From assembly GCA_015178975.1 (NCBI GenBank), contig WHVD01000083.1, positions 62,001-126,000 on the forward strand: a DNA stretch of 64,000 nucleotides, given 5' to 3'. Both the position numbers and the translations under genes were made by a program. Below the pieces are notes generated by a model. That model had not been told where the DNA came from and made no database searches. It saw only the letters and a list, made by a program, of their open reading frames with translations. Of this stretch, positions 1-64,000 are shown in pieces. The first letter of the stretch is position 1; the number at the start of each line of letters is the position of its first letter. Source of the stretch: Hysterangium stoloniferum (taxonomy: Eukaryota > Basidiomycota > Agaricomycetes > Hysterangiales > Hysterangiaceae).

Positions 1-304
1 CTGAAGAGCTGTCAAGTTGACCGATAGCGAGACTATTGGTTGCACATAGTGATCTGAGAGAAAGGTAAGGGAGGGCAAGGCTGTTGTGTGTATTTACGCG
101 TATTCTCACGGAAGGCATCTACGATGACCTCAGTCGCCCCTGTTCGCGATGCATCGACGACATTCCTAGAGACACTCTACACTATTATAAATTGTCGTGG
201 CACCAAGCCAACTTATTCTGTTGGATTTCGAGCATCATACAAGCACATGTTCCTTTGTCCTATTGTCCCATTATTCCCCCTTTTCAGGTTAAAATTGTAG
301 AAAA

Positions 305-385
305 TGAATGGCCAGCCTGGGAATTGAACCTAGGGCTTCTGCATATATAGCAAGGGTATTACCAATTACCCCTGGGTAACAGTGC
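305..385 (-). repeat. tRNA-like SINE fragment or pseudo-tRNA
   Basis: On the minus strand this stretch has a T-arm-like block with a B-box match (GGTTCAATTCC inside a GGG/CCC-type stem) and, about 40 bases earlier, an A-box-like TAATTGGTAATACC. That is the internal RNA polymerase III promoter layout of a tRNA. The acceptor ends do not pair and the anticodon loop lacks U33, so it is not a working tRNA. A tRNA-derived SINE head or decayed tRNA copy is the simplest reading. Confidence 0.4.
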
Positions 386-479
386 TAGCATTACACAATC
401 TAACATTTCACACCCCAATTGTCTTCCATTTAGAACTCTATTGTTTTTAGGGTTTATATATGTAGCTACATGTAAATAC

Positions 480-626
480 AGCTCCCTGCATTATTGTGAG
501 GGTCTTCTGGTACTCAAGTATGTGATAGATGGTGAGATAAGAAGCTATAACAACAATACTCAGTCTCGTAGTATGTATGTAAATGAGACCTGATTATTGT
601 TGTTATAGCTTTGTATCTCAACAGGT
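480..626 (+). mobile_element. Copia 5' LTR end and primer-binding site
   Basis: The stretch ends in CTCAACA followed by GGTTATAGGGCCCC, a primer-binding-site-like sequence. The same kind of site (GGTTATGGGCCCC) follows the LTR of the TRIM at 4462 and lies in opposite orientation at about 1034. A copia-type gag start follows about 40 bases later, which fits an LTR-PBS-gag order. I could not fix the LTR's 5' end. Confidence 0.5.
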
Positions 627-663
627 TATAGGGCCCCACTAGCACACTCACTGCACATTCAAA

Positions 664-970
664 GTGTCAACTTTCCAAAACACAAACTCGATTGAGAAGC
701 CTTCTTCTCATCTCTATGACATCCCATATCTAGATGACACCGGATCAAATTTCCAGTCATGGAAATATCACCCACAAATAGTTCTCAAAGTTTGTGGATT
801 GTCAAAAGCCCTCAATGGCACTAAAACAGATCAGACAAAAATCTGGGAGGCTAGAGCCTAGATTGTACTGACCCCGAAAGATGAACCCTTGAATGGGATC
901 ATTGGCCTTGAGTCTGCCAAGGAGGTGTGGGAAAATTTGTGTACTAGATATGAAGGAAAGGAACTCAAAA
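664..970 (+). pseudogene. Ty1/copia gag fragment
   Basis: The reading frame gives a peptide with the N-terminal copia gag pattern: a hydrophilic start, then LDDTGSNFQSWKY and a K-V-C-G-L block. It continues after an in-frame TAG (859-861) with TPKDEPLNGIIGLESAKEVW and NLCTRYEGKEL, the typical gag (UBN2/DUF4219-like) core. It breaks off at about 970, where sequence from an oppositely oriented element begins. The internal stop and truncation make it a pseudogene. In intact elements this protein forms the virus-like particle shell. Confidence 0.7.
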
Positions 971-1056
971 AAAGTGGCTTACCTTATTGGTGAGCTATTC
1001 TGAAGCAGTCTTGTTGACTCGGGGCCCATAACCTGTTGAGATATGCATATTTCAAC
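971..1056 (-). mobile_element. Copia LTR/PBS junction remnant, minus strand
   Basis: Read on the minus strand there is an LTR-like end, then GGTTATGGGCCCCGAG, the same primer-binding-site type as in the neighbouring plus-strand copia piece. The LTR side is a 24-bp near-palindrome at 1033-1056 (TGTTGAGATATG and its complement). It shows a second copia copy in opposite orientation truncating the gag fragment. Confidence 0.45.
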
Positions 1057-1882
1057 ACCCCCATAGAAGTGTCTCATCTCAATGCCTACCATGGTCCAAC
1101 CAGACTTTGGCACACATTAAATCCCTGCCAAGTTTTTGACATCTTGCCTTGGGGTATATGAGACATGTGGGACTTATGGAGGATAACCAAAAACATTAAA
1201 AGTTATTTATTCAAAGTATATATATTTATATACTTTGCTGTAGAATTAATATTTCATCAAATTCAATCCATCAGGTGACATTCTGGGGAATGGGGAAATA
1301 TTAATATTTATCTTGCAATCTGATAAAAGATAGTCAAACAATCATATGCAGATTATCCTTTTGGGGGTAAATTTCACAACATGGATTGGTAGGCTAGATA
1401 CATAGTTCTGGTTAAGTTTCTAAATTAAATAAATTTAAATTATATGAACTATATTTGAAAGTTTGCATATGTATATACAAGAGAATGCATCTTATCCCAA
1501 AGGTTAAGTCATAACCCAAATGACCTTGTTTAACCATGACATTTGTGGATATTTTAAAAGTCACAGAGACAGTAGAGAATGCATTTTATCCCAAATATTA
1601 GGTAACAACCCAGATAATCTTGTTTAACCATGACATTGTGCATAGTTTAAAAGAGCATACAAGTCTTAAAGATGAAATTTTGGGGTAATGAAATATAAAC
1701 TCCTAAAACATGTAGTCATAGCAGAGGAAATAGTCTCACTTAAAAATATGAGGATTTTCAATAAAATTTTGTATATTCAATAAATTGTGACTATCCTCCT
1801 ATGATGATCTTCACCATACCTGTGAACCTTTTACATACAGTAATAGGCACTGGTCACTTTTCAGGGTACCTCCCCCTTGTTA
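1057..1882. repeat. Non-coding AT-rich stretch with a diverged tandem duplication
   Basis: No gene is visible. Two diverged units of about 85 bp, near 1480-1560 and 1573-1655, share GAGAATGCAT, TTATCCCAAA, CTTGTTTAACCATGACATT and a TTTAAAAG tail. The rest is anonymous AT-rich sequence up to the Tc1 insertion. Confidence 0.5.
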
Positions 1883-2097
1883 CAGTGGCTCAAAAAACTG
1901 TCCCAATGTTCTCTCATTTTTGAAAGGTTGGGTTGGTATGGACCACTGACATAAGCAGAAAATCTAAGTAAATTATAAACAATACTATAGCATCATGACT
2001 TGAAGTTAATCCTTGGTTCATGTGATTTGGATCAAAACCTATTGAATAATAAATAAAACAAAACAGCCTCTCATTGGGACAGTTTTTTGACCCATGA
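1883..2097 (+). repeat. Left terminal unit of Tc1 element 1
   Basis: It begins CAGTGGCTCAAAAAACTGTC and ends with the inverse of that core (GACAGTTTTTTGACCC at about 2081-2096), so the unit looks like a MITE. The right end of the element (4264-4313 joined to 6188-6340) is the same unit in inverted orientation, split by the TRIM. Confidence 0.8.
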
Positions 2098-2639
2098 TTA
2101 TTTTACTATCTAATACTTTGTATCTACCATCATCTTGCTGTATGGACATTGACAAAATCTGATCCAGCAGGGAAACCTGCTGGCCTTGGTCCACAACCTG
2201 TCAGCTTTGGTAACCATTGGTCATAGGTTTAAGCCTCCCTCCTCCGACAGGTGCACCACCCAACCATATACTACCCACCACTGGGTCTCAAGATTCTCAG
2301 AGTTTGATGCATGCATAGGTTGGCACAAATTGACTATCTTATCATTCCCTCTGGACCAGGCTTAGTAGCAGACTCCTAATCAGTAATTCTGGATGGGCAA
2401 AATGGTAGGGTAGCAGTATCCCCCTGATGAGAGTTTTCATCAGCTCAAAACCATTACAGTCCATTTCCCAAAGCCACCCTCTACCTTAGCTGACAAAGTT
2501 TGACCTTTGGAGACAACTGATTGTGGTGAGTGATAAGGTGGTTGGTGGTCTGCCCAGCAGTGCTCTGGTAGATATGGGTGACCTTGCATTGCCCTGGTCA
2601 CCATGCTATTGACCCCCTTTTTCCTTTATAACTGCCCTG
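2098..2639. other. Tc1 element 1 interior without recognised coding sequence
   Basis: About 540 bases lie between the left terminal unit and the transposase 3' end. I see no ORF, repeat or RNA gene that I can support. Confidence 0.4.
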
Positions 2640-4100
2640 ATCCTTCTAGGCATGCTTTCTATTAGATCTTGGCAGACTTTTGGTTGGATTGCATTCTACT
2701 GCTCCATCACTCTTTCCCACAATTCATGTACTCCCTTGGGTGATGTATCATATTTTCGAAGTTGGCACTTGAGGTGTTCCCAAAGATGTTCTATGGGATT
2801 AAGATCAGGGGATCTGGGAGGCCAGGATAGTACTTGAATGTCCTTGTGCTCAAATCATTTCATTGCCTGCCAAGATGTATGTTTAGGTCATTGTCCTGCT
2901 GAAAGTAACAGTTGGCCTCCTCCATTTCCAACTTTTCAAAACTTTCCACTACTCCCAGCTCCAAAATTTCACAGTATTGTTCAGCATTCATCCTCCCCTG
3001 CACTCCTATGAGCTTTTCTACCCCATTCCAACCCATACAACCCCATACCATAAGATTGTTTCTGTTATGACTAGAAAACCCACCGGACTCTGGGAACTAC
3101 CCTATAGGCACCTGCACCCTTTATACACCAGTTATCAGTTTACCAGAATACCTGCCAGAACCCGGATGTCAGACCTGTCCATGCCTGACCTCCATTATCT
3201 CATGTACCAGTCACTGGAATACCTGCCCAGGACCCACATGTTATACCTGTCTATCTCTAACCCTGTCCCATGCATCAGTCACTGGACTCTGCCTGGCAAA
3301 CCCATCCATGTGCTAACTGAGCTCCGTTCCCATTATGGTCAAATGACCTGTCATGTTTTGGACTCTGCCTCCACTCCATTCCATTCCTAACACCAAATTT
3401 GGTGTTTACTTATCTTATTTTATGATTACTTATTTGGATCTCATTATTACTGGATTTGGTATTGCATACATTCTAAAGTCTATATAACCTAGCTAATGTT
3501 GTACATACAATCTGGTGAGAAAATCAACTAACTTTTCAGACTAAATCCTCCCCCAGTTACTTTACATACCCGCTCCATCTCCATCTCACAATGCTCAACC
3601 TCATCAGAGCCCACAGGCTTTCCAACTGGTCCTTCAACATCAACCTCTGACCTGTCGACCTCCAACCAATCATCTATGCCTGGACTCTCTGGGTTTCCCA
3701 TCCACCCATCTGAAGTTGGACACAACAATCTCACAAGGGTGCAGCCTATAAGCTGAAGCCAAGTCTACCAGAATATCTGCAGGTTTCTCTGGAAACCCTC
3801 CACTAAGCTTTGCATGACCCTTAACAGTTTCCTCCTCCATGTTTGACAGTTGGTATTGTAGTCCAGTCAGACACTGGTTCTCCTCTTTGTTTCCACACAT
3901 ATATGTCTTTCCATCTGACCCAATCTTATTAATCTTAGTCTCATCTGACCATAACACCCTCCAGGATTGTTCTCCTTGTTCACATCCACTTCACTACTAA
4001 TCCTATTCACAGTACTCTTGCTTAGACCAGTTATTTCCTGGATTTGGCAATAGTAATAGCCTTCATTGAGGAGGGAGACAACAGAACAGCATTAAGCAGT
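2640..4100 (-). pseudogene. Tc1/mariner transposase remnant
   Basis: Minus-strand pieces follow transposase order. First comes an N-terminal helix-turn-helix piece (LLNEGYYYCQIQEITGLSKS), then WSDETKINKIGSDGKTY with the first catalytic Asp. MVWGCMGWNGVEKLIG follows, then CYFQQDND with the second Asp, and SWPPRSPDLNPIEHLWEHLK with the final acidic residue. The solo LTR at 3063-3826 splits the frame between TVKHGGG and NNLMVWG; removing it and one GTTTC restores the frame exactly. Part of the DNA-binding region is missing and frameshifts and stops are present, so it is dead. Confidence 0.85.
3063..3826 (+). mobile_element. Solo LTR, family A (copy A2)
   Basis: It runs from TGTTATGACTAG to CCCTTAACA and is flanked by GTTTC at 3058-3062 and 3827-3831. 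It has a TATA-like CTATATAACC near 3480 and the shared hairpin motif at 3735-3765. No internal retrotransposon sequence remains. Confidence 0.88.
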
Positions 4101-4313
4101 AGAAATAGATCTCATGATGGTGGTAAGAAGTCATGATGTGGTTGAACAACTTTAAAACCTATCAAACAAATACAAATAAAGTCAATGACATGTTTTATTA
4201 TTCCCACAGCCCCCCTCTGCCTTGTACTGGTGCCCAACAGTAGGGACAAGGTGAAAAAATAAAGGGTCAAAAAACTGTCCCAATGAGTACCTGTTTTTAT
4301 CATTCAATGGGTT

Positions 4314-4461
4314 TGTTAGAATATTGCAAGCCATTGAGAGTGCTCACAGTCTGACTACACTCGGCTATTTAGTACTGTACAGTAGCTTAGTCATCACATG
4401 TATTTTGGTAGGGACTTTGTCATCCCCTCACCCACATGAAATCCCATTGCATATTCTTACA
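4314..4461 (+). repeat. TRIM 5' LTR
   Basis: This 148-bp repeat starts TGTTAGA and ends TTCTTACA. It matches the 3' LTR after that copy's insertion is removed, differing at only a few positions. Confidence 0.85.
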
Positions 4462-5209
4462 GGTTATGGGCCCCGCCAGTTGCCTCTAATTTGCTTAACT
4501 ACTGCTACTACATCTAAACTATCCTTTTGTCATTGTCAAGCCACTCACCTTTGATCTTTTGAGTGCAATGAGAGGTGGACTTACAAAGTGCAGCATTGGG
4601 ACTAGTAATGAAACTGTGGAGTGGCAGCTGTATATGGAGTGTGGTTTATTGGGAATGGACTCACAGATTGTTGTACCTGTTCCAAGTACATCTATGGGTT
4701 TGATGAAGACAACAACATTCGACTTCGAGTTCTGCGAACTGACCTTTGCAAAATAGGCCTGTTGTCCCACGAGTGGCCAGGCTGAAGTATTCTGTTATTT
4801 GTGGGGACTAGGAGTTGTGAGCAGGGCTCTGCAGTCTAGCATGTGAAATCTGGGAGGTTAGGAGGATGTGTACTAGGAATTGTGAGCCAAAGGTACCATT
4901 CAACACTAATGTAGCAGAGGTGTGGTCTGGGAGGTTGGGGGAATGCGTTCTAGGAGCAAGGATCACTCCAAGGTTTGATTCGATACCAAAAGTACCAGAT
5001 GGATTGTGTCTAGTGGGTGCAGGCGTATTTTTCAATTTCGGATGGATTTTTGGACAGATTTTTGGACAGGTTTTTGGACGGGTTTTGGATGGGTTTTGGA
5101 CGGGTTTTGCATCGAGTGGGCATATTTTTCTTATATTGAAAAGGGGTTTATATTCTTGGTGGGTACATATGGATTTCCTACAAGTTCTCAACAACATGCA
5201 AAGTGGGTG

Positions 5210-6182
5210 TGTTAGAATATTGCAAGCCGTTGAGAGTGCTCACAGTCTGACTACACTCGGCTATTTAGTACTGTACAGTAGCTTAGTCATCACATGTATT
5301 TCAGTAGGGACTTTGTGTTACGACCGGACAATCCCGCCGGACTCTGGGCACTAACCCGTATGCCCCCACACGCTACAAGCACCAATCGTCTGTTTATAGG
5401 ATTTCCCGCCCGGACTCCATTACATCAAGACTCGTTACGTTCGACCTCATTATGACACATATCAGTCACCGGATTTCCCCTGGACTCCGTCTCTGTCTAT
5501 GTCCGTCTTCGTCCCACGCATCAGCCACTGGTCCCCGCTTAGAATCCCGTCACCACTCTAATCAAGCCCTGTTCCCATTTTAGTCAAATGACCTGTCACG
5601 ATTTAGGACTCCGCTCCCGCTCCATTTCCCGTTATGGGTTATGCTTTGTCACGATTCGGACTCCGCTCCGCTCTGTTCCGTTCCTAACACCAATTTGGTG
5701 TTTACTATTCCCGTTTCATGTTTTGTTAGTTTCGTTTTCGCCATTACTGGATTTGGTATGTCATTCACTCCATGGTCTATATAAACTGGCAGATGTTGTA
5801 CATACAATCCAGTCAGAAAATTAGCTTAGATTCCCCCCAGTAATCTAATAACATTTTCCACTCTAAAACCTTGCTTGATTCACATCGCTCGCACTAGTTG
5901 GAGCCCGCGGGCTCCGGCGCATCTATCTCTCTCAACTATCTCGACTCACGACCCACGACCTCCGACTTACAACCTACGACCCACGAACCCCGCCTGGACT
6001 CCCCGGGATCCCCGTCCGTCCATTTGAAATTGGACAACACGATCTAGTGAGGGCGCAGCCTATAAGCTGAAGCCAAGTCCTACCGGATATCCCGCAGGTT
6101 TCTCCGGAAACCCGGCCTGTGTGTGTATCCTAACACTTTGTCATCCCCTCACCCACATGAAATCCCATTGCATATTCTTACA
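5210..6182 (+). repeat. TRIM 3' LTR, interrupted by a solo LTR
   Basis: This copy has the same 148-bp sequence as the 5' LTR but is split after GGGACTTTG by the 820-bp LTR at 5316-6135. Removing that LTR and one CTTTG gives exactly 148 bp. Confidence 0.85.
5316..6135 (+). mobile_element. Solo LTR, family A (copy A1)
   Basis: It runs from TGTTACGACCGG to GTATCCTAACA with CTTTG duplicated at 5311-5315 and 6136-6140. TATA-like CTATATAAAC is near 5775 and the shared hairpin motif is at 6050-6080. It is the least decayed family A copy. A run of ACGACC-type repeats lies at 5940-5990. Confidence 0.9.
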
Positions 6183-6359
6183 GGGTTTTGATCCAAATCA
6201 TATGAACCAAGGCTTACCTTCAAGCCATGATCCTATATTATCTTTTATAATTTACTTAGATTTTCTGCTTATGTCAGTGCTCTATACCAACCCAACTTTT
6301 CAACAATGAGAAAACATTGGGACAATTGTTTGAACCACTGTATTTTCAACTCTAAAGGA

Positions 6360-6757
6360 AACCAAATGACATCCTTCTTGTCAAACCTTGGCCTCTAATA
6401 TATACTTTAGTTTAAATCTGTTTCCTCCATCTTAGCAGTCCCTTACTGATACCAGTATAAGAACCCCAATCTAACTGAATCACACAATGAAACAGTACTG
6501 GTTGTGTTTGGTGTCTAGTAAGTGAGGGAATCTACAGGGTTTAATAAGCTTGTAATGAAGTACTTGTTTCAATCAATGTGTCAGTTAGTGAGTCACCTTC
6601 TGACATGATAGGTTTGGTGATAGTTTAGGTGTACATGGGTAAAATCATGCATTAGCCTCACTGAGCATGGTCCACAATATGTATTTTCAAGGGTTCAGTA
6701 GGAGGAGAGGGGTGAACCACCCCTAGAGAGGTGGGTGTTTCATCACCATTTCCAACA
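6360..6757 (-). mobile_element. Probable copia LTR with polypurine tract, minus strand
   Basis: Read on the minus strand, a purine tract (AAGGGGGTG, 6758-6766) is followed directly by TGTTGGAAATGG, the usual junction of a copia polypurine tract and 3' LTR. The other LTR end is not clear. No coding sequence is recognisable beside it. Confidence 0.4.
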
Positions 6758-6766
6758 CACCCCCTT

Positions 6767-7063
6767 GATGAACCACCTTTTTAATCCTATATCTCCTTAA
6801 TTTCCTAATCCCATCACTTGAATTGCCTACTCATCATTTCTTATCAAATGCTGCCCGGCTTCCTACCTTTGCTATGGGCAGATCTAGAAAGAAAGTTCCA
6901 TCTCTGTCACCATGAGTAGGCAATAGCACCAGTTGGGGTGGTCACAGATACGGGTATCTCGGGCCCGGGTACGTGTCATGCTAATTGCTCGTTTGGAAGT
7001 ATCACACTGTAACTCCATCATGTAATGCCCAACCGTGCATCAATTTCCTAAGACCATTCCTTA
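6767..7063. other. Anonymous stretch upstream of the first duplicated segment
   Basis: About 300 bases without a supportable gene or repeat. It ends at 7064, where similarity to the second terpene synthase segment begins. Confidence 0.35.
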
Positions 7064-7936
7064 CATAAAAAGAAAGCATCTCTATTTTTCTCTCCTGATC
7101 GAATGACACCCACATTCCATCAGTAATTTGGCTTTTTAATCTGGACGGCTTCTGGACGTTGTGGAGTGCATCCCAGGTACTTTCTCCGAGCGCCGAAAAC
7201 TATTTTATTAACGTCACATCCATATCGAATAACAATCAGCCCTCCTTTAAATTTATTTGGTAGTATGTATCATATAGTCACCGATACTTTTTATCGCATC
7301 TATCGGCTTGGATCTGATCTTCGATTAAGCAAAGGAGCCCCAGAGATAATGTTTAAGAAATCTAAAACATGAATAAAAACAAACGCCATCGAGTGCGGAG
7401 CCTTCTCCAGGGACGAAGTGCCCTTGCTGAGAAGCAAGAGGACTGTTGGTTAGGAACATTCGCTGTGGCAAGTGACACGATTGTGTCCTAGTTTTCAATT
7501 TCGGCCAAATTTCGGCGCAGGGGCACCATGAGAGAAGACTATTAGAACGGGGGTGCCGAACATCCAGTTTGTCGCCTCTTGGGTCAAAGAGCCAAAATGT
7601 AGAAGATTTTGGATCTTGGGTATGGGTGTAAAGAAATTTTATGAGCGCCTCTGGTATGATCCGTTTTCTCCGATTTCAAGGGGCTAATATTATCTCGAGG
7701 CCGAACCAAGTCAGCACAAATTATTTTCGAAGGCAAGAGCAAAGACTGGTTTAGGCGAGTCGAACCACCAAAGACCAAACATGTAAGAGGCGCCGCCGCA
7801 GTCAAAGTTATTAACACCATCGAATTACGTGATGTACAAACTGTGGGTAATGACTCAGTTATACTGCGTAAGATCCCAATATATAATGGAACTTCTGGTG
7901 AGTCGGCCTAAATAACATTGACACTAGTGTCCCTCA

Positions 7937-9204
7937 ATGTTTCGTCTTCCTAGAACCCTCAACGACGAATGGCCGTGGCAACGCGAGGTAAATCCTCACT
8001 ACGAAGAAGTGAAGATAGAGACGGAGGCATGGTTCCAGACTTTTGGACCATTTGGCACTAAGATCGAGAAGTAGGCATTATAGTTAGAGTAAAAGACATC
8101 CTCACTGATCACCTATTTCCAGAGCTTTTTACCGCGCTAACCCCAGTTCAGTGGATCTACGTCGCCCATGAACGTGACGAATTGCTGACAATCTTGTAGC
8201 TCTTTTGATGGCTCTTTCTCTCCCTAGACATTCCAAAGGTGACTATTATTAATACTCTGGTATGAAGTACTCAACCTTCATAGAGCACCTCCGGACGGCT
8301 TCCGATATGATGGCGCTTATGTTGATATATGACGAGTATACCGACGGCGTAGATTTGACCCTTGCTCGAGAAGCTGCCGCCATTGTCATGGACGCCATCC
8401 AGAACCCGAATAAAGCGCGCCCCGTTGGAGAGATAGCCTTAGGTCGTGTGGCACAACAGTGAGTTTTAAAGTCGGTTTCGACACAGTCACTGACAACAAC
8501 CGTCGAAGGTTTTGGGCAAGAGGCGTTAAAACCGCAAGTGTCACTGCGCAACGTCGTTTGTTTGAGGCGTTTTCTCTCTATACAAATGCCGTAACAGAGG
8601 AGGCCCGTGATCGAGAAGATCAGAACATTCGCAGTATCGATGATCACCTCACTATCCATTTCGACAGTGGTGCTATGCCTGGGTGCTTCTGGACGATCTT
8701 ATTACCACTGGACTTGCCAGACGAGGTATTTCTTCATCCAGTAATTGTCGAACTTTCCCGCCTTTCAGGCGAGATGGTAGTGCTAGATAACGTTCGTTAC
8801 TCGTTACCTCCCGGCATATTCAGAGAGCTGACATGATGTCTTTGCATCTCTAGGAGATATTTTCCTACAACAAAGAACAATCGGCGGAAGAAATCCCGTT
8901 GCATAACATGATAACAATCCTCATGCATCACGACAATTGTTCTGTCGAACAAGCAATGGAAAAGACGGCGGAGATGCATCGAGAACGTAGTAGGCAATTT
9001 CTTCGGCTGTGGAACGACCTCCCTTCGTGGGATCCCGTAATCGACCCTATTGCAAGGAAATACGTTCAAGGCCTCGCTGATTGGGAGACGGGAACCTACT
9101 ATTGGTCCTTCGAAATTGATCGCTACTTCGGACCGAAACGGGAAGAAATATACAAAAATCGGATAGTGACTTGGTTGCCGAAGTATAACAGTATGGCACC
9201 CTGA
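7937..9204 (+). CDS. Sesquiterpene synthase, class I (copy 1)
   Basis: Joined exons 7937-8070, 8123-8145, 8200-8238, 8284-8458, 8509-8791 and 8854-9204 give an open 334-aa protein. The five introns are 45-62 bp with GT/AG ends. Class I terpene synthases ionise farnesyl diphosphate in the cytosol and cyclise it, using three Mg ions. The metal motifs are visible: DEYTD at residues 82-86, N218/S222/E226 in NEIFSYNKE, and the C-terminal RY pair at 308-309. The start FRLPRTLNDEWPW and the length fit basidiomycete sesquiterpene synthases. The residue after the NSE Asn is Glu rather than the usual Asp. Intron 2 uses a weak GTTCAG donor, chosen because it keeps the frame in both copies. The product is unknown and no partner biosynthetic genes lie nearby. 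Confidence 0.88.
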
Positions 9205-10360
9205 GGAAAATGTTAAATCCCAATGAAATAAATATCTTGGTTTCGTGCGTACTTTTTCATAATTAGAAACCATAGCCATGAATCTGTGTTGAGACTGACT
9301 TACCCGCATGTGAAGAATGGCAAGTTGACAATTTCTTGGAACAGTCTGAAACAAACATTTAGATCGGGAGTTGGATGGTTTCTCCCGGCCCACTTTCAAA
9401 AAGCTCAATACATTAAGATCGGCAGTTGGATGGCTTTTCCCCGGCTCCTTCGCAAAGGTGGATTTCTCCCCTTCAACCTGGTTGTCGGGTCGTTTAAAGA
9501 TGTAGCAGTTGTCGGCCAGAAAAGCTTGCTGAGTCGCACAGGCAGGACCAGAATTCTCCTAGCATCCCATAGTCTTGCATAAGTTTTGGCGCACCGTTAG
9601 ACAAGTAGTAGAAACAAATAATAGATCATGCAATGCTCCAGAGTAGGATTTGGCCTATAAAAAACCCGTGAGGCAAGATTTCCGCTTTGTCAAGGTGTAT
9701 AATAAAGTGTTTCCTGACAGTGGTTGTTGCCTCTCGATAGTGCATGCGCCTGCTAGAACAAAATGGCCATATATTGAAATGACGACATTTGAGTATTATA
9801 CTCGATAAATGCACCGACAAAGAAATGACGGTGGATAACGGTGCAGAATTGGAATCATTGGATGTAAAAACTCGACGCCAGTTAGTGTTGTTGATGGCAC
9901 GGCTGTTGTCGAAGCACCGACTATAATGTTGCTAGACGGAGAGGCACAGAACTACTCGAAACTGGCACAGCAGCCATCACCATGGCCAATGTTGAACTTA
10001 GCTGAAGACGACTTGATGGTCTGGGTGTCAGCGTTGCTGAATTTGGGCTAGACTGTCGACGAACAAGGCGATTATAGTACGGCTTGTTGATAATGCATGA
10101 ATATCCGTTATAATAGATAATATGGCGGTACGGTAAAAAGAATGTTTTAAAGTCATTGTGAGTTTTCATGGGAGCGTAGAGATCGTCCGTCTGGCAGTGT
10201 TGTCCTCAGGACCAGGTTCGGGAACCATTTCTCTTGCATACCTGCATACGTAATAGAGCAGGTGAGGGTAAGGAACAGGTTTAATGTATCGAGCCACGTT
10301 TTGTAGTTTGCCTGGAACTTATTGGCTTAGAATAAACCATGTTAGAACGCCGATGTCACA
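9205..10360. other. Terpene synthase downstream region, no recognised gene
   Basis: This is shared with the second copy (23,931-25,090). A minus-strand ORF exists in both copies (for example 8797-9408) but overlaps the synthase exons and resembles nothing I know. I treat the stretch as non-coding. Confidence 0.4.
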
Positions 10361-11135
10361 GTGATTCCTTGTCACCCGAATTATAAGAAAATTGGTCGTG
10401 GGAACGTGAGCCCTGTATCGGGTCCGAATGGACCCCCGAATGCACAAGAGTGTCGTCGGCTTCTCGAAGAGAAGAAGAAGGCACGCAAGGAGGAGGAACG
10501 TAAGGAGAAGGAGGAGCTGGAGGTGATAGAGGTGGAGGAGAAGAGGTTGGCAGAGGCAGAGGCTGCTCGCAAGCATTGGGAAGCCATGCTTGTGGAAGAA
10601 GGAGCAGCGGGAGGCCGATCGGGTGCGAGAAGAGGAGGCAAAGAAGAAGCGGGAGGGTAAAGTAAGTCGGAGCTTTCTTATCTTTGCGACCTCGCTGACA
10701 TTCTTTTTAGCACAAGGCAGCGACACCATCGGATTCTGATGATGAAGAGGATGAGGAGGATGAGGAGGATGTGCCAGGGCCTTTGAGCCCCAAGGTATGT
10801 TCGGACTCCTATTATTTTAGTTTTCTAAAATTTTTTTTTTTTTTTTCAATTATAGAAACAGAAACAGGCCCCCAAGGCGGGGCCTGAAAACAGCCTGAAG
10901 TGCAACTGGTGCATCAAATGTGGTCAGACTTGCCATCCATGGGCCAATGGTTGGGGCCACATCTATCAAGAGTGTGCCAACCAAAAACTCGACTGTGCCT
11001 TCCCAGATACTGATGGGAATGGGTCTTATTAAGAGTGGCAGGCAGATGCCTTAGAGGAGCAAAATCAGCTTATGAGCACCTACATCTCGGAAACAACTTG
11101 GTTCCAATACGAGCAACTGTGACAACAAGGCCTGT

Positions 11136-12814
11136 TGTCAGGAACTGGAAACCTGCCAGCCTCCAGGCTCCTGAACCCTGTCCTACATGCTCCTGACCCT
11201 CTATATTGTATAGTTACAACTGACACCTTCTGTTATGACCCAGAATCCATCAGACTCCCCCCTTTGACATTTAACTTTGTTACATGTTCTTGGTCATCTC
11301 CCGAACCGGACTCCAACCAGAGTCCTGGAACCTGCACCTCACCCTATATGCACCAGTTGTTGGACTCCACCAGACTTGCACCTCAACCTGTCTATACCTG
11401 ACACTGTGTCATATACACCAGTCCTGTTACGACCTGTTCCTGGATGTTTCAATATCCGACTTCCGATCTCTGACTACGGAACATCATAGTTACCGTATCT
11501 TCCGCATTCTTCCCTTGTTCTGCATTTGGTAATTTGTCCGTTGACAAGTATTCACTTGTTTGTCTATTATATTCCTGTTTCGGAATATTGTCTCCCTGAT
11601 ATGTCTTATTGTATTTCCATTTTAAGAATACTTCCATTTCCATCTTATTATGGTCTCAGTTTGTAGTACAATAACGAGAAGACTTATATTAGTTTCTGTG
11701 AATTTGTACTTTACCTTAGATCTGATATCGACTTAGTTTCTTATTCCTTCTCCCGTCTTTCTGTACACTTGATATTCGGAACTCTTTGGAACTCTGAATA
11801 TCCATATCTTCCATCGAAAGTCTCACTTCTGAAATTAAGGACTTTGAGCGTTTGCGTAGAGGCACAGCACATAAGCTGAAGCTGATGTCCTGACCCTATC
11901 CAATAGTTCCCAACTTCCCGGTGACTTTCCGATAGTTCCGGAATAAGTTGCCGACATGGCACTTAACAAGTCCTCAGACTCTGCCAGACTCAGACATCAA
12001 CCTGCTTATACCCAACTCTCTGTGTCTCATGTACCCATCACCAGACTCTGACCAGACTCCCGGAATCCCTCTAACAGAGTATAGAACCCTGCTCCCATTA
12101 TAGTCAAACAGTCTGTCATGTGTCTTATGTACCAGTCGTCAGACTCCACCAGACATCAAACTCCACCCTATATACACCTGACACTCTGTATCTCATGGAC
12201 CAGTCACCAGACCCTGACCGGACTCCCCGGAACCCCTCTAACAGAGCACCATTCCCGTTATGGTCTAATGACCTGTCATGATTTGTTCTCCACTCCTGTT
12301 CCATTCCATCCCTAATACCTAGTTTGGTATTTACTTGTTTCATTTTATGTTTAATAGTTCTGCCCCTCATTAATACTGGATTTGGTATTATTACATTTCA
12401 AAGTCTATATAAGTCTGCTATATTCATGTACTTAGAATCCAGTTTCAATCTCGAACAAGTTACACCCCTGATCCAGTCTCTAGTCCTCTTGTCTGTCTGC
12501 ACGCTCGATTCCCGGAACTCCCACAGGAACTCCAGATCTACATCTTCCTGTATGCATTCTGTCAGCTTGAAATATGGACACTTGAATGAGTGTATGAGGG
12601 TGCAGCCTATAAGCTGAAGCCAAGTCCATCTCAGCCGTTACCTACTTCTGGTAATTATTCTGATACCACACTCCCTTGTACTAATATCCCTGGAAACTCC
12701 CCCAGACTTATTACCCAGGGACTCTGTGGGACAATTCCCAGAAGAAAGTGTGTTTGGAATTAATTACCGGAAACCTCCACGGGACTTCTGTGGATCCTTG
12801 TTCAGAACTTAACA
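11136..12814 (+). mobile_element. Solo LTR, family D (copy D2), carrying LTR E
   Basis: It runs from TGTCAGGAACTGG to GTTCAGAACTTAACA with CCTGT duplicated at 11,131-11,135 and 12,815-12,819. TATA-like CTATATAAGT is near 12,405 and the shared hairpin motif is at 12,595-12,628. LTR E is inserted at 11,425. Without it the LTR is about 1.13 kb, and its middle shows internal duplication of CTCTAACAGAG-containing blocks. Confidence 0.85.
11425..11968 (+). mobile_element. Solo LTR, family E
   Basis: This 544-bp repeat runs from TGTTACGACCTG to GGCACTTAACA, flanked by AGTCC at 11,420-11,424 and 11,969-11,973. It lies inside LTR D2. Despite little similarity to families A, B and D elsewhere, it has the CAGCACATAAGCTG hairpin at 11,857-11,890. 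Confidence 0.88.
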
Positions 12815-12884
12815 CCTGTTCACTGAACAACTGCGACTATTGGGTGTGGGGCTGGAGAAACAAACCAGTGCCATAGAGTCTCTT

Positions 12885-13607
12885 TGTTACGACCATGTCG
12901 CAACCCTATCGGTCCCGAGGTTATTGCCATTTATCAATGTTTCAAATCACCATCTCGGAAACCATCGGCCCCGAAGCTGATGTATGTTTTTGCGAAGATC
13001 AAACTCCGTTTACGCCCACGTCAAAATACCCCGTATTGTCTGGTCAAACTTTTGATACATCCCTTTTATTATGTTGATCCATTCAATCTTATGTTTCACA
13101 TATGTCTATCTATATTTGTAGTCCTTGAACTATTTCCTTTTATCGTAATCCCACTCTCGGTTATCATCGGCCTCTGAACTAATCATAAACTTCCCGTTCC
13201 TAGTCAAGCTTATTGTTAATGCCGTTTTCCGCCCTTCCCCCCATTAGTATTTTCTAGATGCCTGTTACTTGTATATGAACCCGCTGTAGTTGTAGTTACT
13301 AGGCAATCAGAATATCGACTCAGAATACCCTCATACGTCTGTAACAGTCTCATACTAAGAATCCCCCCATCCGCCTTTGCGTGCACTCACCCACTCCCGG
13401 CCCCGACCCCTTGGCCTGATGCTCGACTTGTCCTTCGGTTCTGATCAGTATCTCGCCGAAAGGAGCTGTTTAGGATTAGTCTTCACCCGCCCAAAATCTA
13501 AGGACACCCTACGGATATTTGCGAGGGCGCAGCACATAAGCTGAAGCCAAGTCCTTCTGATCGGTCCCTGTCGGCCACCGACATTAGTCAGTTTTCAGTT
13601 CTTAACA
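12885..13607 (+). mobile_element. Solo LTR, family B (copy B1)
   Basis: This 723-bp repeat runs from TGTTACGACCATG to GTTCTTAACA with CTCTT duplicated at 12,880-12,884 and 13,608-13,612. The shared hairpin motif is at 13,523-13,554. It splits the zinc-cluster pseudogene between SAIESL and GEQLKHY. Confidence 0.9.
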
Positions 13608-13865
13608 CTCTTGGGGAACAACTCAAACATTATTTGGAGGTGTCGAGTTCCAATGAAGTTGGGCCTGGAGTTGGGATATCAGGGAAAGTCGGTGAGGAGG
13701 TGTCGGTGGCTGTCAGTGTAGGGGAAAACTCGGAGGCCAGGGAAGATGGGAAGGTTGTTGAGTAGATTTTTAGATAGTTGAAATATCATAGTTTTAAAAA
13801 CAAAACAAACAAAAAGTGGAAAACATAAGACATAGTTGGAAAAGGGGTTGGGAACCGCATGAGAT

Positions 13866-15342
13866 CTATAGAGAACTGAAGGGACCAGGTTTATTCAGAT
13901 ATGCTTGATGAAAATCTAAGACGGTTTCTGGCATATTACCAAGCTCTGTAGCTAGGATCCTTGAAGTTTCTTCATCTGTACCTTCATAGCCACCCCATTT
14001 GACCAAATAAAGTAACTTGCATGAGTGTTGGCGATTGTTGATCTTGGAGTCTAGGATTTCCGATATCTCGAATTCAGGTTCTCCATCAATGATCACAGAT
14101 GGTGGTGGTGGTTGTATGCGATTCGGTATGATGTTAGCAACATGTGGTTCTAACATAGATACATGAAATACTGGGTGCACTGCACACATGTTGTCGGGAA
14201 GCCAAAGTGTCCATGAAAGTGTGCCAGCTTGTGCTATAACTTCAAAAGGACCTAAATATTTTTCAGAGAGCTTCTTAGAAGGTCTAGTAGTTCGGAAAAA
14301 CTCAGCTTTGATGAATACTCAGTCTCCAATCTTAAAGTCAGGAGGTGGAAGTCGATTCTTATCCATGGACTGTTGGTATTGTTCTTGGGCCATTGCAATA
14401 GTTTTTTGAAGTTCTTGATGTAGCTCATCAAGGTTTGTAATGAAATATTGAGCACGGGTGGATGCGAGATTGCATTCCAGGTGGATTGCAATATTGGGGT
14501 TGTAGCCTTTGTTTGTGAAGAAATGCCAGTAGTGGCGTTCGGTGCATTGTTATAAGTGAATTTGACTAGCAGTAGTAGTGATTTCCAATTATCTTGTTGA
14601 TAGTTACAATAGACACGAATGTACTGTTCCAAGGTTTGATTCATACATTCAGTTTGGCCGTTGCCCTCTGGGTGATAACCCGAAGTGAAGTGTAACTTCA
14701 TGTCTAGTGCTTTTCCGAGTGACCTAAAGAAATGAGAGACAAACTCGGATCCACGATTGGATGTGACATGCGATGGAACACCATGTTTGGAAAATACATG
14801 GGTGCTGAATAGTTCAGCTAACTGTACAGATGTTATTGTGTCATATGTTGGAATGAAAATACTTTGCTTTGTGAGCCTATCCACAACAACTAGGATTGCT
14901 ATATGACCTTCAGATGCCAGTAGGTGCTCGATGAAATCCATAGAAATTGAGTTCCAGGGTTTTTCTGGTATGGGTAACTGTTTGAGTAGGCCATATGGTT
15001 TGTGTCACTGTGATTTAGAGTGTAAACACATTGTACAGGATTTGCAATAGTGCTTAATGAAATCTTGGATGCCAGGCCATGCATATTCTCTTTAATGAGT
15101 GCAAGAGTTTTATTGAGGCTGAAATGTCCTGAGATCGGGTGGTCATGCTTATGTTGTAGGATTTGCAGCCAAAGGGTGTCAGAATCCGGTACATAGATGT
15201 GGTTGTCAAGTCTAATGAAACCCTGCGAGTCTAGTGACCATCGGGGTTGATTGGGGTCGGACGGGTTATCGAGGTGTGCTTTGGTGACTGGGTCTAATAG
15301 AATTGCTGATAGTATGTCTTGATGTAACTTTTCAGTATCCAT
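13866..15342 (-). pseudogene. Gypsy integrase with C-terminal chromodomain
   Basis: The N-terminal zinc-binding part starts with HDHPISGHFSLNKTLALIKE. The catalytic core has VVVDRLTKQSIFIP, then SNRGSEF, where the usual catalytic Asp of SDRG is Asn, and GYHPEGNGQTE with the Glu. The C-terminal part has HPVFHVSMLEPH followed by a chromodomain (EFEISEILDSKI, LYLVKWGGYEGTDEE). Integrase inserts the cDNA and the chromodomain directs it to modified chromatin. The lost Asp and frame breaks near 14,190-14,260 and 14,940 show it is dead. Confidence 0.85.
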
Positions 15343-15354
15343 AAGGATAACACT

Positions 15355-16700
15355 TCACAAGACTGGATGAATGAGGTAAGTGGCTTGGATAGATGCAGAC
15401 AGTTGTTTGGTTGAAAACATCAGCTTAAAGTTATGCAGATTAACTGTGGCATAGTCGCTACTTCCCTCTTTAGGATAGACATCCCATTGTCTAGTCATAG
15501 CATCGGGTTTTCCACCAAGGTGGCCAGGATGGAAGCGGATTACCATATTAAAGGCGGAGAGTTATTCAGACCATCAGGCTTGCTGACAGGTGAGTAGTTT
15601 TGTGGTTGAAAGGTAAACTAAATTCTTGTGGTTGGTTATAACATCTATCGGATGAGCCAATCCTTCCAGATAATGTTGCCATGTCTTGAAAGCTTCAAAT
15701 ATCACAAGTAGTTCCTTGTCGTGAACATCATAGTTGAGTTTGGGTGCCAAAAAGGTGCAAGACAAGAAGGCTACTGGGTTTGGACTTCACCATGGGTGTC
15801 CAGAATGGACAATATTGCAGCAAGTGCATAATCCAAGGTGTCAGTTTCCACAATGAGTTGAACATCGGGCTTCCAGTGTGACAAAATAGGGGCAGATGTA
15901 AATGCACTTTTCAATTCTCGGAATGCCGTGCAGCATTCTTTGGAGAAATTCCATGGGGCATCTTTACAAGTAAGACGAGTAAGTGGAACAGTAATTTTTG
16001 AGTAATTGTGAATGAAATGACAATAAAAATTGGTGAATCCTAAAAAGGACTGAATGTCCTTGACCTTTTGGGGTTCCAGCCAATCTTGAATGACTTGAAT
16101 TTTAGAGTTATCCATGCGGAGACTGTCAGGTCCCATCATGAAACCTAAATATTCAACTGTGTCAACATCAAATGAACATTTTTTACCATTCGCAAAAAGA
16201 CCAAGTTTTTGGAGTCTTCAGAGAACTTCACAGATGTGTTCGTCATGAAGTGTAGGGTCTTTGGAAAATATGAGAATGTTGTCTAAGTACACAATGACAT
16301 AGACATCGAGGAGGTCAGAAAAGTCATCATTGATAAAACATTGAAAGACCGACAGAGTGTTGGTGAGGCCGAAAGGCATCACTAACCATTTGAAGAAGCC
16401 ATAGTGAGTGCGAAAAGCTGCTTTCCACTTGTTGCCTTCAGCGATCCAAACCAAATGATAGATGTGTTTGAGATCTATCTTTGTATAGATTTGGGCCTTC
16501 TGAGGGGCATTGAGTAAATCAGAGATTAGTGGTAATGGGTACTTATCTTTCCGAGTGATCACATTTAGTCCTCGAAAGTCAACACAAAGCCATAGGGAAC
16601 CATCTTTTTTCCAAACAAATAGGACAGGGGCTCCATAAGGAGACTTTGAGGGTCAGATAAATCCTATAGCCAAGTGTTCGTCCAGGAAATCTCAGATAGC
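15355..16700 (-). pseudogene. Gypsy reverse transcriptase / RNase H
   Basis: Reverse transcriptase motifs are [13 protein letters not shown], the [19 protein letters not shown] block and YLDNILIFS, in which the second Asp of the usual YLDD centre is Asn. The connection and RNase H parts follow (VKDIQSFLGFTNFYCHFIHN, DVHDKELLVIFEAFKTWQHY, TNHKNLVYLST). Stops and frameshifts separate the blocks. In a live element this would copy RNA to DNA. Confidence 0.85.
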
Positions 16701-17254
16701 CGATAATTTAGACTGTGAGAGAGGATAAACTGGGCCTAAGGGCGGGTGTGAATCTTCTTCAATATCAATTTTCAATTGTAGGGCCTGTGAGGGGCAAGTC
16801 AATCAGCTTTTTATTTACTGAAGACATCTGCAAACTCATGGTATTTTTTTGGAACACCTTCCAAATCTGTGATCGGTTTGGCCACCAGGGTTGCAAAATG
16901 ACCGGTGGCTTTGTCAACTTTAAGATTGACTGTATGTAAATGCTCGGGAGCCTTCCAACTTGATGGCTCTCATAAAAGCTGTGGCATTTATTAGAGAGAT
17001 GGGAGGTGGAGAGCTCAGATTTGCCACAGGGGCTGGAGGTGCCATAGAGGCCATATTTGCCAAAACAGGCGGAAATGGACCAGTTGTATTGGATGCTGAC
17101 GGGGTTCGGAAATGGATACTGCCCAATACCCAATCAATCAATGGATTGTAGCAGGTGAGCCAGTTACAGTATGTCCTAGAACCACAGAGCAGCTCGAGTC
17201 CAACTGTGTTACAAAAAAGGTAACCGTCTGAAAGGTTCCGCATGGGAACCGAAG

Positions 17255-17536
17255 TCAGAGTTCGCAGGCTTGCAAGATTATGGAGTTTGAGGTACCATCA
17301 AAAAGTCGGAGTGGAATTGGATCTATTGCATAGGTTTTTAACTGATGTTTTCGGGAAAAACTTATATCTATAAAACAATGGGTTGAACCTGAATCTATGA
17401 GAGCTCGAAAAGTAAGACTCCCAAAGGGTTCCGAAGTGAGATTTATAAACAATGAATTTGGATCATACAGGGTGGATGCATTAAGATGACAATTTTCCAG
17501 TGTGTGGGGAGATTCAATGCAATTCTCCAACTGCAT
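17255..17536 (-). pseudogene. Gypsy aspartic protease
   Basis: The retropepsin motif LIDSGSTHCFID is present with the catalytic DSG. It sits between gag and reverse transcriptase, as in gypsy polyproteins. It is open locally but cut off from its neighbours by frameshifts. Confidence 0.8.
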
Positions 17537-17639
17537 GGAATCCAGAGAGTTGCTTAATCTTTTTTTGACTCGGTAGCCAGCTTAGCCAGTTGTGAAGTCG
17601 TAGCCATATTGGCTGATTGGGCTTTTGTGGCCTTTGGGC

Positions 17640-18862
17640 ATGTGGTGACTCAGTGTCTGGGATCTGTGCACAACAAACAAAGGTTGTTGTCCAATTGGCA
17701 TTGCTTTTCTTGTGGTAGGAGCTTGCCATCAGAGCCGAGTTTGCCAGTAAGATCGGGTTTGTCCTTGTCTTGAGACTTAATTCAACTGTTTGCCCTTGCC
17801 TTTTTTGTCATTAGAACCCTTGTTGTCAGACTTCTTATTGGAGTTCAAGTTGCCAGTATTGTTGGTGTTCTGATTACCAGACTTGTTGGCATTCTTGTTG
17901 TCTGATGATGTTTTGTCCGATGGGTTTTCGCAACTGATTTCTGAGTGTTGTTCCCAGTATCGGGCATCCACATTTTGGGCCTTTAGATGCATGAGGGGGA
18001 GAGTCTTCAGTTTGCCAGTCTCTCCTTTGGAAACTTCATCTTTGAGGTGAGATGGGAGGCTGGAGTAAAACTGGTAATGGAGGGCCAAATTGCCTCAGTT
18101 GCAACATGCAGTGAGGTTGTTGAACTGGATGATGTAGTCAGTGATGCATTGGGTGTCTTTCATTTTGAGATTAGAAAGCACAGTCTCGGCATTGCCTGTT
18201 TGGTTGTAGGAGCTGAAGTCTGTTTTGAGTTCCTCAACAAAAGTGTCCCAATCATGGAGCCAATCAGGATCTTTGGAAGTGAGGCTGGAAAATGTGGGTT
18301 CAAACCAGGCTGCTGTGGAATCCTTGAGGTCAGAGAGTGCAAAGTTTACCTTTCAGTCATCTATTGCAATGGCAGCCCAGCAGTCCCGAAAGTTGAATCA
18401 ACATTGCATACGAAATGTCGGTAATTTCTTCGGGTTTGAGCCAGTAAATGGTTCAGGTTTATTGACTCAGGTTTGTCCAGGTTCTTTTTCCTTGGTATTG
18501 TTCTTAAGGAAATCATTAAGGGATCCTAAGGTACCTGAGAACAATTCCCATGTTTTGTTGGGAGAGAAATCCAGTTTTTGTTTTGCAGACTTCATAGGAC
18601 CACTGGCTTAAGGTATAGACTGGTCACTATCCTCGGGTTCAGGTCCCAGAGCTGACTGATTGTTAGCCTCTTCAGATGCTTTGGGTTCAGTGATTTTGGT
18701 AACTTCTTCAGCATCACTGGTAATTTCCATGAAGCAGGATTCGTCAGAGGGTTCTGGTTGTGGGGTTTTTGGAGTAGCTCAGGCTGTATACAGGAATGGA
18801 GATCTGAGAGTGGAAGATTCTGCTTCACCACTTGGCTTAGCATCCTTCTTCCTCAGAGGCAT
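17640..18862 (-). pseudogene. Gypsy gag with zinc knuckle
   Basis: It starts at about 18,862 (MPLRKKDAKPSGEAES). The middle matches the retrotransposon gag pattern (FALSDLKDSTAAWFEPTF, then DWDTFVEELKTDF). After an Asn/Lys/Gly-rich stretch there is a CX2CX4HX4C knuckle (CLLCTDPRH, then C) with a stop inside. Several stops interrupt the frame. Confidence 0.75.
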
Positions 18863-18899
18863 GATTGATGGAAAATGTGAGTGTGAAATCAAAATATAC

Positions 18900-20094
18900 T
18901 GTTAAGAACAGAAAACTGACTGATGTCAGTAGGCCGATGGAGACCGAATGGAAGGACTTGGCTCCAGTTATGTGCTGTGCCCTCACAAGTTACCATTGGG
19001 TGTCCTTAAATTTCAGGTGGGTGAAAACTAGTCCTATCGAATTCCTCATGGTGAGATACCAATCGGAACTGGAGGATAAGTCGAGCATCAGGCCAAGGGT
19101 CAGAGACCGAGGGTGGGCAAGCACACACAGAGGCAGGGAGCAGGATACTTAGAGTGAGGCTTATGAAAGATGTATGTGGGTGTTCTGAGTTGATATTCTG
19201 ATTGCCTAGTAGCTACATTACAGTGGGTCTATATATGAGTTATTGGCATCTAGAAACTACTAACTAATGGAAGAGCGGAAACACTATTGACAAATAAACT
19301 TGACTAGGAACCGGTAGGTTACAATAATATTGGAAGCTGTGATTAGCCGAGAGTGGGATTATGAGAAAAGGAAATAGTCCAAGGGTTACAAGTATATACA
19401 GGCATATGTGAAACATAGTGCAGAATGGATCATCATAATAAAAAGGGACGTATCAAAGCATAACCAAATAGTACGAGTATAACTTGATAGGGGTGTAAAT
19501 GGGGTTTGATCACTGTGAAGGTATATGTCAGTGTCAGGTGACTGATGGTTTCCAATACAATGACTTGATCAATAACTTGGAACGTCCGTAGACAGTAATA
19601 TCCTCAGGGACTGTGTCACAACCTGTCACAACCGTCACATGTCACAATATTGTCACAAACATTCAAAGGTAACTTTCAACAACTCTTCGACCTATCGAAT
19701 TCAACTCGACAAAACCGAACATTATTCAACACCATCGAATCTCTTTTGACATGTCTCATTTCGACGTCATGTATGATTTCATTATTAGTTCATAACATAG
19801 TCATAACGATACGACAAAAAGCATAAAAGGGCTACGAAAGGAGTGAGGGAAGTCAGTCGAAATATCTGTATATTAGTGATATTAGTAATCTATCTTGTCG
19901 TAACTTCTTTGACAAATACTTCTGTGAGTTCTCGTGACTGGTATTAGCCTCTTACTTCATCGACAGGGCAAATATATACTTCATCGAATGAGGCTTTCGA
20001 GTTCGATTAGTAGAATATTATTCGACTTTATCGAAGAATAATCAATTCATGACAGACTGTTGGGTTGTGACATGGTTGCAACACAGTCATAACA
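18900..20094 (-). mobile_element. LTR, family B (copy B8), carrying LTR C1
   Basis: In minus orientation the sequence between TGTTAAGAACAG and CAGTCATAACA matches family B. The shared hairpin motif near 18,952-18,984 is mutated. LTR C1 is inserted at 19,614. The flanks TATAC and TATTA do not match, so the target duplication has decayed or the copy is recombinant. Confidence 0.75.
19614..20054 (+). mobile_element. Solo LTR, family C (copy C1)
   Basis: This 441-bp repeat runs from TGTCACAACCTG to AATTCATGACA with GACTG duplicated at 19,609-19,613 and 20,055-20,059. It is rich in TCGAA/TTCGA pieces and lacks the shared hairpin motif. A second copy lies at 39,004-39,497 in inverse orientation. 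Confidence 0.88.
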
Positions 20095-20404
20095 TATTAT
20101 CCTTCCACTTTTTTGGGTTTTTTTACTCATTTCAGGTAAGTAAAACACTATCCAAGTTCTATTTTATCTCTTTGATGCTTTTGGACTAGACTAAGAATAT
20201 TGGAAATATTCCAAGTGAGTGTTTAAAAGATATCTGTATATTTTGGCATGTTTTTTTGATTATTTTTGACTACTTTAGGTTCTTTTGGCTTTGTTCACAT
20301 TGATTCACTTCAGTATAGCTGGAGTTCCTCAAATGCAATTCAGAAGGCATTTTATAAAGGTATGTTTACAATCTTTTCTATGGTTACTTGGTATTGACTG
20401 AATA

Positions 20405-21830
20405 TTGTCAGGTTTCACTTTTTTGCCTATTGATAGCTTGCATAGTAATGTACAAGTCTATCCTATTCTTCATTCAATGCCTAATCTATCCACCATTTTA
20501 GGGATCTACCTTCTGAACCTTCTACACCTGAATGCACTGGCAGAATGTACTGTATGTACTCAGGACCATCAGCAGCATTTGGTAATGATCCCACACACTG
20601 AGTGCCACTGCCTGAGACATGATGGTGATTCTCAGCAGTATGTTATTCCTGCTCCTGTACCATTTCTCTTGGCCCCTCCTGCCAATCCTCTGCCTAACAA
20701 TCAGCAGGATCCATTTGCTATCACTAGATCATCACATAACATTGCCCCTCCTGCCAATCCTCTGCCTAACAATCAGCAGGATCCATTTCCTATTGCTGGA
20801 TCATCATGTAATGTAGATGGTTCTGCCAATCCTCTGCCTATCAATCAGCGGAATCCATTTGTTATTGCTGGATCATTATATAATATAAAAAGTCCTGCTC
20901 TTACTCCTGGCACTGCTATAGCTAATATACATGTCCAATTGACAGATGGACCACAGCTTGAATCATTATCTAGACACAATCCTGCTGCATTGAAACCTCC
21001 TGCTAAAGTAGGTAGGGCAGCAGTGGAAGCATTATTTGCTTAGGCTGCTCTGAATCCTGCACCTCCCCTCCTAATTGTAGGAGGTGGGTTGCTACTATAC
21101 AAGCTCAGGCAGCTGCCCCTCCATTACAACAGTGTAAGCCTGGTGGCTTACGACATACTGATTACGTTATCACAGACGCGCATAGTAGTTTTTTCATATC
21201 GTTTTACTTACCGTCATCATCGTGTATCGTACTCGCCGTTCTAGAGGAATACAGTTTGGTCCTATCAACGTCTGGACCGATGCTAATGTAAGGCTGCATT
21301 AGACAGCAGCCTTTCAAACAGGCACCCTCCCAGATTATTCCTGCTCCTCCACATAATCATGGTGCTCTTATTTCTAATGAGGGTCAGACACCTTCCTATG
21401 CTCAGCTCTACTTTTATGAAGCAGATGCTGCATTAGAGCATAGGTATTGTAACTAGGACAAAAGAATCAATGCTACAACCCTTTCTGGATTACAGGATAT
21501 GATGCTAGAATTTAATCCTTTTGTTCACATCTATAAACAAGCCATGACACATCTGAGAGACCAACCAATCACTCCTCAGCTCCAGGTCAGGCTGACATAC
21601 ATATAAGGCTCATACAGATCCAAGGCAATACAACATTCCAACAGGGGATGAGTTGGCAGTCATTCTCCCAGGGGATGGTACTTCTACTGATAGAAGAGAC
21701 ATTGTGCTTAATTATCAGGGTGGAGGATTTAGAAGAATCTTTGAAACTAATCCTTTGTATGCTCCACTCCATTATGTACCATTCTTTCCAAGAGGAGAGT
21801 GAGGCTGGAGCTGGGATATTCCCTATGCAT
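20405..21830 (+). pseudogene. Helitron Rep/helicase N-terminal remnant
   Basis: The 212-aa ORF at 20,405-21,043 has three copies of a unit around ANPLPNNQQDPF and resembles N-terminal linkers of Helitron proteins. Downstream, in broken frames, are TPSYAQLYFYEADAALEHRY, LQDMMLEFNPFVHIYKQA, then DPRQYNIPTGDELAVILPGD and DIVLNYQGGGFRRI with ETNPLYAPLHYVPFFPRGE. These are hallmarks of the Helitron-like N-terminal domain. Rep and helicase catalytic parts are absent because the sequence switches at about 21,828 to the duplicated terpene synthase segment. Many stops; not functional. Confidence 0.72.
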
Positions 21831-24800
21831 AAAAAGAAACCATGTCTGTCTTCCTCTCCTCCTAATCAAATAACACCCACATTGCATCAGTAAGTTGGTT
21901 TTTTAATCTGGACAGCTCCTCATCCCAGGTACTTTCTCTGAGCGTTGAAAACTATTTTATTGATGCTACACCCATATCAAATAACAATTAACCCTCCTTT
22001 AAACTTATTTGGTAGTATGTATCATATTGTCACCGATACTTTTTATCACATCTATCGGCTTGGATCTGATCTTCGAGGAAGCAAAGGAGCCAGAGATAAT
22101 GTTTAAGAAAACTAAAAACATGAATAACAACAAACGCCGACGAGAGCGGAGCCTTCTCCGAGAGCGGAGAGCCCTTGCTCAGAAGCAAGGGCTGGTTAGG
22201 AAAACTGGTTGTGGCGAGTGACACGATTGTGTCCTAGTTTTCAATTTCCGCCAAATTTCCGCGCAGGGACACCGTGAGAGAAAGACTACCAGAACGGGTG
22301 CGGAACATCCGGTTGGTCGCCCGTTGGGTCAAAGTGCCAAAATCTAGAAATTTTGGATCTTGGGTATATGGGTGTGTAAAGAAGTTTTATGATCGCCTCT
22401 GGTATGACCTGTTTTCTCCGATTTCGGGATCTCGAGGCCGAACCAGGTTAGTACAATTTATTTTCGAAGGCAAGAGCAGACTGGTTTAGAACCACCAAAG
22501 ATCCAACATGTAAGAGGCGCGGCTGCAGTCAAAGTTCATACCACCATTAAATTGCGTGATGTACAAACTGTGGGTAATGATCCAGTTATACTACGGGATC
22601 CCAATATATAATGGGACTTCTGGCGAGTCGGCCTAAATAACATTGACACCAGTATCCCCCAATGTTTCGTCTTCCTACAACCCTCAACGACGAGTGGCCG
22701 TGGCACCGTGAAATAAATCCTCACTACGAAGAAGTGAAGATAGAGACGGAGGCATGGTTCCAGAATTTTGGACCATTTGGCACTAAGATTGAGAAGTAAG
22801 CATTATAGTTAGAGTAAGAGACATCCTCACTGATTACTTATTTCCAGAGCTTTTTACCGTGCCAACCCCAGTTCAGTGGATCTTACGTCGCCCATGAACG
22901 TGACGAATTGCTGACAATCCTGTAGCTCTTGTGATGGCTCTTGTTCTCCCTAGACACTCCAAAGGTGACTATTATTAATACTCTGGTATGAAGTACTCAA
23001 CCTTCATAGAGCACCTCCGGACGGCTTCCGATATGATGACGCTTATGTTGATATATGACGAGTATGCCGACGGCGTAGATTTGACCCTTGCTCGAGAAGT
23101 TGCCGCCATTATCATGGACGCCATCCAGAACCCGAATAAAGCGCGCCCCGTTGGAGAGATAGCCTTAGGTCGTGTGGCACAACAGTGAGTTTTAAAGTCG
23201 GTTTCGACACAGTCACTGACAACAACCGTCGAAGGTTTTGGGGAAGAGGCGTTAAAACCGCAAGTGTCACTGCGCAACGTCGTTTGTTTGAGGCGTTTTC
23301 TCTCTATACAAATGCCGTAACAGAGGAAGCCCGTGATCGAGAAGATCAGAACATTCGCAGTGTCGATGACCACCTCACTATCCGTTTTGGCAGTGCTGCT
23401 ATAGATGGGTGCTTCTGGGCGATCCTATTACCATTGGACTTGCCAGACGAGGTATTTCTTCATCCAGTAGTTGTCGAACTTTCCCGCCTTTCAGGCGAGA
23501 TGTTAATACTGGATAACGTTCGTTACTCGTTACCTCCCGGCATGTTCAGAGAGCTGACATGATGTCTTTGCATCTCTAGGAGATATTTTCCTACAACAAA
23601 GAACAAGCGGAGGAAGAAATCCCTTTGCATAACATGATAACAGTCCTCATGCATCACGACAAATGTTCTGTCGAACAAGCAATGGAAAAGACGGCGGAGA
23701 TGCATCGAGAACGTAGTAGGCAATTTCTTCGGCTGTGGAACGACCTCCCTTTGTGGGATCCCGTAATCGACCCTATTGCAAGGAAATACGTTCAAGGCCT
23801 GGCTGATTGGGAGACGGGAACCTACTATTGGTACTTCGAAGTTGATCGTTACTTCGGACCGAAACGGGAAGAAATATACAAGAATCGGATGGTGACTTGG
23901 TTGCCGAAGTATAATAGTGTGGCAGCCTGAGGAAAATGTTGAATCCCAATGAAATACATATCTTGGTTTCGTGCGTTACTTTTTCATAATTAGAAACTAT
24001 AGCCATGAATCTGTGTTGAGACTGACTTACCCGCATGTGAAGAATGGCAAGTTGACAATTTCTTGGAACAGTCTGAGACAAACATTTAGATCGGGAGTTG
24101 GATGGTTTCTCCCGGCTCACCTTCAAAAAGCTCAATACATTAAGATCGGCAGTTGGATGGCTTTTCCCCGGCTCCTTCGCAAAGGTGGATTTCTCCCCTT
24201 CAACCTGGTTGTCGGGTCGTTTAAAGATGTAGCAGTTGTCGGCCAGAAAAGCTTGCTGAGTCGCACAGGCAGGACCAGAATTCTCCTCGCATCCCATAGT
24301 CTTGCATAAGTTTTGGCGTACCGTTAGACAAGCAGTAGAAACAAATAATAGATCATGCAATGCTCCAGAGTAGGATTTGGCCTATAAAAAACCCGTGAGG
24401 CAAGATTTCCGCTTTGTCAAGGTGTATAATAAAGTGATTTCTGACAGTGGTTGTTGCCTCTCGATAGTGCATGCGCCTGCTAGAACAAAATGGCCATATG
24501 TGAAATGACGACATTTGAGTATTATACTCGATAAATGCACCGGCAAAGAAATGACGGTGGATAACGGTGCAGAATTGGAATCATTGGATGTAAAAACTCG
24601 ACGTCGTAGTTAGCGTTGTTGATGGCATGGCTGTTGTCGAAGTACCCACGACCATGATGTTGCGAGATGGAGAGGCGCAGAACTACTCGAAACTGGCACA
24701 GCACCCACGACCATGGCCAATGTTGAACTTAGCTGAAGACGACTCGATGGTCTGGGTGTCAGCGTTGCTGAATTTGTGCTAGACTGTCGACGAACAAGGC

Positions 24801-25133
24801 GATTATAGTACGGCTTGTTGATAATGCATGAATATCCATTATAATAGCTAATATGGGCGGTACGGTAAAAGGAATGCTTTAAAGTCATTGTGGGGGTCTT
24901 CATGGGAGCGTAGAGATCGTCCGTCTGGCGGTGTTGTCCTCAGGACCAGGTTCGGGAACCATTTCTCTTGCATACCTAATAGAGCCGGTGAGGGTAAGGA
25001 ATAGGTTTAACGTATCGAACCACGTTTTGTAGTTTGCCTGAAACTTATTGGCTTAGTGTTAGAACGCCGATGTCACAGTGGTTCCTTGTTACCCGAATTA
25101 TAAGATAAGAAAATTGATCGTGGGAACGTGAGC
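21828..25133 (+). repeat. Segmental duplication, copy 2 (terpene synthase segment)
   Basis: Second copy of the segment at 7,064-10,411. It begins at CATAAAAAGAAA, immediately after Helitron sequence, and ends at GGGAACGTGAGC. It carries small indels relative to copy 1 but full co-linearity. Confidence 0.9.
22662..23930 (+). CDS. Sesquiterpene synthase, class I (copy 2)
   Basis: Joined exons 22,662-22,795, 22,848-22,870, 22,926-22,964, 23,010-23,184, 23,235-23,517 and 23,580-23,930 again give 334 residues without a stop. Exon lengths equal those of copy 1. Intron 2 is one base longer. Differences include DEYAD for DEYTD, VMALVLP for LMALSLP and a C-terminus YNSVAA for YNSMAP. The N218/S222/E226 metal triad, again as NEIFSYNKE, and the RY pair are kept. 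Both copies look translatable, and the substitutions near the active-site entrance could change the product or be neutral. The role is inferred as cyclisation of farnesyl diphosphate. Confidence 0.88.
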
Positions 25134-26600
25134 GTGTGGTGATGGAGAAGAGCTCGCTATGTGCTTTGGGAAGGTCATGTTGGTTTCATAAGATTGAGAT
25201 GAACTCTCTTCAAGTGTTAATGATACAGGCTCAGTTGAGTGAGCCAAGTATTCTTATCAATGCTCAAAAGCTGTTGAAACAATTGTAGACTGAGATTGTG
25301 AAGCCGACCACTCAGACTTGGCCACGTAGGGCTGGTCAAGTCACCATCAGGTCACATTGTATTTATTTTTAATCCACCGTACTTAGTCGCTAGTAGTAAT
25401 TGGTATTCATTTATGTTATCAGGACTTAAATTTAGTTTAGAAGTCCGCCGTTAACTTGCCGTCGCCACAAATGGGAACAATAGCATTTCAACACCCGGCT
25501 ATAACAGCTCGGATAACTGGACGGTTGATTAATTTGATTCCAAGTATCCGCACAGTGGACTCCAATGCTAACAGAATTGAGCCTTAAAGTATACCCAGAG
25601 CATTCTCAAAGCCGCCCTTTGAAGTGACGAGGCCTTCATAACATCACAGTGCCTTTCCGCCGCCTTCTGTGACATCGCAGTGTACCGCATTTGAAGTCAT
25701 TGTGCGATTCCCTTGTCCTATCATCGTGGTTGACGCTGTGGTCCCAGGTCAGCGCTTGCAAAGACCGGATAACAATGGGGGTCGAGTTGAAATAGAGATA
25801 GCTTATCAACGTCAATCGTGCAACTAAGAAACCCGGATGTTATTGAAGTGCAGATATGGTATATTCGATCACGCACACCCTCGCATTCAGATTGAAGTGA
25901 AGCCGACGACGGTTCGGTCATTGTTTAATGGCACCAAATCGAACCATCGATATCAAGATCTGCCCCTCGGAGGTCACTTGCAGAATCGATCACACGAAAC
26001 TTCTTTGATTGTAGATGATCGATTTTAGACTTTGCTGTGCAAGATATCTCTTCATTAACCGAACGGGCCGTCTTCCCAGGAACTCAGAACAATAAAAGCA
26101 TCAAACTTACACTTTGAGACCGCAAACAGCAGTCTAGCTTCACCCAGTCGATGGAGAACGTAAAATATGGCGAGACGTGCGAAGGGGTGAGCATGAGCGG
26201 CAGGGAATCCGGTTTGCAGTGGTGCAGGCCACAGCTGTGTAGTGCAGTGACACTGCTCACACCAGGCTATTCTGGGGTTTGCTTCTGAAATGCGCGGCAC
26301 GACGATAACGTTCTTTTCGACTCATGGCAGGGTGCAACTTGGTAATTAATGTCCCCATGATCATGTAAAATTACAGCAAATACTATCGGATTGGGAGATG
26401 TAGTGAGATTGTTCAAGAGGCTTGTGGAGTCAGGACCTGTATTTTTGGCGGTGCATTTCTATCTTAGGTTGAGACAATGATCCCAGTGCTTGACACTCTT
26501 CACCCTGCATGCTGGCTCGGTTGAGTAGAATAATGACAAGCTGAGTGAAGTATGACAGATGGAAGTTAGTTTAAATGAAATGAAATGATAATAAGATAAT
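25134..26600. other. Region with no supported gene
   Basis: About 1.5 kb between the duplicated segment and the bHLH promoter. ORFs are short and overlap on both strands without recognisable domains. I see no LTR, no inverted termini and no tandem repeat. It may be old, single-copy intergenic DNA. Confidence 0.4.
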
Positions 26601-26721
26601 GGATGATAGGGACAATGGGGTTCTCTGTCAAGAATAAGCGCTGGCGCGGAACAAAAGGTTGCTCTGCGCGGCGAGCACAATCAAAGACCAGAGATCAATT
26701 AAGGTCTTTTCAGCTGTCATT

Positions 26722-26785
26722 GCAGCCTTTTTTCGCTGTCATTTCTCCTTCTTTTTTCGTTTTTTTTCTTCTGCTTTCCCTATAG
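26722..26785 (+). promoter_or_regulatory. Pyrimidine-rich promoter tract upstream of the bHLH gene
   Basis: A CT-rich tract (CCTTTTTTCGCTG, CTCCTTCTTTTTTCG and so on) ends about 130 bases before the ATG at 26,915. Such tracts commonly precede transcription starts in filamentous fungi. The terminal CTTTCCCTATAG could instead be the acceptor of a 5' UTR intron. Confidence 0.4.
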
Positions 26786-26914
26786 GTCGTCAATTGTGCG
26801 AATACTTTGTAACCTCGCTCACGAAAACCAGCCACGACTTGTTCACGAACACGCCGCAACAGGGACTGTACCGCGAATACCACCTTTTTTTCTTCCACAC
26901 CTTGACTTTTCGAG

Positions 26915-28165
26915 ATGGAGCACGAGCACAACGACCAGGATCTTACAGGGGCATCGTATGGTTTCTTCCATGGGGAGCCTTATGGCACACCGATGCCCTA
27001 CGCCCCAACGAGCCATTTACCCTATCAGGTCGTGCCCAGTACCCAGACGGGTGAGTCTATAAACTTCGAGCAATCGCGATGGAAAGGGTAATTAATGATA
27101 CTTCCCTCTTTCATCCGTAGCGGATATGCTCCAGATGCGCCAGCTCTCGCTGATGCCGCAGCACCATAGCCAAAGCTTCCAGTATCCTCCCTCTCCAACA
27201 CGTACGGCCGCCGCCATGCAGCTGCCGCCATCGCCCTCCCCGGCCGATCCAAATAGCGCTTACGACCATCCTATATCGCCGCCCGTTTCTGGTTCAGATG
27301 CCTCGACCGATAGTCAAACGCCGTACCACACCCATGCTCATTCTTACTCGCGTGAGAGCAGCAGTGGCGCAGGCTCACCGCCGTCTCGGCGGAGTCACCA
27401 GCACCGTTACAATCCGACGAGTGGCCGTCGTGGTCGACGCGGCTCTACCAATGACGAGCATGATCTTTCGGACGATGGCGAACACGACCCGATCAGCCCC
27501 CAGAGCACTGGCGGCCTCTCTGGCCAGGCCCTTGCCGAAACACTGGCGAACAGCAGGAAAGAAGCTACTCGGAAGCAGCGCATCGAAGCCGAACAGCGTC
27601 GCAGAGACGAGCTTCGCGAGGGCTATGCTCGCATGAAGGACGTTCTCCCCATCTCCAATCAGAAAAGCAGCAAGGTGTCTCTTCTTGAACGCGGTGAGTA
27701 GCGTCTAGTCTTTTTTTGACAAACCTTCTACCCCAATGTGCACCGCTCATGTCTCACGCTGGAACAGCCACCAACTACATCTCAACCCTAGACCAAACGA
27801 ACAAGATCCTTCAGGCGCGCGTGCACGCTCTCGAAGCTGAAGTGAGCCGTCTCCGAGAGATGAACGAACGCCTTTCCATCACTGTTGTCCAACACACCGG
27901 CCAGCTGCCGCCCGAGCTCGAACTCGGCCTTACTACCCCACAGCCGCAGTACGACGAAGCCAATGCGCAGGTCGAGGGACGTCCTCTGTCTCCTCCGCCG
28001 GACATTCGGCCACACCCGCAACAGCAGCAGCAGCAGCACCAACAGCAGCCGCTGCAGCACCCAGCACAACCCCAGCCCGATTCTCAGCATGAGCACGCTG
28101 GGATATACACGCACCGGAACGACTCGAGCGCAAACGCTTCGCACGCGTCCGGAAGCGAGTACTGA
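26915..28165 (+). CDS. bHLH-leucine zipper transcription factor
   Basis: Exons 26,915-27,050, 27,121-27,693 and 27,768-28,165 join in frame to 368 residues, with introns of 70 and 74 bp (both GTGAGT donors). The protein is a nuclear DNA-binding regulator. The basic region is about residues 191-207 (KEATRKQRIEAEQRRRDE). E203 and R206/R207 sit where bHLH proteins contact the CANNTG E-box. The helix-loop-helix runs to about 250, then leucines at 251, 258, 265 and 272 form a zipper. The N-terminal half is Ser/Pro/His-rich and disordered, and a glutamine/proline-rich stretch precedes a Ser/Asn-rich C-terminus. The HLH plus adjacent zipper resembles the Myc/Max/USF class; the exact ortholog and targets cannot be named. 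The second intron falls inside helix 2. Confidence 0.92.
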
Positions 28166-30503
28166 CTGCGGAAAGTCCATGCTGGCGTGGCGAGATTGTG
28201 GGGATAGGATGTGGGATAGGAAGGACAGAACATGCAGACGAGGAATGGAAGGAGGATGGTTGTTTCAGTATATTTTCTTGGTGGATAGGCTGTGAAGGAC
28301 GGTGTAGGTGTGTTGTGCTGAGCACGGTGTGCTCATGGGTGCGTCTGCTGGAAATTGCTGGGCCACAATTTTGGACGTACAGACGGATGGATGGACGGGG
28401 AGGACCTTTTCAATTGCGTGCGATTCGACATCGGCCACATAGATTGATGGATGGACAATGATGATGGATAGTGGAAGGTCAGACCAAGCACGGCGCTGGG
28501 ACCACTGGGATTTGTTGCGGACGAAGATGGCGGTGCGATGGCACGACGGGGAGCCTTGAGCTTGAAACTGGTTTTCTCGCTCGGCTTCCGCGGCCTACGC
28601 ACACGCCCTCCCCCCTCTATGCATTCATTCCTTCTTGCTCTCATTCTTGCTTCCCCTCCCCTCCCGCCCCCCCGTCTCGCTTCCCTCGCGCTCCTATGTA
28701 TATTAAACCCCACCCACCCCGCTCCGCTCCTCCCCTCCCTGGGCATGAATTATTACGAAACGCTAACACGAAATTCCCAAAAACAAAAAAAAAACGACTC
28801 AAACGCCGACACACTGTACATGCACCCAAGCAAACCAAGTCAAGTCATCAAGCCCGGATTCGAATGGGGATGGCACTCGCCCGCCGTCCCGTGGTTTACG
28901 TGGAAACAAGGCGGTTCTCAAGTGCTTTTATGTATATCAATATTAGTGATTTTGGACAATCGTGTCGCCCCCGCCACTCAATCCGCTCTCTGCCTGTTTC
29001 AATATTTGTATGTACTTAACAGCCACTTTTTTTTGTTTGAGTCCGTGTTACCGTTTTTTCTTTACACAATCTTTTTTTTCCTCCATTTCTTTTATATATA
29101 TTGTGTCATTGATTTGAAACGTTTGAGCCGTGCAGTGTGATGATTGGATTCGGAGTGTCGGAGTCGGAGTTGGAGTGGGCTGGTTGAAGTGCTTAGTCAA
29201 CCGGTCTTGGCGGGTTAATTTCAGCCGGAGCCTGGATACTCCGATTTCCTTTGTTCTGCATTTAATCAGCCGCGTGTGCAGGGTCTCTATACCGTAAGGG
29301 TCGGGCATGAAATAGTTCTGTGGATGGATATTAAATCATCAATCCTCATTCCGCGGATAGCGGGGCAACAGCGAATCCACAGGTCAAATTGGGAAAAATA
29401 CCGCCGCCGGATCCCTGGGTTGGGATGAGGAAGAGAGTGGATTGGCTCCCTGCTTGCGCCTGGATCCGGTGCCTTGCTGTTCTACAAATAGTGCGTATCA
29501 ACTTGGACAGTGAAGTCCTCAATTAGAGACATGTGTTCAAGGTTAAGCATAGCGAATAAAGCGCCCGATGACATATATATTCCCACAATTCGTCGGCCCA
29601 CTGACCCGTGTGAAAACGCCTAATGGCTTGCAATATATAGGTCAACTTCAGCCTCCGTGTCAGTGGTCTGGTAATATCGTCTTCGTGTTAATATTTGTTG
29701 GAAAGCATCATGGACAACAGTGTCTATTCCTAAAATGACAAAGGGGTGGTCTCCAGAACTTGTGGACACACAGGGATGTAAGGCTGTGTCACCTTGTATA
29801 AATACTAAGAGTCGGTTACTATGTTCCTTAGTCTGTTATACTTATCCATGACTCCCTAATAATATGGGTCTTGAATTCTAACAATATTGAGAGTGTCGTT
29901 TCCAAGTTAATCTGTCGCCATATTTCTCTTTTTAATCCACAACTACTTCCCCTTAACAGTTAGTAACTAACAATTCTTGAATTCTCGCGGACACATTGTA
30001 TATTCATTCGGATTTAATACCCGAGCCGGCATCCACAGCCTAGTTACAGAATTCTCTTCATGATAATAATTCCATTGAAAAAAACTAGAAGTTTCCGGAA
30101 TCGCATGGGATAGCCCTGCCCTATGGCTGCATGGGCTTATCAAGATTTTGTTTGCAATGACACCGTTGTATGTATGTATGTTGTTCAAATACACAAGTGA
30201 TTCTTGGCTTAAGATCTAAAACAGTCTATATTACACTTCTTTTTTCTTCTTTTTTTTCCATGCAAATAATGTGGAGTGGTGATTCCTCTGTTGCTATCTC
30301 ATCTTTTTTTTTCCCTCTTTTTTTCATTGATTTGGGCACTCTTGGGCCATGACTGGGAAATTACTCTTTATCAGTAATTGGTCAGAAAAACCAGGTCCTG
30401 TTGGAATTTAAGCATCATGGTCAACAAATTCTGACTACTTATTGCCAGTGTTGGAGTATATGTATGTGTTAAGATCTAAGGTCTAAAGACAAAGGGGGAG
30501 TGA
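28166..30503. other. bHLH 3' flank and intergenic region without supported gene
   Basis: The first kilobase is GC-rich and then C/T-rich, and may include a 3' UTR. There is a short GGAGTC-type repeat near 29,150-29,180. The rest (29,300-30,500) is AT-richer, with an LTR-like TATAAATA at about 29,798 and TGTTGGAAAGC at 29,696, but no matching end or target duplication. No coding region can be supported. Confidence 0.4.
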
Positions 30504-31020
30504 TGTTGGAGGGCCAATGAGTATTTCATACTTATCTGGGAGGTTTGGTTCTACAAAACAAGTGGAGCTTGGCTTCAACTGATGTGTTGTGCCCTCACAC
30601 AAACTGTTAGGGTGCTCTGGTATTTCAGGTAGAGCAAGTAGTATGATTTGGGACTGAAGACAATACTGGGCTGAATCAAGCAGAAGGCTAAATGCTAAAG
30701 TTCATGGGAATAAGCATCACAGCTGGCTAATGACATCTTCAAGAGTATTAGAAGCAAGCAAAGAGGCTTAAAGACAAAGGAGGCAATCAAAGTTAATATT
30801 TGAATTTAAGAACTATAGCATACATGATATGGTTTTTATATAAAAGTGTAACAGATGATCAGAAGGCTGATCAAGGAAGCAAGAAGTTGTGACAGGTCAA
30901 GGGAAGCAGAAAAGGGAACAAGAATAAAACTAGAACTAAATGTGATGAAACACAAGTATTCTAAAGGTTGTGATAGCAAGGTGCTGCAGGGTTATAGTAA
31001 AATGAGGTTGTGGGAGTCCA
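30504..31020 (-). mobile_element. Degenerate LTR related to families B/D
   Basis: From TGTTGGAGGGCC onward the sequence has a mutated version of the shared motif at 30,560-30,595 (CTTGGCTTCAACTGATGTG). A GGTATTTCAGG and a TATATAAAAG near 30,838 follow, in the order of a minus-strand family D LTR. The purine tract AAAGGGGGAG just before it may be coincidental or part of a second element. No target duplication was found. Confidence 0.45.
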
Positions 31021-31049
31021 AATATTAGGGAACCTAACAACATGCATCA

Positions 31050-31926
31050 ATGGACAACCAACCCTAATTGAGTGGCATAGTGATTTTTAGCAACACAAAG
31101 GATCACAGTCCTCTTGTTAAGTATTCAATAGGATTCAGGTCAGGAGACTGTGCTGGCCATGAGAGAATCCTCAAACCACTGCCTTGGAACCAAGTCTGGG
31201 CCTTCTTGCAGCTATACTTGGGGTCATTATCCTGCTGGAAACTAACATCATCTGCAGATTTACCATAGTAACTGAGTCACTGAGCTGGCTTGCAGATCCT
31301 CCTCCAGAATTTGGATGTAGATATTTCCATCCATCCTTCCATCAATCTTGCATGTGTACCCAACCCTACAGCATGCACCCCTATACAGTACCATCAAAGA
31401 TCCACCAAACTTCAGGGTTCCCTCAACCAGCCTGTCACTCAATCCCTCCCCTGCCTTGTCTCACACCCACTTCCTATTAATGTAATAAAGGGAGGTGGAT
31501 GAAAAGAACTAGAAGTGCAGGAACTCAGACATGGACACAGACACAAACAAGCAAACAAAGTTATTCTAGCACAAACTATAGACCTACAGTGGTATGCAAT
31601 ATTTAGTTAATGTACCAAGTCACTAAATCTAACACTTCCTACCATCTGACCCCAGCCTATTGATCTTTGTCTCATCAGACCATACCACCTTCTTCCAGTC
31701 CTTCACAATCCAATACTGATGTGCCAAAGAAAAGTCTATCCTCTCCTTCCTATGCTTCCTAGAAACAAGAGGCCTTTTCTTCTTTACCACAGGCTTCATC
31801 CCAGCTGCTTTGAGTTGATGATGCACTGTTTGAGGATGGAGTGACTGGTTGGTGATAGTGCAAAGTGCCTTTATTGCATCTACAGCTGTATCAGCCTTTC
31901 CAGAGCTAATAAGGGATTGTGAAACA
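31050..31926 (-). pseudogene. Tc1/mariner transposase fragment fused to copia
   Basis: Minus-strand blocks run from LISSGKADTAVDAIKALCTI through VVWSDETKINRLGSDGRK and LSDRLVEGTLKFGG. They continue through YTCKIDGRMDGNIYI to VSFQQDNDPKYSCKKAQTWF and LSWPAQSPDLNPIE. This covers the second DNA-binding half and the DDE catalytic part. No terminal repeats border it. At 31,927 the frame runs straight from copia sequence (LYYIKGN) into Tc1 sequence (SQSLISSGK). Stops and shifts make it a pseudogene. Confidence 0.8.
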
Positions 31927-32804
31927 CATATGTTCCCCTTGATATAATACAATACATGGGTTAGGGCATTCTAATGCTCTTTCCCTGGGTTTGATGCATA
32001 CTTCAACAAGGTGGATACAGCATAGGATAAATCTGGTCACATGGCAATCTGTGTGTACATAATTGACCCTAATAATTCATGGTCTGCCATGAAACCTCAT
32101 TCCTCTGGTGTTTTGAGTGCCATTGCATATGTAAGGGTGATTCCAGGTGGTAGCAGCATCCCCCATGGATTGCAATCAGCCAGGCTGAATCTGTCCAAGA
32201 CACATTCTGTTAAGGGTGCGTACATGGAGGGTTTCTGGAGAAACCTGCGGGAAAGCCAGTAGGACTTGGCTTCAGCTTATAGGCTGTGCCCTCACAAGAT
32301 CATCTTGTCCAATTTCAAACAGGCAGATGGGAATCCCGGGGAGTCTGGGCGGGGTTCGTGAGGCGAGAGATTGGGGAGTTGAGATAGATAAGTCAGAGGT
32401 TGAGTGATAGATGAGTAAGAGTGGTATGTTTCAAAGAGGAATTTAGAGTGGAAAATATACTAAGATTACTGGGGAGAATCTAAGCTGATTTTATGACTGG
32501 ATTGTATGTACAACATCTGCCAGACTATATAGACTGTGGAATGAATAACATACCAAATCCAGTAATAATGAAAACAAAACTAACAAATATAAAACAAGAT
32601 AAATAAACACCAAACTTGGTGTTAGGAATGGAATGGAATGGAGTGGAGTCCAAATTGTGACAGGTCATAAAACCATAATGGGAATGGAGCAGGAGTGGAG
32701 TCCGAATCGTGACAGGACATTTGACTATAATGGGAATGGGTTAGAGGGCTGATGGGTTTTCCAAGTGGGTCCGGTGACTGATGTGTGGGACGGGGTCAGA
32801 CATA

Positions 32805-34394
32805 CAGTGAGGGACAAAACCCTTCCAATGATTTTTAGTTGTGCAAAGATTCTTGAATAACTCAAGAACCACTATAGATACAGACCTGAAATTTGGTGGT
32901 TGGTTAGGTCTACATGTTATCTATATGCCCTTAAAATATTATGACATAAGCATTAGTATTTCCCATGCTATAAATAAAATAATAATAAAATCACATTGGA
33001 AGGGTTTTGTCCCAGTCACATGATAAACACAAAACCTTATTGATTATCAGCAAATAAGGTTTTGTTTAATCATGTGACTGTCAAAATTAGATATATATAT
33101 AGCTGTTCACTTTTTAGTTCAACAACATCCCCACAACTCAACATTCTACACCATGAAAGCTCTTACTCCTCCTCAGGTTGCTACATTCTCATTTTGCTCA
33201 ATAAGGGCAAGTCTACTTCTCAGATCTCTGCAATCACTGGCAGAGATCTGTTTACTATATCCAGAATTCACTTTACCCATTGCCCATCACTTGCCAAAGC
33301 ACCTGGTGGCCATCCATGCAAGCTTTCTCCCTCAGATATTCATTATTCCCTCTAACAAATCACTTCTCAGAAGGCAGAACATGCCACTGAGGTGACCAAA
33401 ATCCTTCAAAATATGACTGGAGAGTCCATTTCAGTGAAGACTGTTCATAGAGCACTCCAGAAGGCTGGAATGAGGGCTGTGGTGGAGAGAAAAGGCCTTT
33501 ACTCACTAAGAGGCATAGGAAGGCAAGGATGGACTCTGCTCTGGCACACAAGGACTGGACTGTGGATGATTGGAAGAGGGCTGTTTGGTTAGATGAGACA
33601 AAAATCAATTGTTTGGAGTCAGATGGGAGGAAGTAGGTGTGGAAAAAGGGCAGGAGAGGGGCTCAGTGATAGGGTGGCTGAGGGTACAATCAGGTTTGGA
33701 GGAGAAAATCTGATGTTGTGAGGCTGTATGTTGTGGGAAGGACCAGGATATTCCACCAAAATTGATGGAAGAATGGACGCTGACCTTTATGTTAGCATTA
33801 TGGAAGATGAACTTCAAGAAATCATGGAGTATTATGGCAAGAACACAGAGGATGTGGTCTTTCAGCAAGACAATGACCCCAAACACAAGAGCAAAAAGGC
33901 CACCAATTGGTTTAAAGACAATGGATTTGTGGTCATGGTATGGCCACCTCAGTCTGCTGACCTTAATCCAATTGAAAACCTCTGGTATTACCTCAAAAGG
34001 GGGCTGGGTGGCACCAAAGAGTATTCATGAGTTGTGGGAGAGGGTTCAGACAGAGTGGGAGAAGATCCCTGCCTCTACTTGTCAGAACTTGATAGAGAGT
34101 ATGCCTAGAAGGGTTGAGGCTGTTTTGAAGGCCAAGGGAGGCTATACCAAGTACTAGATTGCTTAATTTGTATTTTTTTATACCAGGGACAAAACCCTTC
34201 CAATGTGATTTTATTAGTGTTTTATTTATAGTATGGGAAATACTAATGCTTATGTCATAATATTTTAAGGGCATATAGATAACATATAGACCTAACCAAC
34301 CTCCAAATTTCAGGTCTGTATCTACAGTAGTTCTTGAGTTATTCAAGAATCTTTGCACAACTAAAAATCATTGGAAGGGTTTTGTCCCTCACTG
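32805..34394 (+). mobile_element. Tc1/mariner element 2, complete but degenerate
   Basis: It is bounded by TA at 32,803-32,804 and 34,395-34,396. The ends are inverted repeats of about 205 bp, each starting CAGTGAGGGACAAAACCCTT and closing with an inverted copy of that core (32,993-33,012 and 34,184-34,208). The ends are highly similar, so the insertion is fairly recent, yet the transposase has frameshifts. Confidence 0.92.
33153..34157 (+). pseudogene. Tc1/mariner transposase of element 2
   Basis: The start MKALTPPQVATF is followed after a frame slip by NKGKSTSQISAITGRDLFTI and PGGHPCKLSPSDIHYS (paired helix-turn-helix region). DETKIN carries the first Asp and FQQDNDPKHKSKKATNWF the second. 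PPQSADLNPIENLWYYLKR carries the final acidic residue, and the C-terminus is MPRRVEAVLKAKGGYTKY. Frameshifts near 33,200, 33,500 and 34,015 and a stop near 33,635 inactivate it. It is about 330 codons in all, normal for the family. Confidence 0.85.
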
Positions 34395-35616
34395 TAGACA
34401 GGGACAGAGTCCACAGGTATTCCAGTGACTGATACATGAAGTAATGAAGTCAAATGTGGACAAGTCTGATGTACAGAGTCCAGTGGGAATTCTGGTAAAC
34501 TGACAATTGGTGCATATAGGGTGGTGGGTGCATATACATAAGTTAGTGCCCAGAGTCCAGTGGGAATTCCGGTCATAACACATTCTAGGTAAATGGTAAT
34601 TGTACCAGTTTGATTTCTATCAATTTGAATTCCTAATACCAAGTTTGCATCTCCCAGATACTTTGTCTCATACTTCCACTCCAACTCTTCTTTGGCACAT
34701 CTTGCTTCATCTTTTGTGGATAAAATCCCAGTTGTGTTGTCTGTGTAGGTGCTAGTAATCATTATATCACTGTTTGCATGCCATGATCTAGCTTTGTTTC
34801 CTGGTTCGTTGAGTCGTTCTTCTTGTATCTCCCCCTCACTTGGCATGCCAGGTAAGGTCTTGGGGCCTATTCCCTCCTCAAATATGATGTCCTGAGATCT
34901 CAGAATGCATTGTGTTAATGGGTCATACAATCAGTAGGCATCTCATCCAAAGTATCCAATCAAAATGCATTTTGTTGATCATGGATCAAGTTTATTCAAT
35001 CCCCCATTCAATTCAATGGGTATTTTAGCATACACACAGCAGCCAATTGGTTGGAGGTGGGACACATTTGGCTTTTGTTGGTGCCACAATTCAAAGGGTG
35101 TTATGGATGGATGACAGGTAGTTGGTACAAGGTTGTACAAGTATATGATTGTTGATACAATCTCACACAACAATAGGGGTGGTACCTCAGTCTCATGAAG
35201 GATGACACATACTCACTCAATGATGGTTCTGTGAGAGCATTTAATCACCCCATTGGAGGGAGACAAGTAGGCTGTGGTTGTCTTGTGTACAATACCCTGT
35301 CCAGTCAGGTGTTCATCCCATGCTGCATTAGAAAACAAACTGTGTTCCCTTGTCCATCCATATACATTTTATCTTCTCCTCTGTTTGACATTCTGTTAGG
35401 GTGATGTACTGTTTAAGTGCCTGAAGGGTTGTCTTTGCTTGCTTGGTTGCTAGAAAATACCCCTCAATATAACCAGAGAAACCATCTACCATTGTCCATC
35501 ATATACAACTTCCCCCTGACTGACCTGACTCATGATGGCTCCCAGAGGTCAATGAATGTTCATTCACATACTTCCGATTCTTGGTGATTATTTGGATGAA
35601 AAGGACAATGGGTATG

Positions 35617-36351
35617 TGTTACGACCGTGTTGCAGCCGTTCGGCCCTGAGGTCATTGCCACCTATCGACGATTCAAGTTATCGCTCTAGTTACCACATCG
35701 GAAACCATCGCCCCAGATGCTGACATATGCTTTCGTGGTGATCAAACTCTGTTTACGCCCACATCAAAATATACTCGTATTATCTGGTTAAACTTTTGAT
35801 ACATCCCTTTTATTATGTTGATCCGTTCTATCCTATGTTTCACATATGTCTATCTATATTTGTAGTCCTCGAACTATTTCCTTTTACCGTAATTCCACTC
35901 TCGGTTATCATCAGCATCCGAACTAATCATAAACTTCCCGTTCCTAGTCAAGCTTATTGTTAATACTGTTTTCCACCTTTCTCCCCGTTAGTATTTTCTA
36001 GATGCCTGTTACTTGTATATGAACCCGCTGTAGTTGTAGTTACTAGGCAATCAGAATATCGACTCAGAATACCCTCATACATCTGTAACAGTCTCATACT
36101 AAGGATCCCCTCATCCACCTTCACGTGCGCTTGCCCACTCCCGGCCCCGACCCCTTGGCCTGACACTCGACTTGTCCTTCGGTCCCGATCGGTATCTCGC
36201 TGAAAGGAACTCTTTAGGATTAGTCTTTGCCCGTCCGAAATTTAAGGACACCCTACAGATATTTGCGAGGGTGCAGCACATAAGCTGAAGCCACATCCTT
36301 CCGATTGGTCCCTGTTGGCCACCAACATTAGTCAGTTTTCAGTTCTTAACA
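35617..36351 (+). mobile_element. Solo LTR, family B (copy B2)
   Basis: This 735-bp repeat runs from TGTTACGACCGTG to AGTTCTTAACA with GTATG duplicated at 35,612-35,616 and 36,352-36,356. The shared hairpin motif is at 36,267-36,298. It is inserted in the copia element. Confidence 0.9.
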
Positions 36352-36511
36352 GTATGCTTTTCCATAATACAATCCTCACATTTTCCTGGACTATGTTCAT
36401 GAGTTGTTATATCCAGGTGACTGACTACTAATTCTCAATGCATGCAAATAGTTTGATAGTTAATATGACCCAATCATTGATGCCATGTATCAATGTTGTA
36501 GGCTTTATGTG

Positions 36512-37252
36512 TGTTACGACCGTGTCGCAACCTGATGGTCCCCAAGATTATTGCCACCTATCGACGATTCAAGTCATCGTTCAAGTCATCACATCGGAAA
36601 CTGTCGGTTTCCTGATGGTGACATATGCTTTTGCAGTGATCAAACTCCATTTACACCCCCATCAAAATATACTCATACTATCTGGTTAAACTCTGATACG
36701 TCCCTTTTATTATGATGATCTGTTCTACTCTATGTTTCACATATGTCTATATATACTTGTAACCCTCGGACTATTTCCTTTTCTCGTAATCCCACTCTCG
36801 GTTATTTCACAGCCTCTGAACTAATTGTAACCTTCCCGTTCCTAGTCAAGCTTATTTGTCAATACCACTTTCCACTCTTCTCCTAGTTAGTATTTTCTAG
36901 ATGCCGAATATTTGTATATGAACCTGCTGTAGTTGTAGTTACTAGGCAATCAGAATATCAATGCAGAATACCCTCTTGCACCCCTAGAAGTCTCATACTA
37001 AGTATCCCACTATCCGCCTTTGCATGCGCCTGCCCACTCTCGGTTCCCGACCCCTTGGCCCAACACTTGACTTATCCTTTGGTTCCGATCAGTAACTCAC
37101 TGAGAGGTACTCGATAGGACTAGTCTTTGCCCATCCAAAATTTAAGGACACCTGATGGATAATTGCGAGGGCGCAGCACATAAGCTGAAGCCAAGTCCTT
37201 CTGATCGGTCCCTGTCGGCCTACCGACAGTAGTCAGTTTTCAGTTCTTAACA
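36512..37252 (+). mobile_element. Solo LTR, family B (copy B3)
   Basis: This 741-bp repeat has ATGTG duplicated at 36,507-36,511 and 37,253-37,257. The shared hairpin motif is at 37,167-37,198. It sits 160 bp from B2 in the same orientation, but each has its own target duplication, so they are separate insertions. Confidence 0.9.
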
Positions 37253-39003
37253 ATGTGGGATTTTGTTGCACATGTGATTATGTCATTTCTTGCTGTTACT
37301 GCCTCAGATATAGTTTCAAAGGTCAACTCACTTATAGCATCACCTATAAGTTGTAGATCCATCTCATACATGGTGCCTATGCCCTGTCCCACATGAAGGG
37401 CTTCTCATCCTTGTAAATAAACATCACTCCTTCCTTTCCAAAATTGAGTGGTAACTGGCCTTATTGAGATGTCCTATGGATATCAGGTTATGTGATAGTT
37501 TGGGGATATGTGATGTATTTGTAAAGTTAATCTTGATTGTTCTTCCTTCAAGCACCACTCTCTTATTGACTGATCCTATGCCATGGATTCAGAAGGTTCC
37601 CCTGCTGTGGCTGTCATCCCTTGCTTCCCATGAACTGGCTTGTAAGTGGCAAAATCTTTGATATTTTTGAAACAATGATCGCTTGCTGCAGAACTGGTGT
37701 ATGGTATTGTAGAATCCTTGTGATGTTTTGTGAATTGAGTCATAAAAGCATACTAGTGCAATGTTAGTGGTGGGTGTCTGTGTGTTCATCTTTGGAGTCA
37801 GTTGACTACATTCCCTTTCTTCCTCCACCAGTCCAGGTATTGGCCTTCCATACCTCCTCCAGGCTTAAAACATCAGTCAATTGTATGACCAATTCAATGA
37901 CATGCCAGGTTTGAACAAACTAGTGAACTTCAGTTCACTTTCTGTTATGTAGCAGCAAGTTTGTGAGTTTGGGTGTTGGTTTCCTATGACATGAGAGGGT
38001 TGTGTCATGTATTCTAAGTCTGGCAATTATTTCTGTGGATGTCTTCAGGTCATATAATGTGCTAATATAAATTGACCATTTGCTGGATATAGATCTGAGA
38101 ATTATCATGTGGAAGTTGGAGTTGTCAATTTTGCTACCTTGTCCAATTGACACCTCCCATGCTTCTTGGAGTACTGCAAATTTATGTTTGCCCCATCTAT
38201 ATGTCTAATAGATTGTAATGTGTTTTTGGCATTCAAGTATGCAGTATCAGAGACAGCATCATATGTGGTGGTAAGTGCTCTCCATGCCTCTGCTGCTGTC
38301 TGTCCTGACTTAATTCCAAAACTGAGTGGGTTCCTAATGTTGAGAGTAATCATGCTTTTGGCATACACATCATGTTGTGCCTACTTGTCTGGTGTTGGTG
38401 ATGTGGAACCCCAGTAAGTGGTTGGCATCATTGTGGAGGAGATAAATATGTTTACTGATAGTTCCATCTAAGTAACTGTGTACTCCTCTGGCATAGTTGC
38501 AGAAAGAATTATTTCATTCCAGGAGTATCATCTGTTTCCATCAAAACACTTGTCAGCAAGGAGCTAGAATAAAGCTGGCTGTGTGGACATGGTTTGTAGT
38601 TTCAAGATCAGTTACTGGGGTTAGTGTTTTCAGAGATTTGTAGTCAAGGTTGTATTTGGGTCAGGGTTCAGCTCAATTGATCAATGTTTTAGTCAGGTTA
38701 TGGTTCTGCACACTGTTTGATGAGGTGTGGCTAATGGTTCAGATTCAGGTTCAGTGTGCAATGTTTTTTCAATGAGGTGTCCATGGGTTTGGGGTTTGGT
38801 TCAGTTATGTATTGTGAAGATCCATTCCTGGAGACTCCACAGAGTATTTCCCAGAAATCATATCAGCTTCTGAACTATCTTCTGGACTAGTATCAAGAGC
38901 TGGAATCCATGACCCTCATCCCTCAAGTATCCTTCACATCCCATTCTAGTATTCTGCCCTCAACTAGACACCTCTTGTTATGACCCAGAATCCATTGGAC
39001 TCC

Positions 39004-39497
39004 TGACATGAATTGAATTTCCTTTGATAAAGTCAAATAATAATCATAATTTATTCTACTAAACTGAATACAGAAGCCTCGTTCGACGAAGTATAGATTT
39101 GCCCTGTCGATGAAGTGAGAGGCTAATACCAGTTGCGAAGGCTCACAGATGTTAATGTCAAAGAGTTTTGACAATCATGTAAGATAAGATTGAGAGGTTG
39201 ATTAATAATATGGATAACTAATATACAATGAGAGATTTTCTGACTGAGGATCTTCACTCTTCTGATTGCCCTTTTATGCCTTTTTTCATTAAATTATGAT
39301 GAAACCATGACTCATGAATGAAATCACATATGACATCGAAATGAGACAAGTCAAATGTAAGTTGAATGTTCATTGAATAGAATGTCGAGTTGGAATTTTT
39401 GTTGAAGATAAATCAATATGTTGAAGATGAGTCAAAGAGTTGTCGAAAGTTACCTTGAATATTTTGTGACATTGTTGTGACTATGACAGTTGTGACA
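39004..39497 (-). mobile_element. Solo LTR, family C (copy C2)
   Basis: Inverse copy of C1, from TGACATGAATTG to CAGTTGTGACA, with ACTCC duplicated at 38,999-39,003 and 39,498-39,502. Confidence 0.87.
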
Positions 39498-39537
39498 ACT
39501 CCACCCTTTGACAGTTGGCTTCTCCACATGTCCCTAG

Positions 39538-40279
39538 TGTTATGACCGTGTCGCAACCTGATGGTCCCCGAGGTTATCACCACCTATGGACGACTCAAGT
39601 CATTGCTCAAGCCCTCACATCAGAAGCCATTGGTACCCCAACGCTGATGTATACCTTCACAGTGATCAAACTGCATTTACACCCCCATCAAAATATACTC
39701 ATACTATCTGGTTAAACTCTGATATGTCCCTTTCCATTATGATGATCCGTTCTACTCTATGTTTCACACATGTCTAAAAATACTTGTAACTCTTGGACTC
39801 TTTCCTTTTCTCATAATCCCGCTCTCGGTTAATGTACGGCCTCTGAACTAATCGTAACCTTCCCGTTCCTAGTCAAGTTTATTTGTCAATACCATTTTCC
39901 ACTTTTCTCCTAGTTAGTGTTTTTAGACGCCTGATATTTGTATATGAACCTGCTGTAGTTATAGTTACTAGGCAATCAGAATATCAACTCAGAATACCCT
40001 CTTATGCCTATAGTAATCTCATACTAAGTATTCCACTATCCACCTTCACGTGCACTCGCCCCCTCTCGGTCCCTGGCCCCTTGGCCCAACACTCGACTTA
40101 TCCCTCAATTCCGATCAGCAGTTTTGCCGAGAGGTACTCGTTAGGACTAGTCTTCACCCGCCTGAAATTCAAGGACACCCGACGGATAACTGTGAGGGCG
40201 CAGCACATAAGCTGAAGCCAAGTCCTTCTGATCGGTCCCCATCAGTCCACCGACATTAGTCAGTTTTCAGTTCTTAACA
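39538..40279 (+). mobile_element. Solo LTR, family B (copy B4)
   Basis: This 742-bp repeat runs from TGTTATGACCGTG to GTTCTTAACA with CCTAG duplicated at 39,533-39,537 and 40,280-40,284. The shared hairpin motif is at 40,192-40,225. Confidence 0.9.
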
Positions 40280-41057
40280 CCTAGCCATTTCCCAGTCTGG
40301 GCTCTGGCCAGACTCCTAGCATTTGTTCTAGATACTTTGGTCTGTGGCCCAACCTTCAGCAGATCATCCTTGTCAACCTTCTCTATGCCAATGTTCCAAC
40401 ATGCCCAGAACCTGTGGCTTTCCTGGAAATATGCACACTTAGTCATTGTAGTGTTAGGATCCATTTATAAATAGTATCAGATATCTGTGGATATCCTGAC
40501 TCGCTTCCTTTGTTCTGCATTTGGTAACTGACTGGTTGACAGATGTTCATTTGTCTGTTTATTGATCTTGCTCTTATTCCCCAATCTGTCCCCATCCTTG
40601 TATCCTCATTTATCTGACTTGTTATTATATGCTTGGTTTAGAAACAGTTCCAAATAGGTTTTATTATACTCCTAGATCAGTAGTACACTAATTGGAACAT
40701 CTATGTATATAGTCTTCCATAGTCATGTACTTACTCTCCAGTTTTAATCACAGCTTAGTTAATCTGCTCCTTTGTTCTTTCTGTATGCTCAATATCCAGA
40801 ACCTACCAGACCCTGGATATCTGGAACTCTCCAGACTCCAAGTATCCATAAACACTCCAGCATATATCTGCCCCCTGAAATATGGACACCCAAGTGAGTG
40901 CATGAGGGCACAGCACATAAGCTGAAGCCAAGTCCAACCCATACTCTGGTAATATTCCAATACTCCCCGAACTAATCCCTGGGAACTCCATGGACATGTT
41001 CTGGGAAGTGTCCAGAATCTCCACTGGAAAATCTGCCTTGAGATCTGGAACTTAACA

Positions 41058-41637
41058 TGTATTAGTTTCTAGTAACTTGGGATGGGGCTGGTGTCAGTTT
41101 GGGGGTCAGCACATTGATCATATGTAATTGAGTCAGGGTCAGTATCAGTTCAGTATTCCAGGGATTGGTTGGGGTCAGTTTTGTATTTAGATTGAGGTCA
41201 GTTGGTTCGGGGTCCCTTTTATCAGGTTATCAATATCTGTTCAGCAACTTGGGGAGGGGGGGGGGGGGGATAACCTATAACAAGTAATATCTCAGTCATT
41301 ATGAAGATGTAGAAATTACTGAGGTACATCTTATCCTGACACTAGTTATATGTGTTTTGTAGAGAAAAGGGAAAAAGAACAAAAGAAAGATAGAACAAAG
41401 AAAATACAAAGTACAATGCTACATATATGCATGACACATGTCTCATTACACTTTAGATCATGAACTTCATCTATTGTCTGGTCCTATTGTTTCCCATGTA
41501 GGAGCCTGTTGAAGTTATGGCCACTTAGCAATAATCTCAATGCAATGACATTTGTGGGTCCTATAATATGTACTTCATGCTAAACTACGTAATTCTGTAT
41601 AGTAGCTTAGTAATCTTAACACTTTTTGTTCGCATCC
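41058..41637. other. Anonymous stretch with a poly-G run
   Basis: No gene supported. Repeated GGTCAGT-type words occur at 41,090-41,220 and a run of 17 G broken by one A lies near 41,250. Confidence 0.4.
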
Positions 41638-42808
41638 TGTTAAGAGCAGAAACTGACGGATGTCGGCAGACCGACGGGGACCGAACGGAAGGACTTGGCT
41701 TCAGCTTATGTGCTGCGCCCTCACAAGTTACCGTCAGGTGTCCTTAAATTTCGGGTGGGCGAAAACTAGTCCTGTCAAGTAAACCTCTTGGTAAACTACC
41801 GATCGGAAACCGAAGGATAAGTTGAGGGTTGGGTTGAGGGGTCAGAGACCAAGAGTCGGAGGCTGAGAGAGTCAGAGACTGAAAGAGTCGGAGACCGAGA
41901 GAGTCAGAGACTGAGAGTGTCGGAGACCGAGACAGTCGGAGACTGAGACAGTCGGAGACTGAGAGAGTCGGAGACTGAGAGAGTCGGAGACTGAGAGAGT
42001 CGGAGACTGAGAGAGTCGGAGACTGAGAGTCGGAGACTGAGACAGTCGGAGACTGAGACAGTCGGAGACTGAGACAGTCGGAGACTGAGACAGTCGGAGA
42101 CTGAGACAGTCGGAGACTGAGACAGTTGGAGACTGAGACAGTCGGGGACTGAGAGTCGGAGACTGAGAGTGTCGGGGACTGAGAGTCGGAGACTGAGAGT
42201 CGGAGATTAGAGGTTGAAGTCGTAAATGTAGGTTGAATCGTAAATCGGATGGAGTCGGAATGTGGTGGTCGTGAATAGATAATAAAGTCGGAAATTAGAG
42301 GGATATATAAGTCGATCTAAGTCGATATTCTAAGTCGATTTTCTAAGTTGATATTCTGATTGTCTAGTAGTTACATTACAGCGGGTTTATATATGGGTTA
42401 TCGGCGTCTAGAAACTACTAACTAAGGGAAGAGCGGAAAACGGCATTGACAAATAAGCTTGACTAGGAACCGGAAAGTTACGATAAGATCGGAAGCCGAG
42501 ATTTAGCCGAGAGCGGAATTACGAGAAAAGGGAATAGTCCACGGGCTACAGGTATATATGGGCATATGTGAAACATAGAGTAAAACGGATCATCATAATG
42601 AAAGGGGACGTATCAAAGCATAACCAGATGGTAGAGTATATTTTGACAGGGGCGTAAACGAGGTTTGATCGCTGTGAAGGTATACGTCAGTGTCGGTATT
42701 CCGAAGGTTGCCGAAATGATGACTTGATCAATAACTTGGAACATCAATAGACTGTAGTATTCTCGGAGACCATCGGGTTGCGACATGGGTTACGACACGG
42801 TCGTAACA
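41638..42808 (-). mobile_element. Solo LTR, family B (copy B5) expanded by a satellite
   Basis: Minus-strand LTR from TGTTAAGAGCAG to CGGTCGTAACA with CATCC duplicated at 41,633-41,637 and 42,809-42,813. It is 1,171 bp rather than about 735 because of an internal 16-bp repeat array (about 41,860-42,205). The shared hairpin motif is at 41,690-41,723. Confidence 0.9.
41860..42205 (+). repeat. 16-bp satellite array inside LTR B5
   Basis: About 20 copies of GTCGGAGACTGAGACA or GTCGGAGACTGAGAGA, with shorter 12- to 14-base variants at the right end. Other family B copies lack this array; it grew inside this LTR. Confidence 0.92.
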
Positions 42809-42937
42809 CATCCACAGTGTACTGAGGTATACCCCCCCTTTTGCATCAAAGGTTATCAGCCCTACAGACTTATTGTTCGGATTCATCACTGCACATTTTC
42901 ATTCCTTTGAGTAATTACTTGTTGTATCTTTTTTAGG

Positions 42938-43080
42938 TGGCTATATAGAAGGGCATAGAAGCCACAGTATCTGCATGGGAAGGGCTCTGGGGCAATACAG
43001 TGAACTTGCAAGAGTAGGTGGCTGTATTAAAGGGCTTAGAAGCTACAGTACTCACACAGGAAGGGCTCTGGGGTGGTACA
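42938..43080 (+). repeat. Diverged tandem duplication of about 80 bp
   Basis: Two units share GTGGCT, AGGGC-TAGAAGC, CACAGTA and GGAAGGGCTCTGGGG, and a third partial unit follows to about 43,130. It lies upstream of a copia gag and may be part of that element's LTR. Confidence 0.6.
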
Positions 43081-43254
43081 TCAAACTCTGCAGTTTGTAG
43101 ATTCTTGTGGGAAGGGCTCCACAGTATCTGTTTGGTGTGTCTTGAACACTGAGAATGCACTGACTTTATTGTCTGGCACTAGGCTTTTTTTTAGCCACAT
43201 TTTCCATCTTCATTCTTTCCACTATTCTAAATTGGAGTCAACTACTTATCCACA

Positions 43255-43975
43255 ATGGGAAATGAGAACCACTTTCAAAAACTAGGGGAGAACTACAGCA
43301 CATGGTGTGTCTACATGAAAGCACTCCTCACACACAAGGATGTGTGGGATATCATGAATGGTTTGGAAATGCAACTGCCCAGTTCACCCTCCTCAACATT
43401 GGTCCATATATTCATTAAAAAACAACAACTCGCACAAGCTGAACTCACTCTTGGCATCAAACTGGAGCAAATAATTCACCTCCATGGAAATGACCCTGCC
43501 ATCTCTTGGGAAAATCTGCACCAAGTAAACATCACTCGTGGATTCACATCTCATCTCACTATTTGCCACCACTTCATGACCATGAAGAAAGATGACTCAC
43601 AAAACATGCAGCTATGGATCGCCGCTGTGAAACTCACAATGTCTCAACCATGCAACCAGTCCTCCATCAATTAACATGGATCCTGCCCTTCATCATTGGC
43701 TCAAAACCTGCAAAAAAGAAGAAATGATTCTGGTACTCACCAACAGCCTTGATGAATCTTATGACAAGTTCATTGTCAGCTTGGACTCCATTCCACCTGA
43801 ACAACTCACTCTTGAATATGTCATCAATCACCTACTGAATGAAGAGTCACACCAGCTTGTTCCTCGCACATTAACTATTACCAGTAACAATGTCAAAACT
43901 CAAGCTTTTTTGGCTACCTGAGGCTGCACAGTTAAGCATCCCCCCAATGTTCAGTGTTTTAATTGTGGTGGATGA
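43255..43975 (+). pseudogene. Ty1/copia gag
   Basis: The first ORF starts MGNENHFQKLGENYSTWCVY, the usual copia gag opening in which a small molecule-like NYSTW motif precedes the gag helix bundle. A stop at 43,672 is followed by KEEMILVLTNSLDESYDKFI and LTLEYVINHLLNEE (UBN2 domain). After another stop comes the start of a zinc knuckle (VQCFNCGG). Two stops and truncation after the knuckle mark a pseudogene. Confidence 0.75.
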
Positions 43976-43978
43976 GGT

Positions 43979-44206
43979 GTGGGAATATTTGATGCTGAAA
44001 TATTTGCCGTGGCAAGTGCCAGTGCTGTTTTACCAAGAATCATAGGTTATTTTCCTGAAGCTAAGCACCTTCTCTTCTTCTCTGACAATCAGGCTGCTCT
44101 CAGATACATTGATGACCTCTCAGATCACCCCAGCCAGTGTGCCTCCATCATCTTCCACAAACACATTGACCCATCTGTTAAGTTGCATGCTGTGAGGTCA
44201 GTGTGA
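43979..44206 (+). pseudogene. LINE RNase H fragment
   Basis: GIFDAEIFAVASASAVLPR, then LLFFSDNQAALRYIDDLSD and HPSQCASIIFHKHI match the RNase H domain of Tad-type fungal LINEs (catalytic E in DAEIF, D in SDNQ). It abuts the copia gag without any border signal, so the join is a later rearrangement. Confidence 0.65.
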
Positions 44207-44219
44207 TGTATGTATCTAG

Positions 44220-44860
44220 TATATTTCACGAATTTTCCCTTAATTTTCCGGGATTTATTTCTCTTTATTTATTTTATTTTATTTTATTTATTATTTCAAG
44301 AATTATGCTATTTCCTTTTAACTTCACATACTCAAAGCTTTGAATGATGTCACATTACATAATCTAAGCCTAGAGCGGGTGAAATATATATTTATAATAA
44401 AGCCGGGTTATCTAGTTTTGGGTGGCTGGGTTTTATTATATTATATTACTAGATATATGCACATTATTATCACACAATCATATGACATCATGTGACGACA
44501 CATTCACAAGTTGTCATGCATAGTTTTTGCAGCCGCCCAGCTGGGTTTACTTCCGTTTCAGCCACCTGGCCTATTTTGCTTCCACTCTTGGCCATCCTGG
44601 ACATATCTTCTGACTCAAATGGCTTGGATCTTCGAGTCAGGTGATAGCTTCAACAGCACTAGCTCAGAAGCAACAGCCTTCATACTGAAGGTCAGAATAA
44701 TAGCCTTAGTGTGAAATTATCTAACTGCAAGCACCTACACTTGCAGAATCTTGAACTCTTTGTCAGCACTCTTGAACTTAGCTAATTCATCCATATATAT
44801 GAATTTTCCTTGGTGGGTTGTGGGTCCACCTTGCCTTTTTTAGTAACTCAGGTGCCCATA
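44220..44860. other. AT-rich stretch without supported gene
   Basis: It contains a TTTATTTTATTTTATTTTAT run near 44,265-44,295 and no recognisable coding or repeat family. Confidence 0.4.
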
Positions 44861-45039
44861 TTATGTCAGCACAGGGGCATTTCCTCCACCATGGAACCAA
44901 TTATGCGATCGCAGGAGTATTTGCCACGCTGCGGGAGTATTATTGCCACACTGTGGGAGCATTTTTGCCTGCAGGGAATTATGTTATGCACACATGGAAG
45001 CATTCTATACATGTGGGGAATTATTTTATACATGCGCAG

Positions 45040-45540
45040 CATTTTCAACCGTGCACCCACCCACCTGCTCCCATCCACTGCACACCTGTTCCCATCCACT
45101 GCGCACCCACTCCCATCCACCACGCACCTGCTCCACTGTGCACCTGCTCCACTGTGCACCTGCTCCACTGTGCACCTGCTCCACTGTGCACCTGCTCCAC
45201 CGTGCACCCACTCCACCACGCACCTGCTCCACTGCACACCTGCTCCACTGTGCACCCACTCCACCATGCACCCATCCACCGCATACCCATCCATGACGCA
45301 CCCCATCCACCGTGTACCCATCCACGACGCACCCCATCCACCGTGTACCCATCCACGACGCACCCCATCCACCGTGTACCCATCCATGACACACCCCATC
45401 CACTGCATACCCATCCATGATGCACCCATCCATGATGCACCCATCCATGAAGCACCCATCCATGACGCACCCATCCACAACGCACCCACTCCCAATGCAC
45501 CCACTCCCATCCACCACACTCCCACTCCCATCCACAGGAA
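45040..45540 (+). repeat. C-rich minisatellites (two adjacent arrays)
   Basis: At 45,120-45,265 the unit is CACCTGCTCCACTGTG (16 bp). At 45,265-45,530 longer units are built from CACCCATCCACGACG and CCCCATCCACCGTGTA. G/C skew is extreme, with one strand nearly free of G runs. Long Pro/His- or Trp/Gly-rich ORFs here are artefacts of the repeat. Confidence 0.9.
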
Positions 45541-45889
45541 CAAACCGCATTCCGTTTGCCAATGTGCGCATGTGCCGCACCTGTTCACAATGCGCTGTGC
45601 CCATTTGTGCCCGATTGGGCGTGCACCCTGCTCTGATCCCCCCCTCCAGTTGGTGCGTGTCCCCTTGCCTTCTCTCTTTGTCCTCCTCTGATCATAGCAA
45701 TCCTAAAATAAAAATAATATCCATTAAATAAAAATATGATGCAATAAATTAAAATAAAGTGCTGTACATTAAAGTGAAATTTAATAAATTAGAATAAAAT
45801 ACAATAAATCAAAATAAAATACATGAATCAAAATGAAATAAGTAATTCAAAATAAATAAATCAGCTGACCACATTAATTAGTTGACTGT

Positions 45890-46880
45890 CAATTCAACCA
45901 TTGGAACCATTCTTCCTTTGGTAACCATTGTTCCATTTGTGACCATTGTTCCTTTGGTAACCATTTTTCATTTTGTAATGATTCATCCTTTTATACATTG
46001 TTCCCTTTGTAACTGTTTGTTCTTTTATAAGTGTTGTTTACTTTGTAACCTTTGATTCCTTTGTAACCATTGATCCATTTGTAACCATTGATCCATTTGT
46101 AACCATTGATCCATTTGTAACCATTGATCCATTTGTAATGATTGTTCCTTTTGTAACTGTTATTTCCATTCTCTAAACACTTTCCATTCTTTACACAGTT
46201 TCCATTCTTTACACAGTTTCCATTCTTTACACAGTTTCCATTCTTTACACAGTTTCCGTTCTTTACACAGTTTCTGTTCTTTACACAGTTTCCATTCTTT
46301 ACACAGTTTCCTTTCTTTACACAGTTTCCTTTCTTTACACAGTTTCCGTTCTTTACACAGTTTCCATTCTTTACATAGTTTCCGTTCTTTACACAGTTTC
46401 CACAATTTTTGTTCTCTAAACACTTTCCATTCTTTACATGGTTTCCATGTTTTCTGTCCTCTGAACACTTTCTGTTGTCTGAACACCTTCTGTTGTCTGA
46501 ACACCTTCTGTTGTCTGAACACCTTCTGTTGTCTGAACACCTTCTGTTGTTTGAACACCTTCTGTTGTCTGAACACCTTCCATTCCCCAAGCACTTTCCA
46601 TTCTACAAACACTTTCCATTAAACAAACACTTTCCGTTCTACAGTACAAACACTTTCCATTCTACAAACACTTTCCGTTCCACAAACACTTTCCGTTCCA
46701 CAAACACTTTCCGTTCCACAAACACTTTCCATTCCACAAACACTTTCTGTTCCACAAACACTTTCCGTTCCACAAACACTTTCCGTTCCACAAACAAGTT
46801 CCGTTCTCTGAACACTTTCCGTTCTCTGAACACTTTCCGTTCTCTGAACACTTTCCGTTCTCTGAACACTTTCCGTTCAA
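45890..46880 (+). repeat. 18-bp minisatellite array with homogenised blocks
   Basis: All units are 18 bp but fall into blocks. TTTGTAACCATTGATCCA is at 46,035-46,140, TCTTTACACAGTTTCCAT at 46,170-46,405 and TCTGAACACCTTCTGTTG at 46,450-46,575. CCACAAACACTTTCCGTT is at 46,660-46,795 and TCTCTGAACACTTTCCGT variants are at 46,800-46,878. Blocks differ mainly in the first half of the unit. ORFs on both strands are repeat artefacts. Confidence 0.92.
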
Positions 46881-46909
46881 ACAATGAGTCTCAGAAATAC
46901 TTAAAAGTT

Positions 46910-47015
46910 GTCGATGTGGGGGGGTTTGGGGGGCTTTGCCCCCCAACAAGCTGGAGCCCGCAGCGAAGTTGTGGGGCTGGTCGCGAAGCGACTGCCCCGC
47001 AGCATAGCAAGGGTT
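46910..47015 (+). repeat. GC-rich hairpin cluster
   Basis: Three hairpin-forming words lie within 100 bases: GGGGGGCTTTGCCCCCC, GTCGCGAAGCGAC, and an outer GGGGC/GCCCC pair around the latter. It sits abruptly between the minisatellite and AT-rich DNA, like GC clusters known from organelle genomes and some mobile elements. Confidence 0.6.
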
Positions 47016-47550
47016 CCTAAGCTTGTCTAAGTTCTAAGTTCCCTCAACTTCCCGGAAACCTTTAGGCTTACTAATCACTTAAGTAAATCTAAGTTCTTAT
47101 TACTGAAATCACTGCCCATTTAGGTTATTCAAGAGCCCACATTAACAGCACAGTTAATCGATCTTTAAACAAATGCTTGGCTATTTGACTCTCAGACAAT
47201 TTCTCCATTTATAAATTATTTAACAGCTTGTTAAATCTTTATAAATAGTAAACTAAAAGGCTACAAGAAAGCGAAGGCTTATGACAAGTTTCTGCCAATT
47301 TATTGTGCATACATTCAGCTCCTGAACCTTTATTCTTAAGAAGAACTTAACTTTCATAGAGCATGTCACTACAAGTTCATCTGAATTTGTCAAGAGACCA
47401 AACAAATATTGACTTTAGTTGTTAAGCTTAATAGTGCAACTAATTAATCTATCAGTATTTACATTACTGGACCTTTATTTGTTTATTTCTTGAATCCCTT
47501 GCCATGTCAACATTTGTTACATAACTATTTGAGAGAGTAAATAGCTGAAT
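47016..47550. other. AT-rich stretch without supported gene
   Basis: No ORF of note, no repeat family recognised. Composition differs from the flanking LTR material. Confidence 0.4.
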
Positions 47551-47930
47551 CCATTACAGTCGGAAGTCTGACATGGAAGGACATGGCTTCAGCTTGTGTG
47601 CTGTGCCCTTGCAAGATTTACCATCAGTGGTCCTTAAATTTTGAATGTATGAGAACTTAATGATCGGGAACCTGAACAGTGGTCAAACTGTCAGATCCCC
47701 GAATTGATAGAGGGCTGAGAGAAGAGTGAAAGGACTAGTAGAGTAACTAAGTTGATATTCTGATTGCCCTGTAACTACTTCACAGTTCAGTATATATACA
47801 GATTTCCGGCATCTGAATATACTAATGTGGAGACAAGGAAGCTACTCAAAATAGAACAAAGACTATCACTATTAGGAAAATACAATGGGTGCAGGTTTCT
47901 GATATTTGGGAAATACATATGAGGATGAAA
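47551..47930 (-). mobile_element. Degenerate family B-like LTR remnant
   Basis: The mutated shared motif (GGCTTCAGCTTGTGTGCTG, about 47,586-47,610), TCCTTAAATTTTGAATG, GATATTCTGATTGCC and a TATATATACAG follow in the order of a minus-strand family B LTR. The ends are lost. Confidence 0.55.
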
Positions 47931-47943
47931 GGACATAACATAA

Positions 47944-48536
47944 GGAGGGTGTTTATAATTACTATAATCTCAAATATTTACTAATAAAAGTCTAATTTTT
48001 ACAAAACTCCATCTTTAAATAGTGATATCTATTCTGAAACAATTATATTATCAAAAAACAACCATCAGAAATAGTTCTCCATATTACATCTTATACAACC
48101 CATAGTTATTTAAAAAGTTGTAATGTAGTTATTTCCATGTAAAATATGTAAAATATTATTGGAAATTTTTCATACCACAGCTGTCTTTATTAAGTAAAAC
48201 CCCCTATATATTCTGGGTATGTTGAATCAAGTAGAAATCTGTTCAGATTGACAGATCCATTCCGAAGTAATACATATGTATTTAGAGGTGCCAATAATAT
48301 ACATATGCATGAAATGGACTATCTAAAGGTATCTATTTTTTAAAAGTATTAGTGTTTCAAACTACTAATTTTTTTTATTGTCTACTTGTGTCTGGAAAGA
48401 TTCTTTAGTTTGTAATGTATGAGAGAGTTTAAAACTTTTTGAAAGTTTTAAAAACCAAATTATGTTTGTCAGATGTTTAAATGACCTTTAGAGTATATTA
48501 GAATTTGGTATACTTAATAGTTTTCAGATATCCTCC
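47944..48536 (+). repeat. Left terminal direct repeat of the 6.7-kb element
   Basis: 593 bp, nearly identical to the right copy over its first 190 and last 65 bases. The middle (about 48,165-48,475) has no counterpart there, while the right copy has an extra 80-base stretch after CCATAGTTATTTAA. It ends just before the transposase stop codon region. Confidence 0.85.
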
Positions 48537-48549
48537 TACTGGAAGTTTA

Positions 48550-49905
48550 TCAAATTTCTTCTCCTTTCTTTTTCCAGTATTCATCTATACACTCTGTGGT
48601 ATCAAAACTCCTCACTCCTTGCCAAGTTACATCTTCATATCCCTTCCATTTTACAAGGTACTCTCTGAACTTTCCTTTTCCTCTATGGTTTATTATTTCC
48701 TCAATTTCAAATGCCTCATCTGTCCCATCCATATCTTCATCATCACCTAACTCCATACTCAGAAAATTTCTTTGAAGCTTGAGCATCTCCTGAGCATTAC
48801 TTCTACTATCTGTCAATGATGGGAGATTTTCATATGTTTCAATATTTTCATCTTTCCAGTAGTCAAACTCTGAAGATAACCATGAAGAGTGATGAGGTTG
48901 AGGTTGAATACCACCTAAAATTACAAACTTCTTCACATTTAATAAGAGACATCCAAGCTTTAACTGGGTTGTGAATACCTCATCATCAGAAACTCTAACA
49001 CCTCCTTCATTACTGAGCTTCTTAAATGTGGTAGCCAACTCTCCAAAAGTAGCTTCAATCTTAGACCTGAAACTACCAAACATTTTGTTAAAGGTACTCT
49101 CTTCCTTTGACAATTCTATACCTTTTGATTTACGTATAGGTATACAGAAGTTAATCATATCTAATTCTGTATTACTTGTTATCTTTGTAAGGTGCAAGGG
49201 ATATCCCCCATCTAAAGCAATACAATCTAGTTTGTCTATATACTTTTCCAATTTCATCTTTACAAACATGACTCCATCTGAATTATCTTTACAGGGTGCT
49301 GACTTTGATGTGAATAGAACCATGCCATTTATATCAATACAAACTTGTGTGCGAAGTCCAGATTTCTTGAGTTTATATGAATACATATCTTCACTCTTCT
49401 CACCAATAACACTTGCTCTAGTATCATGACCATCTATCATTAATGTTACATGTCTAAACAATGGAGGATTTTTTTGTGCAGAATGAATGCGTATATCAAT
49501 AGTTGAGAACATAGAAATGAGCATAGTTGAGATCCTTTTATCAAGATCATTACCTTGTTTTTCATAGAATTTTCTAAACATATCATAATAACTACTTCTA
49601 GGTATAAAGTTTCCCATATCATTTATAGAGCAGCCTTGAAGTAGTTGATATAGTATTAAAAGTCCTTTCTCCACATTTCTATAGGGTCCAGGATAATCTT
49701 GGGTGGCAAAGACCACAACAAGGAAGAAAAAGACTGGAATAATACCAAGTCTCTGAAGAACAATATCCTTAATGTGACTAATTTTATCAATAGGTTTGAT
49801 ATCAGACCTATGATACTTGGATGGCTTGATCTGAGGCCATTCCTTATAAAGGAACTTCCATTGTTGGTCCATTAACTTATTAAACTCCTCATTTAGAGGA
49901 GACAT
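48550..49905 (-). CDS. DDE transposase with C-terminal chromodomain
   Basis: 451 residues, no introns. The central part fits the DDE_Tnp_4 / Harbinger-type fold: D158 in LMIDGHDTRASVIG, D232 in CIALDGGYPLHL and E284 in FRSKIEATFGEL. The C-terminus (about 398-447) is a chromodomain, FEIEEIINHRGKG then EYLVKWKGYEDVTW, with the aromatic residues that bind methyl-lysine tails. The transposase should cut and join the element's ends. The chromodomain would steer insertion to marked chromatin, as in chromoviruses, but here on a DNA transposon. It is divergently oriented to the 50,086 gene, with about 180 bp between their starts. The frame is intact, so it is probably functional. Confidence 0.8.
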   Translation of the reverse strand: MSPLNEEFNKLMDQQWKFLYKEWPQIKPSKYHRSDIKPIDKISHIKDIVLQRLGIIPVFFFLVVVFATQDYPGPYRNVEKGLLILYQLLQGCSINDMGNFIPRSSYYDMFRKFYEKQGNDLDKRISTMLISMFSTIDIRIHSAQKNPPLFRHVTLMIDGHDTRASVIGEKSEDMYSYKLKKSGLRTQVCIDINGMVLFTSKSAPCKDNSDGVMFVKMKLEKYIDKLDCIALDGGYPLHLTKITSNTELDMINFCIPIRKSKGIELSKEESTFNKMFGSFRSKIEATFGELATTFKKLSNEGGVRVSDDEVFTTQLKLGCLLLNVKKFVILGGIQPQPHHSSWLSSEFDYWKDENIETYENLPSLTDSRSNAQEMLKLQRNFLSMELGDDEDMDGTDEAFEIEEIINHRGKGKFREYLVKWKGYEDVTWQGVRSFDTTECIDEYWKKKGEEI

Positions 49906-50085
49906 TGATATGGTAAGTATACAATACTAGGCCAATTTGGAAATATTCAATTTAAGAGAGATAATTGAAGTTATTGTTATTCTACTATATACATAGGTGT
50001 AATAATGAAAAATGAATTATTCCAACTCCAACTATCTTAGGTAGGATATAAGCACATATCACTCTTACAATCTTTACAAACCAAT

Positions 50086-50589
50086 ATGTCTACTTGTTCA
50101 AGATCACTCCTTATTCAACACACTGCTTATAACTGCTTTGTTAGGGACAAAGCAGTAACTATTACAAGAACTAGGGAATCAAACCCTTTTGTTCCACAAC
50201 ACTTTCAAATGCCAATTGTTGGTCCTAAGAAATACACATATTATATTAACTATGATGATCTGGAACTAAGTCCTCCATACAAATTTCAGGATAAGGTTGA
50301 TTTTCCATTTCTCTCTGAAATGATGGGGTATTACAAGTTTATAGGCCTTGAACCAATCCCATTGAGATCATATGACAATAGAATACAAATGTATAATGCT
50401 GTATTTACTCACCCTAATATGGCATTCATAGATAAAATCACTTTTGAGGTGTTTGTATCTTTCCGAAGAAAATTAGATGAATATGAAGAAAGAGTTGAAG
50501 AAAGAGTTGAAGAAAGAGTTGAAGAAGTTCCAAATTCTTCTGGTTGGTGGAAAGGACTACTTTCTTATTTCTCTGTTTGTTGTTTCTAA
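50086..50589 (+). CDS. Unknown 167-aa protein with EERV repeats
   Basis: I do not recognise this protein. The first 130 residues are globular-looking and rich in Tyr and Phe (KKYTYYINYDDLELSPPYKF). A heptad-like EERVEERVEERVEE coiled coil follows at about 138-151. The end is a short hydrophobic tail with cysteines (GWWKGLLSYFSVCCF) that could associate with membrane or be lipidated. It is first of three plus-strand genes spaced by 95 and 26 bases, reading away from the transposase. Intact frame and shared base composition suggest it belongs to the element. Confidence 0.55.
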   Translation: MSTCSRSLLIQHTAYNCFVRDKAVTITRTRESNPFVPQHFQMPIVGPKKYTYYINYDDLELSPPYKFQDKVDFPFLSEMMGYYKFIGLEPIPLRSYDNRIQMYNAVFTHPNMAFIDKITFEVFVSFRRKLDEYEERVEERVEERVEEVPNSSGWWKGLLSYFSVCCF

Positions 50590-50683
50590 ATGTATTGGTA
50601 CTTGATTGTAAATTTTAAAAGTTACATTCAATTTAATAGAGAATATTGAAATTTTATGTATATTATTTAGGTAAGTAAGTCTA

Positions 50684-51307
50684 ATGGAGCAAATCTTAAA
50701 GATATCTGTGAGTGCTGCTGAAAGTACTTCTATCAATCCAAGTAATCTAGAATGCTTCTGGTATGCACCATGGAGTATTATATTAGGAATATTATTTGAA
50801 GCACAATTTGTAATTACTCCACAATTAACCATACAATATGATACAGTAGATAGGGATGAAGTAGATATATCTAAGATTATGATACCAGATTTTGTTGTAA
50901 CTCATTATAAAAAAGATTTACAAGATAAAATACATGAACATAAGTACCTGATAGTAGAAAATAAGAGAACTGATAAAGTTACATTGATGAAAGAATTAGA
51001 GGTAGCCTGTGACCAACTTAAAGAATATATAAGAATAATCTTCCTAGATAAAAGATATAAAGGAATCTTTGGAGTAGCTTCTTCTGGTAGAACCTGGAAA
51101 TGGTACAAGTTTATAAGAAAAAATACTCCAAAGGGTCATAAGTCTAAATCTTCACGGGGTAATAAAAGCTATATCCCTAGTGATGAAGAAGAGGAAGAAG
51201 TATTTGAAATAGTATATAAATCTAAAATACTTGATATTATGGATAAGAAGTCTTTTGATCATCTTGTGAAAGAGATGAAAGAATATTATTCCAAATTGAA
51301 TTCTTAA
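50684..51307 (+). CDS. PD-(D/E)XK nuclease-like protein
   Basis: 207 residues. The order IPDFVV (D69), about 20 residues, then YLIVENKR (E92-x-K94) is the catalytic signature of PD-(D/E)XK nucleases. YKGIFGVASSGRTWKWYKF further on resembles the strand that follows in restriction-endonuclease-like proteins. A Lys/Ser-rich linker and an acidic DEEEEE stretch precede the C-terminal helix. A nuclease could process the element's ends, aid recombination between its direct repeats, or act against competitors; none of this can be decided from sequence. It starts 95 bases after the 167-aa gene and ends 26 bases before the next. Confidence 0.6.
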   Translation: MEQILKISVSAAESTSINPSNLECFWYAPWSIILGILFEAQFVITPQLTIQYDTVDRDEVDISKIMIPDFVVTHYKKDLQDKIHEHKYLIVENKRTDKVTLMKELEVACDQLKEYIRIIFLDKRYKGIFGVASSGRTWKWYKFIRKNTPKGHKSKSSRGNKSYIPSDEEEEEVFEIVYKSKILDIMDKKSFDHLVKEMKEYYSKLNS

Positions 51308-51333
51308 AGATATATCTAGAGAGATTAGGTAAT

Positions 51334-51672
51334 ATGAACTTCCCCAAAGTACTAGGATATAAAGTTAGGGAAGGAAAGATCTTAGAACAGTGTAGAAGAC
51401 ATGGCATAAGTACTGAGGATGGATACACAGGGTCCATCAAAAATTTGATAAGGAGAAGTGGTTGTCCTGTGCTAAATTTCAGACTTGAAAAACAAGAGGA
51501 TAGACCTAAAGGTGAAACTGATGTCTTTATTCTATGTCTTTATGAAACTTTATATCATAAAGAAGAAATAAATGTTCAAGAGGTCTTATCAAAATTTCCA
51601 CCTAGATTTGAAGAAATAAAAAGAGATCTTGGAATAACTGGGGATCCTAAAATTTATTTAATAGAACCCTAA
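51334..51672 (+). CDS. Unknown 112-aa protein
   Basis: I recognise no domain. The N-terminus (MNFPKVLGYKVREGKILEQC) and the basic stretch SIKNLIRRSG could bind nucleic acid, but that is only a guess. It follows the nuclease-like gene by 26 bases and ends 50 bases before the large inverted repeat. Confidence 0.45.
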   Translation: MNFPKVLGYKVREGKILEQCRRHGISTEDGYTGSIKNLIRRSGCPVLNFRLEKQEDRPKGETDVFILCLYETLYHKEEINVQEVLSKFPPRFEEIKRDLGITGDPKIYLIEP

Positions 51673-51724
51673 TTATTTCCCATAAATCCTATTTTTAAAA
51701 GAAATTTCAACTAAACCTCTTTCC

Positions 51725-51961
51725 CATAAATCCTCTTTTTAAAAGTAATCCAAAAATCCTTTAAAATCCCATAATAAAGATTAAAAATTAATAAAGGGTA
51801 GTAGTGGTGACATAGGCTTAGGGGCCAGGGCCCTAGTTAATTTTAATGGTTCTTTTACCCCAATAAAATTACCCAAATTTCAGTTGTCTTCTTACCATAA
51901 TTATTCAGAAGGGCTGTAGCTATTACCATCCAACCTTTTCTATTTTCAGGATTTACCAATA
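51725..51961 (+). repeat. Left arm of a 235-bp inverted repeat
   Basis: From CATAAATCCTCTTTTTAAAA to GGATTTACCAAT; its complement follows at 52,090-52,324 with only a few differences. The spacer is 128 bp. The arms contain AGGGCCCT within a GC-rich island. A related CCCATAAATCCT-TTTTTAAAA word also occurs just outside, at 51,678. Confidence 0.92.
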
Positions 51962-52089
51962 TCTCTTTCTTAGATCTTCAACAACAATAATATCTATTTA
52001 GTGAGTTAGAAACTATATTTCTTTTAGTAAGCTAGGAACTGTATTTGAATTATTAATAGAATTTCTGAAAAGGGGAAGATAGTTGAAAC

Positions 52090-52324
52090 ATTGGTAAATC
52101 CTGAAAATAGAAAAGGTTGGATGGTAATAGCTACAGCCCTTCTGAATAATTATGGTAAGAAGACAACTGAAATTTGGGTAATTTATTGGGGTAAAAGAAC
52201 CATTAAACTTAACTAGGGCCCTGGCCCCTAAGCCTATGTCACCACTACTACCCTTTATTAATTTTTAATCTTTATTATGGGATTTTAAAGGATTTTTGGA
52301 TTACTTTTAAAAAGAGGATTTATG
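52090..52324 (-). repeat. Right arm of the inverted repeat
   Basis: Complement of 51,725-51,961. It lies between the plus-strand block (50,086-51,672) and the convergent minus-strand block (52,378-54,286). No target duplication is obvious, so it may be native to the element rather than an inserted MITE. Confidence 0.92.
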
Positions 52325-52377
52325 ATAGAGTTGGAAGTTAAAGGTGTATGGTAATTTTAAAATATTATAGTGATAGT

Positions 52378-52692
52378 TTAAGGATCCTCTGTTGTTCTTA
52401 TATATTCAACTAATTTTTCTGCCATTTCATCATCTATATTTACCCTGGAAAATAATTTACGTTCAAGATCTTTTCCAATACAGAGAAGGGAGAACACAAC
52501 ATCACTACCACAAGATTCCTCACTAAATTTTGATGATGATCCTTTCTTGATGAGTTTTATATTGAGCTCAACAAATGCTACAAGGATATCTTTCATCTTA
52601 GAATCTAATGACAATGATAAGACTATTAAACTACATATCTCATTTATATGTTGTTCATTAAGATTTGTGATATTAGTCTCAAAGAGGAGCAT
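52378..52692 (-). CDS. Unknown 104-aa protein
   Basis: No recognisable domain. Predicted mostly helical (LFETNITNLNEQHINEICSL, then KDILVAFVELNIKLIKKG). It starts 31 bases downstream of the 520-aa gene's stop on the same strand, so the two may be co-transcribed. Confidence 0.45.
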   Translation of the reverse strand: MLLFETNITNLNEQHINEICSLIVLSLSLDSKMKDILVAFVELNIKLIKKGSSSKFSEESCGSDVVFSLLCIGKDLERKLFSRVNIDDEMAEKLVEYIRTTEDP

Positions 52693-52723
52693 GCTACTAG
52701 AGAAGTAGTAGATTGAACTTTTT

Positions 52724-54286
52724 TCATTTTATACGTATATCTTTCTGTCCTTGTCTTTTTACTATTCTACCAGTTCTGATATAGGTCTTCTCTTTCATAT
52801 CCTTTACAACTTTTTGTAAAGATTCTCCACACCTTACCTTCAATACTTCTGAATTTTTGTCTAAGACTTCTATAACAGTGCAATTCTTTCCCCTATATAA
52901 AAGTTGACCTTTTGATATAACTTGATATTTTGAATTTTCTTTAAGAATTGAGTATCCTGCCTTATAACTAGATACCCTCAAATCACTTATCTCTTCTAAA
53001 TTTTTACTAACTTTATGAATTGGGACAAGGGGAGGTGATTTTTTAGTTATACGAGTATCTACCCAACCAAGTTTTACTCCTTTGTATTCCACAAGTCCTA
53101 TATCACTTGGTGAAAATGAACTCTCAATCCTAGGATAGAGTCCTCCTCTGGGACCAGGTATAAGTGTAATCCCCCTTTGTGACCTTTTGTATTCCTCCAC
53201 TATGGTTATCCCATCATTGACCCTAACAAATTTGGTAGTATTTCCATTAAAACTATAGTTAGAAACTAATTGAATTATATCTTCCTTATTTACATCTTTT
53301 TGGAAGCCTCCTTGGATCTTTCCTGTTAAAGAATTCCACCAATGACAATATGTGAAAAACCTTCTATCTTCCAAGTAAATCATTATTATTGATTTGGAAT
53401 AAATGTTATCTACAAGTGCTTTCCATTGTTCTTCAAAAGAACTTCTGTAGACTCTACATCCACTAAGGTTGTTTCTAATATTGATAAAGTTGTCTATATA
53501 CCAGGACTTAGAAAATACTTCTCTACCATAGAACTTAATTTCAACTCTTGTCATTCCTACATTCTTTAATCTTTCTAGTGATTGTAACATTGAATTGGTA
53601 GGATCAACATATAAATCATGGATTCTAGATCCCAGAGTAGTCATAACATCACAACTTTCTAACATTTGTACAAATTTATTGTATACTTTGATCCTACATG
53701 AGTGATCTTCATTGTAGAAGGATATACAATTGTCTCCAACCTTTTTTCTATCATCAACAATATCTTCTACCTTTATTCCATTATTTAATATATGTTTAAG
53801 AACATCTTTTCTAGTAGTAACATAGGGTATATCTTGGGATATATCTATATCATGTAAGATAATTTCATCACAAATAGTTTCTCTTAGGAACTTTATTATA
53901 TTTTCAATAGAAACTTCAGATAGTGAAATTTTGTATGAGATATAAGGAGTATTTGTAGGTGCGATATCATTATCCTTGAGAGTATCTGAGTATAGTAATT
54001 TGATTTTAAAGGAAAGTGAGAAATATACTTTACATTTTCTATATATATCATTTCTAAAGTCCCCCCCAATAGACCATAGAATTACATTGTCACAAAAAAT
54101 ATGTGAAGTGTTAGAGGATTCAAAAGATAGTCTAATAGCTTCTAAAGGATTGTGATATTTGGTATCCAGAACATCAGGTATACTAAACTCTTTCATAATT
54201 TCAATAGATTCTTTAAGCACTTCCTTTGCCATTGGATAATGTAATAGATACTTTCTCATGGCACTCTTTTCAATTTTATGAGACAT
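52724..54286 (-). CDS. Replication-initiation-factor-like protein (520 aa), tentative
   Basis: Intact 520-residue frame that starts just inside the right terminal repeat. I recognise no eukaryotic family. Three blocks occur in the order seen in plasmid/phage replication initiation factors (Rep_trans-like, PF02486): EIILHDIDISQD at about 140, IKVYNKFVQMLES at about 200 (compare the usual YDK with a following Glu), and MTRVEIKFYGRE at about 245. If right, it would nick one strand of the element and start rolling-circle-type copying. The C-terminal 130 residues are basic (IRTGRIVKRQGQKDIRIK). An unrelated DNA-binding or structural role is possible. Confidence 0.45.
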   Translation of the reverse strand: MSHKIEKSAMRKYLLHYPMAKEVLKESIEIMKEFSIPDVLDTKYHNPLEAIRLSFESSNTSHIFCDNVILWSIGGDFRNDIYRKCKVYFSLSFKIKLLYSDTLKDNDIAPTNTPYISYKISLSEVSIENIIKFLRETICDEIILHDIDISQDIPYVTTRKDVLKHILNNGIKVEDIVDDRKKVGDNCISFYNEDHSCRIKVYNKFVQMLESCDVMTTLGSRIHDLYVDPTNSMLQSLERLKNVGMTRVEIKFYGREVFSKSWYIDNFINIRNNLSGCRVYRSSFEEQWKALVDNIYSKSIIMIYLEDRRFFTYCHWWNSLTGKIQGGFQKDVNKEDIIQLVSNYSFNGNTTKFVRVNDGITIVEEYKRSQRGITLIPGPRGGLYPRIESSFSPSDIGLVEYKGVKLGWVDTRITKKSPPLVPIHKVSKNLEEISDLRVSSYKAGYSILKENSKYQVISKGQLLYRGKNCTVIEVLDKNSEVLKVRCGESLQKVVKDMKEKTYIRTGRIVKRQGQKDIRIK

Positions 54287-54292
54287 CCATTA

Positions 54293-54662
54293 GGAGGGTG
54301 TTTATAATTACTATAATCTCAAATATTTACTAATAAAAGTCTTATTTTTACAAAACTCCATCTTTAAATAGTGATATCTATTCTGAAACAATTATATTAT
54401 CAAAAAACAACCATCAGAAATAGTTCTCCATATTACATCTTATACAACCCATAGTTATTTAACAAATTCCATTGTATATAATTTCCTTCCTTTTACAGAT
54501 GCCTACTAATCCTTTTATTAGTACTTTGTTTTTTAAAAGTTGTAATGTAGTTATTTCCATGTAAAATATGTAAAATATTTGTTTGAATCACATCTCAGAT
54601 GTTTAAATGACCTTTAGAGTATATTAGAATTTGGTATACTTAATAGTTTTCAGATATCCTCC
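54293..54662 (+). repeat. Right terminal direct repeat of the 6.7-kb element
   Basis: 370 bp, from GGAGGGTGTTTATAATTAC to ATATCCTCC, preceded by TTA and followed by TAA. It is shorter than the left copy because the middle about 310 bases are absent and a different 80 bases are present. Confidence 0.85.
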
Positions 54663-54788
54663 TAACTGGACATATGGGTAGTACTAATTGGGACATAAGG
54701 AACCAGCCCAAAAAGGAGATCTGGTATCCAATGGGAGTCCAAGGATGTGGAGTGATGTCAGGTACTTGGGGTCCTTCAGGGTTCTGAG

Positions 54789-56160
54789 TGTTACGACCGG
54801 AATTCCCGCCGGACTCCAGGCAATAACTTATACGCACCCATGCCCTATACACACCAAGTGTCAGTTTACCAGAATTCCTGCTGGACTCCATACATCAGAC
54901 TTGTCTACGTTCGACTTTGTTACATTGTGTATCAGTCACCAGAATACCCACCGGACTCCATCCCTGTCTATGTCTGATCTCGTCCCACACATCAGTCACC
55001 GGACCCTGCTTGGGAAACCCATCATCCCTCTAAGAGAGCCCCATTCCCATTTTAGTCAAATGACCTGTCACGATTTGGACTCTGCTCCCGTGTTACGACC
55101 GTGTCGCAACCCTATCGGCCCCGAGGTTATCGCCACTTGTCAACGTTTCAAGTCATCCTCTCGGAAACCATCGGCCCCGAAGCTGATGAATGTTTCGCAA
55201 AGATCAAACTCCATTTACACCCACGTCAAAATAACTCGTATTGTCTGGTCAAACTTTGATACGTCCCCTTTATTATGATTGATCCGTTCAATCTTATGTT
55301 TCGCATATGTCTATCTATATTTGTAGTCCTTGAACCATTTCCTTTTATCGTAATCCCGCTCTCGGTTATCATCGGCCTCCGAACTAATCATAAACTTCCC
55401 ATTCCTAGTCAAGCTTATTGTTAATACCATGTTCCGCCCTTCTCCCCATTAGTATTTTCCAGACGCCTGTTACTTGTATATGAACCCGCTGTAATTGTAG
55501 TTACTAGGCAATCAGAATATCGACTCAGAATACCCTCATACGTCTGTAGCAGTCTCATACTAGAAGAACCCCCTTCCACCTTTGCGTGCGCTCGCCCATT
55601 CTCGGCCCGATCCCTTGGCCCGACACTTGACCTGTCCTTCGGTTCCGATCGGTATCTCACCGAAAGGTCCTTCTTAGGATATAGTCTTCGCCTGTCCGAA
55701 ATTTAAGGACAACCTATGGATATTTGCGAGGGCGCAGCACATAAGCTGAAGCCAAGTCCTTCCGATCGGTCCCCGTCGGCCACCGACATTAGTCAGTTTC
55801 CAGTTCTTAACATCCCGCTCCATTTCCCATTATGGTTTATGATTTGTCATGATTCAGACTCTGCTCCATTCCATCCTGTTCCTAACACCAAATTTGGTGT
55901 TTACTATTCTTGTTTTATGTTTTGCTAGTTTTGTTTCATTATTACTGGATTTGGTATGTCATTCATCCCATGGCCTATATAGTCTGGCAGATGTTGTGCA
56001 TACAATCCAGTCAGAAAATCGGCTTAGATTCCCCCAGTAATCTAATACATTTTCTGCTCTAAACTCCTACTTGAATTACACTGCTCATGCTAGTTGGAGC
56101 CCACGGGCTTCGATGCATCTATCTCTCTTATTTATCTCGACTCCTGACCTCTCAACCCAC
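54789..56160 (+). mobile_element. LTR, family A (copy A4), 3'-truncated, carrying LTR B7
   Basis: Starts TGTTACGACCGGAATTCC and follows family A to about 56,160, where it breaks off before the hairpin motif and the usual CTAACA end. LTR B7 sits inside. TATA-like CCTATATAGT is near 55,973. Confidence 0.78.
55091..55812 (+). mobile_element. Solo LTR, family B (copy B7)
   Basis: This 722-bp repeat has TCCCG duplicated at 55,086-55,090 and 55,813-55,817. The shared hairpin motif is at 55,727-55,758. Removing it restores GCTCCCGCTCCATTTCCC, matching copy A1. Confidence 0.9.
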
Positions 56161-56165
56161 AACCA

Positions 56166-57488
56166 CCAAGCTGCCATTATGTATAAACCCCCTGTGTTAA
56201 GTTCTGATGGATATCGAGCCACAGAGTTTCCAGTAATATTACGAACACTTTCCGGGAATGTCCCATGGAGTTTCCAGGGATCAGTACAAGGAGTATCAGA
56301 ATAATTACCAGAGTACTGGGATGGACTTGGCTTCAGTGTATGTGCTGTGCCCTCATACACTCATTTGGGTGTCCATATTTCAAGCTGACAGAACACCTAC
56401 AAAGAAGATGTAGATTCCAGAGTTCCCATGGGAGTTCCAGGAATTGAGCATTCAGACAGACAAGAGGAGTAGAGACTGGATCAGAATGTGTTTGGGGTGT
56501 AACTCATTTCAGATTTAAACTGGATTGTAAGTACACAAGTATGGGAGACTATATAGACTTTGAAACATATGCAATACCAAATCTGGTAATAATGAGGTGT
56601 AAAACAAGTAAACATAAAATGAGATGAGCAAATACCAAACTGGGTATTAGGGATGGAATGGAATGGAAGCAGAGGATGAATCATGACAGGTCATTTGACC
56701 ATGATGGGAGGGGGGTTCTATGCTCTGTTAGAGGGTTCTGGGAGTCCAGTGACAGGCACAGAGATTCGGGTATAAACAGGTTGTTGTGCAGGTCCAGTGG
56801 AGTCCAAGGACTGGTGCATGAGACACAGTGTCGGATATACACAGGTTGATGTGCAGGTCGGGTGGAGTCCAACAACTGGTGCATATAGAGTGACATGTGG
56901 GTCCCAGTGGGTACCCCAGTTGTAACTGTACCTTGGGTACAATATAGAGAGTTGGGTGCATATAGGGTGGGGTCCAGGTCCTGGCAGGTTTTCCAGTCCT
57001 AACACCCTGCCATGAAACTCTCAAAGTTCCACAAGGAATATGGGGGTCCCTGCCATGTCCACACATGCATCATCCAGGCCATCCTGGGCCATGGCTTCTT
57101 TGGCACCTAATACCAATTTTTCCTCCCCGACATGAAGGGGGCACTCAGAAAGGATGTGGAGGCAAGACTGGATGTCTTCTGTGCCACAGGGGCAGGAGGT
57201 ATCCACACTGCCTCTCAAGACCTATCACTCCCCATTATCCTCGGCACCCACAAGGGCCTTGAAGCCCTAGCTGAGTTCATTGCTGCCTCTGATGCTTTCC
57301 AGAAAGCATAACTGGCCCACCATCCCCACCCTCCCCTTCCCTACATTTGACCCTCTTGCCCATACCAACCAGCTACATACATATTCTGCCACTTCCCCAT
57401 CTACCATTAAGGTACTTTTTCTCCCAACCACTATGTATCTTAGTTATGTGATGCGATATATAAATGTATTAAAATAAATAAATAAATA
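56166..57488 (+). pseudogene. Tad-like LINE 3' end, interrupted by LTR D1
   Basis: After removing LTR D1 the frame reads YKPPAMKLSKFHKEYGGP, then IIQAILGHGFFG and YQFFLP, and later DLSLPIILGTHKGLEALAEF, ending with ASDAFQKA. This is the C-terminal pattern of fungal LINE ORF2. The cysteine motif expected between these blocks (SCPCGTEDIQSCLHILSECP) is present but on the opposite strand (about 57,125-57,225), so a segment of about 100 bp is inverted. The 3' UTR ends in AATAAATAAATAAATA. An in-frame TAA at 57,110 adds to the damage. Confidence 0.7.
56195..57004 (-). mobile_element. Solo LTR, family D (copy D1)
   Basis: Minus-strand 810-bp LTR from TGTTAAGTTCTGATGG to TTCCAGTCCTAACA with CCCTG duplicated at 56,190-56,194 and 57,005-57,009. 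The shared motif (56,323-56,355) has a broken stem. It splits the LINE frame. Confidence 0.88.
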
Positions 57489-57549
57489 TGATCACATGAC
57501 ATGTTGAAAAACATAAACAAGTGCAAATAATCAATATAGTCACATGATT

Positions 57550-57620
57550 TTCATTTTTTTTAATACATTTATATACCACATCGCATAACTAAGATACATA
57601 GCGGTTCCATAGCATCGTAT
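57550..57620 (-). mobile_element. LINE 3' tail, inverse orientation
   Basis: Complement of the LINE 3' end at 57,415-57,475 (TTAATACATTTATA, CATCGCATAACTAAGATAC), with a T run corresponding to the tail. It is a second, very short 5'-truncated insertion head to head with the first. Confidence 0.75.
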
Positions 57621-57659
57621 AGAGCATAGCTACTATAGTATCTACAGGAAAATGAAGAG

Positions 57660-57952
57660 GAAGCAGGCCAGATGCATCAGAGTGAGTGGTGGTTGGCAGG
57701 ATGGTCGAATAAAGAGAGTGATTGCACTGAACTTGCCTGTTGAAAAGGTAACTCTATATGTATGTATCTCAGTCTTGTATTAGCATATAACAGACTAACT
57801 TGTATGTACCTATATGTATCTCAGTCTTGTATTAGCGTATAATGGACTGAGGTGTAAATGTTGTAACTATGCAGTTTAAATACCAAACGGAGAATGATGA
57901 CCATGTATGTGCCTTACATGTGATGATAAGGTTTTTACGGTGTTATCCAACA
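57660..57952 (-). mobile_element. 3' LTR of the copia element, with internal duplication
   Basis: On the minus strand a purine tract GTGAGGAGGAG (57,953-57,963) is followed by TGTTGGATAACACC, the start of the LTR. A unit of about 50 bp with ATGTATCTCAGTCTTGTATT is duplicated at 57,758-57,850. The far end is not resolved. Confidence 0.65.
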
Positions 57953-57994
57953 CTCCTCCTCACCATTGAAACTCCTCCTCACATGGAAGTCCAA

Positions 57995-60395
57995 CTATTT
58001 GAGACCCAGAAAACCGCGTAGTTTGGTAAATTGAGACAGTTCTAAGGCCTTCGTGAAGATATCAGCTAAATTATCCTTCATATGGATGTAGCGAAGACGA
58101 AAATCCCCAGCCTGGACACATTCCCAGAGGAAATGGAACTTAATGTCAATATATTTGACCCAGGAGGGAAGGAGAGGATCCTCGGAGAGGGCAGTGGCAG
58201 CATTATTGTCACAGAGCATGGTGGTTTGGGGGGGGGGGAAGCATGGAAATACTGCTGAGAAGGCTATGGGGCCAGGTGCCTTCCTTGACAGACTCAAAGG
58301 CGGCTACATATCCCCCTTCACAGGATGATGCAGCAACAGTTTTTTGCTTCTTTGATGTCCAAGAGATAATACCAGAGCCAAGGGTGAAGGCATAGCCGCT
58401 GACACTGTGACAGGTATCCAAACAATTGGCCCAATCAGAGTCAGTATACCCAATCAAAGAAAGGGTGTTGGACCCCCCGAGGCATAGTTGGAGATCACGA
58501 GTGCCTTTTAAGTATCGAACAACTTGAATGGCGGCAGTCCAGTGGGGAGTTGAGTAGCTGTCAAGGTATTGAGACAGTTGTTGAATGGCATACAAAATGT
58601 CTGGGTGTGTGGAAATAGCAAGATAAAGTAAGCAGCCAACAAGGGACCAGTAGGGCAGTTTAAGGATGGCATCCAGGCTAGTTTGGGAGAGAGATGTGTG
58701 ATCGGTCCAACGAAGCTTGAGGTTGTGGTCCATTGGGGTGGAGACAATAGAAGCATGGGTCTGACTGAATTGGCAGATAATTTTGTCAATTAGGGCTGAT
58801 TGAGAGAGAAGGGCAAGATGGTTGTGTCAGTCCAATTCGACAGCTATACCAACAACAAAATGGACAGAACCTAAATCAGAGATAGTCCAAACAGCATGCA
58901 TCTGAGTCTTGAAAGATTTGTTCTCAGCAGCATTGCTGGCGATGGACAAGAAGTCGTCGACATGGATGGCTACAATAATGATGCCGGTCAGTGTCTGGCG
59001 ATAGTAGAGACAAGGTTCACATGGAAGCTGAGTAAAGCCCCAGGTGAGCATTTGCTTGTTCATAGTTTGATTCCAGATACATCTACTCTGCTTCATGCCA
59101 TATAGACCATGTAACATCATCCAGACATAATCATGTTTCCCAGGCTCAGCAAAACCTTCGGATTGTTCCATAAACTGGATCTCATCATCTGGGAGTAGAC
59201 CATAAAGAAAAGTGGTCTTAATGTCAATTTGTTGGGCATCCCATCCAAGAGTGGCAGTGATATGGAGGAGTATGTGCCAGGACTCCATGCGTGCAGTAGG
59301 TGAGGTAGTTTGATGATAATCCTTTCCATATATTTGCTCAAAACCCTTAAAGACAAGCCTGACTTTCCAGCGGACAGTGTTGCCATGTTCATCCCTTTTT
59401 ATACGGAAAACAGGGTGGCCCTTTCTGATTTTGCACCCTTGAGGGACTTCTGACCTAGGGAGTAATTTATAGACTCCCATCGCCTTGAGGGAATCAAGTT
59501 CATCTTGGAAACCAGCCTGCCACCGCTCTGCATCCCCTGAGCATAATGCCTCCTCCCAGGTTTTGGGCTCATCATTGCAGGTGAGTGGATCGATCCCAAT
59601 GCCGTCAGAGATGGCTGCTAAAGTGAGATCGAAGCTAGGGGAGTCGTATCCTGAGTTTAGGGACAAGAGAGCATCTTGTATTTGCTCCAGGTCAGGAGAT
59701 GGGGAAAGTTCAGGCATGTTGATGATAGCTTGTGAACATGCTAATTTTTCAAGGTGCAGATGTTCAGCACTATCCTTCGATGCCTGAATGGATTGCTGGA
59801 GTCTATTGGACCCTGGGGGAATACCGGCTGTCGTACAAGTGGAGCGGCGAAGAGGTTGCTGATTGGGGGGAGGTAATGTGTCTGGCACTTCTGAAATGAT
59901 AGGGAGTGGTGGTGGAGGTTTATCATAGGCATCAATGGAAGAGCTGATGGTAGTAGACCCGGAAGATAGTGGCAATGGAGACGTGGTAAGGGGAGCATCA
60001 GTCCTAGATGGAGGTGATTTAGGGTGGCCGTAATGACTTTCTAGGAAACGAACATGATAAGAACTATAGATTTGGTGGGTCACAGTATCATAGCATCAAT
60101 ACGATTTTGATTTTGCATTATACCCAACTAGTATGCATTCGATAGAGCATTCAAATATTTTTGGGTTTGTTTTGTTTTGAATGAGGACGAAAGCATGACA
60201 TCCGATCTCTTTCATGTAAGAGTAGTCAGGGGGATGCTTGTACCAAAGTTCCCAGGGGGTCTTGTTTTGAAGGGTAGTGGTGGTAGTTTTTACATGAAGA
60301 TGGGCTGCAGTGAGGTATAATTCATCCCATAAGTAAGCAGGTAGACCAGCGTAGATACACATTGATCTCACTTTTCCCATAAGTGTCTGATGCAT
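57995..60395 (-). pseudogene. Copia integrase C-terminus, reverse transcriptase and RNase H
   Basis: The integrase tail is at 60,395-60,096 (LPAYLWDELYLTAAHLHV, TPWELWYKHPPDYSYMKEIG). Reverse transcriptase is at 60,083-58,827, open for 418 codons: RLVFKGFEQIYGKDYHQTTS, DIKTTFLYG, LHGLYGMKQSRCIWNQTM and the catalytic IHVDDFLS. RNase H is at 58,733-57,995: DILYAIQQLSQYLDSYSTPH, GYTDSDWANCLDTCHSVSGY, KQKTVAASSCEGGYVAAFES and ADIFTKALELSQFTKLRGFL. Frame breaks near 60,090, 58,820 and 58,200 (at a G run) inactivate it, but it is among the better-kept elements here. Confidence 0.87.
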
Positions 60396-60826
60396 TCACT
60401 CAACACGCCCAATGTGCGCCGATGTATAGGGTGCAGTAAACTGGGGTTCTGTTCCCCTTAATGCTAACCAGTTTGACATTTCATGACTCTTGAGTTCTCC
60501 ACTATCAGTGTGGTATACCCCAACCTTGAGGCCTGTCTCAACTTCCCGAGCCCGTTCCCACATTTGAAGGTTAGGGAAGGCGTCACTTTTGTGTTTTCAA
60601 GGGATGGTCCATATGTAGCTTGTAAAATCATCAACTATATTCATAATATAATTATTTCCAATTCGTGATGTTACAGCATGTGGTCCAGACAGATCTATCC
60701 AGACTTTTTCAAGCCTCCTGGTCCCCCTATGCCCTAACCCCTCCTCATGTATTTTTGGAACAGGAGACTTTGTCTGCTTTCCAATGATACATGAGTCTTA
60801 TTTGGGGGGGGCAGTAGTTGAGCTGG

Positions 60827-61315
60827 TCACGCACCTTTGATCAGGCCATTGTTGAGCATGTCAGTGATGGATTTGTAGTTAGCATGCCCAAGGTGGCGGT
60901 GCCAAGTCTCGAGAGTGGGTAGATTTTGCATGATGAGGGCATGTTCCACTTGTGAAGAGTAAAGGTTTTTGTGTAGGAGTAAGGAGCCACAGGCAATTGT
61001 GGAGTTAGATGACTTGGTACTGAGCCAACAAGAATCATGATCAAAATGTGCAATAATGTTGGAGTCGTGAGTGAGGCATCGAACTGAGATTAAGCATACG
61101 ACTGCTTCAGGGATATAAAGCATGTCCCAAAGAAGGAGGTGGGATCCTCGGCCTAGATGTGTTTTGATATCACCTATTCCAATAGCCCATATAGACGATC
61201 CTCCTAAACCTCTTACAGAACGAGGTGTGATGGCTCTTAAGGTGATGAAGTCAGTTTGATCAGGTGATATGTGTATAGTGGCACTGCTATCCAACCAAAA
61301 AGGGTGAGTCTCCAT
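60827..61315 (-). pseudogene. Copia protease and integrase N-terminus
   Basis: METHPFWLDSSATIHIS holds the protease site (DSS where DSG/DSA is usual). LPTLETWHRHLGHANYKSIT is the GAG-pre-integrase zinc region (H-H pair). The catalytic integrase core between 60,827 and 60,395 is badly broken. Confidence 0.78.
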
Positions 61316-61357
61316 AGATAATGGAGTTTGGTTTGTTTGTGATAATGGTTGGACAGT

Positions 61358-62076
61358 TGTTAAGAACTGGAAACTGACTAATGTCGGTGGCCGACAGGGA
61401 CCGATCGGAAGGACTTGGCTTCAGCTTATGTGCTGCGCCCTCGCAAATATCTGTAGGATGTCCTTAAATTTTGGGCGGGCGAAGACTAATCCTAGTGAGT
61501 ACCTTTCGGCGTGATACCAATCGGAATTGAAGGACAAGTCGAGCGTCGGGCCAAGGGGTCGGGGCCGGGAGTGGGCGAGCGCACGCGAAGGCGGATGGGG
61601 GGATTCTGAGTATGAGACTGATACAGGCGTATGAGGGTATTCTGAGTCGATATTCTGATTGCCTAGTAACTACAACTATAGCGGGTTCATATACAAGTAA
61701 CAGGCGTCTGGAAAATACTAATGGGGAGAAGGGCGGAACACGGTATTAACAATAAGCTTGACTAGGAACGGGAAATTTATGATTAGTTCGGAGGCCGATG
61801 ATAACCGAGAGCGGGATTACGATAAAAGGAAATAGTTCAAGGACTACAAATATAGATAGACATATGCGAAACATAAGATTGAACGGATCAACATAATAAA
61901 GGGGACGTATCAAAGTTTGACCAGACAATACGAGTTGTTTTGACATGGGTGTAAACGGAGTTTGATCTTCGCGAAAACATTCGTCAGCTTCGGGGCCGAT
62001 GGTTTCCAAGAGGGTGACTTGTCGTTGACAAGTGGCGATAACTCGGGACCGATAGGGTTGCGACACGGTCGTAACA
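61358..62076 (-). mobile_element. Solo LTR, family B (copy B6)
   Basis: 719-bp minus-strand LTR with ACAGT duplicated at 61,353-61,357 and 62,077-62,081. The shared hairpin motif is at 61,411-61,442. It interrupts the copia frame. Confidence 0.9.
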
Positions 62077-62560
62077 ACAGTAGAGGCACTCAGGATGGTG
62101 AGAGATGGTTGACTGTGCTTGTTCCAATCCACAGTAGTTTGCAGCTCCTCCTCAAGGACAATCCAGCCATCATACTCAACAGTATCCAGCATACAGTGAC
62201 TCAAAAAACCCTTCCAATGTTTGGTACTTCAGATGTATATCCTTGATAACTCAGAGGATAAAAATGCAGAAATATCAAAAATATTTTTGAGCATACTCTA
62301 TCATATATAGATTGTGGAAATACAATTTCATTACATAAGCTTTAAATATGGAAATACTACAAATATATATATACAGGAGACTCATTGGAAGGGTTTTTTG
62401 GCCGGCAGCCTTGATGACTATAAATACTTATAGTCATGTGACCTTGTTGATTGTTCACCTCCAACTGGGTCCTATCAACAAAATCACGTGATGTCACATG
62501 ATGTCACATGACCACATTGTGCTGGAGTATAAATACATGACCTTTAGCAACTAGCAATGT

Positions 62561-63570
62561 TGTTAGGATACACACACAGGCTGGGTTTCCGGAGAAACCT
62601 GCGGGATATCCGGTAGGACTTGGCTTCAGCTTATAGGCTGTGCTCTCGCTAGATCGTGTTGTCCAATTTCAAACGGACAGACGGGGATCCCGGGGAGTCC
62701 GGGCGGGGTTCGTGGGTTGTAGGTCGTAAGTCGGGGGTCGTGGGTTGTAAGTCGGAGGTTGTGGGTTGTGAGTCGAGTTGGTTGAGAGAGATAGATGTGC
62801 CGGAGCCCATGGGCTCCGACTAGTGCGAGCGATGTGAATTGAGTAAGGTATTAGAGCGGAAAATATTATTAGATTACTGGGGGGAATCCAAGCTAATTTT
62901 CTGACTGGATTGTATGTACAACATCTGCCAGTTTATATAGACCGTGGAATGCATGACATACCAAATCCAGTAATAACGAAACGAAACTAACAAAACGTAA
63001 AACAGGAATAGTAAACACCAAATTGGTGTTAGGAACGGAACGGAATGGAACGGAACGGAATGGAATGGAACGGAACGGAATGGAATGGAACGGAACGGAA
63101 TGGAATGGAACGGAACGGAATGGAATGGAACGGAACGGAATGGAATGGAACGGAACGGAATGGAATGGAACGGAACGGAATGGAACGGAATGGAACAGAA
63201 TGGAACAGAATGGAATGGAGCGGAGTCTGAATCGTGACAAAGCATAACCCATAACGGGAAACGGAGCGGGAGCGGAGTCCTAAATCGTGACAGGTCATTT
63301 GACTAAAATGGGAATGGGGCTCGATTAGAGCGGTGACGGGATTCTAAGTGGGGACCGGTGACTGGTGCGTGGGACGAAGACGGACATAGACAGAGACGGA
63401 GTCCGGGGGAAGTCCGGTGACTGATATGTGTCGTAATGAGGTCGAACGTAACGAGTCTTGACGTAACGGAGTCCGGGCGGGAAATCCTATAAACAGACAA
63501 TTGGTGCTTGTAGCGTGTGGGGGCGTACGGGTTAGTGCCCGGAGTCCGGCGGGTTTGTCCGGTCATAACA
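62561..63570 (-). mobile_element. Solo LTR, family A (copy A5) expanded by a GGAAC/GGAAT satellite
   Basis: Minus-strand LTR from TGTTAGGATACAC to CCGGTCATAACA with AATGT duplicated at 62,556-62,560 and 63,571-63,575. The shared hairpin motif is at 62,616-62,647. At 1,010 bp it is about 190 bp longer than copy A1 because of the internal array. Confidence 0.9.
63031..63225 (+). repeat. GGAAC/GGAAT satellite inside LTR A5
   Basis: A 20-bp unit GGAATGGAATGGAACGGAAC is repeated about eight times, then decays into mixed GGAAC, GGAAT and GGAACAGAAT words. Copy A1 has only two or three pentamers here. ORFs on both strands are artefacts. Confidence 0.93.
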
Positions 63571-63588
63571 AATGTCCCAATTCCCAAA

Positions 63589-63909
63589 ATGTGCACTTTG
63601 TCTCTTGCCAGCCAGAATCATATCCTCTCACTGCTTGATGCTGGCCATACAGCTAGCCACATTGCAGCTCCTACTGGGTATGGCATTGGCACAGTCTTTA
63701 GACTTTACTCCAAGCATTGTTGTCATCTCTCTAAGTCCATTGGTGGTCACCCCTCCAAGCTTTCCCCTACCAATATTCACTATGCACAGCATCTCATCAG
63801 CTCTGGGAAGGCTGACACTGCTTTTGATGTGGCCAAAGCTCTTAATAATGTCACCAACCAGTCCATCTGTACCCAAACTGTGTGCAATAGTCTCAATATG
63901 GTTGGGGGT
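63589..63909 (+). pseudogene. Tc1/mariner transposase N-terminal part
   Basis: MCTLSLASQNHILSLLDAGH is the first helix-turn-helix, GGHPSKLSPTNIHYAQHLIS the linker with the usual GRPSKLSP-like hook, and SSGKADTAFDVAKALNNVTN with QSICTQTVCNSL the second helix-turn-helix. The frame is intact up to where terminal-unit sequence cuts in at 63,907. The catalytic part is missing. Confidence 0.8.
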
Positions 63910-64000
63910 GCCTCAATAACCTTTCGAATGTTTGTTACTTCAGATTTACATCCCTGATAACTCAGAGAATAAAAATGCAAAAATATCAAAGATATTTGTG
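63907..64000 (+). repeat. Additional Tc1 left terminal unit, runs off the window
   Basis: CCTCAATAACCTTTCGAATG and the following 75 bases match the left unit of element 3 (62,198 onward) in the same orientation, including CTTCAGAT-TA-ATCC-TGATAACTCAGAG. It replaces the transposase C-terminus without a TA at the join. Confidence 0.7.

Follow-up and report, generated by a model that had tools for sequence, protein, structure and literature searches.

The 6.7-kb element described here lies in a 64,000-nucleotide stretch of the Hysterangium stoloniferum genome (the window). It raises the question of whether its genes and long direct repeats form one mobile unit and, if so, how such a unit multiplies. 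A sequence-only reading had described an AT-rich mobile unit in which long direct repeats enclose a DDE-chromodomain transposase, a nuclease-like gene and a Rep-like gene. This description stands. At least seven further copies with the same layout were found in the 111-Mb genome, and the element at 47944-54662 is a genuine mobile unit.

A mobile unit with dispersed copies

The TAA on both flanks and the six uninterrupted ORFs claimed for the window are present (Table 1). The direct repeats of 593 and 370 bp are also present, but they are internally deleted versions of a full-length form of 675 bp. Only 13 bp separate the left repeat from the transposase stop codon and 6 bp the ATG of the Rep-like gene from the right repeat; these inner borders and the gene order are constant across dispersed copies.

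Table 1. Features of the element in window coordinates
Feature	Position	Strand
Left target-site duplication TAA	47941..47943	
Left terminal direct repeat, 593 bp (675-bp form minus 82 bp), ends GGAGGG..CCTCC	47944..48536	+
DDE_Tnp_4 transposase, 451 aa, C-terminal chromodomain	48550..49905	-
Short direct repeat, first copy (partner 50626-50653)	49945..49972	+
167-aa ORF	50086..50589	+
Short direct repeat, second copy	50626..50653	+
PD-(D/E)XK nuclease-like protein, 207 aa	50684..51307	+
112-aa ORF	51334..51672	+
Central inverted repeat, arms ~300 bp	51725..52324	
104-aa ORF	52378..52692	-
Rep_trans/gpII-like putative rolling-circle initiator, 520 aa	52724..54286	-
Right terminal direct repeat, 370 bp (675-bp form minus 305 bp)	54293..54662	+
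Right target-site duplication TAA	54663..54665	

Five genes are open in the window and in copies C71 and C441, and likewise in C113 except for a start-proximal stop in Rep, while C1 and C442 have clearly broken genes. The implied picture of intact ORFs amid otherwise dead repeats does not hold, since other copies with intact ORFs exist. Recent activity is supported, and no evidence of horizontal arrival was obtained. Divergence of the transposase across copies differs from that of the remaining genes. The mosaic copy C152 resembles the window element at 96-98% in Rep, 99% in the 104-aa ORF and 99.6% in the transposase, but its nuclease-like protein is only 63% alike.

The window element was inserted with duplication of TAA, and the anticipated empty sites lacking one TWA were found as paralogous sites holding a single TAA. 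Matching 3-bp duplications flank seven of the eight copies having both outer ends located, the exception being C464, and all seven solo or near-solo repeats examined. Besides TAA, seen once, the duplications were ATT, AAT, ATA, TAT, CTA and CAT. They are mostly AT-rich, and TWA targets are not the rule that had been proposed.

Left and right repeats are matched within each copy

Each terminal repeat has its own GGAGG..CCTCC ends, and repeats also stand alone in hundreds of copies in the genome. These solo repeats are MITE-like, with duplications of their own. A repeat-core-repeat structure with ends on each repeat, accompanied by solo repeats, is the layout published for animal KolobokP transposons, the sole published instance found (PMC9587614); long direct repeats are consequently not unknown on DNA transposons, as had been supposed.

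The matching of left and right repeats within each copy is new relative to the published layout. In the six copies with two full repeats, the left/right differences were 0/675, 0/675, 1/675, 4/674, 6/675 and 10/671, whereas repeat divergence between copies averages 6.6%. The true left-right pairing of these six copies was the best of 720 pairings. MAFFT misaligns the window pair owing to its two deletions (44/293, 39/293), so gap-free blocks were used instead, in which the two repeats differ at 1 of 281 positions; with the misaligned row included, 5 of 5040 pairings, the true one counted, equal or beat the true one. The repeats of C1 are 98.4% alike mutually and only 85-89% alike with other full-length repeats. 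The number of differences follows the state of the genes: it is 10 in the broken C1 and 4 in the broken C442, and 0-1 in C71, C441 and the window, although C113 has 6 despite nearly intact genes and the sample is small for a clock-like trend.

Since repeats are near-identical within copies and 6.6% apart between them, a circular or concatemeric stage with one repeat seems to precede each insertion. None of the listed junctions, 20 on the left and about 25 on the right, showed elements in tandem or sharing a repeat when compared by eye in an assembly that may hide multimers, and neither a circle nor a concatemer was seen.

Encoded proteins and the central palindrome

The window transposase matches DDE_Tnp_4 (E=4.7e-10; 39.7 bits against a cut-off of 24.8) and Chromo (E=1.9e-6). 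The proposed triad is conserved: when the protein was aligned with 32 of its 120 listed homologues, D158 and D232 never varied and conservation of E284 was at least 90%. The chromodomain had been taken for a novelty on such a transposase, but many of the 120 listed homologues have one, named proteins of Mortierella, Apophysomyces and Cunninghamella among them. Canonical PIF/Harbinger elements have TWA targets and a Myb partner protein. The present element resembles this group (PHIS) in its catalytic domain, 3-bp duplications and MITE-like derivatives, but its duplications are not generally TWA, it has long direct repeats and a Rep-like gene, and neither its six ORFs nor six alleles taken from other copies matched Myb/SANT in Pfam. 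Relatives of Harbinger that lack Myb and make different duplications do appear in the excerpted text of PMC12730594. From the domain match and the duplications we regard the transposase as PIF/Harbinger-like, a likeness rather than an assignment to the superfamily.

The residues D69, E92 and K94 of the 207-aa protein fit PD-(D/E)XK as reported, but matches to families of that fold were all sub-threshold. The 112-aa ORF varies together with this gene. The 167-aa ORF is optional in the family, its segment between the short direct repeats being missing from several elements; neither it nor the 104-aa ORF has a known Pfam domain. A central inverted repeat of about 600 bp lies between convergent gene blocks, is present in all ten copies examined and is flipped in two of them.

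Purifying selection acts on the 520-aa gene (dN/dS 0.16-0.38 in 10/10 pairs). Its Rep-like blocks were borne out as an active-site pattern in a 46-row alignment of the window protein and 45 of its 50 homologues (five fragments were omitted): Y202, K204, Q207 and R247 are each present in 46/46 rows, D148 and E249 in 45/46, and D66 in 40 of 41 rows with a residue at that position. These residues agree with the Rep_trans motifs printed in the excerpts of PMC5714925 and PMC4797284. The N' Asp and motifs I, III (YxKxxE/Q) and IV (RxE) were found, with DxD for RxD in motif I, while motif II is loosely matched. The protein shares with Rep_trans (PF02486) and gpII (PF05144) the order N' Asp, DxD-type motif, YxKxx[E/Q] and RxE, and its spacing nearly equals that of filamentous-phage gpII (Asp to Tyr 54, Tyr to Lys 2, Tyr to Arg 45 versus 46). 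It differs in its host, a eukaryotic DNA transposon, in a long C-terminal region and in that the Pfam models are blind to it.

The protein indeed went unrecognized in Pfam, NCBIfam, PDB, phage and plasmid searches; PF02486 has no match in its own genome, and the window protein has none in PHROGs. One of the 46 Rep proteins scanned did match PHROG 702 significantly (E=1.6e-6), a profile that M13 gene X matches at 7.3e-33. Profile-profile comparison (hhalign) of a sub-alignment with gpII scored 25.6 against a shuffled maximum of 25.5 (60 shuffles), whereas the full alignment scored 17.3, inside the shuffled range (maximum 19.4, 40 shuffles). Of the 53 proteins that a profile search with the Rep alignment found at E<=10, 50 were known beforehand. 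No relatives appeared in a pattern-based scan of viral contigs or in prokaryote genomes, and the homologue P0049 had none among phages and plasmids (two plasmid matches, E 3 and 6). Taken together, the protein is a putative rolling-circle initiator of Rep_trans/gpII type, with thin evidence at the family level. Weak matches were also noted to DUF5712 (9.7e-4) and PHROG 37286 (2.6e-4), each in 1/46 proteins, and of the window protein to ribosomal protein S4 (0.0052). Other phage initiators were rejected as a yardstick because they belong to a different class.

Homologues are present in further fungi, among them Rhizomucor pusillus, Apophysomyces and Mortierella. Shared contigs were likewise rejected as proof of an association between Rep and DDE genes in other species. 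Pairing by the same source and equal contig size covered 42/50 Rep and 111/120 listed DDE homologues, omitting rows without a size or on very long contigs. It placed three Rep homologues (four pairs) with a DDE gene against about 0.5 expected, an excess that is suggestive only; one pair must be chance, as a 3407-base contig is too small to carry the Rep gene together with the two DDE genes.

Multiplication of the element and related systems

The best reading, with a probability of roughly 0.55, is a DNA transposon with a PIF/Harbinger-like transposase and an acquired plasmid-like phase, that is, a replicon-transposon hybrid. The inserted form would be repeat-core-repeat between 3-bp duplications. 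We infer a nicking activity, a circle and an assignment of proteins to steps as follows. The Rep_trans/gpII-like protein would nick the element and drive rolling-circle copying into a circle or concatemer with one repeat per core; the DDE transposase would then cut this product at the outer ends of two successive repeats and insert repeat-core-repeat. Because such a cut would span successive repeats of the one-repeat form, left and right repeats would be identical at insertion. With both end signals on every repeat, single repeats may likewise be mobilized by the transposase, which would account for the hundreds of solo copies; the chromodomain may steer the transposase to marked chromatin. 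More tentatively, the element could alternate between a rolling-circle episome, served by a non-HUH initiator of Rep_trans/gpII type, and insertions from concatemers, so that LTR-like identical repeats would arise with no reverse transcription; its palindrome would act in replication and flip in the process. Against the replicon-transposon reading stand the unseen circle or concatemer, C464 without its matching duplication, and a Rep-like protein missed by most database searches and close to shuffled level in the gpII profile comparison.

Gene conversion between both repeats would, moreover, homogenize them equally. A KolobokP-like composite lacking a replicon phase, whose DDE transposase moves the whole unit while gene conversion or unequal crossing-over equalizes the repeats and the 520-aa protein is accessory, draws support from KolobokP itself, which has the same layout and no reported Rep gene (PMC9587614), and from mosaics such as C152, which show recombination among copies to be common. 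We find it possible though rather unlikely, given two copies at 0 differences per 675 bp, the rare repeat type that C1 has at both of its ends and differences that, C113 and the small sample apart, track gene decay as a clock would. In model b1 of the KolobokP paper (PMC9587614), a circle of core plus one repeat recombines homologously into a resident solo repeat, whose duplications become the outer ones. Hundreds of solo repeats offer targets and outer duplications are expected here too, but left and right should then be as divergent from each other as the circle's repeat is from its target, and the six full pairs include no clearly mixed one; a strict preference for near-identical targets could mask mixed pairs, yet we judge this route improbable.

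The Rep-like and nuclease-like genes could stem from a degenerate DNA virus or plasmid whose genome a Harbinger-like MITE system captured, an account of origin compatible with the replicon-transposon reading. It would suit the differing divergence of the transposase and the occurrence of Rep_trans/gpII proteins in plasmids, phages and ICEs, as far as the excerpted sources go. We think it very unlikely, since no ORF of the six matched a structural protein in Pfam or PHROGs and the viral-contig scans held no relative of the DDE or nuclease-like protein either, beside the negative Rep searches above. Least credible is a chance composite of two MITEs around unrelated genes. The repeats are MITE-like and make their own duplications when solo, but dispersed copies keep the same inner borders and gene order, their left and right repeats match and their genes are under purifying selection, all of which contradicts it. 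Two independent MITEs, the case named beforehand as refuting the unit, are ruled out by seven copies, some gene-broken, all with this layout, with outer duplications that agree and with left and right repeats that match.

KolobokP elements (Kojima & Bao 2022) have terminal direct repeats of about 450 or 660 bp and commonly form multimers (PMC9587614). The two systems share long terminal direct repeats with their own inverted ends, solo repeats, a DDE transposase with an internal nuclease, and flanking duplications. KolobokP belongs to the Kolobok superfamily of animals and encodes a His-Me finger nuclease, whereas the H. stoloniferum element has a fungal host, a DDE_Tnp_4 transposase with a chromodomain, PD-(D/E)XK-like and Rep-like genes, a central palindrome and no multimers among the listed junctions, and the identity of its left and right repeats was tested. 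Its duplications lack TTAA and its transposase matches DDE_Tnp_4, so it is not of the Kolobok type. The KolobokP paper left open how the composite layout persists and whether a circle is involved (PMC9587614); that question becomes testable with an element that shares the layout but has what appears to be an unrelated transposase type, and in which each copy has matched repeats and an initiator-like gene is conserved. The Rep_trans/gpII class is described for bacterial plasmids, phages and conjugative elements in the excerpts of PMC5714925 and PMC4797284. If the initiator is real, this class would reach a eukaryotic transposon and DNA transposons would have an added route of multiplication.

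Helitrons and Replitrons use HUH enzymes as the transposase itself. They are likewise eukaryotic transposons with a rolling-circle-type initiator, but here a DDE transposase stands beside a non-HUH initiator-like protein. Direct repeats at both ends and solo repeats also recall LTR retrotransposons, including their pair identity, and IS-flanked composite transposons of bacteria. No reverse transcriptase domain was found by Pfam in the six ORFs, and, unlike in IS-flanked transposons, the transposase gene lies between the repeats and not inside them.

Insertion of the element

The genome that holds the window (111,116,353 bases in 554 contigs) looks eukaryotic. The element has a GC content of 30.6%, against 43.8% in the remainder of the window, and its ORFs encode a DDE_Tnp_4 transposase of 451 aa, which bears a chromodomain, and proteins of 520, 207, 167, 112 and 104 aa. 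The homologue sources named in the protein searches include Rhizomucor, Apophysomyces, Mortierella, Entomortierella and Cunninghamella, genera of the Mucoromycota and Mortierellomycota.

The element entered as a single unit. When the window flanks were fused at one TAA, 218 of 218 bases aligned unbroken to further members of the same host repeat family (top identities 94%, 93% and 93% among the 40 of 59 candidates scored). The sequence-only reading had proposed a search for empty sites, and three aligned empty-site paralogues carry a single TAA where the window carries two. The further copies with the same termini that it proposed to look for were also found: both outer ends were located in eight copies, the window included, and seven of these are flanked by matching 3-bp duplications (TAA in the window, ATT in contigs C71, C441 and C152, AAT in C113, ATA in C1 and C442). 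In the eighth copy, C464, the right side is rearranged and the flanks are unmatched (CTT, TAT). Each of the seven solo or near-solo repeats inspected (L002-L008) carries a 3-bp duplication as well. For the most part the duplications are AT-rich, but TWA does not hold for them in general. The element belongs to a real, multi-copy transposon lineage, judged recently active, as had been suggested.

Coordinates of the element and of associated features, in the window unless a contig is given
Feature	Position	Description
Element	47944 to 54662	six open frames
Transposase part	48540-49970	97-99% DNA identity to copies whose remaining core is 85-89% identical
Nuclease-like and 112-aa genes	50684-51672	switch jointly between two allele types
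Central palindrome	51725-52324	~600 bp; inverted repeat between convergent gene blocks
Repeat right of element	54789-55088	~300 bp; also inside other element copies (L029, L030, L031)
296-aa ORF	58827-59717	resembles a copia-type reverse transcriptase fragment (judged by eye)
Locus L032	C441:4500-10500	near contig end; Rep half of an element duplicated head-to-head, inverted

Locus L032 shows an identical 12 bases beyond both outer ends, and its structure reflects either rearrangement by fold-back or faulty assembly.

Terminal repeats

The full-length terminal repeat is 675 bp long and is a MITE-like unit itself, because it has its own GGAGG start and CCTCC finish. The genome contains 435 matches to the left-end 28-mer (at most 2 mismatches) and 774 to the right-end 23-mer (at most 1 mismatch), while the reversed control patterns of both gave no occurrences. 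With 40 matches scored in each case, at least 20 junctions from left repeat to core and at least about 25 from core to right repeat were found; the end-mers far outnumber these junctions, which suggests that most terminal repeats in the genome are solo. A gap of 6 bp separates the right repeat from the start of the Rep-like gene, and 13 bp lie between the left repeat and the end of the transposase gene, a proximity by which the repeat may supply regulatory signals to the element genes. A second repeat subfamily, about 76-89% alike, was seen at locus L017 and in the flank of L022, and in copy C1 it borders a core that is standard in other respects.

Left and right repeats differ at 0/675 positions in C441 and C152, 1/675 in C71, 4/674 in C442, 6/675 in C113 and 10/671 in C1, the six copies with two full repeats. 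Left-right comparisons between these copies (n = 30) gave a mean of 6.6% (range 0.3-14.8%), and the true pairing was the best among all 720. The window repeats differ at 1/281 positions within gap-free shared blocks. Copies C212, C464, C177, C332, C323 and further partial ones were omitted from the pair comparison since a repeat was missing, cut or outside the sample. Repeats matched within a copy and divergent between copies argue that each insertion comes from a form holding one repeat per core. LTRs likewise show near-identical pairs within one copy, and gene conversion is a possible alternative cause of the matching. More repeat differences are seen in C1 and C442, whose genes are broken, than in C71, C441 and the window, whose genes are intact; yet C113 has 6 despite nearly intact genes, and C152 has none although a later insertion splits its Rep gene. 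Seven copies do not suffice for a firm clock.

The Rep-like protein and known elements

Searches with the 520-aa protein gave fifty homologues, Rhizomucor pusillus and Apophysomyces among their sources. Pfam, NCBIfam and PDB sequence searches with the family returned nothing credible, the best Pfam match of the alignment members being DUF5712 (9.7e-4, in one protein of 46). Among the 46, a single protein, P0049, matches PHROG 702 'replication protein' (E=1.6e-6, residues 133-288); the window protein had no PHROG match at E<=0.01. M13 gene X matches PHROG 702 at 7.3e-33, and this PHROG therefore contains the filamentous-phage gpII protein.

In the available text of the Rep_trans papers (PMC5714925, PMC4797284), the active-site motifs are an N' Asp, RxD, T/SxY/ExG, YxKxxE and W/LxRxE, RepSTK1 has Gln at the Glu position of YxKxxE, and M13 initiators have similar motifs. 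In the Rep alignment (46 rows), D66 is found in 40 of the 41 rows with a residue there, D146 in 44, D148, D152 and E249 in 45 each, and K200, Y202, K204, Q207 and R247 in all. Among nine gpII relatives D3, D144, Y198, K200, R244 and E246 are invariant and E203 is kept in eight. The spacings nearly coincide: 54, 2, 43 and 2 for D148-Y202-K204-R247-E249 of the Rep-like protein, 54, 2, 44 and 2 for D144-Y198-K200-R244-E246 of gpII. An active-site pattern, composed after inspecting the Rep alignment, was found in 42/46 Rep members, 0/120 transposase homologues and 27/100,000 shuffles. In hhalign against gpII the full Rep alignment scored within the shuffled range, and the P0049 group scored 25.6 against 25.5 for the top of 60 shuffles; a gpII profile search placed P0049 first (E=0.037), then homologue P0040 (0.33) and a shuffled protein (0.63). 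The 520-aa protein is likely a rolling-circle initiator of the Rep_trans/gpII type, a class that would be new for such an element.

The combination of features had been thought new. The layout itself is not, being shared with KolobokP (PMC9587614), the sole match for composite-like long terminal direct repeats in the literature searched, which belongs, however, to another superfamily and to animals; the available text of that paper calls the layout unlike any other DNA transposon and does not settle circle involvement. Here the layout sits on a DDE_Tnp_4 transposase, next to a probable initiator. Literature searches covering few subscription journals, on Harbinger elements (with a chromodomain, in Mucoromycota, with Rep and nuclease, as composite transposons with rolling-circle replication), on HUH enzymes or terminal direct repeats in transposons, and on Rep with transposase and circles, gave no paper on an element of this kind other than KolobokP, nor does the available text of PMC12730594 and PMC7928374 contain one; these negatives are not proof of novelty. 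The lineage joins a layout already in print to another type of transposase and to a probable rolling-circle initiator, which would be new for such elements.

Gene selection, mosaicism and the central palindrome

Five genes, those for the transposase and for the nuclease-like, 112-aa, 104-aa and Rep-like proteins, have open frames in the window, C71, C441 and C113, apart from a single stop early in the Rep frame of C113. Pairwise dN/dS among copies (Nei-Gojobori) was 0.16-0.38 for the Rep-like gene (10 pairs), 0.26 on average for the nuclease-like (27), 0.33 for the 112-aa (24, maximum 0.83), 0.36 for the transposase (21), 0.30 for the 167-aa (6) and 0.46 on average for the 104-aa gene (32, span 0 to 1.46; 0.22-0.31 versus the window), ratios that indicate selection on the element genes. 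The 167-aa gene is optional in the family, and a 28-bp direct repeat borders its segment.

In the nuclease-like protein the PD-(D/E)XK pattern fits D69, E92 and K94, all kept in four of five aligned alleles; that of C464 is without the Asp. Sub-threshold Pfam matches of the alleles were DUF3841 (0.031), TnsA-like N (0.038) and ERCC4 (0.057), the last two being families of this fold; the window protein matched DUF7476 only (0.072).

Copy C152 is 96-99.6% like the window in DDE, ORF104 and Rep, and 63% and 68% in the nuclease-like and 112-aa alleles; being close in some genes and distant in others, the copies are mosaics. The joint switching of the latter two genes was also seen at loci L018, L020, L021, L023, L025 and L027 (allele types about 62-65% and 68-69% identical in amino acids, on otherwise common backbones), and the two behave like a matched pair. 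The transposase part looks as if a single version had swept through the copies.

The palindrome, present in 10 of 10 copies examined, has arms near 300 bp that are 86-91% alike within a copy, and for the window strand the predicted folding is 40 SD better than that of 20 shuffled versions. We can only guess that it acts in replication or termination. Its two arms retain separate identities (L014 and L027 are among the loci concerned). The arms of C212 are swapped relative to the seven other main-type copies (87-95% identity between opposite arms, 78-87% between same arms), as are those of C442 relative to C441 (99.3% versus 87.5-88.5%); the palindrome block has therefore flipped in two of the ten copies.
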